Notes under the pieces: generated by a model | The model's input: the letters and a program-made list of their open reading frames with translations, nothing else | Told to the model about the DNA's origin: nothing | Database searches by the model: none | Translations under genes and position numbers: made by a program | Shown here: piece after piece, positions 1 to 64,000 of the stretch | Numbering within the stretch: the stretch's first letter is position 1 | Layout of the letters: each line of letters begins with the position of its first letter | Origin: Trichosporon coremiiforme | Taxonomy: Eukaryota > Basidiomycota > Tremellomycetes > Trichosporonales > Trichosporonaceae | Length of the DNA stretch: 64,000 bases | Assembly (NCBI GenBank): GCA_039545355.1 | Contig: BCJJ01000003.1 | Location: 1,178,001-1,242,000 of the forward strand | Direction: 5' to 3'

Positions 1-2
1 CT

Positions 3-212
3 ATCATTATCGTACCCGACAAGCCTGCAACGCCGACAGCGTCGAAAATGAGTGCGACAGTCACTGGCGACTTCAGAGGCCAATTTAATGCCGAGATCTC
101 ACCCCAGACGGCAGCTTGGAACGGGTTGCAATTCTCCGTGCCCAAGACCGTTCACGAATACCACGCCAGCCGCAAGTTCCGCGCACGCAGCCGGCGTCGT
201 CTTGGCCACTAA
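3..212 (+). CDS. 3' end of an unidentified ORF (partial)
   Basis: An open frame enters from the left edge and runs about 69 codons to a TAA at 210-212. The translation has balanced composition (for example VTGDFRGQFNAEIS, then a basic tail ending RRRLGH) and reads more like a real C-terminus than noise, but I do not recognise a family. There is no start codon that must be used inside the window, so the 5' part would lie outside. It could also be a chance ORF or a decayed exon, because the next 1.6 kb also contains broken coding-like pieces on the same strand. Confidence 0.25.
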   Translation: MIIVPDKPATPTASKMSATVTGDFRGQFNAEISPQTAAWNGLQFSVPKTVHEYHASRKFRARSRRRLGH

Positions 213-2290
213 TGGTAAGCTCGTTCGTACGGCGAGCGGTGAGTCAAGTGTCGAAATGAATTAGGAAGGAATGTCGAAATTTGCGACGGCAGGGCCGCCG
301 CTCAGTTTCCTGTCTTCAAAAGAAATAAGAACAGCAATAGGGTATGCAAGTAATCGTGATCCGAATGTGTCGCCCAAAGGCCAGATGCTGGGCAGCTATG
401 CTTGACGCACAAGTGCACTGATGTGAAGTGAAACTCAAGGGGTGGAGGTAATGCCAACGTTGAAACAGTCCCCTGGAGTGATAGCGAATGACGTCAAACC
501 ATTGCAGGCGGAGCCTGTCATGCCGCCAAACCAATGTGGAAGGTGGCACAGGCGAGTCTTTTCGTATAAGATGACGCTGGGAAGCCGAGATCCTCTTGTT
601 GAAGGAGGCTGCTCTGTAAATCGGGGAGATACGGGAGACAGCAAGGGTACTTCTCAGTGGGGCTCTGGCTTAGCGGCCATGTCGAGTCGGCCAGGCCTGC
701 TGGACGAGTGGTGCGGATTCTACCCCCGAGCTGCAACGCTCGGACGACGTACAGCACATACGCAGTAATCTGCCCATGTACTTATAAGCCCGTAGGACAT
801 GAATAGTTGGTTTATAATGGCCGCCAGGAGATTGACCCGACAGGACAGCCGCCGCAATGTGAATCCCATCTCTCTTCGTCCTCTTGAACGCTTGGCGTGA
901 GTGCAACCTTCCAACGGAGAAGAGCCCCAGCTGAGGCAGTAGTTATCACAACTCTCGTTATCGATCCCAACGTACGACACTCTGAGTCCGTGACACGGAT
1001 CGCAAAGGTTGATTTGGAAGATATCACACCTCCAACTACACTCTTCCCCAAAGGGCGGAAGTCGAACACCGAGTCTAAGCTTAAGCCCGAGAAGGAGGAG
1101 ACGCGGCCTGATCGAAAGAAAAAGAAAGGACACAAGCTGTTCCGAAGGGGTGGGGCTCTCCCTCTGGGCTACGGGTGTTCTGCAAGATCCCGTGCCTCAC
1201 TATTGGCTACCAGCTGGTCTTACAGCTGTCCTTGAGACTCCGAACGGACTGCAATACGTCAAAGACCTCTTTGACACATCTGGTACAGATGTAAATGTCC
1301 GACTGCCCGGAATGTCAAGCTCAGGTGGATCTTCGGATTCAGGACTTCTTCTTGCTGCACCATCACTCGCGAAGAGTCTGAGGATACTGTCGTCAAGGAT
1401 GGGAACAGCGCCGGTGGCATGTTGAAGGTTGATGGTGCCCTGTGGGTTCGAGTGGTCATCTCAGTCGATGAAGTCAATCTGACAGTTCCAAGATGGGTTC
1501 AGTACCTCTTCAAGGCAGTATAGATGTCAGGCGACATGGATCTGGCCTGGGAAAGGTGAGTTGAACATCTTCGTTTGGGGTTAACATGCCCAAGGGCCAC
1601 CGGGTCTCGCTCAATTGCGATGTCCAGACCTGGGAGGTGGAGACAACGCCTCTCGAAGAGCTCAAGAGCTCGTTGCTCAGTGCATACTCGCAAGGCAAGG
1701 CTATGTAGTGGGATCCAAGCCTAAACATAAGGTTCCGGAGAGGTTCAAGAATGCTGTGGAGCTAGGTATAAGGAGGTTCTTCTGGCCGTCTCATGTCTAT
1801 GCCGTGGAAAAGGTCACTGATACTGAGTGAGTGACCTCCTATCGACTTGAGATGTATGTCCCTCGGCGGATTGTCACTGCTTTGCATTTCGTCTTGATGA
1901 GGTGCAGCGCGAAGCCCAGCGCTACGCAAGAGATCGGACGTGTAACAGTGAAAGACTGACTGGCACAGAGTGTTTTTCCGGAACCCCCGCAACAACCTGA
2001 TCATGCATTCCCTGTTCTGGCATGAAATGCCAGACGTCCTTCGAAAAGTGGCTACTGCGAGCGTTCCAATGGCGCTGCAGCTAGCTGCAGGTGCCGTGTG
2101 AAACGTGTGATGATGATGATGATGAAAATGCGAGTGCGCAAAAGACATACGTAGTAGTAGTGTTGTGTTATGAGAGAGGAATAGTACAAGAATGGAGGAA
2201 GTGAGGAGCATGAGGAGGGAAGGTGTGTCTAGCCCAGATATGATTGTTGTCTTCGTGTATTGTCGTTGTGTTCGTAGTGGGAGAGGTGTC
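213..2290. other. intergenic / low-information stretch
   Basis: Apart from the coding-like remnants described separately, I see no gene here. A short (TGA)n/(GAT)n microsatellite lies at about 2108-2125 with a small TAG repeat near 2152-2160. The right end is the 3' flank of the minus-strand Ser/Pro-rich gene, whose stop codon is at 2291. Confidence 0.4.
897..1828 (+). pseudogene. coding-like remnants, family unknown
   Basis: Several short open stretches on the plus strand look protein-like but do not join into one gene: a Lys/Glu-rich piece around 990-1140, a piece around 1240-1330 containing GLQYVKDLFDTSG, a piece around 1375-1528 containing GALWVRVVISVDEVNL, and two overlapping frames between 1590 and 1828. 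Stops separate them and no convincing GT-AG introns in matching phase were found. They may be an eroded gene or several small exons that I could not connect. No function is proposed. Confidence 0.2.
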
Positions 2291-5200
2291 TCAGCTCGCG
2301 TTCGCGTGACTGGACCGACGCGCGCGAGGCGTCTGCTCGTTCAGCTCGTACCGCGACCCGCGCCACGCCGACACGGGGCCTCCGGCTTCGCTCAAGGCCA
2401 TGCCACTAGCACGACGTTGTTGGCGCCGGGGAGGTGTTGCAATGTCACCAGTGGCCACGCTCTGGGGGCGGACGGAACCGTCGTCCAGGTGGCGAGAGCG
2501 GCGGTTCGGCGAGCCACCGCTGCCACCGTGGCCGGCGACGGGCTCGGTTGCGAACGGCGCCTGGACAGGCGGACCGAATTCGCCTCCGAAGACAGACTGG
2601 GCCGGCGGTGCGTACGAGTACATGCCTCCGCCCATGCCCATACCGTGCATACCCGTCATGCCGCTCGCAGAGCTCATGCCGCTGCTCATGCCAGCCTGCG
2701 GGAAGGGCATGGCCGGCATGCCGTACCCGTAACCTCCGTACATGTTGAACATGGCCGAAGGCGGTACAGGCATGGAGGCCATGCCGGCGGGGAAGGCGCC
2801 GTACGAGTAGCCCATCGGCATATGGCCCATCATCGGGTTGTTGCCGGGTAGCGTCTGCGCGTTGGACACATTGGAAGCACGCTCCCATGCGTCATCGAAG
2901 TGGGCCTGCGCAGCCGCCATCCACTGCTGGTAGAACTGCTGCTTGCTCATCATAGCTCTGTTTACGTCAGCCGAGACACTGTCATTCGATACGTACGCTT
3001 GAGCCTGGGCGGCATAAGCAGGGTCCATGCTAGGGAACTGCGGAACGGCACCATTGGCAGCATTCATCCAGTCGAACTGGCTGGCAGGGCGAACGCGAGC
3101 CTCATTGGCGTCACTGGACGCACGCAGACGAGCGTCCGCGCCCCAAGATCGACGGTTGTCGGTGTTAGATCGGGGCGTCGAGGGCTGCTGCATGGACGAG
3201 TCACCAGTGAGCGCCGATTGCGACGAAGCGGGTGAGGCCGAGTGTCGGGCGTCGTGGTTGAGCGCAGCCAGCGGGCCACCTGTCGGAGGGGACGTCTGGT
3301 GATGCGATGAACGAACGCCTCCAGGCATCGCACGGAGCCTGTCGCTGCTAACCACACGGTGCACCCTCGCGCGCGATCCGGGGCGAGAGGGAGGTCGAGA
3401 GGGCTGCTCCGAACCTGTCGGGGACGAGTCCGAGAGAGACCACTTGGACGAACTCTTGGTCAGGCCCGTGTTGCGAGGTGTGGCAGTCGTGTGCGAGCTA
3501 GCCGACACATGAGACGACGAGACACTTCGGCCGCCGTTGGGCCGCGTCGAGTGTGGCTGACCGGATGACGGACCGTTAGGTACCGACTGCTTGGTAACAC
3601 CCGTGTCCACTCGCAGGTCCTGACGAGATCCGGGACGGTTCATCGTAGGGCGCATGTCCCCACGAGATGGCGGTCGCTGTTCCTGTTGGCGTGAGTCCGG
3701 GCGCAACTCCTGGCGAGATGAAGCCCTAGCGCGAATCTGACGAAGAGGCTCGTCAGGTTCAGAGTCATCCGCCGAGGGGGCAGGGGCCGGTGCAGGGCTC
3801 GCCGACATCAAGTCAGTGCGTGACGGGTGCTTCATTGCCGACTTCAGCGGTCGAGGAGCAGCAATGACGGGCGAAGACTTCTTGATGTCGTCCTCGTCCT
3901 CCGAGCTCGTGTCCCATCCGACGGCTTCCTTGCGAGTTCGGACCTTCTCGGGTTGCTTGCGTGAGGGTCGACCGAAACTCGAGTGCGGCATGGTCGGTGG
4001 CGGCGCCGGCGGAGCAGTCATCGGAGGGGGTACGCGCACGGGCGAAGCAGTGCGGTCGCTAGCGGGGGACTGGGGCAACACGCGCTTCTCGGGCGAGTCC
4101 GGAACTGGCGGAATGAACAGCTTGTTNGGGTCCTCTCCCTTCATGATGGCCATCGGCGAAGGAACGACGCTCGAGACCGCAGAAGTGACCGAATTCAGAC
4201 GGTCGTAGATGCTCATACGGTTGCTCTCGGAGGCAGTGCGCTGGCGCTCGCCCATGCCGATTGGCGGCGGCCCATTGCCGATGGCCGCGATGATTGAAGG
4301 GTCGAAGGCTTCCTCCTTGTCATTGTCCGCGTTCGGGGTTCCCGTCCAGAGACCAGAGATGCGACGGAGGGGCTCATCAAGGACAGCAGAGAGGCCAGGC
4401 GATAGGGTCGTGCTTCGGCTGGGCGGTCGGGATCCGCGTATGGGCCCATCGGGGATCTCGTCGGGGCGAGGCGGCAACTTGATCCCTTCCAGCTCATCCG
4501 GGGCGTCGCTCAAGCCTGACGCAAACGTGGGCCCGACAGGAGACATGGACTGGCTGAGAGCGTTCGCAACGGCGTTGGCCGGCATCGTGTGAGGCTCAGG
4601 AGCCGGGGGCAGCCCCTTCCGAATGTTCTTTAACGAGTCGCGTCTGCGTGGCCCACGGATCGGTTCCCTCAGACCTGTCGGGGTCGTGGGGGAAGCCGCC
4701 GTCGATGCCTCGCTGGCAGTCGGCGAGTCGGGCCATGTCCGCTCGTTTTTCGCCCTCGCCAGGTTCGGGTCATTGCTGCTCCGACGAGGCTTCCCTGCAT
4801 CGTTGGCGGCGTCGTTAGCACCGAGCAAGAATACGGACTGAGGACGAGATAACGGGCTCGACGAAGGCAGCTTGCGCTCCTTGTCGGCCATTGGGGAGAC
4901 CGAGGGCATAAGACGAGACATGCTTGGCGAGGGTGACGGCGCGTCGCTTCCCAGAGAGATCGCGGAAGAGTTGCGGTGAATCGCCGCCTCAGCCCGGAGC
5001 TGGGCTCTGCTCATGGACAGGGGCATATCATCGTCGTTTCCGTCGGCCGCGTCGGCGAGCATACTGGAGCTCGGTCGTCGGATGTTCTTCCTGAACTCAG
5101 CAATGCTGACACGGTTCTGCTGAGAGCCGGAAGACCCAGCAGCGCTGGGCAGACGTGGTCTGGGCGGGGGAGCCGTGAGGGGCGTGGTGTATGTGGGCGG

Positions 5201-6686
5201 CGCTTCGTGGCGTGGGGAGGGACCAGCAGACGGCGAATTGCCGCCCGATGACGGCGGAGCGTCGCTCGACCTCGATAAGTTGAAGTACTGATCCAGCTTG
5301 CTGTCGGCGCCGGACGCACCCGATATGTGACGGAACGACTTGAGCTGGAAGCTACCGTCGTCGGTGCCGGCAACCTGATCGAGTGGTAACGAAGACCTCG
5401 AGGTCGTGCGTCCGAAGGGGTTGTGGAACAGGTTCGAGGACGGGCGGCGCAAAGCCGCCGCCGCCTGGTCTCCTGTCTGCGATGACGAGCGACGAGGCTT
5501 CGGAGGCGAAGAAGGGGGCTGCAAGAATATCAGCATTCCACAAGGCCAAGAGCAACAAGACAGAGGCATGGTCGACAGGAGTGGAGAGAGTGCAAGTTGC
5601 GGATTAATGACTCACAACGCTATCCGCCGCATCGCTTACTCTTGAGCGTGACGACTTGCGCCCTCGCGTCCACATTTTGCTGCGTTTCTCCTCATCTGGC
5701 GGGTCTCGCGGGTCCCCTTGATGTGACGACCTTGATTCCAGCTCTTCCGTCGTGTCCACGAGTGTGGGTGATAAGACAAGAGGCGCAGCTGGAACATTAG
5801 TCGTCGAAGAAGGGTTCCGGGAAGAGAAAGCAGTNGTGATCTTCTTCACGGGAGAGGTGCGTGCCGCCGCTGATGTCGTTGACTCGGGGTCTCCCCGCAG
5901 ATCGGAGCGCATTGGTCGCTGCGGTGGCGCAGAAGGCTGACCGTTCGCGTTTTGCAGAGGAAGGGTGTCACCCAGCCCTCCCCAGTCGTCCTCGAAACCA
6001 AGCTTACCGAGAATGCCGCCCTCTTGCTTCCACTCTAGGGACGACCGGCTCCCTCCCGTGAACGTGGAGTCGATGGAGATGACGGTCGCCTGAGACGGAG
6101 AGCGGTGGTGGACATTGATTCCAGCGTAGCTATTGCTGCTGGCATGCGATCTGGGAGACACGGTTAAGCCAGGGCGAGAGTGGACGGACATGCTAGGTGG
6201 TGGGAGGCGGGAATGCGGCCGCGGGCCATAGCTCTGTCGTGAGGGCGTCTTCGGGGACGGGGAGTCGTAAGAAGAGGTAGCGATGGTCGGGATATTTGTT
6301 GGATCCGGTGTATAGCGCCCATTCTGCGAGTGGAGGGAAGTTGATGACGGGGTCGGGAATCCGGGACGTGGAGGAGGGGCTGAGAGGTCATCGTACCCGC
6401 GGTCGATGATCGGCTGCTCGCTACTCTTCTTCCTCGAGCTCCACGACAGCTTTCCACCGGTCCGCTGCGGCTGCAGTGGTGCCGGAGTGGTCGGACTGCT
6501 CGGAGCGGTGCTCGCGGTGGAGGCACGAGGTTGCCCATTAAGTAAGTTCAGAGACGGCGTACGCCTAACGAACTTTGGCCCCGAAGGTTGCTGGTTCTTA
6601 GCAGTATCAACGGGGGGCTTTTGGTCCGGTTGAGCCCCACTCGCAGAGGAACTCGTCCCCGTTCGGAAACGGCGAAAGATGCCCAT
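2291..6686 (-). CDS. very long Ser/Pro-rich disordered protein, function unknown
   Basis: Two exons, 6686-5616 and 5518-2291, give about 1,432 aa. The 97-nt intron has GTGAGT at its donor, a CTGAT branch-like element and TTGCAG at its acceptor, and both exons are in phase 0. The N-terminus is MGIFRRFRTG. Most of the chain is Ser/Pro/Arg-rich and predicted disordered. Islands of more ordered character are GGILGKLGFEDDWGG (exon 1) and SKQQFYQQWMAAAQAHF near the C-terminus, followed by a Met/Gly/Tyr-rich prion-like tail. No catalytic domain was seen. The 1092-aa open frame that appears to start in exon 2 begins inside the intron and is not the true start; the 375-aa frame upstream is exon 1. The longer exon-1 frame starts at a TTG, so I chose the first ATG, at 6686. 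Two N bases (4127, 5835) fall at third codon positions. Confidence 0.75.
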
Positions 6687-8587
6687 TGGCGTGCGCGAGG
6701 GGAGGAGGGAGGTTGGTGAGCTACTGCTCAAGCAAACCCTTCAAAGGGGTGTAAGGGGTGGTTATAATGTCCAATGCTGAAATGGGCGGTTTCGTCCGGG
6801 AAGGAGTGAGAGGAAGAGAGTGTGTGTGAGCGTGACAAAGGGGTGGGTGGTTTCTAAGGGGTAGTCGGGGTTGATTGAAGATAAAATGAGCGACGGTTGT
6901 GTGAGTGCGAGGTACGACGTTGGGAAAGGAGCGAGCTTGTGACCAATGCAGTGCAAAGGCTGGGATTGCCGTAGACCAGACCAAACCGCTTGTAGCTTGT
7001 AGGCTCGTGAGCGTCCTGTCCGACCTCGGTGTGCGCAGTGCGGGAACGAGCGAGCGAAGGGCGGAGGCGTATTATAAAGGCGGGCCTAAAGATTGCGAGC
7101 GGTAGGGTGTGCGCTGTGCGTTGCGTGCCGAGTGCTTTGCGCTGGTCGGAGAAGAATCGACGCGTGAAGGATATGAGTTGCGACGTTGTGGTTGAAGAGT
7201 AAGTAAAGAGACAATAATAGGATTGGGATTATAGTATGGCTGTCTGGCGGCGGGAGGGACAAGAGGGGGCGAGGGTCGAGGGTGATCGAGAACGAAAGAT
7301 GGGTGGGAGGGAGGTGGAGAGAGTCCAAGACTAGTAGCAAAGGAGCAAATGAGGGTTGGAGGTGAGGATTGGATGCAGTGCGAAGATTGCAAGAAGATCA
7401 GGGGTATGATGGCATGTCTGAGTGCTTGACAGGATCCCCACCGGCACTGGCGGCACTGGCGGTCGCTGCAGCGGTATTGTCTCGCTGTCTCATGTTAATA
7501 CTGGGCCGCGAGATTCCAGGCAGCGCTTTGAAGTGCCAGTCCAGTGGCCAGTGGCCGTGCCGTGCGCTGAGCTAAATGCCGTCACTGGCCGCCTACCGCT
7601 GCACCCGCTAGGATCCTGGGAGCACGCGGCGCTGGCCCGCCCGCCGCGCGAGCAGGTACAGTGCTGCGCTGCAGCGCAACACTTCGGTGGGCCCTGGCCC
7701 TAGATTTTCGCCGGCTGACCTGACTGGCTGGGTGCTCCTTACTTTCACCTCAGCCCTTCACTTGTTTCATCCTGGCCGCATCGAGCTAGACATGTGCATG
7801 CATGCTTCTTTCCAAGTCATTTCCTGGCTGCGCTATGTGCTGGCGTACTGCATTCGAATGTGACTACTGCCAAAAGAGCACTCTTAGTCTCCCCGGCCTC
7901 GTTCCCCGGCTGGCACGACTAGGGCGCTGGGCGTTCTTTCGCTGGGCTGGGTGATTGACATCCCCTGGGCCGTTCACATTAGCTCAGAGGCTTCAGGGAA
8001 GAAGCGACTCGAGGGACGGGATCCCATGCCGTGTCCAAGCTTTGCTGGGCTAGAGCTCGGCTCCCGCTTGTTTTTCTGTGCATACCGGGCGTTCACTGCT
8101 GCGACACTTCCCACCGTTCTGGGAAGGGGGGTCACGGGGAAGGGCAGCAGACAATGCGTGCGCTGCAGACATACGAGACAGGAACGATGCAAGGGGTGCC
8201 CTAACCCCTGGTCTCGACATGGAGGTCTCGATGCATCAGCGATCGCCTATCGTTCACCGGCCTGCGGGACCCCGCAAGGGCGGTGCTATCTCTTCAATTC
8301 ACTCGATGCATCGATGCAAGCGTGCCAAAAGTAAATCAGACTTGCCTAATCAACTTTAATAGTCTACTCGGAGCGACGTGTCTACTCATGATTTCGTGAT
8401 TTTCGCCACCCGATAGTCTGTTGAAAACGGGTGGTAACTGCCGCGACCTCCACCGCGATCCACCGGCCCGAACAGCCTCGGGCCTCCACCGCCAAGGCCG
8501 CCCAGGAATGCGCGGACTGTCAGCGCACGCCACTGACAATCGGCGACGTCAGTCTTCCACCGGATACTCTCACCTTCCTCATCAATC
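6687..8587. promoter_or_regulatory. divergent intergenic region (Ser/Pro-rich gene / HUA1)
   Basis: 1.9 kb lies between two divergent start codons. On the minus strand there is a TATA-like TTTATAAT at about 7072-7079, roughly 390 bp upstream of the 6686 start, and long pyrimidine-rich tracts across about 7230-7340, as is common in fungal promoters and 5' leaders. The remainder (7400-8580) shows no ORF with coding character and no RNA gene that I could recognise. Confidence 0.4.
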
Positions 8588-9729
8588 ATGTCGACAGCTA
8601 ACCGACCTCAAAACAGCCATAACAATGACCTGAACGTCGATGTGCCGGACGAGGCCCCGCCGCCGTACTCTGCAGCGTCTGGCGACCAGACGATCCAGTC
8701 CGGCCCGCAGCGGATGGACTTCTCCGGCCCGCCGCCGCTGCCAGACCGCTTCCAGAACCCGGGCTACCAGTCGCCGTCTGGCCCGCCGCCGGCGCACCTG
8801 AATCAGACCCCGACCGGTGGGCAGAGCATCCCCGGCGTGGGAGTCGGATACGGAGGAGGACACGGTAGTGGGCAGCTGAGACCGCCGCCGAGTCACCCCG
8901 CGACGCAGGCTTATCGCCCTCCGCCGCAGCAGCCGTACTCCCCGCCGCCTGGCGCGCCCCCGCCTCCGCCGCCGAACCGGCCTGGCTCCTCCCAGTCGCA
9001 GGAACAGGACACGACGCCGACCGAACGACCTGTTCCTGGCAGACCGCTGCTGCACAAGGGCCAGCTGCTCGTGTATCCCAAGGCGTACTACTGCAGCAAG
9101 TGCGCGAACACAGGCTACAAGTGAGTGTCAGGTTGAGATCGCACAAATGGATCTGGACGCGCAGCCGGATCCGGGTGTATCTCGCCTCCCACACATCTTC
9201 CTCGACCCCTCCGTCTGATCTTGAGCTGGGTAATGTTCGTGGCAGCTAACAGCAGAAACGGCGACCCGGGACGACCGTGCAACAGCGACTGGAAGAAGTA
9301 CGGCAAGGATTTCTCCGGCGCTCTGGCGCACTCGTACGCGATCGCGCCCAAGCCGGGAACGAACGGGACGACGTCGGCTGCGACAAACTTCCAGCGCCCG
9401 CTGCCGCAGCGCCAGGCCGCTCCCCCGCCACAGCACTACGGTGGGGGCGGCTACGGTGGTGGCTACGGTGGAGGAGGGTACGGAGGCGGGTGGCAGCCGC
9501 AGTTCAGGCCGGCGTATGGGCCGCCGCCTGGCGCGCTGGTGTTGCAGCCTGGAGACCCGAGGATTGGAGGACAGTGAGTGCAACGAATGGGGTGGCGGTG
9601 CACCAACGAGATGAAACCAAGCTGACACGCAGACTGTGCCAGCGATGCGGGGGAAGTGGGACCGAGATCTTCTTCCTCTTCGATGATGGGCCGTGTCGCC
9701 AGTGTCGCGGAGTCGGACGTGTCTTCTAA
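8588..9729 (+). CDS. HUA1: Hua1-like Pro-rich protein with DnaJ-type zinc motifs
   Basis: Three exons, 8588-9120, 9256-9573 and 9633-9729, give 315 aa. The N-terminal ~150 residues are Pro-rich with a PPPY motif (EAPPPYSA), the kind bound by WW domains of Rsp5-type ubiquitin ligases. The second half carries CSKCANTGYK, a Gly/Tyr repeat segment (GGGGYGGGYGGG), then CQRCGGSG and CRQCRGVGRVF at the extreme C-terminus, like the zinc-binding repeats of DnaJ. This order matches yeast Hua1, a cytoplasmic protein tentatively linked to cortical actin patches and ubiquitin ligase adaptors. The first acceptor is a tandem CAGCAG (9250-9255), so an alternative protein with Asn-Arg in place of Lys is possible. 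Its 3' end converges on the GH128 gene 256 bp away. Confidence 0.85.
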
Positions 9730-9985
9730 CCAAATGCTTCATGCGTGTTGAGTGTTGCGATCGGGCTGCGCGGAGAAGAAAGTAGTACCATGTCAGACTA
9801 GACGAGAGCTGAAGGGTGTAGAGAGTGTTCAGTGAGTGTGCCGAGGCCTCTAGCTTAGTGGTCTCCAGTAAAGCTGACGCAACAGTATCACCGTCAAGAT
9901 GTATCATTGCATTATCCATTCACACTACAGCGTTCTAAACCTGCAGAGCGTTCCTGCTAACGATTTCACTCAAAGCGAGGAACGC

Positions 9986-11619
9986 TCATACAAACACGAG
10001 CGCAGCAAGGCGCAGTCCCACCAGCAGCCCTAGACTGACGCCCAGCCCGGCCTCCCCGCTCTCCTCAAGACTCCACGAATACTGCGGCGACTGGCTCGAG
10101 ACGTACAGCTCTCCTAGCGGAGAGAATGTTTGACTGTCCTTCAACAAAGCGAGTTCGGGATTCAGCGTGCCCTGGTTGTCAGCTGCATATTGACGACTGC
10201 CTAGCTGGACTGCCCTAGCACCCCCGAAGCTTCGTCAGAGCTGCATCGTCAGGCTTTCGGGCTGATTGGGACGGATCGAAACGCAGAAGAGGCACCGTGG
10301 AACCGTCTGAAAGAAAGCAGGCACTCCTTAGCTTTGTGAGGCACTCGAGTGCGCACTCCCCGAGTCCAACTCATCGACAACAAAACACTCCCGTAGCCCA
10401 GCAAAAGCTCACAACAGCGCCGCTCACAGCAGCCTCGCTCACAATGCCGAGGGAATCACGCTTCACCAGTTTCGCGGCGGTTCGCTCCACTCACCGCTCG
10501 CGGCAGACTCACCATGTCCCACTTCGCGCCGTACCAGTAATACCGCTCGACCCACTTGGTGCCGTCCATCCACGCAGTGACGGACTTCATGTAATTCCGG
10601 ACCTGCGTGCTGTCGACGTGCTCATCGTCCCGCGGGGGCCAGGACATGGGCGCAATCTCTGTCACTTGCACGGGCAGGTTGAAGGTCGTGTGCCACTGTG
10701 TCAGGGCGCTGAGGAGGGAAGCCGAGGAGGGGTTGTACTGATGTCAGCAACGGAGCAAGCGAGCGACCGAGCGGAGCGAGGTTGTGATTGCGAATGCCAG
10801 AGGGATTAAGGGAGTGAAGTGTAGGAGAGGAGGAGGGAGCTGGGATGCAGGTGAAAGAGGTGACAGCAAGGATACGAAGTCGCTTACAAAGTGGACAGCA
10901 AGGAAATCCCGATGACAACTCCCGTTACACTCGCGTCACCAGTCGAGCATCCAGCTCATACTCCACTCGCCCGTATTCACAGCTGGAGAGCCGACACGCC
11001 ATCCGTGGTCCTTGAGGGGCTCGATCGTCTTCTTCCAGACAGCAGCAACACGGGCCGGGGTACAGTTGGCCTGGTTGGCTTCGTTCGGTTCGTTGAACGT
11101 GAGGAGCTCCTTGTGCTTCAACAGTCTTGCCCTCTCTGGGCATCAGTTGGTCACATGCGAACAACTGCGGTGAGAAGCAGACTCACGATCGCTACCGGCT
11201 ATGGCCCACTCGGCAGACATTCTTGCCTGGAGCTCGTCAACGTGTGCATCACTGCAACCCCAGAGCTGGGGGACGAAGCCGGGTCCATTTTCGGACACAT
11301 TGTAACCATAAGGACCGTAGGTGTAGTAACTCCCCAGAGTGTTGAAGGGGGCAAGGGAGCCACTGCCGCGCAACTGCCAGGCGACGCCGCGCTTACGTGC
11401 GTTTTGGCGGTAGACGTCGTCGTTGTTCCGCTTGCTGAGGGCGGTCTGGCCGACATCGATACCGCCGGAACCGTCGAGCGTTACCGGGTTGTTGGGGGCG
11501 AGGATGGACAGAGAGAAAGAAGCAGATGAAGAAGCGAGGGAGGTGTCCACTGGCGAGACGGGCGAAGACGACACCGACTGCGCCATCGCTGCGATCATGA
11601 GAAGTCGAGAAACCAGCAT
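9986..11619 (-). CDS. GH128-type beta-glucanase, GPI-anchored, with in-frame TGA
   Basis: Four exons, 11619-11187, 11135-10888, 10737-10513 and 10204-9986, would give 374 aa. Residues 1-20 form a signal peptide (MLVSRLLMIAAMAQSVSSS). The glycosyl-hydrolase catalytic core (Asl1/GH128 type) has LLTFNEPNEANQ, with Glu160 the likely acid/base, and VTEIAPMSWPP, with Glu254 the likely nucleophile. The C-terminus ends in a hydrophobic GPI-type tail (GVSLGLLVGLRLAALVFV). Such enzymes act on fungal cell-wall beta-1,3-glucan. Codon 211 (10938-10936) is TGA in the middle of conserved sequence: MSWMLDW, stop, then RECNGSCHRDFLAVHF in the same frame. This is a nonsense mutation, a base error or readthrough; the rest of the gene is intact. 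The last intron (308 nt) has less certain borders. Confidence 0.75.
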
Positions 11620-14263
11620 GCTGAGAGTTGAGATAAGATTGATGTCAGAACGCCGAGAATGTTTGGGAGCTTATGTGAATGTTCAGACTGAGTCCTGTCT
11701 CGTTCGCATCAGCCACGCCCCTTTCGCATCCCCACGCCGCGGGTCGAGATCTTGGGGCGCGGAGGGCAATGGAAAAAGGGACTGAAGATCAATGATCAGT
11801 GAAGGCTTGCTGAAATGCAGGTTCGGGGGCGACAGCGTTCACGGGGGCGTACGTGGCGTGCTTCTATCAGGCAGCCCGCACATCTTGCCCCAGTACATAG
11901 ACGGAAGGAAGGAATGAGGGAAGACCGGGATGGCGAGGAAGGCCGTAGTCACGCCTCCTGTGTTCTGTGTTCGCCGCAGTTCATGGCGCCGCACGGGCGT
12001 GTGAGGCGTTGGGATAGGGCATGTCGAACACGCGGAGGGCACGATGCAGCCTGAGTTCGTGTCTCAGTCGCGAGGAAGGTCCAGTCGCCAGTTGCGCGTC
12101 AGGTCCAATCAGCCTCAATCACTCCCAAACGACCCAGGAGCAGTGAGTCTCGTTGCTGCCTCGTCAGGTCGAGTTAGTCAGCGTGCCGGGAGGTCGGCGG
12201 CCACAACCGCGGCCCATGACGTCGGACAAACTAGCTCTCTGTCAATCAAGACCTGTGTAACTGTTCGGGCATGTGATAGGAAATAGGGAATGCGGGCAAC
12301 GCACGCAGCGTTGAGCGTCAGGCTGTCAGTTTGTTCCAGTGATGCCGGTGCGGAATGCGGTGTGGCGATGGTGGCGGCCATGGGGGAGTTGCTGGTCATC
12401 GCCGGCGGTAGATCTCAAGGCCGATGAGAATGATACCAAGTGAAGAACGTAATGAATACTCGTCCCAGTCTTTCGGTATGGAGCTGCGTATGCGACTGAG
12501 GGCTCCTCTTGGCGGGCTTCATTAACGGCCCGCACCATTTGCAGATCCCCGCTCACACCTCATATGACCTCATATGGCGCTCCTCGCACTCGCTCATGGC
12601 CAAGAGTCCGCGACCACACGCCGTCTACGCCGGTGCGAGACGAGACACGGGCGGCGGGATGGAAGTAAGTCCGAAAGATGAATGACGGCGGGCAACCTGA
12701 TTGTTGACAGGGCCCCGTCAAGTAGGGCGGCGACGCCACACCACGTCAGGTTGCTATTCTACATCCGCCTCTGTCATGTCTGCACGGCCTCGCCGTCGGG
12801 CCGCCTTCGCCCTCATTCCTGTGCCAGCAACCTCCCCGTTGACTCTCGCCCTCCGCTTTTCTGGCCCAGGATCGGCGGCGGTGTCTCGGCGCACCCTCTT
12901 CTCGCTGTAAAGGTGTGATCAATCAATGAATGAGGCGAATGTAAGTTGTGCGGCGCAATGGTTTCTCCAAACAGTATTTTGGCAGTTCAGATACCGAGAC
13001 CTTTCTCCACAGTAGGAAAGTGCGAGGTCGGCGTGCAGCGGCGCACGTCTGGCATCTCGGCGCCGCACGACTCGGCGCATTTACTGCCAATCACGCGTCG
13101 AGAGGACCGACCTGCCATGTTCGTTATGCGGAGATAAGGAGATGACGAGGTTGCGAGCAATCCAACAACGTTCAGCGTTACCAGTCTCCCCACTCTGTAA
13201 ATAGAACGAAACAGCGCCGACACGAGATGTTCGAAGTGATACGAAGGTGTGCCTCGCCTCGCCTCTTCAGTCGCGCCATTGATTCGGATCGAGCTATTTA
13301 CTCCTTCGGCGTGTGACCTGCGTGTTTTAGATGACCTGACTAGTGTCCTTGGAAATGAGCAACCGCGACAGCTGACGACTAGTGATCGCCCCGAAGGGCA
13401 AATCCCGGCGCCGTGGTGGGGTTCCGAGGTACCTCATAGTCGTCGCTCGCTGTGATACGCTGAAGTCGTGCACGGGGATAGGGGAAGCGTCTGGTCGGTT
13501 TAGTTGTTGTTAGCAACGGAATATCGTTGGCTGGCGACGATCAACCGGCACCGAGGTGGGGGACTTCGGCCCGAACCCTTCCACGCTGCATGCTAGCTGC
13601 CCTCGACGCTGATGCCAGGCTTCTCTGCTTCGCATCCTTGGACGAACCTGTATTCAGTCCGAACCTTTATGAGAGACGGCGTCTGCTGATTCCAGCACGC
13701 GAGAAAACCCTGGATATGACGTAGAGTGTCATTGCCGCAGGCTATCTCGTGGCGATCTGCCTAATCTTGAACGGCGTCGGCAACGGCTCACACCTCGCCT
13801 CCTTTGCCTCGCCGCCTCCGCTCCTTCCTCATCGCCCCCACCTCACCCCCTCCTTGCCAACCGTCCACACTACCGCGCCTGCCGACTGACGGCTGTTCAC
13901 GATCAGCCCAGGAACACTCCGCGCTTCGCAGCTCACGACCTCAAACCTCACATCGCGGACTAGTGCCTGGAGCATTTACGAGACGATGGGAATTGTCTGT
14001 CGCAGTTGATGGTCATGAGTGCGGCCCGATCGAGAGGAACGCTAGCACATAAACTAAAACGGATAGTGAGTCGCTGTGCACGGGCACATCGGGCCCCGGC
14101 GTCATGTGCCCAGTCCCCCAGAGGCCTGGGCCATTCGCCGTGCGCTAACAAGGTGCGGACAGTTGAAGCTTAGCGCCCTGAGCGTTTGAGATGTAGCTAG
14201 GTTTAGTCATGAACAGTATGATACATGGATGAATTACTGCTACAATGGGTGATGTACAGCAGG
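11620..14263. other. gene-poor stretch
   Basis: About 2.6 kb with no ORF of coding character on either strand. The left end is the promoter side of the GH128 gene. A perfect 10-bp tandem duplication, ACCTCATATG twice, occupies 12557-12576. Pyrimidine-rich DNA lies near 13795-13870. No tRNA-like A/B boxes were recognised. Confidence 0.4.
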
Positions 14264-16711
14264 TTAGGCGGCGACGGGGGCAAGCGTGAAGGGCGCGTCC
14301 TCCTCCATCGGGGTGACCAGGACCTCGTCGTCAAAGTCGAGGTCGTCTACGATCTGGGTGAATTGCGATGGCTCAGAATCTTGGCGCTTTGATCGGGCGT
14401 CCGCCCCACCCATGAGCACGCCGGACTCTTGCGGCGAGTCGATCGAGGGCCCATCAGACTCCAGGTCGCTGTCCTCGTCGAGGCCCGGCGGATACATGTC
14501 GTCCCGCTGCGTGGCGTCTGAGTCGTCTGCGAGGTCATCCTCGAAGGGCGCAGAGGACATATCAACATCCCAATCGGAAACCCATTCGTCCGTTGAGGGG
14601 CCGTCGCTGAGGCTGCGTTGGATCGGGGCCGGATATGTCGGCACCGTCGTGAGAGGATGTTGTACCCCGCGCTCGTTGGTGACACTGATGCAGGGACCGG
14701 ATGCCACCCTGGGCACGGCACTGACCATTTGCCTATCAGGAGCGCCGAAGTCAACAGTAACGTGACTGAGGTCGTCCGAAAACTCGCAATCCCCCAGAGG
14801 GGATGCCAGGGTCGGCGTCGACGGTTCGATCGCCGGTGACTCTGGCACGGCGGCGCGTGGCGGCGACGGTCCGTTACCAATGTCACTAAATTCGCCGGAG
14901 GCCATGCCAAACGCTAACGTGGTGCCCTCGGCGCGCAAATCAAGCCAGAGGGCATTGGTGGGGGAGGATGTCTCGATCTCGACAGCACTGAGTTCGGTGC
15001 TGAGCCCGTCGGTATCGTCAGGTGAGGACAGTGAGGAGGACCAGTCATCTAGGTAGATGTGGCCCATCGACGACGCGCACTCGGCCGCCTGTAAGTCGTA
15101 CTCAAAGTCGAGATCATCGTCGAAAACGGGCAGCTGAACGCATTTCGGTCGCGGTGTAGGAGGAGGCAGAGATGCCCTGACAGGTCTGAGGGGAAGCAGA
15201 GTGGAGAAGAGAGAAGTGTTTCGTTGTGGCTCGCACATTGCAGACTCGTTTTGTTCGTTTGGTCGGTGTTGGTGTTGGTAGGTTTGGCCAGATGAGCTGA
15301 AAGTATGGGCCGGGATTAGGAGCGGTATATATTTGTTGTCGTGCAGAGGACTTGGCCCTCGTGACGCTCCAGAGTGGTTTCGGATATCGTCATAGGGATA
15401 GGTGTTAGGCACAGGCGTATTTTCCAGCTGATATTGTGTTAGTGCCTGCGGCTGATTGACCGCTGAGCCCAAACTCCGAAAAGAGTGATGACTCACAATT
15501 ATACGACCTGCACCGACCTTACTCTGCCCTCGCCTGACACAGGACCACTCGGACAGCCCAATGGCAAAAAGCGCACGGCTGATTGATCTCTCGTCCAAGG
15601 CATCATCGCGGCGGCCAAGCCTCCGGAGGTGATTGGCGACGATGTCCATGTGACTAGCTTCGCCAGGATCAGAGATGCTCCCATCATAAACCTTGCGTTT
15701 CTTTGGGCCACGTTTCGGAGCAACTTTGAGCGTTGCGTGTACTCGACGCCGCATCATCGTGTCCTGAGTCTCGTCGATGACGTCCAATAAGTCGCGCGTT
15801 GCGGGCATCAACGGCATGTCGTGCTGGGCGGCGAGCGAGACGAAGGACCGGAGGCTGTGGATAAGTGCAGCTGGAGTGTTGAGGGTGTTCTTATACTGAT
15901 ATCAGCAATTGCATGGGTCGCTCGCTTACTCGCTGTGTGAACGAGTCGTCAAAGACAAGAGGGAACCGTCTGAGGTTAGCCGTTATCACCACCGATAAGG
16001 GTAGATTGGCAAGTGAGGCGCCATCTCACCGACTCACTGGATGAATTGGAGGCGTAGCACGCGTCGCATCCCGCACCGTAGTTGGTGGTGCACCGCGTCG
16101 AGATAAGATCCGGGATCGTCGATAGCGGCGCCTCCCTTCGGAACGCAGTTGGGTGCCTTCGTCCAAGACATGCGGAGGCGTATCTCTCTGAGATCGATGT
16201 ATGGCTCTTGAGCGGCCACCACCTGCTCCTTGAGCCAACTGTGTTCGGGCAGGGCGGCCTTGGGCAACACACGGTAGTGCAGATCAACGTCTTCCTTTTC
16301 GGACGCGGAGATGCGAGGTTCGGGACAGCGCGTAATGCGTTCCAGTCCAAGCCTGCCAGCGTTCTGGGAGGTGAGCGGACTTTCCGTGATTTCACTCACG
16401 TCGCGGAGACATCCATCCAATACCCGAAGCGCATCTTCTCGCAATGTCAGAGACTGGTGATCTCCGAGGCTGCACAGCTTGAGGCTGATCTTGATGTGGA
16501 CACGACCGTTGAGAGGAACAAACACTTTAAGAGCGTTCGCTATCGCTTTGGTGTCGGGTCGTGGTGAAAGCGGGGGTGAGTTGACGACTAGCCCCTCGGG
16601 TAAGATCTTGATGCGAAGCTTGGGGAGCTTCGGCGCTGTTTCATCGTCCTGCGGTTTGATCGCGATTGTGGAGGGAGGCAGCGCAATCTGTGGTGGTTGT
16701 GAGGAAAGCAT
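14264..16711 (-). CDS. uncharacterised protein with basic middle and acidic C-terminus
   Basis: Exons 16711-16038, 15969-15930 and 15895-14264 join in phase to about 781 aa. Introns of 68 and 34 nt have GTGAGT/GTAAGC donors and CTAAC or CTGAT before the acceptor. A further GT-AG element (15496-15428, 69 nt, CTAAC branch) lies in frame without stops; splicing it would remove 23 residues. The N-terminal third looks globular, with short Pro runs. A basic patch, KRGPKKRKVYDG, could be a nuclear localisation signal. The C-terminal 250 residues are rich in Asp/Glu/Ser (DDDLDFEYDLQAAE, DLDFDDEVLVTP). I recognise no family; a nuclear regulator is only a guess. An alternative upstream ATG at 16750 extends the N-terminus by 13 residues. 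Confidence 0.65.
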
Positions 16712-17595
16712 GCTGGAGGGGCAAGAACAGTTGAGTCGAAGTGAGATCACTTCAACGGAAGTACAGTCACCTCAAGAATTGGCGCATAACTGCTGGGAAG
16801 TGGGACACTTAGGCTCCCTTGACACGCAGCAAGCTGGCGAGGACGACATCGGAGACGAGGAAGACATTTCCGAACGAGGAAGACACTTTATGAGGGAGGA
16901 GCCGTCCAGCGCGAGCCATCTGTGGTTCAGTCCCCTGCGTCAGTGGTAGTAACCCTGGTAGAACTTTCTGCCTTGGGCCGATTATAACGTTGAGAAAGTT
17001 GAGCTGTGGTATGTGCATAGGTGTGAACGTTGTCGACGAGAGAAGCGCCGAAACGAATGATGACGCGTGAACCGCATGGTTCGCTTGGAGAAGGTGCTAT
17101 AGGTAGCGACGAGGGCTGAATGGCCGGCTCTGGCAGGTCTGCTCGGTGGTACTTGGCCGCGCTTGGCAGACAACCGTGCGTCCTTAGCTGTGCTGAACGC
17201 TCATTGGAGCCGGTCCTTACGCGGCGACAGCACGGGATCGCAACCCTGCCATGCAGGATGATCGCTGCTCAGGTGACATCACTTTCGCGTGTTGCCCAAA
17301 TCCGACCATGGACCACCTGATTTCAACATTCTTCCTCCGTTTCTTGTGCTCCCTCCACAAACTCTCTCGACCGGCGCGACCATCATCAGCATCCTTTGCG
17401 TGATTTCTCATTAGCTCGACTTTAATCTCTCAACGTCTTTGATCGTCTCGACGCCAACTTCTGCACCGCCGCCGTGCTATCTTTAGGGAAAGTCTTGGCG
17501 AGCGCCTCGATCGAATCAACGCACTACACCTAACATATCAACCGCCGTTCTTGCATCGTCTGTCTCTCTCCATCACTTCACCTTCACTCGACGAA
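16712..17595. promoter_or_regulatory. divergent intergenic region (unknown gene / MAM3)
   Basis: 0.88 kb between divergent starts. The side facing MAM3 (about 17400-17595) is pyrimidine-rich and lacks in-frame upstream coding signals, as expected for a 5' leader. No clear TATA box or ORF was found. Confidence 0.35.
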
Positions 17596-19626
17596 ATGCC
17601 GCCTACACCTAATATACGTCGTAATCCTGTCTCGACAGTCCCGACTGTTGCGGCGCTTTACCGATTGTTCGGAGCCGTTCCGGAGATTGCTAAGCGCGGG
17701 TTCCAGATGCAGCTGGAAGAGGGAGGCGGCGAGGACGAGCCCGGTTCTGAGAAGGCTGTCAAGCTCGTCATTGCTATTGGCCTCGTCCTTCTCGGTGGCG
17801 TGTTCGCTGGGTGAGTCGTGAAATACTGTTTCGTGCTGACGGCAGTCTGACACTCGCCCTTATGGGTTCTGACGACCTGAACCTGCGTGTACTCGCCGCG
17901 TCGTCGTCTGATCCTCGGGAGCGTGCTGCGGCCACTAAGGTTCTCCGCCTTCTCCGCCGCGGCCGTCACTGGGTCCTTGTCGTGCTCCTGCTCGGCAATG
18001 TCGTAAGTAATGGGCGACTAAACGGAGCTGATCTCAGATTGTCAACGAGTCTCTTCCTATCTTCCTGGATGCTGTGTTTGGAGGTGGCATTCCCGCCGTT
18101 GTCGTGTCCACGATCATGATTGTCATTTTCGGCGAGGTCATCCCGCAAGCTGTGAGATCTGTCTCGGAGGTGTGAGCTAACAGCAGGTTTGCGTCCGTTA
18201 CGGTCTCGCCATCGGAGGAGCCTGTGCCCCTATGGTTCACGCCCTCATGATCCTGTTTGCACCTGTCGCCTGGCCCATCGCCAAGCTTCTTGACTGGGTG
18301 CTCGGCCACGACGCCGGCCACACCTACAAGAAGGCTGAGCTGAAGAGCTTCCTCCAATTCCACCGCGAGGGCGAGGAGCCTCTCCGCGACGACGAGGTGC
18401 GTGTCGTCTTTGACATTGCTGATTCCAGATTCACATTCTTAACGGTGTGCTCTCGCTCAACGAGCGCCGCGTTCAGGAGATCATGACCCCCATTGACGAC
18501 TGTCTGACGCTCTCTTCTGACAAGATCCTCGACCACGAGGCAGTTGATGAGATTCTCCTGTCCGGTTTCTCGCGTATCCCAGTTTACGAGGCTGGCCAGC
18601 CTGATAACTTCATCGGCATGCTGCTGGTCAAGGGAGTGGGTCGCCTGCTGCTGCTTCGCTGACCCCAGCTTGTGCCTTACAACCCGGACGACGAGAAACC
18701 CGTGTCCAAGTTCAAGCTTCTGCCGCTGCCCGAGGCTACCCCCGACCTCAACTGCTTCCAGGCTCTCGACTACTTCCAGACTGGCCGTGCCCACCTGCTG
18801 CTCATTAGCGAGACTCCCGGTCGCCGTGGTGGTGCTATCGGTATTATTTCGCGTACGTGAACACAGTGAGTGTCGCTGACCGCAGTCGAGGACCTTATCG
18901 AAGAGATTATTGGCGAGGAGATCGTGAGTGGATGTGACGATCACGGCTGACCTCAGATCGATGAGACCGACCAGTACCAGGANAACCACTCGAAGCGCAA
19001 GGCTCAGCGCAAGGCTACCGCCAACATCATGCGAGGTATCATTGAGCGCCAGCGTGTTATCAACGCGTTCTCCCGCCGTCCTTCAGTAGGTTACTGCGAG
19101 GCTCGTCGCTGACTTTCAGGCCAGCCGCTCGCAGTCTCCTCATCCCGCCACGCGTTCTTCCCGCGAGGGTCTTCTCGTTAGGCTAGACGACGAGGCGCCT
19201 CTCCACTCGGAGCCGACCACGATCCAGGAGGCTAATAGCCGTGTCGGCTCACCTGAGGTCAACCTTCTGCTGCTTCCCTCGACCGGCGGCGTTGAGGCGA
19301 TCGTGGAGACTGTCGACGAGGATAGGAAGCTCGCCCCTGAGGCGCACGGCACACCCGTGAAGACGCCCTCGCCGCTCGGCGAGCACGGTGATGGCACTGA
19401 GGACCTCAACGGCTCGGAGTCGAGCGAGGATGCCAGGGCCGCGAACACTAAGGCCGACTCCAAGAACGCCTCCAAGAGCGACTCTAAGGACGCCTCCAAG
19501 GATGACTCTAAGGACGACTCCAAAGACGCCAAGGATGTCAGTGCCAACGGTAACGGCGACAAGTCGAACGGCAAGGGAAATAACGAGCCCAAGCGCGGTC
19601 GTAACAAAAAGAAAGGCAAGAAGTAA
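17596..19626 (+). CDS. MAM3: CNNM/Mam3-type metal homeostasis protein (DUF21 + CBS)
   Basis: Nine exons: 17596-17810, 17846-18002, 18038-18151, 18187-18396, 18429-18635, 18669-18852, 18886-18923, 18957-19085 and 19120-19626; 586 aa. All eight introns are 32-35 nt. The DUF21 membrane domain (about residues 50-215) begins with [19 protein letters not shown] and contains the family signature [19 protein letters not shown]. It is followed by a CBS pair starting at [13 protein letters not shown] and the [10 protein letters not shown] segment. The C-terminus is Lys/Asp/Ser-rich with repeated DSKDASK-type units. Yeast Mam3 is a vacuolar membrane protein affecting metal sensitivity and mitochondrial morphology. 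The ATG at 17596 (context ACGAAATG) is preferred over an upstream in-frame ATG at 17551. One acceptor is a tandem CAGCAG (18181-18186). Confidence 0.9.
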
Positions 19627-19743
19627 TTCTGCCCCACTGTCACAGTAATGCATTGCAGGGTGCTACACAGTTCCTCGGCTTTGCACTGCACACTTTACTA
19701 ATTGCACTTCCTTCGCAATACTAACTACAGACTACAAATCGCC

Positions 19744-21086
19744 TCAGAGGGACCAGTGGCCGCCAGGCGAGCTCATGACGTCCGACTTGCCATCGAGCCT
19801 GCGGGGGTCGCCACCAATAACGGTCTGTGGCCAGATGTGATGGTGAGGGCTGGCCATCTCGATGGTCGCCATCTGCTCAGGGGTAAGCTTGATGCGGAGC
19901 ATCTCGATGTTGGACTTAAGGTGTTCAATCTTGTACCCACCGATGAGGGGAATGCTGTGCTCGTACTTCTGACGGGACCACGCGAGCGCAACACCGGGCA
20001 CGGCGACTTTCATGCCGTTGGTGGACAACTCATCAGCGACGCCCTGGAGGAACTCGGCGAGCTTGATCTGGGCCCCAGTCGCCTTCTGCCCACGAACCTC
20101 TTGCTCGCGGAGCGCCTCGTGGCTCTTGAACTTGCCGCTGCCGAGGACGCCGAAGGGAGCCAGCGCCATGCCCTGGTTGTGGAGCATGGGGATGCTCCTC
20201 CTCGACTGCGCGGTCGGCAAGGGAGAACCTGCCCTGGCTGACTGTCAGCCTCATATCTGTGACGTACCCACAAGATGACGAACTGGGACATATCGCGGAC
20301 TCTGGCATACTTATTGCAGGCGTACACGAGCCACGCGGGCATGTCGCCCGCGTCGAGGTAGAGCACCTTGCGCTGGCACACGAGGTCGTTGAGCGTGCCC
20401 ATGAGCTCGGCGATGCTCGCGCTCGAGTCCCAATAGTGGGCGTGCAGAATGTCGAAGACGTAGTCGGTCTGGAGCTTGCGCAGCGAGGCCTCAAACGGCA
20501 AGTGCATGCTCTTGGCGCTGTTGGCCTGGAAATTCACGTTGACACCCTGGTCCACCCGGGCCATGCGGTAGTGGTAGAACCAGGAGAACTTGGTCGCGAG
20601 AACAATCGAGTCCCGGTTGCCCCGTGAGTGCATCCATTCCCCGATCAGGCGCTCCGACTGCTCCGCTGGGCGTCAGCATTGTGCCTGGGCGAGCGCAGCG
20701 CGCCTGAGTCAACACCAGTGACCCTGGGTGTCTCGGCGTCCACCCCGATTTCCGAAGCTGCCACACACTCTAACGCCCACTGACGAGGACTCACTCTGGT
20801 ACGAGTTGGCGGTATCGATAAAGCTGCCGCCTGCATCGTAAAAGATATCACGGGACGCGAACGCGTCCTCGGTGCTCATCTTGCTCCCGAGCCCGGCCCA
20901 CTGGTTGCCCAAGCTCATGGCGCCGAGGCACAGCGGCGACACGCGCACCAATGCCGTAGGCGAGAGGACACGATACTCAGCGAGCGGGGCCTTGGGGCGC
21001 CGGCGCCTCGGGAAAGAAGCCGAAGACGGCTGCGGCCAGCTTGATGGGCCTTGGACAACTGGAGAGGAGAGAATGGGGGGAGACAT
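19744..21086 (-). CDS. aldo/keto reductase (aryl-alcohol dehydrogenase type), frameshifted
   Basis: Exons 21086-20795, 20665-20268 and 20233-19744. Residues follow the AAD/norsolorinic-acid-reductase branch of the NADPH-dependent aldo/keto reductases: VRVSPLCLGAMSLG, FIDTANSYQTEQSE (catalytic Tyr), VLATKFSWFYHY (Lys) and DILHAHYWDSSASI (His), ending with HSIPLIGGYKIEHLKSNI and TVIGGDP. In exon 3, GRFSLADRAVEE is in one frame and IPMLHNQGMALAPFG in the next. The reading frame therefore breaks at about 20188-20192 (GAGGAGGAGC on the minus strand). There is no room for an intron, so this is an indel mutation or a base error. The first intron (129 nt) is joined at phase 1 to give Thr. Substrate unknown. 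It converges on MAM3 with only 117 bp between stop codons. Confidence 0.8.
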
Positions 21087-22640
21087 ACGGAGCACGGCGT
21101 CACTGGGCGCGTAGTCGGACGCTTCTGCTCCGGGAAGTGTGGCTAGTGACTGGTGTTGCGAGGAGTGCTAAATGCTGAGGCGCTGGTCAGCAACCTTTAT
21201 GGACATCTCGCTGTGTGTCTCGGAACGCTCGCTCCGTTGTACATGGCGGCCAGACCCAGCATGCGACAACGACGGATCTCTTAGCAGTGCAGTCGCGTGC
21301 ACATCAGTTGGCCCATAGGCAAGCATTTCCACGCCCTCTTCCTCTCGTGTCGGCGACTGCAGAAATCCAAGACACTGGAGATGGAGGTCACGGGTGTGAG
21401 GGGGACTCACTGGAGGCGCCATGGGCGCGGGGGGTCCCCACAGAGTCCAGCTAGGCCAGAAGCCAGTAGTGAAGGCCGAGTTATTTGCGATTTTGCAAGT
21501 TGGACTGGACCGAAAAGGGCTGAGGCTGCGTTTGGGGCCGCCTGAGTGGTCTTTCGAACGGGAATTGAACTAAGGTGGTTCTGTTGGGGTCGGTGAGAGA
21601 GAGTGTCGAGGCAGTAACAATAGCGTCACAAAGACATTGGAAATGAAGGGGGCAGGCCACAGCAGCCGTTCGCCCCTGACCGCGCTGAGGTCACTCGACG
21701 CCCTTGCGCAGCCTGTGGGGCATAGGAGCTGAGGTCTGACATGGCATATCGCGAGTGTGCACTCCACAGCATCACCACAGATGCTCTCCAACACCCACCT
21801 TAATCTGGGCGCATCGGTTAAACAGGGCGCAGAGGGGCCAGAGGGCGCAAGAAGCAATGGCTGCCGTCGGATGGGCGTTGGTCGGTGTGACGCGTCTGGA
21901 ATGTGTGGTGGCGATATCCCTTGATTCGCGATCATCCAGTCAGATTGCCACTCGTGTCTTAGCGACCTGGGCGGCGTTTTGGGCCCCGGCTCAGACGTGG
22001 ATTCATCTTTGGTCCCTCATAACTCGTGGAACAATCCTTTGACTGCTGATGTGCTGACAGCATAACAGACTTCGAGCTTGGCTTGCATGGTGCATCGTAC
22101 ATACTTTCCGCCCACGACGCGCGGTTTCGTGGCGATTTTTGCCATTTCGAGAGTTTAGTGGGACCAGCCGGAGCGATTTCACAGGAACTATGATGCATTG
22201 CTACCGTACAGTACATGATGTGGCTACGAGTAGGTCACAGTATCAATCCTTACGCTCCTTCATGGTGGAATGCTGAGGCAACTGGCCTCCCCTTGCTGTG
22301 ACCACCCTTTGCTGTGGTCACGAACGCCATACACAATGATACAGAGATTATGCTTAAGGTGGCTGGGGTTGTGGATAAGAAACAGGCGCATGTACTGACG
22401 AACCCGAGAGGGGGCTTGCGTGTCGGGAGTGGGAGGCGTAGTCATGTTGTGTTTTGTCGTTGATCCCTGGTCGTGGGTGGGTGTGGAGTTATGAGGTGAC
22501 GGCAGAGCCAGTTAAGGGTTGCCTGTGGTAACAGTGTAAGGACCCGGAGAAAGGATTGTGGCGTAACGGAGGCGAGGGTTGGACTCCGAGTCCCACTTAG
22601 AAAGTCAGTGACTGACCCATCGCGTTATTTGTGGACTTAC
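21087..22640. other. intergenic, nothing recognised
   Basis: About 1.55 kb upstream of the aldo/keto reductase and downstream of the decayed helicase. Open frames here are short, have skewed composition and lack splice-consistent continuations on either strand. No repeats or RNA genes recognised. Confidence 0.35.
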
Positions 22641-23712
22641 TTCCATCCTGACCGCGGTCGAGCACTCAATGATAGAGCTCCAGAGCTGTGTCTCAGACAG
22701 CAAAGTCACATTGCCGACGATAACCCTCAGCCGTGTGCCCCGAGTTGCGCCGACGTTGGCTGCATTGAGGTTATTGGGGGAGCCTGGGCAGTCCGTTCGC
22801 ACACACGAAATGATGACAATCTCGAACAGCTCCTCGGACAGGGCAGTGAGGGTACCACACCTGCGCGTTAGCCAACACACATGCCCACGGTGGGAGGCGA
22901 CCCTCAGCTTACCTCAGCTGGATGTGGTCTGGCTCGACGAGACGTCTTGTCGCCCCCTCCAGGGCCGACGCTCGAGCGCAGTAGGATGCGGGGGCTCCAA
23001 TCCTGAAGTGCCGGCGTACCTCCTCCTGTTCTCTGGAGCTAATCTCGAAGATTGCCCTCAGAACGTCGAGCACAGCTTTGATCTCAGCCTCATTGACGAT
23101 CGAAGCGCCATCTTCTTCCTCCTCTCGGAAGACGTTGACCACAGTGTTGGGCCACCAACCGGGTGCCCGACTTTGCCAAGCGAACAGACCGTCGACTCCG
23201 TTCCCCTGCCCATCTTTGACTTTGCCATCGTAAACCTCCGAGGAAATCTGCCGATAAATGGAGGGGTGGTACTGCGTCTGCGTGTCGAGCAGCAGGCATG
23301 GCTATCCTTCGTCGATGACCCGCTCGTACAGCGACCGATTGTAACCGATCCACTTGCCAACGTCTCATGCAATGGGCTGTAGCTGATGGCGATCTTCGAA
23401 GAGGACAGCGCGTTCGACATGTCGGAAAGGAATGAGTGTTGTTGCCACGCGGGCCCCGTTGGCTCCATGAATGATGAAGAGGTCGAACCGGCAGGTGTCG
23501 AGAATGTCGACACCAGACGAACCAAGCGTGCTGAAGACAAACTTGGCCCGTCTCAGAATCCCGAAACGCCACCGGTCCTCGGTGATACGCTTGTTCCTCA
23601 GTCGCCTGAGCTTGACGGCGGGTCCTTCGACCGTGCGAGTGAACTCTTCCTCGCTGATACGTCCGGCCTTGTACCTCTCCAGCTTCCACCCAATCTCACT
23701 CTCCAGGTCGGG
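22641..23712 (-). pseudogene. decayed SF1 (UPF1/SEN1-like) helicase
   Basis: On the minus strand a single frame gives DLESEIGWKLERYKAGR, then ILRRAKFVFSTLGSSG (as in LxxAxVxxxTLSSSG before motif II). FDLFIIHGANGARVATT follows, where motif II D-E is replaced by H-G, then VLFEDRHQLQPI (motif III, G-D changed to E-D), SLYERVIDEG, PCLLLDTQTQYHPSIY (normally QYRMHPSI) and VYDGKVKDG. After a correctly phased intron (22922-22861) come CGTLTALSEELFEIVIIS (motif V) and PNNLNAANVGATRGTRLRV (motif VI). In-frame stops occur at 23721-23719 (TGA), 23366-23364 (TGA) and 23304-23302 (TAG). No Walker A was found. An open stretch up to about 24344 (TVVELMQAWGVSDTIEVDG) may be an upstream exon. Ancestral role unknown beyond RNA/DNA helicase-like. 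Confidence 0.7.
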
Positions 23713-24344
23713 TCTACTTCAGCCTTCAGCCCCGTTTTGGTGCGCCAGTCCCTTTACTGAAATAGCCTGAACCGACTCGCTGAAGCGGCCATCGTCTCCC
23801 GAGCGGCCGCGGTTCATGGTGGAGATGTCACGTGCGGCTCTAGCTCTGCGATGCGGCCGCGAAGTTTCGCGAACGACACCACGTGCAGCCGGAGGCTCTT
23901 GAGGACAAAGCTGACGGTCTTGGAGACGTGTTGCACATCGAAGAGGAGCGTAGCGCCGTAGGCCGTCAGGTTGCGACACCGATCCAGCAGACCACGCATT
24001 TCCACATGTACTCTGGTAGATGGGGAAAGGGCGATCATCCACGGACGACGGCTCACCATTTCCCCATCAACCTCGATAGTGTCGGAAACTCCCCAGGCTT
24101 GCATCAGTTCAACGACGGTCATAGAGCCTCCGAGGTGAGGGGAGACGGGACGATGAATGGGTGCCAGAGCCCCTGGGTTGCGGGTCTGATGCCTCCGGGC
24201 GTTGTCGCGCTTCTCCTCGTACGTGCCGATTCTCTTTTCGGGGGCGACATCACTGGGGACGGGGTGTCGGGAACAACGTCGGGCGCAACGCGGCAATGAG
24301 TAGTTAAGGTCATAGACACTCTTGGGATTGACGTTGGTAGGCAA

Positions 24345-25354
24345 GGGATGATCGTGCGTTTGACTGTAGGGTAAGAAAAGCTCAGTACTGTGACACAGAG
24401 AGAAGTGAAGGTTAAGATATTGATAGGGAGAAGTGAGAAGAAGTCACCTTTTGAAGGTGTCAGGATGTCGAGGCATCTCCGCTCCGATGAACAAGATGCG
24501 TTGTAGATCTTTCGGCTTGCAAGTCGTGGGCGAGGGCGTCTTCGATCCGAAGTTCTACGTTCGCCTGCACGAGTTAACATTCGTACGGAGTCTGGCCCCC
24601 TACACAAGCCCACCAGAGTAGAGGGCAGCCGTGAGTACAACGCAATGCGTGACAAGTTGGTGTGAGCGTGCGAGTGTCAGGGCTGGGCCGGCATGTGTTC
24701 ACCGTCGTCTGTCGAAACGCATTCCATACCTCTGTTGCAGCTTTTGTCAGCTGAGGGAGGCGCTTGCATTGCATACTTCCAGGTCCCGCACACGTATGCA
24801 CATTCATCGCGCATGCACATGCCGCGCATTGTGCTAAAGATCGAGAAGCGGTTGAGGGCCGATGCCAAGGGGAAGCAAAGGGGTGTCTTCCCAGATTGCC
24901 GATCCTTGTTTCACATCCCCGTAATCGTGACGTACATCACACTGATGAATGAGGGAGGGAATGTGGTACTGCAGTGCGACACTCGCTGTTGCCGGTCGTC
25001 AACGGCTGGGGTGCGAACGGAGCCCAGCGCCAGTCACGGGCTCGTCACCGCGTTGCCATATGCCCATACTTCCATTGCACACTGCAGCTTGAATAGCATG
25101 CAACAGCATAACAACGACCTTGAGCACAAGTGCTATCAGACACGAATTTGCAAACCTATGGAGCCCCAGCCCGGCAATACCACTGATGGAGGCATCATGC
25201 ACACAACGGTTGACTCACCCAGCACAGACGAGTGTCGGCCAAAAGCTCCCGCGCCATTTGTTTTGACATGATGCGTGCTGGGCGCGATCCAGGGTGGACC
25301 TGGACCTGGCGACATTACGGACGTTCCTTCACCGACGTGCTGCAACGACGCGAC
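24345..25354. other. intergenic, promoter side of RAD30
   Basis: About 1 kb with no convincing gene. Short ORFs on both strands have Cys/His/Thr-skewed composition and no continuation. The last few hundred bases precede the polymerase eta start codon; no TATA box is obvious. Confidence 0.35.
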
Positions 25355-28008
25355 ATGTTCTTCGGCAACGGGCCCCAAGCGGGTCCGAAAGTTGGTGGAC
25401 CCGTCACATATCGGTGAGCTCGATGGTCTGTCCAGTGCTGACAAATAGGCATCTGCTCAGCAGCTCGGCACAAAACGTATAGTGGGTTACCACAGCGGAT
25501 AGGCGCCTTCCAGCGGTGTGTCTCCCCATGCAGAGGAAGGACTGAGACCTTCGAGCTCGCAGCGTCGGCTCTGACGGCTTGTCTGCGTCTTATTAGGGAA
25601 GGTGTTTCCTGTGTACTTGGCGCAGGCGCGCGCAGCTGGTATCCCTAGCTTAAGCTGACGCGCAGCAACCCGCTTCGCGTCGTCGCGCACCTGGATATTG
25701 ACGGTGCTTATGCACGTAAGTTCCAGCTCCGCAGTCGCATACGAACCAGCTGACGTCAACAGAGTTTGAGCAAGTCCGTCTTGGCTTGCCGGACGATGTG
25801 CCACTCATCTGCGCTCAGTGGGACAGCATTATTGCGGTGAACTACCCCGCGAGGGCTTACGGGATCAAGCGGTGAGTCACTTCCCCTCCCTGCCTTTCTC
25901 ATGTCACGTCTTCCTCGCCCTTCGTCGTGACAGCTGACATCAGAATGGCGACCATTGCCGAGGCGAAGAAGGCTTGCCCGCACTTGTATGTGCAGCATGT
26001 GCCGACATACCGCGAGGGCGAGTCTGAAGCGGGATACTGGGATGAGGTGGACCGGCAGACGCAGAAGGTATCGCTAGACCCCTATCGGCGCGAGAGTTTG
26101 AAGATTCTTGCGGTTTTCCGCGAGATGGCGCCGAAGGCGGAGCTTGGTGAGCTCTCAAGTCTTCTCGGAAGCTGACAAACAGAGAAGGCGTCGATTGACG
26201 AAGCCTTTCTGGACTTGACGCCAATGGTGCTCGATGAGCTTCTGAAGCGCTTTCCTTATCTTTCGTCTGTACCTGAGGACGCCCCTGACGGACTCGACTC
26301 GCCCCTCCCACCTCCACCACCGGTCGACTGGACCAACGCCGGGAACCTGTTTCCGAACAAGGTCAAGACCGAGGACCAGGAAGAGGACGGCGAGGAAGAA
26401 GACGGTCCTGACATGTGGGAGGACTGGGCACTGTGCATCGGCGCGCAAATCACAGCTGCTACGAGGGCAGAGGTCTGGAACAGACTACACTACACTTGTT
26501 CAGCCGTAAGCTCCGACTAGCAGCATGAGCTGACTATCAGGGCATCGGACACAATAAGACTTTAGCAAAGGTGAGCTTGGATGACACCTCCTCAGGCTAA
26601 CTTCAGCTCTGCTCGGCATGGAAGAAGCCGAATAACCAGACTGTTCTCCGACACTCGGCGATGCCGGCGTTCCTGGGACCCATGGACTTTACAGATGTAA
26701 GAGTTGGCGTGCGCTCCTCGCTGACGACAGATCCGCTTCCTTGGAGGAAAGCTTGGTCACGCGATCGCCGAAGAGTTCGGCGCGAAGACGGTGAACGATA
26801 TGCTGTGAGCTGTGGCAGGCCTTGCGTAGCTGACAACAGTCCGATTACGCTGGACGAGCTGCAGGCCAAGTTCGGCGAGGAGAGCATCTGGGTGTACAAT
26901 GTCTTGAGGGTGAGCTACATGGCATGTGTAATAGCTGACCGACAGGGGATAGACCATACCGAGGGTAAGCTGAGCTATCTGAATATGACCGAACTGACGA
27001 ATAGTGAAGGAGAAGCTGAGCGTCAAGTCGATGCTCGCCTCGAAGAACACTATTCCTGCCGTGACCTCGACCGCGGGCGGCTACCACTGGATTTCTGTGC
27101 TGGCAGGCGAGCTTGCGGTGCGCCTTCGTGAGTCGCGAGAGGTGACACCGGGCCTGTGGCCGAAGACCATCGTGCTGTCCACCCGATCGGCTCTCGCGGC
27201 GAATCCCTGGCAGCACCGCACCGTGCAGATGCCCTTCCCGTTCACTCGTTATCTTGATGCCGACTATATCGCCAAGTACGGCCGGAGGCTCTGGGACGAC
27301 AGCGTTGGCAAGCAGGAGTGCATCAAACTCACGAACATTAGCCTTCAGTTCACTGGGCTCGCGAAGCTGGAAGCTGGTCAGAGAGGAATCGAGGGCTTCT
27401 TCAGCAAAGGCGCTGCTAAGAAGGAAGAGGGGACGAAGAATATTGAAGGGAAGAGGCTAGACGTGAAGGAGATGAAGGTAGACTGCGACACGCCGGACGT
27501 CAAGAGCCAGAGTCTCAAGCGGGAGCGCTCCGCGTCCACGGCGCCAGAGCCCGAGGCAAAACGTACGAAGAAACCCAAAGGTATCGAGTCCTTCCTCTCC
27601 AAGTCGTCTTCGGCTTCAAACACTCCAGCCACCCTGGTCAGTGTCGATTCTGGCTCGACCTCGACGAACTCAGGCTCTGTAACACCGGTACCAGCTGCCG
27701 ATGTCTCCGACGAGCTCGCCGACGAAACCGTGGCAGAGAAGGCTGACGGTGATGAGACTCTGTGGACGTGTTCAAAATGCTCCGAGCGCTTCGTGCTACC
27801 GGACCACGTTCCAGCGTCTGAGGCTGCAGACTGGCAACGCGCGTCGAAGCTGGAGCACGAGGACTACCACTTCGCGCTGTATCTGCAAGAAGGCGGAAGT
27901 CCGCCTGGCCAACACCGACCACCACCGAGCTCTATGTCCAGCTCATCCAGCAAGACCAAGAAGAAGGGCAATACCGACATCAAGAGCTTCTTCGCGCCGA
28001 AGAAGTGA
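25355..28008 (+). CDS. RAD30: DNA polymerase eta (Y-family translesion polymerase)
   Basis: Twelve exons: 25355-25413, 25449-25476, 25655-25715, 25763-25871, 25944-26146, 26183-26505, 26541-26570, 26607-26696, 26731-26804, 26840-26909, 26946-26964 and 27005-28008; 689 aa. Catalytic motifs: NPLRVVAHLDIDGAYAQFEQ (metal-binding Asp), NYPARAYGIKRMAT (fingers) and ASIDEAFLDLT (about residue 157, catalytic Asp-Glu). GIGHNKTLAKLCSAWKKPNN is the thumb helix-hairpin-helix; the little-finger domain follows. The tail has a canonical PIP box QRGIEGFF (about 480), a related KGIESFLSK, a C2H2 UBZ (CSKCSERF...HEDYH, about 610-650) and a terminal IKSFFAPKK. It bypasses UV photoproducts at PCNA-ubiquitin-marked forks. 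The 178-nt second intron is the least certain junction; all phases close. Confidence 0.93.
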
Positions 28009-28369
28009 ACAGTTACAACCCTAAGTTGAAGTCGTATCTCATAGCCTCACCATCAGCCCATCTGTTGTACGCATGTATCAGTCATCTGCTTCCCATTTCT
28101 AGTGCAGCTGCAGGCAAAATCCAAGTTAAAAATGCATTGTTTGCGGAATGGAGTTCAGGTACAATGATGATATGGGCACCTGTGTTTCTGGGTGTGCCAC
28201 TGGCCCCCTTCTACTACTACTAACGGAACCTCCTCTGTCTCGACAGCACCGGCTCACACCCTTCTATCTATTCACGGTGTTTGCCTGCCGGTCTTCTCGA
28301 TCCTTCGATCACCGAGTCACTTCTATCCGGAACGGAATCGCACACGTTCTCGACATCTCCTGCCCTTGT
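28009..28369. terminator. convergent 3' region of RAD30 and RPB1
   Basis: 360 bp between two converging stop codons (TGA region ending 28008; stop at 28370 on the minus strand). It must hold both 3' UTRs and polyadenylation signals; no specific signal was assigned with confidence. Confidence 0.4.
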
Positions 28370-31300
28370 CTACTGCTTCTCCTTCTTGCTCCAGCTCGGG
28401 CTGCTCGAGTATCCGCTCTGGCCGGCGCCGCCCCAGCCGCGCGGCTGGCTGGGGCCGTTCTGCCCTTGCTGGCCGGGACCGCCGGGGCTCGTGGGACTGT
28501 ACACGGGCGACGTGGGCGAGTATGCGGGCGAAGCGGGGGAGTACGACGGCGACGTCGGGCTGTACACGGGCGAGGTGGGAGAGTAGGACGGGCTTGTGGG
28601 CGAGAACGCGGGGCTCGTCGGCGAGTACTTCGGCGACGTGGCCTGGAACGCCTGCGGCGACGTCGGGGAGTAAGCCGGGGACGTGGGCGAGAATGCAGGC
28701 GACGCAGGAGAGTACTGCGGCGACGTGGGCGAGTACCGCGGCGAGGTCGCGCCCATCGGCGACGTGGGAGAGTACGCCGGAGACGTAGGGCTGTAGCCCG
28801 GCGACATGCGGCCGCCACCGTACGCCGGGGAGGCAGGGGAGTACGCTGGAGACGTCGGGGAGTAGGACGGCGAGGTCGGCGAGTACCGCGGGCTCGTCGG
28901 GTTATACTGCGGCGAGGTCGGCGAGTACGACGGCGATGTCGCACCGTAGCCCTGGTTCCTCGGGACCCAAGGAGACATGCCGCCCGCTCCGCCCCAGGCC
29001 GGCGAAGTCGGCTGGTACGGGCTGGTAGCCGTGGCGAACGGAGACGTCGGCGAGAAGCCCGCCCCTCCAGGAGCGTACGGCGACTGTCCGCCCTGCATGG
29101 GAGACATGCCGTAGGGCATCGCGCCGTAGCCNCCCTCGTCGTTGTTGCTGGTCTGCATCGGCGAGAACGAAGCAGAAGCAACACCGCCCATGCCACCACC
29201 ATTCCACATCGGCGACATGTTATCGTACGGCGTCATGGCGCCACCAGGCGTCATGCCGCCAGCACCCTTCTGGGCAAGGGCAATTTGGACCGGCAGACGG
29301 TGGTCGACGATGACGTCCTTGAGCATGCCTAAGTCGAGCGAGACGTCAAAGGCACCGGTACCCATGGGGGCCATCTGACCAAGAAGAACGTTCTCAGCGA
29401 CACCCTGGCAATCGTCGACATCACCGACGGCAGCGGCCTCGAGAAGAATCTCGACAGTCTCTTCGAAAGAACATCTGGACAGCGCACCAGCGTCGGTTCG
29501 GTTGATACCGTGACGGGTGATCGACATGAGGTGACCCTTGTTGCACATGAGGTCACAGAGCAGCGCCATGTGACGGTAGTTGACGTAAGAACCACCAGAG
29601 GCGATGACGCCGTGCAGCTCCTTGTACAGGGCGTTGCGACCGGCCTCAATACCGAGAATCTGCCAGACCTCGTAACAATTGTTCGAGTAGGCACGCGTGA
29701 AGTCGACACCGTCGACGGCCATGACCTGCTGCAGGTTGATACCGTCGGTCTCGAGGAACCACTCCTGCTGTTGATCGTACTCTCCCTTCTGCGAAAGAAC
29801 GGTCTGCTTGCCCTCAGAGATGAACACACGCGTGATACCGGGGATACCACCAAGCTCAACTCCGTCGAGCAGCGTCAGCTCGATNCGCTTGAGGAACATG
29901 TCCTCATCGCCCAGGAGCTCCTCGCCGTCCATCTTCTCCTCCGCCACGACGCGGATACGAATGATGAGCTTGTCGGCGTTGTCCTCAGAGTGGATGACGA
30001 ACATATCCTTTCCGACAGTGCTAACGATGGCACTGACGATGTCGGCCATCTCATATCCACCCTCAAGAACCTTGGCACGGTCAAGCTCCAGACGCAGCAG
30101 CCAAGGGGAGTGAAGCTCGAGGCGAATATCCTCGTCAGGAATGGCGAAGAATGCGTCGACGAACTCCTTGTCCTCTTCGATATCGGTCGAGTCAAGCTTC
30201 GGGTCGTAGAAGATCTCGACCGAAGCCGTGACGTCTCGCAGACGAGTGTATGTAAGCTTGCGCGAGATCTGGTGGGCGTCACGCTCCGTCCTGCTGTACT
30301 CGGGATCGAGATACACGTTGGTGGCCGGTGTACGGATGTTGGTCGCAACGTTGATAATTTCCTTCAGACGCGGCACACCTCCGGTGACACTCTTACTGGA
30401 CACACCAGCGTAGTGGAAGGTGTTCAGCGTCATCTGGGTAGCAGGTTCACCGATGGACTGCGCGGCAAGCGTTCCCACCATCTCGGCCGCGGCGACGATC
30501 GCCTTATTGAACAGCGACTCGATCTCTCCACACACCCAGTCGAACGCCACCTTACTAAGGTGGTAGTCCTCCAGTACTCGGCGAGTCGCGAGCTGCGATC
30601 GAAGAAGAATGTTGAACAACAGCGTGGCATTACGCTGGCTCTCCAGCGAAATCGGATCGTCACCACGAACCACCACCAGCGAGTCGGAGAGAGCTTGCCG
30701 CCTCTCAATGAGGTAGGCAGGGTCAAGGTCACTCGGCAGACGCTTGTCGATATGGAAGATCTGTTGCGAGTTCTGGATGATACGCTTAATGTTCACCGGC
30801 AGAGGGTGTCCTGGGTCGCCGTCCGGGAAGATCTCCTCTCGGAGTAGTCTGCGGTCCTCGACCAGCTGTCCCCACTCCTCGTCCAAAAGCTTCTGCAGGT
30901 CGACCGATGTTTGGTCGATACCAGCCTCCAGAGTTCCTTTCTTAAAGCCTCCGGTGGCGCCGAGAACGTCAACCCTGTACTTGGTTTCGAAAGCCGCGTC
31001 CGACAAGCGCAGAGTGTCGAGTGTTTGCTTCTCCATCATCGCACCGTCCATGCCATCTTCACCGTAGAGGAACTGAATGATGTCGCCACCAGAGTTGCGC
31101 ACAGTTCCGTCGTAGCCGACCTTGAGGTCCTCCATGGCCTTGACGAGTCGACGCTGGATGTAACCGGTCTCGGCAGTCTTGACCGCAGTATCAATGAGAC
31201 CCTCACGTCCACCCATGGCGTGGAAGAAGAACTCTTGCGGGGTCAGACCACGGAGATAAGAGTTCTCGACGAAACCACGAGACTCCGGTCCATAGTCGTC

Positions 31301-33797
31301 CTTCGAAAAATGAGGAAGTGTGCGGTGTCGGAAACCGAAGGGAATACGCTTACCCTCGACGATCTGCTGACCGACACATCCGGACATCTGAGAGATGTTG
31401 ATGAACGAACCCTTGGCACCGGAGACGACCATCTGCTTGACGTTGTTGTCCGCCTTCAGGTTGTCCTGCGCCGTTTTACCGGCCCAGTCACGAGCTTTGT
31501 TGAGCTCACCAGAGACGGCCGCTTCCAGAGTTTCACGAATCGTCATACCCGGACGGGGTTTCATCTTGTTGTTCTCGGCCTCGCTGATAAACGCCTGCAC
31601 CGTGTCCTTGGCTTCAACCAGACGGTTGTTGACGGCAGCCATTGTAGCGCCATCGGCAATCGTGTCTCCGATACCGACACTGAAACCGTTGTGGAGGAGC
31701 CAATAGTTGATGACTCGCTGCATGGCGGAGAAGAAGTCGCGAGCCTTGATGTGACCGAGTTCTCGGAAAATAACGTGGATCAGACCGTTGGAAGCTGCAC
31801 CAGCCATGCTCTTGGTGATCGTTCCGTAGACAAGCTCTCCGTTGTCTACGAGGACGTTCTGATCGGTAACATCGATGGGCGACGGCCGCTCGTTGTCATG
31901 AGCCGCAATGTTGATTCCAGACGGAATACACATCGACACCAGCTGCTTGCCCGTCCACATTGGTCGCGGCTTCAGAATGGCAGGAGGTGGGATGCTTCCA
32001 TCCCAGTCCGGCAGCCACAGCAGCAGGTTCTGAACGAACGCCCAGTCGCAGAAGTTGTCTCGGAGGGTGAACTTTCGAACACCACAAAGAGTGTCCTGGA
32101 CAATTCCCATTACAGGCTTGTTGGCTTGCGGGGAGATGATCTGTCGGGGGACCCACGCGATCTGAGACAGCTCCGCCCTCGTCTCCTCGCTCTGCGGAAC
32201 GTGCAAGTTCATCTCGTCTCCGTCGAAGTCGGCGTTGTACGGGGACGTGACCGAGAGGTTGAGACGGAAGGTTGAGTAGTTCATCACCTTAACACGGTGA
32301 CTCATCATAGACATCTTGTGGAGGGACGGTTGACGGTTGAACAGAACGTAGTCGCCGTCCTTGAGATGTCTCTCAACAATCCAGCCGAACTGCAGAGGGA
32401 TCGGCTCTCCAGACTTGCGGTATTTCAAGTCTATTCTCTCTCCGGTGTCCTTCACGTAGTAACGNGCACCAGGGTAGGTGGCGGGACCGTTGTTGATGAG
32501 CTGCTGGAGGTAATTGATGTTGTAGGGCGTTACTCGCTCGGGATACGTCAAAGTCATAGCGATACTGCGAGGTACACCGACCTGGTCAAGCTGGAGATTG
32601 GGGTCTCCCGTAATGACAGTACGAGCCGAGAAGTCGACACGCTTGCCCATAAGGTTACCACGCAGACGACCCTCCTTTCCCTTAAGACGAGCACGGATGG
32701 CCTTCACCGGACGGCCGGACTTCTGCAGAGCCTGGGGAATACCAGCAATGTCATTGTCCATGTAAGTCGCGACGTGGAACTGGAGAAGGTCGAAGTGCTC
32801 GTTCACGACCGATGGCGGAACACCCTCGGCCTCGAGCTTGCGCACCTGGGCGCTTGCCTTGAGGATTTCACCGAGCTTGTACGTCAAGTCGTCCTCAGAA
32901 CGCATGGCACCACCGTCGACGGAGATAGACGGACGAACAGCGGCAGGAGGTACAGGGAGAACGGTCAGGATCATCCAGTCGGGGCGTGCGTACTCAGCAT
33001 TGAGGCCCATAATGAGAAGATCCTCGTCTGGAATCTTCTTCAAGATGTTGTGGCACTCAGCAGCAGAAATGTTCCTGCGCTCCAGCTCCGATCCCTCCTC
33101 CTGCTTGTCCTTGGATGGCTTGAAGACAGCGATAAGTTTCAGACCCTCTTTCCGGTAAGCGGGTTGGTGGTGACCGCATCCTCCGTGCCCGGTCTTGGGC
33201 TTCGGGCCACTGTTCTCCCCGTACTCGTCCTGATCCGCGTCATTCTCCTCCAAAGAATCAGCTTCGCACACATTCTTCGCCTTCGCAAGATCCCAGATTG
33301 CCTTCAGACGGTGCTGAGGCTTGATGCGGCGAACGATGTTCTGGACCATGGGGTCGCGCATGTCGACCTTGAGCTTGCCACAAGAGTAACAAACGCATTC
33401 CAGGATCTTCTTCACCTTTACGATAAAGCCGGCGTGGAAAACCGGTCGCGCGAGCTCGATGTGACCGAAGTGACCGGGGCATTCGGCCATTCCTTCCGAA
33501 CACGTTTGGCACTTGAAGTTGCGGTCGATAGCTAACGATGAGCCGCTGAATCCGAGGGGTGTTCATGAGGTGTATACTCACTTCCCATCTTGGGGTCCAT
33601 CAAACCGCCAACCTTCTGTTTGCCGTTCTCGTCCATGACCTCCGGATGCTCAATCTTCGCGACTGAGTACGCTTTCTGCTTGGTTAGTCTCCATTCCCGC
33701 ACCGGCAACTGACGATCTCCTCTGGACTCATAACACCGAACTGGATCTCCTTGATCCGCTTCACCGGCGCGGACGAATAAGGGAAGGTGACAGTCAT
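28370..33797 (-). CDS. RPB1: RNA polymerase II largest subunit
   Basis: Exons 33797-33714, 33675-33582 and 33531-28370 give 1,779 aa, the usual size for fungi. The clamp zinc region reads [20 protein letters not shown]. The invariant active-site loop [16 protein letters not shown] lies near residue 490, and the trigger-loop/bridge region includes [18 protein letters not shown]. Residues about 1585-1740 are the C-terminal domain, some 20 heptads of YSPTSPx with substitutions (YNPTSPR, FSPTSPA, MGATSPR), followed by a tip ending SKKEKQ. It catalyses mRNA synthesis in the nucleus; the CTD recruits capping, splicing and 3' processing factors. Introns are 38 and 50 nt, confined to the 5' end. Three N bases (29132, 29885, 32465) are at third codon positions. 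Confidence 0.97.
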
Positions 33798-34797
33798 GTT
33801 GTCGAGAGTGACTAATCGCAGGTGCCCGAGGCGCTCAATCCAAGATGTTTTTGTTTGTTTTGATGATTAAACCGTGCACCGAGAGCGTTCAGTCGTTTCC
33901 TGTGCGCAGAGACAAACGCCAGCGATATGCGAGATGCCGAAGAAAGCGGAAAAAGAAGAATGGGCGAGCGAAGAGCTCCGCAGAACAATGATACACTGAA
34001 TGGAAGCTCCCAATACGCGTCGTCTCGATCGAAGCGATTCCAACCACGCCTACTCGAAGAAATCGACACCGAATCCAGTCCCGGGGACGACGAGGGTTAT
34101 TCACAAATCCCGATTGGACCTGTCGCGATGCGATTGATGCCAAACGGAGGTTGAAAGATGGTTTGAAACCACCTCGTCTGTCGAGTCGCGATTCCGATCT
34201 TTACCGCGCGCAACTCGCCTAGTTGGCAGGTCGGAGTGGCGGATGTGGATTCGGACGGCTTCTCTTTTGTCCCGATGCGTTGCGACGCTCGCTAGAGTGC
34301 TGCTGGCGACGGAATGGGGTTAGGATGAGGGTGATGTAGTTGAGTATGGCCACCTGATTGTTGGTCGCTATAGTGATCCCTTCAGTGGGCCAGCTGGTGG
34401 CAAGCCAACCCTGAATCACTGTCGGCATTAAGTCGAAGCGGGCATGTGGCGCGATCGTCACCGTGCTGTCGATGACGCTCCCCGCTTACCGAGCCACGAC
34501 CAGGTCCGAGGTGTCATCTCTCTCACCAGTGCATCCATTCCATCCGACATCGACACTGACCCCTGCTTGTTCACACCACACCAACCACCAACTTGTGGTT
34601 TCCAGTCTAGCTTTGACCTGAAGTACGGGTTTCTCAGCTAGCCTCGCTCTTCCCTGTGACCTCTGCCCACCGAGACACAGCGACTCGTCATCGCCTCGCT
34701 CACCTTCACACCCGTCCGTTGAGCGGGTTGGCGTCAAGGGCGCCGAGTCAACTTCCCTTGATCACCTCGTCGACCCATCGGTCCAGCATCTAATACC
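33798..34797. promoter_or_regulatory. divergent promoter region RPB1 / VPS27
   Basis: 1.0 kb between two divergent ATGs. Open frames here are short and overlap on both strands without coding character. AT content rises near 33840-33870, just upstream of RPB1. Nothing more specific is visible. Confidence 0.4.
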
Positions 34798-37048
34798 ATG
34801 TCGTGGCTTTGGGGCGGCGGTACCAACACTGAGTACGAGGAGCTCGTCGGTGAGTGACAACAGCAGCAGGTGTGACACTTCGTTGCCACCAGTCGCGGAA
34901 TGAACACTGCTTATCCAATCCCAGAGAAAGCATGCTCCCCGCTCAAGCTTCCATATCCCCAAGGGGAGGACATCGCTCTGAACCTTGAGGTGACCGACAT
35001 GATACGCTCGAAGGCGGTGAACCCGAAGCCCGCCATGCAAGCATTGAAGCTTCGCATTGGCAGCAAGAACCAGCGAGTCCAGATGTATGGCCTGTCGCTC
35101 GTGGACACGTGCATCAAGAACGGTGGCGACCATTTCCTGGCCGAGATCGCGAGCAAGGAGTTCACGGACGAGATGAGCGCCATCATCAAAGCCCCAGCGA
35201 CCAACCCTGAGGTGCGCAACATGGCACTGAACCTGCTGCAGCAGTGGGCGCTCGCCTTCAAGAACAAGCCTGCGCTGTCATATCTGCCCGAAGTGTACAA
35301 CGATCTGAAGAACGGCGGGATCAAGTTCCCACCTCCGCCCGTCAATGCGCCCACGGATCACCTGCTCGAGACGGCCACAGCACCGGCGTGGGTCGACGCC
35401 GATGCGTGCATGCGCTGTCGAACGGCCTTCACGTTCACGAACCGAAAGCACCACTGCCGAAACTGCGGCTTGGTCTACTGTGGCGAGTGCTCCTCGCGCA
35501 CCATGCCCCTGCCTAGGTTTGGTATCAAGGAGCCCGTCCGTGTCTGTGAGTCTTGTTGGGTCAAGGCGGGCAAGAACCAGCCCGCTCCGGCGGTCCCGGG
35601 ACGTACACCACGCAGCCGGCGCGACTTCGACGACGATCTGCAGCGCGCCATTGAGCTCAGTCTCGCCCAGTCTCAGCCTGGGCAGCTGCAGCCTAGTGAG
35701 CCTCCGATCGCTCTGCGCAGCGACATGAGCGAGGACGAACAGATGCGACTTGCCATCGAAGCGTCGCTGCGGGACATGGAGCAGGCTCCGTCAGCCCCGG
35801 CTGGTGAGGAGCCCGAGTTCAAGCCCCTGCCTACGTTCGACCTGCAGCCTCGCGAGACCGACACGCTTCTCACATTTACGAACACCATGGAGCAGATGAC
35901 CGCCTACGGCGAGCGTGACCTGTCGCGCTTCCCGCATGCTCATGTCCTGCATCAGCAGGCGATGGCAGTGGCACCGAAGCTGCAGCGGAACTACGAGGAG
36001 AAGTCGACCAAGAAGCGTGAGTGTTCGAGTGATGACTAAGCTGACTTTCCCAGAGATGCTTTCGGAGATGCAGGCGAAACTGTCGGAGGCCGTGACACTC
36101 TATGGACAGATCCTCGACGGCCAGCAGGCGTACGCGGCTCAGCAGCAGCAGCAGCGCCAGTACTCTCAGCAGTATTACCCGCAACAGCAATACATGCCTC
36201 CCCAGCCGTACGCGAACGGCTACCCGCAGTATGTGCCGCCGCAGCAGCTGTACGCCCCGCAATACGCGCAGCCGGCACCTGCCGCGTCGTCGAACTCGCA
36301 CCTGTACCCCTCGGTTCCCGTCCCGCAACAGTCCTACTACCAGCCGTACGCCCAGCAGCAGTGGGCCCCGCCGTCTCGCCAGGCGTCGCTCAACCAGCCG
36401 ATCGAGCCGCAGCACACCCACCAGTCCCAGCAGAGCTACCACGCGCCTGTCCAGTCTCCTCAGCCCCAAGCGCAGTCACCTCAACCGCAATACCAGTCGT
36501 ACCAGCCGCTGCAGGTGGCTGCTGAACCGCAGACGTACGGCGTTGGTGCTCCTGACCCTGCTCTCCCTTCGGCGCCGCCGCAGGCTGAGGCTCAACCCTT
36601 GGCGCCGTCCACAGAGCCGCCGATGAGCCCGAGCGCTCAGCCGTCTGCCCCTGGTCTCTCACCGGAAGCTACGCTGAGCCCCAGTGCCCCGCCTGCCTCT
36701 GCCCCGGCGAGCCCGGTGAAGAGCATTACGTCGCTCGCCTCACCTCAGCCCCAGCAGGCGTACGCTCCCCTTCCCCAGCAGCAAACCCCTCAGCAGCAAC
36801 AGACCCAGCAACCACAGCACCAGCCTTCCCAGCAACAGCACCAGTCCCCTCAGCAGCAGCACCAGCCTCCTCAGCAACAAAGCCAGCCTCCCCAGCAGCA
36901 ACAGCAGCAGTGGCAGGGCTACGAGTCGCAGTGGCAGCACCCGGGCTACACAGCCGCGATGTTCCCGAGCGCACCCAGTACGCTGCCCGAGCCCGCCAAG
37001 CAGCCGCAGCAGCAACAGCCGCAGGAGGCCCTCCTCATCGAGCTTTAA
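34798..37048 (+). CDS. VPS27: Vps27, ESCRT-0 subunit (VHS-FYVE-UIM)
   Basis: Exons 34798-34849, 34925-36016 and 36054-37048 give 712 aa. The VHS domain is about residues 10-155 ([16 protein letters not shown]). The FYVE zinc finger, about 173-235, contains [10 protein letters not shown] and [13 protein letters not shown], which binds PI3P on endosomes. Two ubiquitin-interacting motifs follow: [13 protein letters not shown] (about 255) and [14 protein letters not shown] (about 290). Then comes a GAT-like helical region (about 320-410) pairing with Hse1. The last 300 residues are Gln/Pro-rich. At least four P-S-A-P motifs ([28 protein letters not shown]) would recruit ESCRT-I via Vps23, and the final residues ALLIEL match a clathrin box. 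It sorts ubiquitinated cargo into multivesicular bodies. Confidence 0.95.
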
Positions 37049-39217
37049 GAGCTGTAGTCAGAAGTGTTTAGCGCAGAAGGTCTTTGCATATCTAACGATT
37101 CTTTCCATTTCTTGTCATAGTTGTTCATGTTCCTAGGTCACAATGTAAACATTCATCAACACAAAGCGTCCCTTGACGCGCTCACTTCGCCTTGTCAACA
37201 ACAGCAGCAGATTCTCATCAATCAACTCTATCGACCAGTCACGCTTAATAACTCCCCGGCGTGCCTCTAAGTCGATCAGTCGGGCAACTCAACTCTACAT
37301 CAGATAAGGGAAGACTTCGCGCTCGATCACCAGCTTCTGTCGCAGCACACTATCGATCAATGAGGTCACTGACGATTGTGCCGTTGATAGCCGCATTCTT
37401 GGACCCGATCACCTCCCGAACAGGCCGTGGGCCGGACTGAACCTGTGCAACTAGACCAAGAGCTACCAGCGACCGGAACTCGCCCGCCAGCTTTCCAAGT
37501 GGGATCTCGGCGATGAGCCCGCCGCTGCTGAGACCGGGATCGTCCGGGATCTTTGGTCCGTTTCAAGTGTGAGCCTTGCACGGCTACCAGCGCATCACAT
37601 AGAACATCACTTGCGCTACGCTAATATACCCTCTGCAAGACACCGGGTTCGGGAAGTCCGACACGTGCAGCGCGCACTCCGGTAGGGGACGCTTCCCTGC
37701 AGACAACCTGACGACGCTGACGTACATTCCATGAGCCATGAGCACGGCCACGAGACGCGATACACGTCCGAGAACGGCCTAAACGGCGTGAATTCACCGT
37801 GCGCCCTGCCCCGCACCGTCCCCTCACTGGTCCTCCCAGGAGAACATGCCGCACCTCCGCGCACTCCGCCTTCACGGTGTATGGACCTGCGCGTGGATCT
37901 CTGGGCATACATACCATACTCGTTACGGGCAGTGGGTCGCGGACCTTCGCGTCTCCTGAACTCAGTTGCAGACTTGCGTACAGCGGCGGAGTCAGTATCG
38001 GACCGCAGGAAGTACACCTGCAAGCCTCCCTGACTTACCCAACAACAGCAAACACTAGCTGATCACGGGGACAGGGTCAGCATGCTTACTGGTCACTTCT
38101 TGCCGAATCGGCCATGAGCCATTCAGCTGTCGCTTAGCCCTGCCACGTCTGCTTGTCGTGGTCTTGGCTTGCCCACTGACAGAGACCGGGCGGCTATTCG
38201 ATCGGACAATGCAATCACTGCCGGAGCCGCCTCCACGTCGAGTTCGAGCCATGTAATAAAGCACGCAAGGAGTGCCGCCCACGCCCAGTGTCAGGGCAGA
38301 AGTGACGAGTTAGTGTACGGTCTATGCGCGTCAGCGGTAGTCTGAGCTCTGCGCCAGCTACGCAAGCGGCGTGCAACTTGCCTACCCAAACGCTTCCCAA
38401 ACGGCACTGGCAGCAGCAACGGAAGCCGGGACCGACACGCCTACATTCATTGCAGCGCAGTATGGCGCTGATGCCGTTGATGCACGGGATACGCGGTGCT
38501 AGATGGCTTCTGAAAGCAGGTGAGTTCATGAAGCTCAATTGCTCATGAGCTGCCTCTTTCGTACGGTTTGGAGACTTGGTCCAGGCAGCGCAGTGGTGCA
38601 GCGGCAAACGGCCCGCGACCCAGTGGGACCTGAAAGAAGTAACCCCCCTGGGGCCCATTTGCTTCCCAGCACTGCAGGTGCAGCCTGCCTGCGGGCCTGA
38701 GGATGAAATGGTGAATAGCTCTCGTTAGTGCTTGGTCACCAGTGCAGACTCTGCTAGCGGCCGGTGGGACGGGGTGGATGCGCCGTGGGCCCTGGAGTTG
38801 GTGCAGTAAGCCGCATATCCCGGCTGGGCCGGCAGCGGCAGGCGGCACAGGCAGGTGCAGGTGCAGGTGCGGCAGGGCTAGGGTTGCTGAGCCCAGGTGA
38901 GCACCATATGGAGCCCCCAGTCCCCGGATCCCCTGGTCCCCCGGTCATGCGCGCTCTCCATCGCCGGGTATCGCGGGTATGGCATCCATGCATGCCCTCG
39001 ATGCCCGAGAAGGGCTAACGTCGGGTCTCGGGATGGGACATGGGTACGCAAGGGACATATATATCGCAGGCGTTGTTGACAGTCACCCTCGCCCAATCTT
39101 CACCCGTTACCACACACTCACTCGCTCTGTGCTTCGTGCTCCTGCCCTGCAACGAGCTGCCCACGACTTGCCCGACCACACGACTACACGACCACACGAC
39201 TAGTACCCATTGCAACC
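37049..39217. other. intergenic region between VPS27 and the Sec14-like gene
   Basis: 2.2 kb. No ORF with coding character. A short GCAGGT repeat (GGCAGGTGCAGGTGCAGGTG) occurs at about 38850-38870 within a Cys/Pro-coding-like GC-rich patch (38750-38960). The right end holds a TATA element and leader of the next gene. Confidence 0.35.
39058..39064 (+). promoter_or_regulatory. TATA box of the Sec14-like gene
   Basis: TATATAT within GGGACATATATATCGCAGG lies 154 bp upstream of the ATG at 39218, with a C-rich, ACAC-rich leader between them. This is the best-placed TATA element in the window; the call rests on sequence and position only. Confidence 0.5.
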
Positions 39218-40485
39218 ATGCCCATGTCCGCCACGCTCGAGAAGCTCCTCACGCCCCCCGCGCTGCCCGTCAAGGGCTCGCAGCTGTCGGAGGAGGACAA
39301 GGCCGCCATCGCCCAGGTTGCCGCCCACTTCAACGCCGAGGACTACACCGCCCCCGACGGAGAGGACAAGTCCACTCGCTCCCCCCTCATCCTCCGCGAG
39401 TACATGTTCTTCGTGAGTAAACGAGCCGCTGCGAGGCGGCGGCGGCAATCAGCAAAGAAGCAATTGGCGCGGCGATCTGACGCCGGCGCGATGGTTTCGT
39501 CGCCCGCGCCGGTGCCTGGACGTTGGGCCACACAGTCCGGCGCAGCTCGGTGAATTGTGGATCAGAAGCTGACGGCGACCACAGACCCAGGGCCGCATCA
39601 ACGGATACTACCAGGTGCACGGCACTGTCGAGAAGACGATCGAGGCGATCGAGAAGACCATCGCCTGGCGCCGTGACCGCAACATGTACGATATTGACGC
39701 CTTCGCCAAGGAGGTCGAGGACGAGGTGAGCACATAAAGGCACGGAGTAGCGGGCCCCGGACGCTTCGGAAGATCTGGGCTATGGACGGGCTGCGCGCTG
39801 CGGTGGCGGTTGCCATAACGTCCGGAGGCCCCCCGCTGCGGCCTTTGTGCCTACTCAGTATATGCGGTAGTGCTAATGGGAACAGTGCCGCAACGGCTTC
39901 GCGCACTTCACCGGCTTCGACCCCGAGGGCCGCCCGATCATCTACTTCTTCCCGAACAAGGACATCACTCCTGGTGCTGAGCGCCGCCCGCTCCCGAACG
40001 CGTTCATGATGGACCGCGCTGCCGACTTCTGCGTCGGCGACGTTGGCCAGGTCGTGATCATCCAGAACTTCGGCGGCAAGCGTCAGGGTGACCTGCCCTC
40101 AATCGGCGCCGCGACGGAGCAGCTGTCCAACCTCGAGAACCACGCCCCGGAGGTGCTCTACAAGCTGCACTTCCAGCAGATNGGCTGGATGCTGCGCGGC
40201 TTCTTCGCCCTCCTCAACCCCGTCATGCCTGCGCGCACCGCCGCCAAGATCATCAAGCAGGACACGCCCCAGAGCATCAAGGACGGATACTTCTCGGGCG
40301 ACGAGCTCATCAAGGAAATCGGCGGAAACGTCGACTGGTCCTACAAGCACGACGAGTACTTCTGGCCCATGGTCGAGGCGTCGAAGAAGATCCGCGCCGA
40401 CCAGGAGAAGCGCTTCGAGGCCCTCGGCAAGCCTGCCACGGGTGTCGACGAGCGCCTCTTCCGCGTTGCCCCCGGCGCCGCTTAA
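39218..40485 (+). CDS. CRAL-TRIO / Sec14-type lipid transfer protein
   Basis: Exons 39218-39412, 39585-39725 and 39886-40485 give 311 aa. The N-terminal CRAL-TRIO-N helices end with EAIEKTIAWRRDRN. The lipid-binding domain begins GFDPEGRPIIYFFPNKD and includes VVIIQNFGGKRQ, a hydrophobic gate helix segment GWMLRGFFALLNPVMPARTA, and KIIKQDTPQSIKDGYFSGD. It ends with an Ala/Lys-rich helix and VAPGAA. Sec14-type proteins exchange phosphatidylinositol or other lipids between membranes. Which of the yeast Sec14 homologues this corresponds to cannot be decided here. Introns (172 and 160 nt) are long for this window. One N (40182) is at a third codon position (Ile or Met). Confidence 0.85.
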
Positions 40486-40754
40486 AAGGGTTAGGTGTGC
40501 AGTGCTAGTCTTAGAGATATTATATACCCATCTTGATGTACTTTGCTTATCTGGAACAGCGCTGCAGGTGTCGTTGCAGGTGTGGCTGATTCGTGGTATC
40601 CGACAGGTTCGTGTCGCTCAGTCAGGCTTTGAGACATTGCAATCGTACGGCTCCGGGTAACTGTTCATAAGTAGCCCGAATCCTCCAGCTCCGGCTCTTG
40701 TGTTTGCGTTTTCCGATGAATAATGCATAATACACGATGAGAAGGGTGAGATGT

Positions 40755-41791
40755 TTAGAACGGGAGCGACGATCTCGAGTTGGCCTTGGCCTCGGCGACC
40801 TCCTGTGATTGTCAGCGACAGTTCTGTATCCTCTCGACAACTCGACGGTTGTCTCCGCGTCTCCGGACGTCTAGCCTGCACGCTCGCGTACCCCGTTGCT
40901 CCCCGCGGTAAACCTCCGAGAGGCAACCCACATCCCGACAGAATAGCGGAGCCGGCCGGCATCCGATGACGCAGAGAACAACCCACCACCCCGATGATAC
41001 TCACCGCCTTCCACTCGGCGATCCTGGCGTCCATAGTCTCGAGACGGCCGTCGACCTCGGCCTTGCGCGCCTCGCGTTCCCGCTCGCGCTTGTGGCCCTT
41101 GAAGAGTAGGCGACGGTTCGCGTAGATTGACTTGGACTCCTTGGGCTTGTACTCGCCAACCCAGTTGATGATCGTTCCGCTCGGCCACTGCACGGGCACG
41201 GGATCGACGGGGTTGATAGGCGATGGCGGGAGGAGGTGAGCGGGGTACAGCTGCAGCAGCTGCTTCTGCCGGCGACGCGGGATCCACGCCGGGCACCAGG
41301 TGCCATTCGGCCTGTCATGTCAGCTTTTACGACCAATGGATAGCTTCGAGCCGGTGTGCAGGTCCTTCCCGCAAGGCGAGAGTCATACGAGCATATTTCC
41401 CGAGTGTTGGGGGGCGACATCTCGAGTGGGACGCCTACGGTACCACTGCACGAAACCGAGGAAGACAACACCCTCGTGACGAGCTGCAACTGTTGGTCCG
41501 AGGCAGGACCGGCTCCAGAGCAACTCCAACGTTGTCTTTCCAGCGTCCTTGCAGAATCCGTGCACTTGCGACCCAAAACCCCGCACCGCAGCCATCGACT
41601 ACTCACTTCGAGGGGAGGAAGGGGTTCGGGAGGTCAATCGACTTGGCGTCCTCGCGGCCGGCAATGCTGCGCTGGATCAGACGGACCAGTACTGGCGGGA
41701 GAACGTCGGGGGTGACGTGCGTCGAGGTCTGAGCGATCTGGTTGGCGGCGCGCGCCGTCGTCGAGAACACGCGTCGAGAGAGGCCGAACAT
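40755..41791 (-). CDS. MRPL25: mitochondrial large ribosomal subunit protein mL59 (MrpL25)
   Basis: Exons 41791-41607, 41311-41005 and 40802-40755 give 179 aa. An amphipathic basic N-terminus (MFGLSRRVFSTTARAANQI) is a mitochondrial presequence. It is followed by NPFLPSKPNGTWCPAWIPRR, typical of the fungal mL59 family, then SIYANRRLLFKGHKRERERE, a Lys/Arg/Glu helix and a short C-terminus ending SSLPF. It is a structural protein of the fungal mitoribosome. Introns are long here (295 and 202 nt). It lies head-to-head with ATP2 across 1.1 kb, and converges on the Sec14-like gene. Confidence 0.85.
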
Positions 41792-42911
41792 GGTGGGAGT
41801 GTCGGTGGTTGTGACGAGTCCAATCTCGACTTTTCGTCGCTGCCTCGACGTCGCTGGGCAGGACCGACTTTTGCTGCTCGAAACCCACAGAGGCACGGTC
41901 CAGATAGGCCTGTCAGTCGGGTGCCTGGATAGGTGCGCCCCCCATATTTTGCGTTAGTGGGGGTTACAATCACGTGACTGAAGGACCTGTCGCGCAACAC
42001 GTTTGGAACTAGCCCGGCGCTAGCCATCGTTAGCACGCCCGAGATTCTGCTCGCACCCAGCTGCGCAGCACATGTGGCACGGACTTGGCAGTTGATGGCG
42101 AGCAGAAGAGCAAGAAGGCTGGTAAACAATCAAAATGTTGTCGTAAGCCGCCGGTGCACATTTGGGCGTGACAGTGGGCGTTGGATGGTTTCTTTGGTGG
42201 CTGATGAAATATTCCAGCGTCGAATTCAGTACACCTGGCTATCTCTAGTAGCTGGCTCGGCTACATGACGTACAAGAGGTACGGCTCGGCGCATCAGCCG
42301 CGATTTCACGCAATGCAAACAACCGATGGGCATCAGCCTTAGTGTGCGAAAGTGCGGTGTGGATGCAGACCATGCGCTGCGGAACAATAGAGGGGTTGTA
42401 TGCATCGGTGTTCATCGAGTGACAGTGGATGACAGGTGGGGTGGACGCCGAACGAAAGTCAAGCGCGTGGGGGTCAGATCGCTTGTTGTGTTCGGCTTAA
42501 ACTGAAGTGCGAGGGCACGCATCGCTGGCAGGCGCACCTGACGTGCTCCTAACGAGGATGGTAGTGGTTCCTCTGGTTNCTTGCTTCGGACGAAATGGTC
42601 GAAAGCAGTCGCTGGCCAGGGTGCGGGACCAATTGCTGGGCGATCGATTTCTCCTACGCTGCCTGGGTGGCCCCTAATCAGCTGTCTCCAGTGACACTCC
42701 CACCCAATCGCACCTCTGGACCAGGCCAGTTCGGAGTTATGACGAGTAAAAACCCGGCCGGTCCAAGTGGCACCACGGAAAGGCGAGCCGTCTCGCCGGA
42801 AGCACCCGCTATGCCCGCGTCTCTCACCCCCCCTCGCCTACACTCTTTTCCTCCCAACTCCATCTCCTCCTCCCTCCTCTCCTCCTCACTCACCTCTCAA
42901 AACTCGGCAAG
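41792..42911. promoter_or_regulatory. divergent region between mL59 and ATP2
   Basis: 1.1 kb between two divergent nuclear genes for mitochondrial proteins. The last 80 bases before ATP2 (about 42832-42900) are almost pure C/T (CTCCATCTCCTCCTCC and similar), the pyrimidine-rich leader common in highly expressed fungal genes. It holds the only N outside coding sequence (42579). No ORF or TATA box is convincing. Confidence 0.45.
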
Positions 42912-45169
42912 ATGACCCTCGTCACTCGTTCTGCCATCCGCGTCGCCCGCCGCGGCGCCAAGAACGCTCGCGCCAACGCCGCCCTCTTCACCACCGCTGC
43001 CAAGGCCGCTTCCGCCCTCCCCCAGCCCCGCGTTCAGGCTGCTGCCCCCAAGGTCGCCCAGCAGGGTAAGTAGTTGTTGTGCACTTCGGTCCTTCGCACA
43101 CGTCCTCTTCTACCTCAAGCCGATCGCCTCGAACAATCATGGATGGAAGCAGAGTTGTTTGGATGCTGTGCGAAGGGAGCGCAGACGTTTGCGATTGAAA
43201 AAAGGGCGGTCGGAGAGTTATTGGGGCGGAGCAGCCAGGGACATGAGAAGGGACGTGGAGGACCGAAAGAAAAGTCACAAACGTGTTAGACGTCGATCAA
43301 CATTCAACTAACTTTACTTCAGCCGGTGCCGTCCGCTCGTACGCCACCCCCTCTGCCGTCCAGACCGGTCACATCAAGACCGTCATTGGTGCCGTCGTCG
43401 ACGTCCAGTTCGACACTGAGGAGCTCCCCGCTATCCTGAACGCTCTCGATGTCCAGTTCGCTGAGGGCCAGCCCAAGCCNGAGGGTGGCCGTCTCGTNCT
43501 CGAGGTCTCGCAGCACCTCGGNGAGAACACCGTCCGTTGCATTGCCATGGACGGTACTGAGGGTCTTGTNCGTGGCCAGAAGGTCGTCGACACTGGTGCN
43601 CCCATCTCCATCCCNGTCGGTAACGCCACTCTNGGCCGTATCATCAACGTTATCGGTCAGCCCATTGACCAGCGTGGTGAGATCAAGGGCCCCATCCGCC
43701 CNATCCACGCCGACCCCCCCGCGTTCGTCGACCAGTCCACCAAGGCNGAGGTCCTCGAGACCGGTATCAAGGTCGTCGACCTCCTCGCCCCCTACGCCCG
43801 TGGTGGTAAGATTGGTCTCTTCGGTGGTGCCGGTGTCGGCAAGACCGTCTTCATTCAGGAGCTCATCAACAACATCGCCAAGGCNCACGGTGGTTACTCC
43901 GTCTTCACTGGTGTCGGTGAGCGTACCCGTGAGGGTAACGACCTGTACCACGAGATGATCGAGTCTGGTGTCATCAACCTNGACGGTGACTCCAAGGTCG
44001 CTCTCGTCTTCGGTCAGATGAACGAGCCCCCTGGAGCCCGTGCCCGTGTCGCCCTTACCGGTCTCACCATCGCCGAGTACTTCCGTGACGAGGAGGGCCA
44101 GGACGTGCTTCTCTTCATCGACAACATTTTCCGTTTCACCCAGGCCGGTTCCGAGGTCTCTGCGCTTCTCGGTCGTATCCCCTCCGCTGTCGGATACCAG
44201 CCCACTCTNGCCACCGACATGGGTGGTATGCAGGAGCGTATNACCACCACCAAGAAGGGTTCCATTACCTCCGTCCAGGCCGTCTACGTCCCCGCCGATG
44301 ACCTGACTGACCCCGCCCCCGCCACCACCTTCGCGCACCTNGACGCCACCACCGTCCTGTCCCGTGGTATTGCCGAGCTCGGTATCTACCCCGCCGTCGA
44401 CCCCCTCGACTCCAAGTCCCGTATGCTCGACCCCCGTGTCGTCGGTGAGCGCCACTACGTGAGTATCTTTGCCGTGCCTACATCACCCGAAGTGGACCCT
44501 GAGTGATATGGGTGGGGTGGTGACACGTGGAAATCCGATCACGTGAACCATTGTTTGTGGCTCCATCGTTAGACACCTACCACTCCGGCCTCTTTGACTG
44601 CTTTTCGCTTGTTACGGCGGTTTCCTACTTCGTTTGGACAGAACTGACAACCAGAACGTCGCCTCGCAGACCCAGCAGGTCCTCCAGCAGTGCGTAGAAA
44701 TTTGAGCCCTGCCTCCACTGTGGCACAGTCAGCCACATGTGGCTCCGACCCTCCTCGACCTCCGCTGACCTCTACAGGTACAAGTCGCTCCAGGACATCA
44801 TCGCCATTCTTGGTATGGACGAGCTTTCCGAGCAGGACAAGCTTGTAAGTCGAAGTTTACACGCTTTTGAAGCGTGCTGACGTGTAGATTGTCGAGCGTG
44901 CCCGTAAGATCCAGCGTTTCATGTCTCAGTAAGTTTTCACCTCATCCACCTCTTCTGCAGTCGCTAACTGACCCCCAAGGCCGTTCGCTGTGGCCGAGAT
45001 CTTCACCGGTATGAAGGGCCAGCTCGTCCCGCTTAAGGACACCATCTCTGGCTTCGAGGAGATCCTCCAGGGCAAGCACGACGACATCCCCGAGGCCGCC
45101 TTTTACATGGTTGGAGACATTAACACCGTGAAGGAGAAGGCCGAGAGCATGGCCAAGGAGTCCGCTTAA
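42912..45169 (+). CDS. ATP2: mitochondrial F1 ATP synthase beta subunit
   Basis: Six exons, 42912-43065, 43323-44458, 44655-44689, 44778-44844, 44888-44928 and 44980-45169, give 540 aa. Exon 1 encodes the mitochondrial presequence ([18 protein letters not shown]). The mature protein starts near [20 protein letters not shown]. Walker A is [12 protein letters not shown] (about residue 218), Walker B is [13 protein letters not shown], and [10 protein letters not shown] and [16 protein letters not shown] are family hallmarks. It forms the catalytic sites of F1 for ATP synthesis. The codons are strongly biased to C-ending, as in highly expressed genes, and introns are long (257, 196, 88, 43, 51 nt). 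Fourteen N bases lie in exon 2, all at third codon positions; one is Ile/Met-ambiguous, the rest are synonymous. Confidence 0.98.
43480..44341. other. ATP2: cluster of 14 ambiguous bases in ATP2 exon 2
   Basis: N occurs at 43480, 43498, 43522, 43570, 43600, 43615, 43633, 43702, 43747, 43885, 43981, 44209, 44242 and 44341. Counting from the exon 2 phase, every one is a third codon position. The introns of the same gene have none. This is not the pattern of random base-call failure; it fits silent differences between merged copies. Confidence 0.8.
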
Positions 45170-46074
45170 GCGACTTCAAGCTCTTGACGTAGTAAAGGTC
45201 GAAAAAGATGCAAGTCGAATGCTGAAATCCGAGGTTGGACATGGTGCTCGCAAAACAATCTCGCTGCCACAACCGCCACTTGCGATTTGATTCTGCTGCT
45301 GGGCCCCGCACTCTTATCTGACTGACCACAAGGCTGACCCCACGCTGCCCCTACATCTGTGCCCGCTGGCCGCTTCACATCCTCCCTCAGGTACACACAG
45401 ACTTCTGGCGCACGATCCTCACCAAACAGACCGGCATGCACGGAAGACGTGCAATCTGTCAGCTACCAGTCCGATAGTCCTAGTCCGCGGACATCGCGTC
45501 GGTCTCAAGTCCACGGCGATGTTCCTTCCGATCGCCCATCGTCACCCACGCCCCCTTCCGCTCCGCTCACTTTAGCAGTCTAATGACTCCAAGGCTTTGT
45601 CAGCAGGTATGGCTGCTTGCGCCGGTGAGATATGTGCTTTGTCCAACGAAAGAGATCATCATGAACACGTTGGGGCAGCGTCCTGTGCCCCAGTCGGAGA
45701 ACGGAAGGGAAGGTGTCTGCAGACGCGACGCTGGAGGGGGCTGTGAGCCTGAGCTTCACCTTCTCATTGCGATCAATGATGCTGCAAGTCGTCCCCACTG
45801 CTATGCTGCATATAGACGGAACAACCAGCCCCGAGATTGCTCGCGCGCTCGCTCCGTCAGTCTCTCCGCGGATCCCACCCTCTGGGCCCTGCGCCCACTA
45901 AGGGGCGCGCGCGTCATCGGCATCGGCCTACATCCCAGAAGCGCAGGACCTCACAGGCCTCAGAAGTGTGAATGTGAGGGCGCAGTCGTCCCTGACACTA
46001 GCCTCTCAGCGGCTCGAGGAGCATAGCGCAAGCCAGCACGGTAGCACGCAGCTGACGCAGGCAGTTGAGCTACA
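45170..46074. other. intergenic, 3' of ATP2
   Basis: 0.9 kb with no ORF of coding character. The left end is the ATP2 3' UTR; the right end leads into the promoter of the GIY-YIG locus. Confidence 0.35.
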
Positions 46075-46200
46075 TATAACGCGCCAGTGACTCGCTTCCT
46101 TCTCTTCCCATCTCACTTCCCCCTCCCAACACACTTCGCGCCTTCCTTTTCTACAACACGCTTCCTGACTTCCTCCTTCTGACTTCATACACTTACCTCA
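46075..46200 (+). promoter_or_regulatory. TATA box and CT-rich leader of the GIY-YIG locus
   Basis: TATAA at 46075-46079 (TACATATAACGCG) is followed by a pyrimidine-rich tract to about 46190 (TTCCTTCTCTTCCCATCTC). A GTGAGT at about 46301 (ATCAGTGAGTGTC) could be a 5' leader intron donor. Together they look like an intact fungal promoter in front of the decayed nuclease gene. Confidence 0.4.
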
Positions 46201-47850
46201 CCTCAAAACCAACCATACCTCATAACCAGCGACTCAACTTCACTCTGCATAGTTCATACCCGACCCTGCAACGTCCACAGACCACCCGGGTGATCATCAG
46301 TGAGTGTCTTCCTTCCCTGTGCGACAACCTGACGAGCAAATACCGCAACGGGCTTCACCATTTTGCGCTCATCGCTTGCAGCCTCCTGCCTGGAGTTCAA
46401 GAGCTAGTCAGGTAAATTAATTGCTCCATACGCATTGCCGATGATCTGTCGGTTGCTGGCTGCCCTGCGCAAGTATGCCTAGGAGTCGTTCACTGCTCGC
46501 CACCCCAATCTCAAGGACTACGACATCATTTCTGAGGCTCCCCCTTAAAAGCAGCGCCAATGTCTCCGCTCTCGTCACCTCCAATGTCCTCGCGAGGATC
46601 ATGAACGCCAGGGAGACCATCGCTCTCCTTAACTTTCTCGCGTTTCTCTGGTCCTTTCTGCTTGGCAATATGAGCGCTAACATGACCTTGGCTGAGGCAA
46701 TCTTCCGCGGCTCTTATCTGGTGCGCACCAGACACACAATAGCTCCTCGGTACTCCGAGGCTGACAGCTTGTAGGAGTTGTCAAGCTTCTCTCGTCCGTC
46801 GTTCGCCAGCCCTTCCCCTCCATCGAGCGCGTCATGTCTCTGCTGCAACCCACTCGGTACCTCGGCATTGGGCGTGTACCTCAAGCTGGCAATTCCCAGG
46901 CCTGGCTCGGGTCTGCCCCTCTTGGTGTATGTGGGCTCGGCAACGGGAGTGCTTGGCTTTATTGGGCGCTTCATGTCGCACCTTTCGGCGATGATTCGTG
47001 GCAAGTAAGTTTGGCGATCGGCCATACCTTGCCTCGCGCTGACATTCAGATCTGACGGCTTCTACACGGAGTGGCACAAGCATCGCGACCAGTACAAGAT
47101 TGTCTACTTCGAGCTCTAGTGCCTCCCCAACTTCGCCCACCGCAACGCGTCCACCTGGCTCCGGGTGCGGGCTTCCCTTCTCGCACTGCTCGCCGAGTCG
47201 GTCGTCATGTTGCTCTTTGGAGTGCACTCTGTCCTGCACCAAGGTTCCGATGCTGTCGCTTTCTCCTTCTCCAATTCACGTGCATCAGCCTCTACGACCC
47301 GCTCTTTCGTTGTGCCGGCGAACCGCTCCGACCCACTCAAGACGCCGCCGACCAAGAGGCAGTGCGGGCGAGGCGACCAAGGACAAGGCAATCTTCGCCT
47401 GAAGCCTGTGTGGAAAGGTGTTCAGGACCGCCCAGGCCCACGCTCGTCACCTCGATGCCCCTTCTTGTGCTGCAGCTGCCCCCAGCCCCACCTGTGCTCG
47501 CAATGTGACAAGGGCATCGATGTCTCAGACGGCTGTGAGTGCGATCTTACCTGCAAGGGCTGCGACTTCCGGTCCGCCACTCTCACCAACTTTCGCGACC
47601 ACCTCCGACGCCGCGCCCACGATGCAGTCTGCCCATTGACTGAGGGCTTGCTGGTCAAGAAGGCCATCAAGGGAGAGTCGCAGCCATGTCCGTTCTGCGG
47701 ACAAGTGTTTAGTGGCGACCACTACGTGCGCAACCACAACCAGAATATCGCTGCTTCTCGCGCATGGGCGATTCCACCGGAACCGAGTCTACCCCAAGAG
47801 TTGCGCTACTTGAAATTGACCTCACACATAAGGTGACAACCCCCGGCCAG

Positions 47851-48020
47851 GACCGTTGGGCGCGTCGTGTGCATCATCACGACTCGGACTACCTCGTGAA
47901 GCGCGGCCACTGCAAATTCTACAAGAAGCGCCTGAAGGTTAATCGTCCTCGCTCCGGTCCCTCCGTCATTCCCGCGAAGTATACTTGCACGGGTTGTGGC
48001 GAGGTGTTCACAGAGAAGAA
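47851..48020 (+). repeat. Cys-module repeat, copy 1
   Basis: Encodes RRVHHHDSDYLVKRGHCKFY and, after a short linker, YTCTGCGEVFTEK. It is preceded by GTGACAACCCCCGGCCAG, which resembles an intron end. It matches copy 2 at 48335-48503 in both DNA (TGGGCGCGTCG, ACGACTCGG, ACGGGTTG) and protein. Between TGGGCGCGTCG and ACGACTCGG it has five more bases than copy 2. Confidence 0.6.
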
Positions 48021-48334
48021 TAGCGACATTCGGCGCAGGAGCTTCTACGTGCACTGAGTTTAGAACTGCGAGGGCGCGCCCAAGAAGAACGTCAAGGCGC
48101 TGACCAAGACGGCCGTTGTGAGTTGCGACCAGCCAGGTTGTGAGTACATCGAGGCGTCTGACGGTCGTTCGATCATCGTTCGCGTGCAAGCTCTTATCGA
48201 CCACATCGACATCGTCCACTTCGATCTGGTGTTCCTAGGGTTCACCTTCAAGCTTTGAAGTGCCTGTTCTGCCCCAAGCTCTGTGATGGTGGGTGCCTGA
48301 TACCGACCTTTCACGCAGAAGCTGACACCTCCAG

Positions 48335-48503
48335 GTCCCGGCCGCTGGGCGCGTCGAAATCCACGACTCGGCCTACCTCGCCGAGCACGGCACTTGTCAA
48401 GTCTTCAAGGTGCGCATCCAGGTGAAGCGTTCCCACTCTGGCCGCGCTAATTTTCTGGCGACCTACACCTACACGGGTTGCGGCGAGGTCTTCGCCGACA
48501 AGT
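48335..48503 (+). repeat. Cys-module repeat, copy 2
   Basis: Encodes RVEIHDSAYLAEHGTCQVFK and then YTYTGCGEVFADK, aligned with copy 1: HDSxYL, a GxC, an R-x-x-V-x-R stretch, SG, YTxTGCGEVF and an acidic-Lys pair. It is preceded by CTGACACCTCCAG, a good 3' splice site. Its length differs by 5 nt from copy 1 near the start, so at most one copy can keep the ancestral frame through this junction. Confidence 0.6.
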
Positions 48504-48636
48504 CCTCCGTAGCTAATACCATAGGTATGCATTTACGCATCGTTCAAACACTGTCCAGTTTCAAGACTACAGGGCATGAGGGTCTTTAGAGCTCGAATTT
48601 GGGCATATCGGGAAGGGGCTTGGCACCGGGAGCATC

Positions 48637-49662
48637 TCAAGGTGCCAGGCAGACCTTGCCAGAGGTGGCGGAGGGCGCGGGGGCGGTGATAGTCTCCTTT
48701 ACTGTCTCAGTGACCTTCTCTGTCACCTTTTCAGTGACAGTGGAGACGCTGCTGGCCTTGCACTCAGTGGAGGCCGAGGTGGGGGGCGGGGCGGCGGAAG
48801 AGATGGGAGGAGGCGCCTCCGAAGTAGGAGGAGGAGCCTGGAAGGAAGTGGGAGGCGTTGCCTGGGAAGAAGCAGGGGGAGGCGCCTGGGAAGAGGTGGG
48901 GGGAGGCTTCTCAGTCAACGAGGGAGGAGGCTCCTCAGTGGACGAAGGGATGGGAACGGGGTCGGGCTTGCCAGAGGTACCGCACTGCTGGTCCTTGTTG
49001 GTGAGACCCTTCTCGAACACCTGGTCGGCGAAGTAGTCGAGACCGCCACCGTCGTTAAGCTCAGAGTACCAGCCACCAGACGCAAGGACGGCGCTGCCGA
49101 GCTCGCCGATGTCCTTGCCTTTGTCGGTCTGTTTAGGACGACGCCAGTGGACACGGATACCGAGGTCCTTGGCGTCGCGCAAGGCCTTGGCGGCCTTGAG
49201 GCCGACCTCTCCGGGGGCCCGGCGTCCATCGCCGTCCGTGTTGTCCCATCCGTCCGAGACGGAGACGATGGCGGTACGGTTGCGGAAGTCCTCCTGGATC
49301 GTGTCCTTGATGTGCTTGGTTGCGGCGTTAACAAGGTCGACTGTCGGGCGAGCGTTATAGTCGTACAGCAGGGTTGCCACTCGAGGGCGTTGACAGTGTT
49401 CATGGCCGCGAAAACAGAGGGAACCTGGAACTCGGTGCAGATGAAGGCACCCTTGTCCTCGTCGGGCGTCATCTTGGCGAACACCTTGCGTGCGACTTCG
49501 TGGCGCAGGTTCTTCTTGTCGGCAGAAGTGGGCGAGTACGAGTTGTCGAGTACGACAACGGCGATACGCTGAGGCAGGCCGTTGTCGCCGCGGCTCTTGA
49601 TCGTGTAGGCGCTCGGCTGACACGACGGCCACGAGGGCGGCGAAGACGGTGAAGAACTTCAT
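48637..49662 (-). CDS. secreted vWA-domain protein, frame disrupted twice
   Basis: The ATG at 49662 starts a signal peptide, MKFFTVFAALVAVVSA. The next segment is coding in another frame: SAYTIKSRGDNGLPQ, RIAVVVLDNSYSPTSADKKN (MIDAS-type DxSxS), then KVFAKMTPDEDKGAFIC and NTVNALEW. After about 49370 the first frame resumes with ATLLYDYNARPTVDLVNAA, TAIVSVSDGWDNTDGDG, LGIRVHWRRPKQTDKGKD and GGLDYFADQVFEKG. The C-terminus is a Pro/Ser-rich stalk with PPPTSxxA repeats and a Thr/Val/Glu-rich TEKVTEKVTETVKET run. Frame breaks lie near 49612-49620 and 49370-49376. They compensate, so one frame stays open for the whole length but has lost the MIDAS. No function beyond a probable cell-surface or secreted adhesion-like role is inferred. 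Confidence 0.6.
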   Translation of the reverse strand: MKFFTVFAALVAVVSAERLHDQEPRRQRPASAYRRCRTRQLVLAHFCRQEEPAPRSRTQGVRQDDARRGQGCLHLHRVPGSLCFRGHEHCQRPRVATLLYDYNARPTVDLVNAATKHIKDTIQEDFRNRTAIVSVSDGWDNTDGDGRRAPGEVGLKAAKALRDAKDLGIRVHWRRPKQTDKGKDIGELGSAVLASGGWYSELNDGGGLDYFADQVFEKGLTNKDQQCGTSGKPDPVPIPSSTEEPPPSLTEKPPPTSSQAPPPASSQATPPTSFQAPPPTSEAPPPISSAAPPPTSASTECKASSVSTVTEKVTEKVTETVKETITAPAPSATSGKVCLAP

Positions 49663-50482
49663 GTCGAGGCGAGGTGGATGGGCACGAAGTAGGTAGGGTT
49701 GGTGCTCGCATTTTACCTGCCGGCGTCGCAAAAAGGTAATAACTGCCATCCACTGCTAGCGGTGCGAATCCGCCTCGCTTTACCAAGTGCCACAACCCCC
49801 CACCTCGGTCAGTTGCGACACTCGTTCTGCTCAGGGTCGCGATAAAGAATGCCGAGCCGTCTGACGCGGCACGCCTCAGTCACTCGAGCTTGATACAGAC
49901 GTTCCGCCCAGGACAGCGTCGCGATGACCCAGGGAAGCCGATAGAGTGTCCCGGCGCGTTCCAAAGAAACCAGTGGAAGGTGCTGATCATCATCGACACC
50001 CTTAACCCGAAGCACGGCTTTTACGGGTCAGCCCAGCTTTCGGTGTCGGATATATATCAATGACAACCTTCGATGAAACCGTATTAGTCAGGTCTGCTCG
50101 TGCTCGTTGCTGGCACACTCTCGCCGATTCCCAACGGGTTCACCACGAGGCGGTGCTCATCGGGTACTGCGTAGACGACCGGGGCTCTTGGTCAGGTACG
50201 GAGTTGGGTGAGGTTCCTTGACATCTCAAGTTGTGCTCTATCTGGTGGCAGAGATCGTTAACGATAGATATGCCTGATCTTGACACCTGTTAGATACATT
50301 GTACATTGTGGGCATCCGCCGCCCACGTCCGACTTGGCGACGATGTGAAGCCACTAGCGCGTGTCAATCTTGCGTTGCTCTTCGGTGTCATCGCCGAGCA
50401 GTCCGGCCCTCACTAGAGCAGGTCCAGACCAACAGGGTATCTCCAATGACGATGATGCATGACTATGTGTACACAATGTTTC
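49663..50482. other. intergenic, promoter side of the vWA gene
   Basis: 0.8 kb between the vWA start and the UBR1 stop, both on the minus strand. It contains a TATATAT at 50051-50057, about 390 bp upstream of the vWA start. No ORF of coding character was found. Confidence 0.35.
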
Positions 50483-53400
50483 TCAGAGACAGGACCACCC
50501 GCCTCCGTCGTTTGTGAGCTCGAGCTTGCGCGCGGCAAAGGTCGGCACGCCGTGCTGCAGCCACACGTTGCGGCGCAGCTCCTCCATCCTTCCAAGGTGC
50601 ATGTACTGTCGGTGACCGCGTCTGATGTCAGCTTGTGGTTCTAGTTGCTAATTCACCTAAGGCTCGTCTCCAGCTCGCCGAATTGGTCCAGGTACGGCAT
50701 GGGACCAAAGGATCCTGAGCCCGCGAAGAGGTACACGATGACCCAGCGCTTGATGTCTGCAAACATGCCGACGACACCGCCGCATCTGAGGTTAGCTATG
50801 TGGGAAACTCTAGACTGTACTCACTCTCGCATGTGCAGGTTGCACTCGCCCTGTTCTCCCTCGCTGCAGCAGTCGCCAGCGAGGCACACCATCTTACCGC
50901 AGAAGAGGCAGATGGCCGGGTAGCTCGGCCGGAGACCGCAGTGGTCGCACCGGCGGCGCGCGTAGCGAATAGCAGCGACCTCGTAAGCCTGCGGCAGACG
51001 CATCAGCTCGTAGGTTCCCGGGTACTCGAGCGAGGGCAGGATCCGGCCCTGCATGGCCCACTGGGTCAGCCAGCGGGCGACGATGGGCGTCTCCGTGCTC
51101 TGCGGATTGGCGAGCGTCTCGCGCGGGCGTGGGATGCCCATGAGCGACAGTAGGCGGTTGTATTCGCTACCTTGGGTCACGATGTAGTCCGGGTTCGTCA
51201 CGGGGTACGACCCGTTGACGGCGTAATACACGATGGCGGCACGGCGCAGGAACGGCAGCGTGAAGCTGTATAGGATCTTGGCGAGCATGTCGTCCGTGAC
51301 GAGGTTCAGCACACCGTCGATATCGATGAACGGACCCGCGTTCCGGAGCACGCTGACCATGAGCGGCCGGAAGTCGGAGAAGACGCTGAGGGCGTCCTCG
51401 AGCGACGTGTCGGTCGGCGGCTGCGTGCGGCGCTGCGGCTGGGCACGTCCAGCGAGCGATCGCCGGATGTACACCGACAGGCCGAGCATAGTCCTAGTAA
51501 GCTCGGCATAGTAGGACATGACGATGACGGCATGCAGGAGGTCGGGTGCAATCGCAGCAGCCTCGATAACCATGCCGAGCGGCAGGCGGAACAGCAGCGG
51601 TGACGGCAGCGTCGCACTGCGGTACCAGTCGGGAAGGAAGCGGGCGAACAGCCCCACGCGCAGCGGAGTGCGGTCCATCTTCGTGCCAAAGAAGAGGTCG
51701 AGCTCGAGCTGCAACGTGCCGATCAGGTGCTTGATGAGCTTGAGTCCAGTCTCCGGTACTTGCTCAGCAACCGTAGCTCCTGGTGTTCCGATGCCACGGT
51801 GCGTGATCTCCGCGACGCTGACCGTGTACCCGACCATGTCGTCGGCGAGATACATGTGTGTCTTTTTGCCGCGAATACGCTGGCTCTGCTCGCTAAGGGG
51901 CCGGGTCAAGCTGCGGATTCGGTCGACCATGCGGTGCACGTTTTTGTGCGACTTGCGGTACGCGCTGTCGTACGCGTGAGACGTAAAGTTGCAGTCGGTG
52001 AACCACGGGACAAGCTCGCCGGTCTCGACGTGGAACTCCCAGATCTTGGCCGAGTCCGAGACACGCAGCAGGCCCTCCTCGGACACGGAGCGGATACGCT
52101 CGCTCAGTGTTGGCAGCAGGCCGGGCGCGACCTTGGATTTGGGTGTCGGTCGGAGTGGCGTCGCTGTCGGGTCGAGCGGGATCAGCACGTTGCCGATGCT
52201 TCGGCACAGCGGACACATGTACTCGTGTCGCATGGCGTTCTCGGGCTGGTGGCGCTGGACCGACGTCGCCTGGCGGTTGCGTGTGAGCTCGTTATAGCTG
52301 TTGATGCAGCTGTCGTGCATCAGGTGGTTGCACGCCGAGACGTAGACACCGAAGCGCAGGTTCGTAGACGGGTACGCGTCCGTGCTGAGGGGCTCGCCTG
52401 AGGTGCCCATCCCGTAACGGAGGTACCTCGTGTCGCGGTCCAGGTCCGAGGGCGCGAGCAGCACCTCCTCGAACCAGTCACGGTCGGTGACGGCATCGCG
52501 GATGATGCGGCTCGGCTGGAGGAACGCGAGCATGCCGCCGGTCCGCCCTGGGTGGACGGGCTCCTGGCAGACGATGCAGCTCCCGTAGCTGACGGGCTTC
52601 TCCTCCTCTTCCTCCTCAATGTCCTCGTCCTCGTCAAGGAAGCTCGCGGCAAAGCTCGCCTGCTGCTGCGCGAAGCGCGCCTTGAGCGCCTTCTGACGCG
52701 CCTGTGCCTGCGCCTTGGCGTCCGAGTGCGGCTTCTTGTTCGCGGCCTCGCGGGCCGCAGCAGCACGCGCATCGCGCTGTGTCCGGTAGTCGACCGTGTA
52801 GCTCTCGGGGAGGTGGGTCACAATCTCCTCGAGGATGTAGTCAACCTTGGAGCGGAAGGGTTCGAACGGAGCGTTAGTCTGCATGAACCACAAGTTCTGG
52901 AAGAGGCTCATGTTGCCGCCGTTCTCGATAAAGTCCAGAGAGCGGAATGCGAAGCCCTCCGGGTCGGCCGCGAGCGCCATCATAGCGAGGTGCAGACCGA
53001 GGTTGAGGAGTGCGTCCATGCTCGGCATCGCGTTTCCGCTCGACGAGCCGTCGGCGTTGACGAGGCCTGGCCAGTCGTTCGGCTGCGCAAGGAGCATGCA
53101 GTGTGCGACGGTCCAGTGCACCAACTGCGATGCAACAGGCTGGGCGAGGAAGTCTGCCAGACCCGAGAACGGCAGCGGCTTCTCCGGAATGTGGATCGGC
53201 TGCGGCTTGATGACGGGATTCGCGATCTCCGGGTGGTCCTTCTTCGCCCGCTGCAGAAGAACCTCGGCCGCATCGCGCTGCTCATTCCGGCTGTACTGGC
53301 GCCAGTACGGGTCGACCTCGCCGTAAAGCTCAGGCTTGAGGGCGTACGAGCCCGTCGCCGTGTCGGTGGGTGGGCGGAAGTCGGCAACTTGCTCGAGGAT

Positions 53401-56244
53401 CGGAACGAGCGAGCCGCGCTCGTGGCTGCGTTCCGGCAACTTGCGCACGATCTCAGAGTACGACATCGGCCCAAGGGCCAGAATGTGGATGATGTGCTTC
53501 CTAGTCACAACCTCGGGCTTCCAGCCGTTCACGGTGCTCGTGTCCGAGACGAGGTACACGAGTAAGAGCAGGAACTCCTCGAACATGGCGATCGTCTCGC
53601 GCGGGTCGTACGGCGACGCGGCCCATACCTCCGGCGACATGACGTCGAGGCTGAAGAACGAGCCGAGGTCGTACCGATGAATGAGGGCGGTCACGAACTG
53701 CGCCGGATCCATGATCGATAAGCCAAACTGGAGGAGGAAGAACTCCTGGTCGATCGTGAATTCTCTGAGCCCGAGATCTCGGTAGTGGTGGTACTGGTGG
53801 CGCATGGCAGCACCGTTCTTAGCCCACATACCTAACCGGATCTGCGAGAGAATGACGTGCTCTGGGACGAGTTAGCGATCTGCGGACACACGTAACTTAC
53901 TCTGCAGCGGCCACTCGATCATGAGCAGCTTTGCCTCGTTCAGCTCCTTTGGCGTCTCGGCGCGAATGATGCTCTTGTCGACGACATCGACGAAGTTTCC
54001 ACTGGCTGGGTCGGCCTTGAAGCAGACGGCCGAGAAGCTCTTGAGCATCTCGGCGAGGACGAGGTGCATGTAGTGGTGGAAGGAGAAGCCGGTGATGTGG
54101 CTGATGTCGAGCTGGTACAGATCAAAGCTGGCTCCTGGGGTGAGGATCCCGGTGACAGTCTTGAACTGGGGCTCGGGGTAGAGGGTCGCGTCCAGCGTCT
54201 CGGTGGTGAGCGAGAGGTCGTCGACGATGCGCTTCGAGACATTGTGCAGAGCGTCGAGGAGCTCATACGCCTGGGCGGTGCGGAAGGACTCACCAAACTC
54301 GCGCGCGAGCTTGGTCAGATCCGGCAACACGCTGATGCTCTTAACCCAGTCGATTTCGTACTCGACGTGCTTGTCGAGCTCCTTGCGCTGAGACTGGAGA
54401 CCGACAAAGTGGTTCAGGAAGTCGAGCGTGCGCTGGAACAGTTCCGGATCATGTACGAGCTGAGCCTTGACCTCCTTGTACTTTAACAGCGCGCGGAGGT
54501 GGCTGAGCAGCGTCAATCCCTTCTTGCCACGGAACGCGGGCGAGTCAATGTCGAACCGGTCGCGGAGGGGCTTGGCGGCTTCATCGCCGGATGGCGGGCG
54601 CGAAGCGTAGTAGTTGTACGCCGTGTCCAACACCGAGGAGAACAGCTTGCTCTCAACGATGGCCTCGCCGCACGCCGAGTTCCGCCCGAGGAGCATGTAG
54701 CTCATGCTGAAGGCCAAACTGGAGTCATCCCGCTCTTGATACAGGTAGTGCTCGAAAGTGTGGCCGTAGTTAATAGAATAACGTGTTGCGAACTCGCGCT
54801 TGATGTCCCAGCCGAGCACGAAGATGCCCGAGTAGATCTCGCGGAGCTGCCACTTGGCTCGCTTCCAGAGACGCACGTCGAGGCGCATGAGCCAGTCGAA
54901 GCGCCGCGCCTCACCGGTGCCGACGCCGCGCTCGAGCTGCGCCAGATCCGGCGCCAAGGGCGTGCCCTCCCACACTGTCGACTGAGACCGCGGCTCGAAA
55001 AGTGCCATGGCGACATACCGCCGGAAAAGATCCTCCTCGCCGCAGATCGTCACCTTACACATGTCGCTGAGCCACTGGAGACAAAGGCCCACGACCTCCT
55101 CCTTGTACACGTCGGCCGCACTACGGAGCGTGACGCCGATATCGATCTGCTGGAGCATGGACGCCGTGTGGAACGCGAGCGCATCGAGTCTCGTCACGAT
55201 TAACACCTTGCGGCCCTGCGTGTCAGTTAGATTGCGGGATGACGTTAACTCACAACCTCGTCCGTCTCCTTCGCATACCGTTCCGCCTCCTCCCACGTAC
55301 ACCCGAGAGCGTCGCGGAACTGTCTCGTGACTTCTCTCAGAACGTGCTTATCGTCCGCCCAGGCGGTGACGGCCCACGGTCCTCTTCCTCGGCGTTCTAT
55401 CGGCTCGCCGCTGGGTCCGTTACCCTTCCACATGTCTGCTCTTGATGCGGGGAGCTTGCCAAAGTCGTTCGGCAGCGGCGAATGCTGCAGCACACGAATG
55501 ATGAACTCGAGCACTGTCACGATCGTCTCGTACAGCGCCGTGCCGAGAGCCGGCGGCACGTCTGGGGACGGTTTCGGCGGCTCCTCCCCCGGCGCCAGCG
55601 GCGGGTGGTGGCTGCACCCGAGGTGCCCGTTGTCGCGCCATGCTGACGGGTCGCCGCAGTCGCACACCGCCGCAAACGTGTACGATAAGCCGAAGAGCAC
55701 CTCGTGTCCCTCGTGGTTGCCTGCGTGGAAACAGTCGACACACAGGACACACGAGCTGTCGTTCGCGCATGTTCTGTCGTCAGCCTCCGTCTGTCCACGC
55801 CTGCCATTCCGCCGATCGCAGCAATATGATTACTACTCACTTGCAGATGTACGTCCGGTCGTAGCGCTGCAGAACCTTGCCGCAGACCGCGCCCGGCTTG
55901 GGCTGCTTGGTCGACTTGCCCGCCTTCCTCGCCTTGTCCTCGAGCGCCTGCTGGGCTGCGTAGAGGCTCCAGGTCTTCTCCGGGCCGAAACCGTCACCCT
56001 GTGCCGGACCTTGCGTCGGCTCGAGCCATTCGTACAGGTTGTCCCAGCTCGGCACGCTGGTCGCGGAGGAGCTCGAAGCCTCATCGGAGGAGGGAAGGAA
56101 GCATTCGCGCCACTCGGGGCGTTCGAGGACACAACTGTACAGCTGTCGTGTGATGGCGGCGCGCTGCAGCGGCGTCAGCTCGGGGTTCTCGATGTGCCGG
56201 TGCCCCAGCAGGAGCAGGTCGGAGAGCTGATTCTGCTGCGCCAT
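50483..56244 (-). CDS. UBR1: E3 ubiquitin ligase UBR1 (N-recognin)
   Basis: Exons 56244-55841, 55773-55254, 55215-53901, 53861-50825, 50785-50657 and 50621-50483 give 1,847 aa, close to yeast Ubr1. The UBR box (about residues 118-200) reads CGKVLQRYDRTYICKTC, SSCVLCVDCFHAGNHEGHE and AVCDCGDPSAW; it binds type-1 N-degrons. A RING-H2 (about 1173-1310) begins CIVCQEPVHPG, has CNHLMHDSCINSY and ends MCPLCRSIGN. The C-terminal autoinhibitory UBLC region has CDHCGLRPSYPAICLFC, GECNLHMRECGGVVGMFADI and IVYLFAGSGSFGPMPYLDQF. It polyubiquitinates N-end-rule substrates with a Rad6-type E2. Introns are 67, 38, 39, 39 and 35 nt, and phases close exactly. It shares a 287-bp divergent promoter with TRS33. 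Confidence 0.96.
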
Positions 56245-56531
56245 GGCTTCGCTCTCGGTAAGCCAGGGTCAGCGGTGTTGTGTTGAGATGGAAGGAAGAT
56301 GGTCGCTTGTTGTGCTGACGGTAGCGAGTGTGTGTGACCTGGTCGCTGGCTGGCGGCTGGCTGACTGAGCCCAAGCGTCATGAGTCAGTGGCGTGGTTGC
56401 GGACGCGGCGCTGATCGCAGGGCGCAACGTGGGGTAGCACACGTCATTCCCCTATCAACACGTCACTGGTCACCACCGTAGCCTCAGCCACTGTAGCATC
56501 GTCCACCACGATCGCGCTGTGCATACAGCGC
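56245..56531. promoter_or_regulatory. bidirectional promoter UBR1 / TRS33
   Basis: Only 287 bp separate the divergent ATGs (56244 minus, 56532 plus), so both core promoters must lie here. No TATA box is evident on either strand; direct GCTGGCTGGC-type repeats occur near 56343-56360. Confidence 0.5.
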
Positions 56532-57481
56532 ATGTCAACTCCGAGCTCAGTAACATCGACAGCAGACACGATGGACGCGACTGCGTCCCCCTCCCGACCA
56601 GCCTCGACGGCGACGACCCCACATGCCCCAATAACCCCCATCGTCCCGCAAGCAGTGCACGCGCTGGCTGCTCCCGTGCCGAACCTGATCGACACAGCGC
56701 TTCCAGGCTACCTTCTCCCGGAGGTGATCCGAACACTGCAGGAGAGCGCCCGGCACGCCGTAGAGCAGCGAGTAGCTGCCGAGCGCGACGCCGGTACGGG
56801 GCAGGAGGAGGACGTGGACATTGCGGCGCTCACTATCAACGAGAAGCGGCATAGCGTGCCGCCCAAGGAGAAGGGGAAGGGCAAGGAAGGCATGGTCGAG
56901 GACGCCGTCAAGGAGAGGCTCGAGAGGATTGGATACGCCGTTGGCGGATACGTTGCTGAGAAGTGAGCTGGTCCGGATCGGTTTCCGTTAAGCTAACAAC
57001 AGGCTCACGCTCGCGCGACCCCCGCTCGCCTCCCACCTCGACATGATCAAGTTCGTCTGCAAGGACCTCTTCCTCTTCGTCTACGCCAAGCAGATCGACA
57101 ACCTCCGAACAAACCACAGGGTGAGTTGCAACTTCTTCTCAGCTCGACGGATCACAGACAGCTGATCTCCAGGGCGTCTTTGTGCTGCAATCACACGCCT
57201 TCCCTCCGTTGGCCTCTCTGTCATCGACAAGGGGCACGCAGCACGACGTCGCTGTCGCCAAGCTGCACCTGATCTACCCGCAGGCTCTCATCCAGGGCGC
57301 GCTGCAGCGACTCGGCATGCAGTGCACAGTCACGGCGGAGACGAGTCAGCTCCCGCAGTGCACATTCCAGGTTCGCGTCAGCAAGCACCGCCAAGCGTCC
57401 GAAGGGCCTGGGCACGCTGCCCAGGAGAGCGTCGACAGGCGAAGAAGTAGTGCCGCGACCAGCGTCATGAGTCCCAGATAG
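56532..57481 (+). CDS. TRS33: TRAPP complex subunit Trs33 (TRAPPC6)
   Basis: Exons 56532-56962, 57003-57120 and 57173-57481 give 285 aa. After a disordered Ser/Thr/Pro-rich N-terminus, the Bet3-like fold starts at LIDTALPGYLLPEVI, with VKERLERIGYAVGGYVAEKL and MIKFVCKDLFLFVYAKQI. After the second intron come GVFVLQSHAFPPLASLSS, LIYPQALIQGALQRLGMQ and SQLPQCTFQVRV. This order is that of Trs33/TRAPPC6, part of the TRAPP tether and Ypt1/Rab1 exchange complex at ER-Golgi membranes. The protein is longer than yeast or human orthologues because of an acidic/Lys insertion (about 95-140) and a basic Ser-rich tail after the fold. Confidence 0.9.
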
Positions 57482-57837
57482 TCACCACCCTTTGTAAACA
57501 GATACGATATATGGCGGTGCTGCATACTGTATGTTGGCTCGATCGATCTATCACGCACATAGCATATACCCATACTCGTACAAAATGTTATTGTATAGAC
57601 CCTCTTTCCCCCAACAACCACGATCTCTTGGTAACAAAACCCTACAGTTATCTGATTAATCGAAACTACTAGGCGGGGAAAGCAGGGAAGGAAGAAGAAG
57701 AAAGGAAACGGAATCTCTTAAAATCTACGCTCTGTGCTCAGTTGTTGTTGTCAAGTGGTTACTCTTTACGTTGAAGTAGAATAACGGGAAAGGTGCGAAT
57801 GTCCAGGAAGGTCGGGCGTCTTCAAAGACTCTGCTTC
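57482..57837. terminator. convergent 3' region of TRS33 and the Psp1-domain gene
   Basis: 356 bp between converging stop codons. It is AT-rich for this window, with TATATAC and AATCGAAAC-type segments around 57500-57680, consistent with 3' UTR and polyadenylation functions. No defined signal was assigned. Confidence 0.4.
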
Positions 57838-60681
57838 CTAAGTGATGGGTCGAGGGTCGTCCTTGGGGACCATCGACATCCAAATTCGGGACTGAGGTCA
57901 GCTTGCTTTTCGGGGAGTGTAAGCTTACCTTGAAGATGCGGAAGTTCTCCTTGGTCAGCTCGCGGAAGTCCACACGCTTGTCCGCCTTGAAGAAGAACGT
58001 GAGCTTGCGGCGGTCCCACTGGTACTCCGCATCGACGATCTGCATCGGCAGGCCACGCTGGGCGACCTTTTCGCGACAGATCAGCATAGCGTCGTGCTCA
58101 TCGCGGAGCTTCTCCACCATACGGCTGTAATGTTAGCTTGCGATCGCTGGGTCCCACTTACGCTTGCTCCTCGGCGCCGCCGCTGGACTTTGTGAAGATG
58201 CGCTTCGGCATGATCTCCTTGGCGAGAGGGCCGCGGGCACCGATGCCTCCGCTACCGCCCATGTCCATCTGGGATCCGCTGGGGCCGACTCCGGAAAGGA
58301 GAGTGTTGAGGTCTGCGCCAGTGAAGTCAATGGCGCCGGGAGCGGGCACGAAGTGCTGGCTCTGGCTGCCGTTGCGCTTGTGGCCACTGGCGTTGTTGGA
58401 AGCGGCCGGCGGTTGATTGGCCATAGCCATTCCAGGAGGCTGATGCTGCGACGCTCCAGAGAGCAGCGCCGCAGTAGCTTGCCGCTCCTGCCACTCGCGC
58501 ACCTCGACCGGCGTCAGCTGGTCAAAGACGACGGTGCCGAGGTCAGAGCCGCGATCGGCCTCGACGATCACTCGGTCACCGTTGCTGATCAGCAGAGTGG
58601 GGTCGGGGCAGTAGAAAACATCGCGGCGGCCAGCCTTGAATGTCACGATGTAGAGGGGCGTGGTGGGGGGCAGCGACGCCAAAGGAATGCCCTTACCGAG
58701 ATCCGCCAGCGACAGCGACGAGAACGACGGAGACGACTGGGGGTTGCCTCCCTGCTGCTGAGGCGGACCACCAAAATAGTTCGGACCCGGGCCAGGAGGG
58801 CCAGATGAACCCAGAGGGAAGCCGGGGCTGGCGTTGGACATGCCGCCGGCTGGGCCGCCGGGAGGGCCACCAAAGCCAGAGCCGCCGAATCCTCCAAAGT
58901 TGTTCTGAGGGAACGATGGGCGACCAGGAGTCTGCCCGATGCCTCCAAAGTATCCGAACCCTCCGGGAGGTCTGCCAAAGGTCGGTCCCGGACCGGGGGG
59001 AGGACCTTGCGAGAACGGCCCAGGTCTGAAACCGCCTGCGGTCGGCGAGGGAATACCCATGTTACCGCCGCCTCCGAAGCGGGCGTCAAATCCACTAGGT
59101 CCTTGAGGCTGGCCACCGGAACGAAGGGGCGCTCCGATGGCACCGGGGCCACCCTCGCGGATTCTGTCTGGGCTTCCGGTCACAGCGCCCGAGAACGATG
59201 TCCTCGAACGAGTGTCGGCGAATCCGAAACGGCCGCGGCCACCCTCGCGTTGGTCGGGACCAGTCGTTCCGCCAGGCGAAGAGCCGAAGAAAGGGTCAGA
59301 AGTCGGGTTGGAGCGAGCGATCTGGCGGGGGTTGTCCGAGAGGCCGGGGGCGAAGATCGGCAGGCTCGAAGCCGCCTGCTCAGGCTCCGCAGTGATCACA
59401 CCCTGGTTGTTCTCATCAACATCGAGGTTCAGCGCGTTGCCGAAAGAATCAGCGATGAGCTCTTCGTCAGTGAAGCCAAGAGACCCCAAGCCGCGGGAAC
59501 GGCCGCCTCCGACAGCGCTCAGACCTGGCCCGGCGTCGTTGAAGCTGAAGCCGCGACGGGGTGCGGCAATCACCGACATGCTATGGCGGCGACTAGAGTT
59601 GCCAGAACGCCCTCCGTTAGCGGTGTCCTCGAAACCGCCGACGACAGAGGAGTACGTGGGTTGTCCGCCGACGCCGCCCAGAGCGTTCGTGACGGATGTC
59701 GTGAGCGCCGCAGTCGTGGGCGAAGTGGTCCAGTTAGTTCGCGAGCCGAAAGTAGCCTCCTGGGGAGTTCTGAAGCTCTTCGGCCCAAAGTTGGTGGTCT
59801 TGCTGCGAGTTGCAGTCTTGTTCTGCTTGGGAGGCTCCTCATTGTTATCAAGGAACGGGCGCATTCCGCTGGTGAATGGAGACATGTTGCTGGAACCATC
59901 CTGGCGCCATCCTTCTTCGAAGAAGCTCGATCCGCCCGCCGAGTCGAACGTGCTAAGCGGCATCATATAGCTGCGGTCGGGTCGCACACCGGTTGCGAAC
60001 GACTGGGACCGAGAGCGGGATACGTTTGCCGGAGCGACCGGTGGCGAGTACTGTCCCCCCCTGCTGCTGTGCGGAGGGAGTGCCTGATTCCCGGTGGTAG
60101 GGGACGTTGACGGGGAGGATGACGGCGAGAAAGTAGGGAACTGAGAAGGAGAGCTGGAGCGCGAGATCTGGAGCTCCTCGACATGCGATGACAACGTGCG
60201 GACGAGAGACGACGGCTGGGTAGTCAGAGGACGAGATCGAAGGTCGATGAATTACCTGAGACATAAAGTCCCATGGTGTACTCACACGCTGGTCAATCTT
60301 GTCAGCGACGGAGAACGAGCTAGCACGGACTGGGCCCGAGCCGTAGGGCAGTGGGCCACCCATCCGACCGTTCCCAGACATCCGAGAGCCGCCGATGACG
60401 CCGAAGTCGTTGGCCGTGGTGCCGTTAGTCTGTCCTGGGCTACCGCGGCCTGAAGCTGGCGATGAAATGGGCAGGCGCTCGTCCGGAGGTTGGCTCGACC
60501 CGCGCTTGACAGCCGAGGACAGATAAGGGTTGCTAACCGTGAAGGATCGCACTGGCGAGGGGCGGAATTGAGCCGGGGGCGGCGTCGCTTTGCTGTCCTT
60601 GGATGACGTCTGCGCTGCAGTGGAATGGCCGCTGCCATCGCCCTCTGAGGGAGAGGCCGCGGGCACTGCGGCGTCGGCCAT
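57838..60681 (-). CDS. PSP1: Psp1 C-terminal domain protein
   Basis: Exons 60681-60286, 60215-58162, 58124-57929 and 57891-57838 give 899 aa. The first ~640 residues are disordered: Ser/Pro-rich, then a Gly/Pro/Phe-rich segment (FGGFGGSGFGGPPGGPAGG type). The conserved Psp1 domain, about 640-895, contains TPLYIVTFKAGRRDVFYCPD, GDRVIVEADRGSDLGTVVFD, ALAKEIMPKRIFTK-like residues, then VAQRGLPMQIVDAEYQWDRR and KLTFFFKADKRVDFRELTKE, finishing with SRIWMSMVPKD. Yeast Psp1 was found as a suppressor of DNA polymerase alpha mutants, and the bacterial domain relatives act in sporulation and RNA-decay complexes. The molecular role here is unclear. The exon 1 to 2 junction uses the second of two candidate acceptors, the only one that keeps frame. 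Confidence 0.88.
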
Positions 60682-63033
60682 GGTTTAAAGTGAATCCGAC
60701 AGCTTGAGATGAAACTTGGTCAAGAAGAAGGTGGTTGAATGACAGCCAAGCTGTGGTTCGAAGACAGGGCGGAGGGCTCCGAACGGGGAAGACAGATGGA
60801 GGGTTGACCTCGCGGCTTTCGAGTTCAGGGCCAAAGGGGGAGGCTGAAAGAACCGAGTGGGGATCCGAGATTGGTGGGAGAAGGTACTGAGGATGGATGG
60901 GACAATGGATGTGTCGACGAAACTATGCGGATGGTGAGTCGCCGAGCCGGAGGGATGATTGAAAGGGTGGAGAAGACCAAACTTGATGCAAGTGTGGTGG
61001 TACGGAGGTAAATGACAGGCGACTTGGGGACCCGGGGGGGATGGCCTGTACTGGAGCGTTGGGGCTGCGGAGAGGGCGAAGTCGCCAAATAATGTACAGC
61101 AATCGCAGTCGAGCAAGTCTAGATATTCTAAAGATGGTATGGGGGAGGTTGGGAAGGAGGATGAGGTGGTGGCAAAGGGATGGAGGGGAGGACGAGAGAT
61201 GATGATGAGGTAGAGGATGAGGCAAACAAGGGTCAGGTACTGCAGGTTGGCAGAGCTAGATCCATTTGATGACAGAGACGAGCAACGAGGAATGTTGGCT
61301 GGCCGTGCTGAACCCTTGTTACATTTCGCTCTCCTATCGGGATCCCAGCTGACCATGCTGGTCGCTGTTGAGGAAACAGAGTGCCATTAGCTCGGACCAC
61401 CCAGGATCTCGGATTCGGTGCTGCAGCGAAGGAATGCATGCATTTGTTCGGCATCCGCAAAATGCTCACTCCGTCAGACGGCGGTCGAGCCACCACCAGA
61501 GTAGGAGCAGGCACTCGAGGAGCTAGGTACGACGTACCGCTGAGAATGACACCACAGATCAAGCCAACGCAGTTTCACAGCGTACAGCGTTCCAGCGACC
61601 CGGGATTGAGCAAGAAGCTCTGTCATGCTTGGGCATTTAGCACAGTTGCTGCGAACAGAAACAGTGGCATGTGAGGCGCCGCAGTGTGTCCGTCCTGGCG
61701 CAACAGCTGGACGTGGTTCGTACTCGGTTGCCCAAGCTCCGCAAGCGCCAGTCTCACAGGAAAACGCCCAGCTGACCAGATTGCGGGTAGAGTGTCTACC
61801 TCAGTTATGTGTATCACGGCCAGTGGTACGCCCGCCCGCCTGCCGCCCGCCCACACGCCCACACAGAACAGACTATACGCCGCCCCCTACTCGATCGTAG
61901 CTTCCTACACCTGGTGGGCAGGCCCAGCCGCTTCACGCAACTGCGGTGTACAACTACTGCGGTCCAGGTTGAGCCAAGTCTTCGGCTTTCGCGGGCGGGG
62001 CTGGTTCTTGTTGGTGCCCTCAAGGGGTCCGCAAGAGCCAAGTCATGTGGCCACTCGGCCCCGCACACCCCAGTCGGCTGACCTTGCACGCGCCTCTAAG
62101 GGGGAGGAGTGGATAGAGCCGGCCTCGAAATAGCGAACTCTGCATCCGAATTCTCGAGACCAATGACGTACAACGGTCCACCCACCGCACGCGTCCGACT
62201 CCTGCGCACAGGCGGTGCCATCGGCTGCTCGCATACGCGGCCTCCACCGAAAGACACCTTGCGGCAACATTGGTCACCGACCTGGGCGCTGGACGGACCT
62301 GCGAACAACACGCACAATCGATCACGCGGACACAATGTATGCTCGCTTGTATGGCTCTGCGTCCTTTGCTCTGTGTGCACGGGCAAGATTGTCGTCACTC
62401 GCGGTGACAAACTCTCCTACTCGATGCGCTCACCGGTCCCACGAAACCAATGATGCTGCTCGCTACTGGATGACCGTTACATCTCATCGGATTTCGCCTG
62501 CCTGTGTTGGAATGCTCATCGATCCATCAGGGCTGTTTAAGATCGTGATGCACATTGTACAGCTACTAGAGCCGGTCTAAGCGCCGTACAGTTGCGCGTC
62601 TGCAGTCTGCATGTCTGCACGTACAGTTGAATATTGAATGCGCCAGGAGCGTGTCGTTGCACCGAGCTAGATCTCCGGACTGACCTGGCCCCTCCGCCTT
62701 ACATTCCGCCACCTGACGCTCGAGCACGGTATCAACTGGGTTATCTGTCACTCCACCCGATCCCACCAGGCCCACCATCCGCCTCGACGTGAGCCCTCGC
62801 AAGCGTTCACACTCACACCGCATCCCCCCTTCCTTCTTATCCTCCCAACCCTCTCCTTTCTTTCACCTCCGATTCCGGTGTTCCCCCTAACCGACACTGC
62901 AGACAGCCAGGCGCTACCCTGCTGTCTCTTCTCTCCCTTGCCGCCTCCGTTCACTCTTGGTGCTTCCTAGCGTCACCCATCCAGTGACCAGGATTGCGCG
63001 TGCGAGCGTACTGCTTGCTGTCTCTTTATCGTC
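60682..63033. other. divergent intergenic region
   Basis: 2.35 kb between divergent starts. On the minus strand 60720-61250 is strongly pyrimidine-rich, a long 5' leader or promoter for the Psp1-domain gene. The right end, about 62750-63030, is pyrimidine-rich on the plus strand (TTCCTTCTTATCCTCCC and similar), the leader of the next gene. No coding ORF or RNA gene was recognised in the 61.3-62.7 kb core. Confidence 0.4.
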
Positions 63034-64000
63034 ATGTTCGTCATCAAGGCAACCCTGCGCGATGAGACCCGCCGCATCTCATTCGACGTGAACGGGTTCC
63101 CCAACTACTCCGAAATCCAGGACAAGGTGAGTTGCTTTTGGGTGGCAAATGCCCCTGTCATCGGTGGCAACGACGTCGCCCACTGTGCGAGGTGACCGCG
63201 ATGAAATCGGGGGCGGCAACTGCTTCGTGGCCTTGCCTACTGTTGCAAACGCCCTTGAGACGCGGGACACGCCCTGCACGCATGCGTTTTGGCAGTACAT
63301 GCACCGCACACGAGGGCACGAGCTAACGCATAGCTTCGCGCAGCCTTTAGTCTCCCCGCGACCGCCCATCCTTTCTGGCACAACGTCCTTTTCTACCCTG
63401 ACGATGCTAAGAACTCTCGTATCAAGTTCAAGCAGCACGTCTGCGACGCTGATGAGTAAGTACATGCCGTCGGCCTCGAATACAGGTTGTGCTAGTGTTT
63501 TCGGCGCCTCCATTGGTTATCAAGCAAGCCAGCCCGAATTCCAGTGCGCTGACGCGTCTACGCGCACTTGCCCTTCGGCTATCTTTCTATCATCGGGCTT
63601 TATATAGCTGACTCCTGCACAGATACAGCGCTGGTCAGCAACCCTTCAAGAGCGTCTCGGGCTACCCCAGTCCTATGCTCGTGTTCAACGTCCTGACCAC
63701 CTCTGATTCTCGACTCAACGCCATCCGCGACTACCACAAGGCCAGCAAGATGCAGGCTAAAGCCAACGAACTCGATGTTGCCATCGCCGCCATCGACGAG
63801 GACCTCCTGCATAGGCACCAGCTGCTTGTCTCCCTGGAGGACAAACTCCAGCAGTGTCGCCGTGAGGACGATGCTCTCGGTGTTTCGTTCTGGTCCGACC
63901 GTGTCGAGGAGAAGCGACGCTCGCTCCCTCAGTTGAACGAGAAGCTCCGCAGCCTCCGCACCGAGCGCCGCGCTATTGTCGAGGAGCTCGACCGCATGCG
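63034..64000 (+). CDS. PB1-like / coiled-coil protein, 5' part only
   Basis: Exons 63034-63126, 63334-63455 and 63623 to beyond the window end. The N-terminus MFVIKATLRDETRRISFDVN, then FPNYSEIQDKLRAAFSLPA and HPFWHNVLFYPDDAKNSRIK, resembles a PB1 (ubiquitin-like) fold of the kind that begins fungal NBR1/ZZ-type proteins. After the second junction (GA|A, Glu) comes YSAGQQPFKSVSGYPSPMLV and a long charged helix (SLEDKLQQCRREDDALG, SLPQLNEKLRSLRTERRA) predicted coiled coil. The acceptor at 63333 (CTAACGCATAG) is chosen because the other nearby AGs break the frame. At least 197 residues; the C-terminus is missing, so the NBR1-like idea is unproved. Confidence 0.6.

Follow-up and report, generated by a model that had tools for sequence, protein, structure and literature searches.

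A decayed gene that joins a GIY-YIG nuclease domain to zinc-finger-like modules, from a multi-copy family in Trichosporon coremiiforme

The GIY-YIG superfamily is old, and what appears to be new here is its fusion with a C2H2-like array in fungi. In the homing endonuclease I-TevI, 11 residues form the loop between the two Tyr motifs; this loop is longer in the present family (17 residues in its member P0003), which is further set apart from I-TevI-type enzymes by its place in eukaryotic nuclear DNA, its spliceosomal-type intron and its multi-finger array. No NUMOD family of Pfam was found in P0002–P0007 or in six frames scanned in the window, that is, the whole 64-kb stretch of DNA analysed (C3:1178001-1242000 of a 42.04-Mb genome in 134 contigs). 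Engineered zinc-finger nucleases, in which FokI is joined to a C2H2 array, resemble the family in pairing a nuclease with such an array, but they are artificial, use a different nuclease fold and have the opposite domain order. Penelope-like elements likewise carry a GIY-YIG domain in eukaryotic nuclear DNA, with a reverse transcriptase N-terminal to it; this identity was rejected because no reverse transcriptase family was present in the same six frames at thresholds up to E 1. Slx1 is, like the family, eukaryotic, and carries a zinc-binding Cys/His part after its GIY-YIG domain (PMC1564403). However, Slx1 has one C-terminal RING-like finger, whereas the present genes are multi-copy and diverged and have several tandem C2H2-like modules; as Pfam found no RING family in the window frames, P0002–P0007 or the C3 stretch searched, identity with Slx1 was also rejected. 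The COG1833/DUF123 proteins share a Cys/His-rich C-terminal part with the family but are archaeal and bacterial (PMC1564403, Table 1) and lack the tandem array. The domain partners given in the Figure 1 legend and Table 1 of a 2006 GIY-YIG survey do not include a C2H2 array (PMC1564403). Among the literature matches listed, in which subscription journals were scarcely covered, no title or abstract opening described this fusion in fungi, those on GIY-YIG and Trichosporon were all mitochondrial by title, those linking GIY-YIG with zinc finger nucleases were, by title, reviews of editing, and the term GIY-YIG is absent from the main text of PMC7026411 and PMC12820176. No earlier description of this small, fast-changing family was found.

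The window gene lies on the plus strand, beginning no later than 46619 and ending near 48540, with Cys-rich modules extending to 48508 (Table 1). A preliminary description of this DNA had given 46441..48540 as its extent, of which the upstream part could be followed by homology to P0013 up to at least 46619. The Tremellomycete source implied there is supported and is Trichosporon-like: the nearest named relative is T. asahii, whose protein A1Q1_05088 matches the window array with an E value of 2.9e-85. In addition, three proteins are 80-83% identical to the nuclease part (E 1e-51 to 1.7e-53).

Table 1. Features of the window gene and positions of the other family copies in the genome.
Feature	Position	Strand	Basis
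N-terminal region, first piece, ending at TAG 46772	46619..46771	+	P0013 from residue 4 on, same alignment as nuclease (48% over 132)
N-terminal region, second piece, different frame	46780..46863	+	75% identity to P0004 residues 1-28
GIY-YIG domain exon 1 (GVY, YVG, GR..H)	46871..47004	+	frame translation, alignment to relatives
GT..AG intron, 45 nt	47005..47049	+	precisely missing from P0002-P0005; homologous intron in C7 copy
GIY-YIG domain exon 2, Glu helix (AESVVMLLF), in-frame TAG at 47117	47050..47242	+	alignment
Nuclease-finger linker (…NRSDPLKTPPTK…), frame change near its end	47243..47402	+	aligned to P0003, P0005, P0002
Putative finger 1 (SLCGKVFRTAQAHARHLDAPSC), in a different frame from the nuclease	47403..47468	+	P0002 residues 158-211 match in third frame; PF00096 above cut-off in P0005
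Putative finger 2 region, CSQC…CECDLT and CKGC…H…H (C2H2 spacing 47552-47620)	47495..47620	+	alignment; single strict hit reached by 5/1000 shuffles
Putative finger 3 (PCPFCGQVFSGDHYVRNHNQN)	47684..47746	+	P0001, P0005 match
Tandem module copy A (HDSDYL…YTCTGCGEVF), then TGA 48055, TAG 48061	47822..48054	+	self-comparison, alignment
Module VSCDQPGCEYIEASDGRS…HIDIVHF	48112..48228	+	82% identity over 39 to P0001 residues 63-101
Half module LKCLFCPKLCDG, other frame	48243..48290	+	P0001 residues 278-293
Tandem module copy B (HDSAYL…YTYTGCGEVF)	48311..48508	+	self-comparison, alignment
Family copy	C3:267.1-267.7 kb	-	genome search
Family copy (C7 minus)	C7:1383.7-1384.4 kb	-	genome search
Family copy (C7 plus), decayed	C7:1381.3-1381.8 kb	+	genome search
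Family copy	C1:2.35-2.75 kb	-	genome search
Family copy	C84:2.07-2.24 kb	-	genome search
Two GIY-YIG-like domains in tandem, near contig end; second open over 224 residues	C36:116474-117910	+	genome search

The window copy is decayed, as had been proposed. Stops occur at 46772, 47117, 48055 and 48061, the last three within stretches that relatives read through, and the TGA at 47400 occupies the position of the relatives' first Cys in finger 1. Alignment to relatives also showed that the frame changes within the N-terminal part and finger 1, somewhere from 47761 to 47845, and beyond 48228; some of these changes could be introns. Frame 2 reads GVYLKLAIPRPGSGLPLLVYVGSATGVLGFIGRFMSHLSAMIRG, the 45-nt intron, SDGFYTEWHKHRDQYKIVYFEL, the TAG at 47117 and then the helix LLALLAESVVMLLF. 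P0007 is 93% identical to the window gene over 143 residues; because the match includes an out-of-frame stretch, the decay is common to the window copy and another sequence.

The intron in matching phase that the preliminary description had placed inside the nuclease fold is, on the evidence of alignments, real. In the alignments of P0002, P0003, P0004 and P0005 it corresponds to a gap of precisely 15 residues, indicating that these relatives lack it. P0012 and P0013 end right at its donor, as do P0010 and P0011, which belong to the other branch. Moreover, the C7 paralogue carries an intron (GTGAGT; 35 or 38 nt) at the corresponding position. The 72,255-base contig of P0002 suggested a genomic rather than a transcript origin for this sequence.

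The conservation of nuclease residues was evaluated in an alignment of 10 members; of the 14 proteins identified, P0001, P0004, P0005, P0007, P0008 and P0010-P0014 were excluded, as were the C84 copy and the first of the two C36 domains. The first Tyr of the GIY and YIG boxes is conserved in all 10 rows and the second in 9, the Arg of the following helix in 9/10, and the Glu of the later helix in 8 of the 9 rows with letters; we take the Arg and Glu to be the positions so named in I-TevI. In the window gene, GVYLK (46871), YVGSATG, the downstream GR and the Glu helix LLALLAESVVML, all pointed out beforehand on the plus strand, were found in one frame. The GIY-YIG fold proposed from these motifs was further supported by structure comparison, which showed the alpha/beta GIY-YIG fold in member models. 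For two members with about one third of their residues in common, GIY-YIG enzymes were ranked first by VIA-align, although all Z scores were below 8, and the closest model match was I-TevI. With Foldseek, the best GIY-YIG match of the P0003 model had an E value of 0.11, and none was present among the 50 matches listed for the P0006 model.

Sequence profiles gave a different picture: the preliminary description had made its assignment depend on a GIY-YIG match, which structure comparison provided and profile HMMs did not. Whichever threshold was applied, neither the genome nor any relative matched Pfam GIY-YIG (PF01541), a profile that may simply lie too far from the family; a PDB sequence search also returned zero matches. 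P0013 had a match to DUF123 (COG1833) below threshold, with an E value of 0.1 and 13.5 bits against 25. The family might be thought a binding-only variant of the fold, or an accident of fold recognition, instead of a nuclease family. We consider this very improbable, given that the two dissimilar models agree in their first-ranked enzymes and that the conserved residues coincide with the Y, Y, R, H and E positions expected of the fold. Taken as GIY-YIG nucleases, intact members would be predicted to cleave DNA in a metal-dependent manner.

The fusion of the nuclease to Cys-rich, zinc-finger-like modules, claimed beforehand, is found in the same gene in P0003, P0005 and P0006. Six such modules had been counted in the window; their presence stands, but their number comes to 7-8 modules or part-modules over three frames. 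The signature HDSxYL...YTxTGCGEVF, thought to mark a tandem repeat, was confirmed in both modules A and B, which lie 489 nt apart and share 76% DNA identity over 46 nt. In the window, module A is followed by the VSCDQ module, the LKC half module and module B, with a 489-nt period, and T. asahii has the same modules in a different arrangement. Between modules A and B, dS is about 1.0 and dN about 0.47 (67 codons; a rough count in a broken gene), indicating that selection acted for some time after the duplication. The HDSxYL module is specific to the branch of the window gene, and other branches have more canonical C2H2 fingers.

Tandem modules of the form C-x2-4-C-x12-H-x3-5-H were found at the level of the family (C3:267 kb and C7), and PF00096 was above cut-off in P0005 and one C3 stretch. 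Downstream on the same strand, strict C2H2 patterns numbered 5 in 1.6 kb for the C3:267 kb copy and 3 for the C7 minus copy, each count being reached in 0/1000 shuffles, and rose to 6 and 4 when a final Cys was permitted. The window copy has one (reached by 5/1000 shuffles), its other modules being variant, and the C1 and C7 plus copies have none downstream. No strict pattern occurred in 71,726 strand-bases from seven other stretches of the same genome, and the whole window contains two, one of them in the GIY-YIG gene. The array regions were modelled at low pLDDT and the zinc folds therein are putative; the P0003 and P0005 sequences appear to run into a shifted frame at their ends, and no complete array was seen among the relatives.

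The gene family suspected from the window alone proved to have seven further copies at five places in the same genome (each with a best E value of 2.6e-6 or better), with C29 (E 0.13), C51 (E 0.38), C18 (E 1), C1:120 kb, C2 and C3:402 kb excluded from the count. DNA comparison of the window gene with the genome returned only the window itself, and a search with its 238-residue frame returned that frame alone. Copies within the genome are 30-45% identical, and most of the further ones have stops or frame changes. In the C7 minus copy, two exons can be read without interruption up to a TG followed by a splice-donor-like GTAAGT, with fingers beginning 44 nt on; judged from its sequence, it may be an intact multi-exon gene. 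Such an apparently open copy and the local inverted pair at C7 are consistent with a cellular enzyme confined to the lineage and serving genome defence, recombination or DNA repair, which duplicated locally and suffered some losses with no self-propagation, and GIY-YIG enzymes such as Slx1 act in these processes (PMC1564403). However, a conserved repair enzyme does not typically show such low identity between copies of one genome or such frequent decay, and we regard this explanation as rather unlikely.

The copies were further compared in their chromosomal settings. T. coremiiforme is a hybrid of 42.35 Mb, with T. ovoides at 40.3 Mb (PMC7026411), and Trichosporon hybrids are also treated in PMC6642101. 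The genome analysed is duplicated, with 86% identity between window 49784-53606 and C1:5101-9000 and 85% between C3:270.8-275.0 kb and C7. C3:263555-270841 and C7:1380658-1387192 represent one interval of two subgenomes, with both flanks 75-86% identical and interiors unalike except for a 0.1-kb stretch; GIY-YIG finger genes are present in each of the two, and the C7 interval holds two, tail-to-tail. The nuclease domains of the C3 and C7 copies are 37% identical, and those of the window and C1 copies 44%. Homeology to C1 starts sharply at window 49784, and the window gene and the C1 copy both lie left of that point; since one flank was compared, C1 starting at the contig end, the window and the C1 start are less surely the same homeologous interval than C3 and C7. 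A reading of the C3:267 kb and C7 copies as idiomorphs, one inverted allele pair, was dropped, as the decayed plus-strand copy on C7 removes the argument from orientation; the shared interval stands.

Other features were recorded near the copies. Beside the window pseudogene, a long frame on the minus strand (48640-49755) has a tail rich in Pro and Thr and matches no Pfam family, and a search of the window for tRNA found none. Pieces of a Tc1/mariner-like transposase (HTH_Tnp_Tc3_2, DDE_3) lie at C1:3143-4328, between the GIY-YIG copy and the border of homeology. Downstream of the C3 copy, a short tandem array at C3:265.5-265.9 kb (GEVERWRG in one frame) recurs at many places in the genome.

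The preliminary description had also suggested descent from a mobile element, for which we found no support: neither a terminal inverted-repeat pair nor a target-site duplication was present around the gene in 45800-49000, where a decayed copy's ends may be lost, and Pfam searches of the six frames scanned, up to E 1, revealed no transposase or reverse transcriptase domain. A homing-type selfish nuclear nuclease, whose fingers choose a chromosomal site where GIY-YIG cuts and repair copies the gene, with copies decaying afterwards, would account for at least seven further diverged and mostly broken copies in one genome, for I-TevI as the closest model match, and for the C3:267 kb and C7 copies within one homeologous interval of common flanks and unalike interiors. 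Against it, no host intron, intein or interrupted gene was seen at the window, the target-site duplication, terminal repeats and NUMOD domain were not found, and the left flank (38000-46300, including an ATP synthase beta gene at 43247-44503) is present once in the genome and thus offers no empty site for comparison. This homing explanation is possible but doubtful.

The reading that we favour, and which is probably correct, is that the window holds a pseudogene from a multi-copy family of the Trichosporon lineage whose intact members would resemble natural zinc-finger nucleases and be selfish or otherwise under turnover rather than housekeeping repair enzymes. We infer the selfishness or turnover because the copies are many, diverged and decayed. 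An intact protein of the family would be nuclear and carry the GIY-YIG nuclease domain at its N-terminus and an array of C2H2-like zinc fingers at its C-terminus; the array would bind DNA, or a nucleic-acid structure, and thereby recruit the nuclease to cut, and its composition would change through tandem duplication. The window copy makes no such protein. More tentatively, Trichosporon-lineage fungi could carry natural zinc-finger nucleases in the nucleus, with a GIY-YIG cutter directed by a C2H2 array that changes rapidly; these would be selfish or rival elements, different versions of which occupy the same homeologous interval in the two parental subgenomes. If intact members cut where their fingers bind, zinc-finger nucleases exist in nature, with an array altered by tandem duplication, and the family would be a ready source of nuclease-finger pairs as well as a nuclear GIY-YIG family wholly missed by current profile libraries. 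Furthermore, its decay and divergence inside a recent hybrid would provide a test case for the selfishness of such genes.
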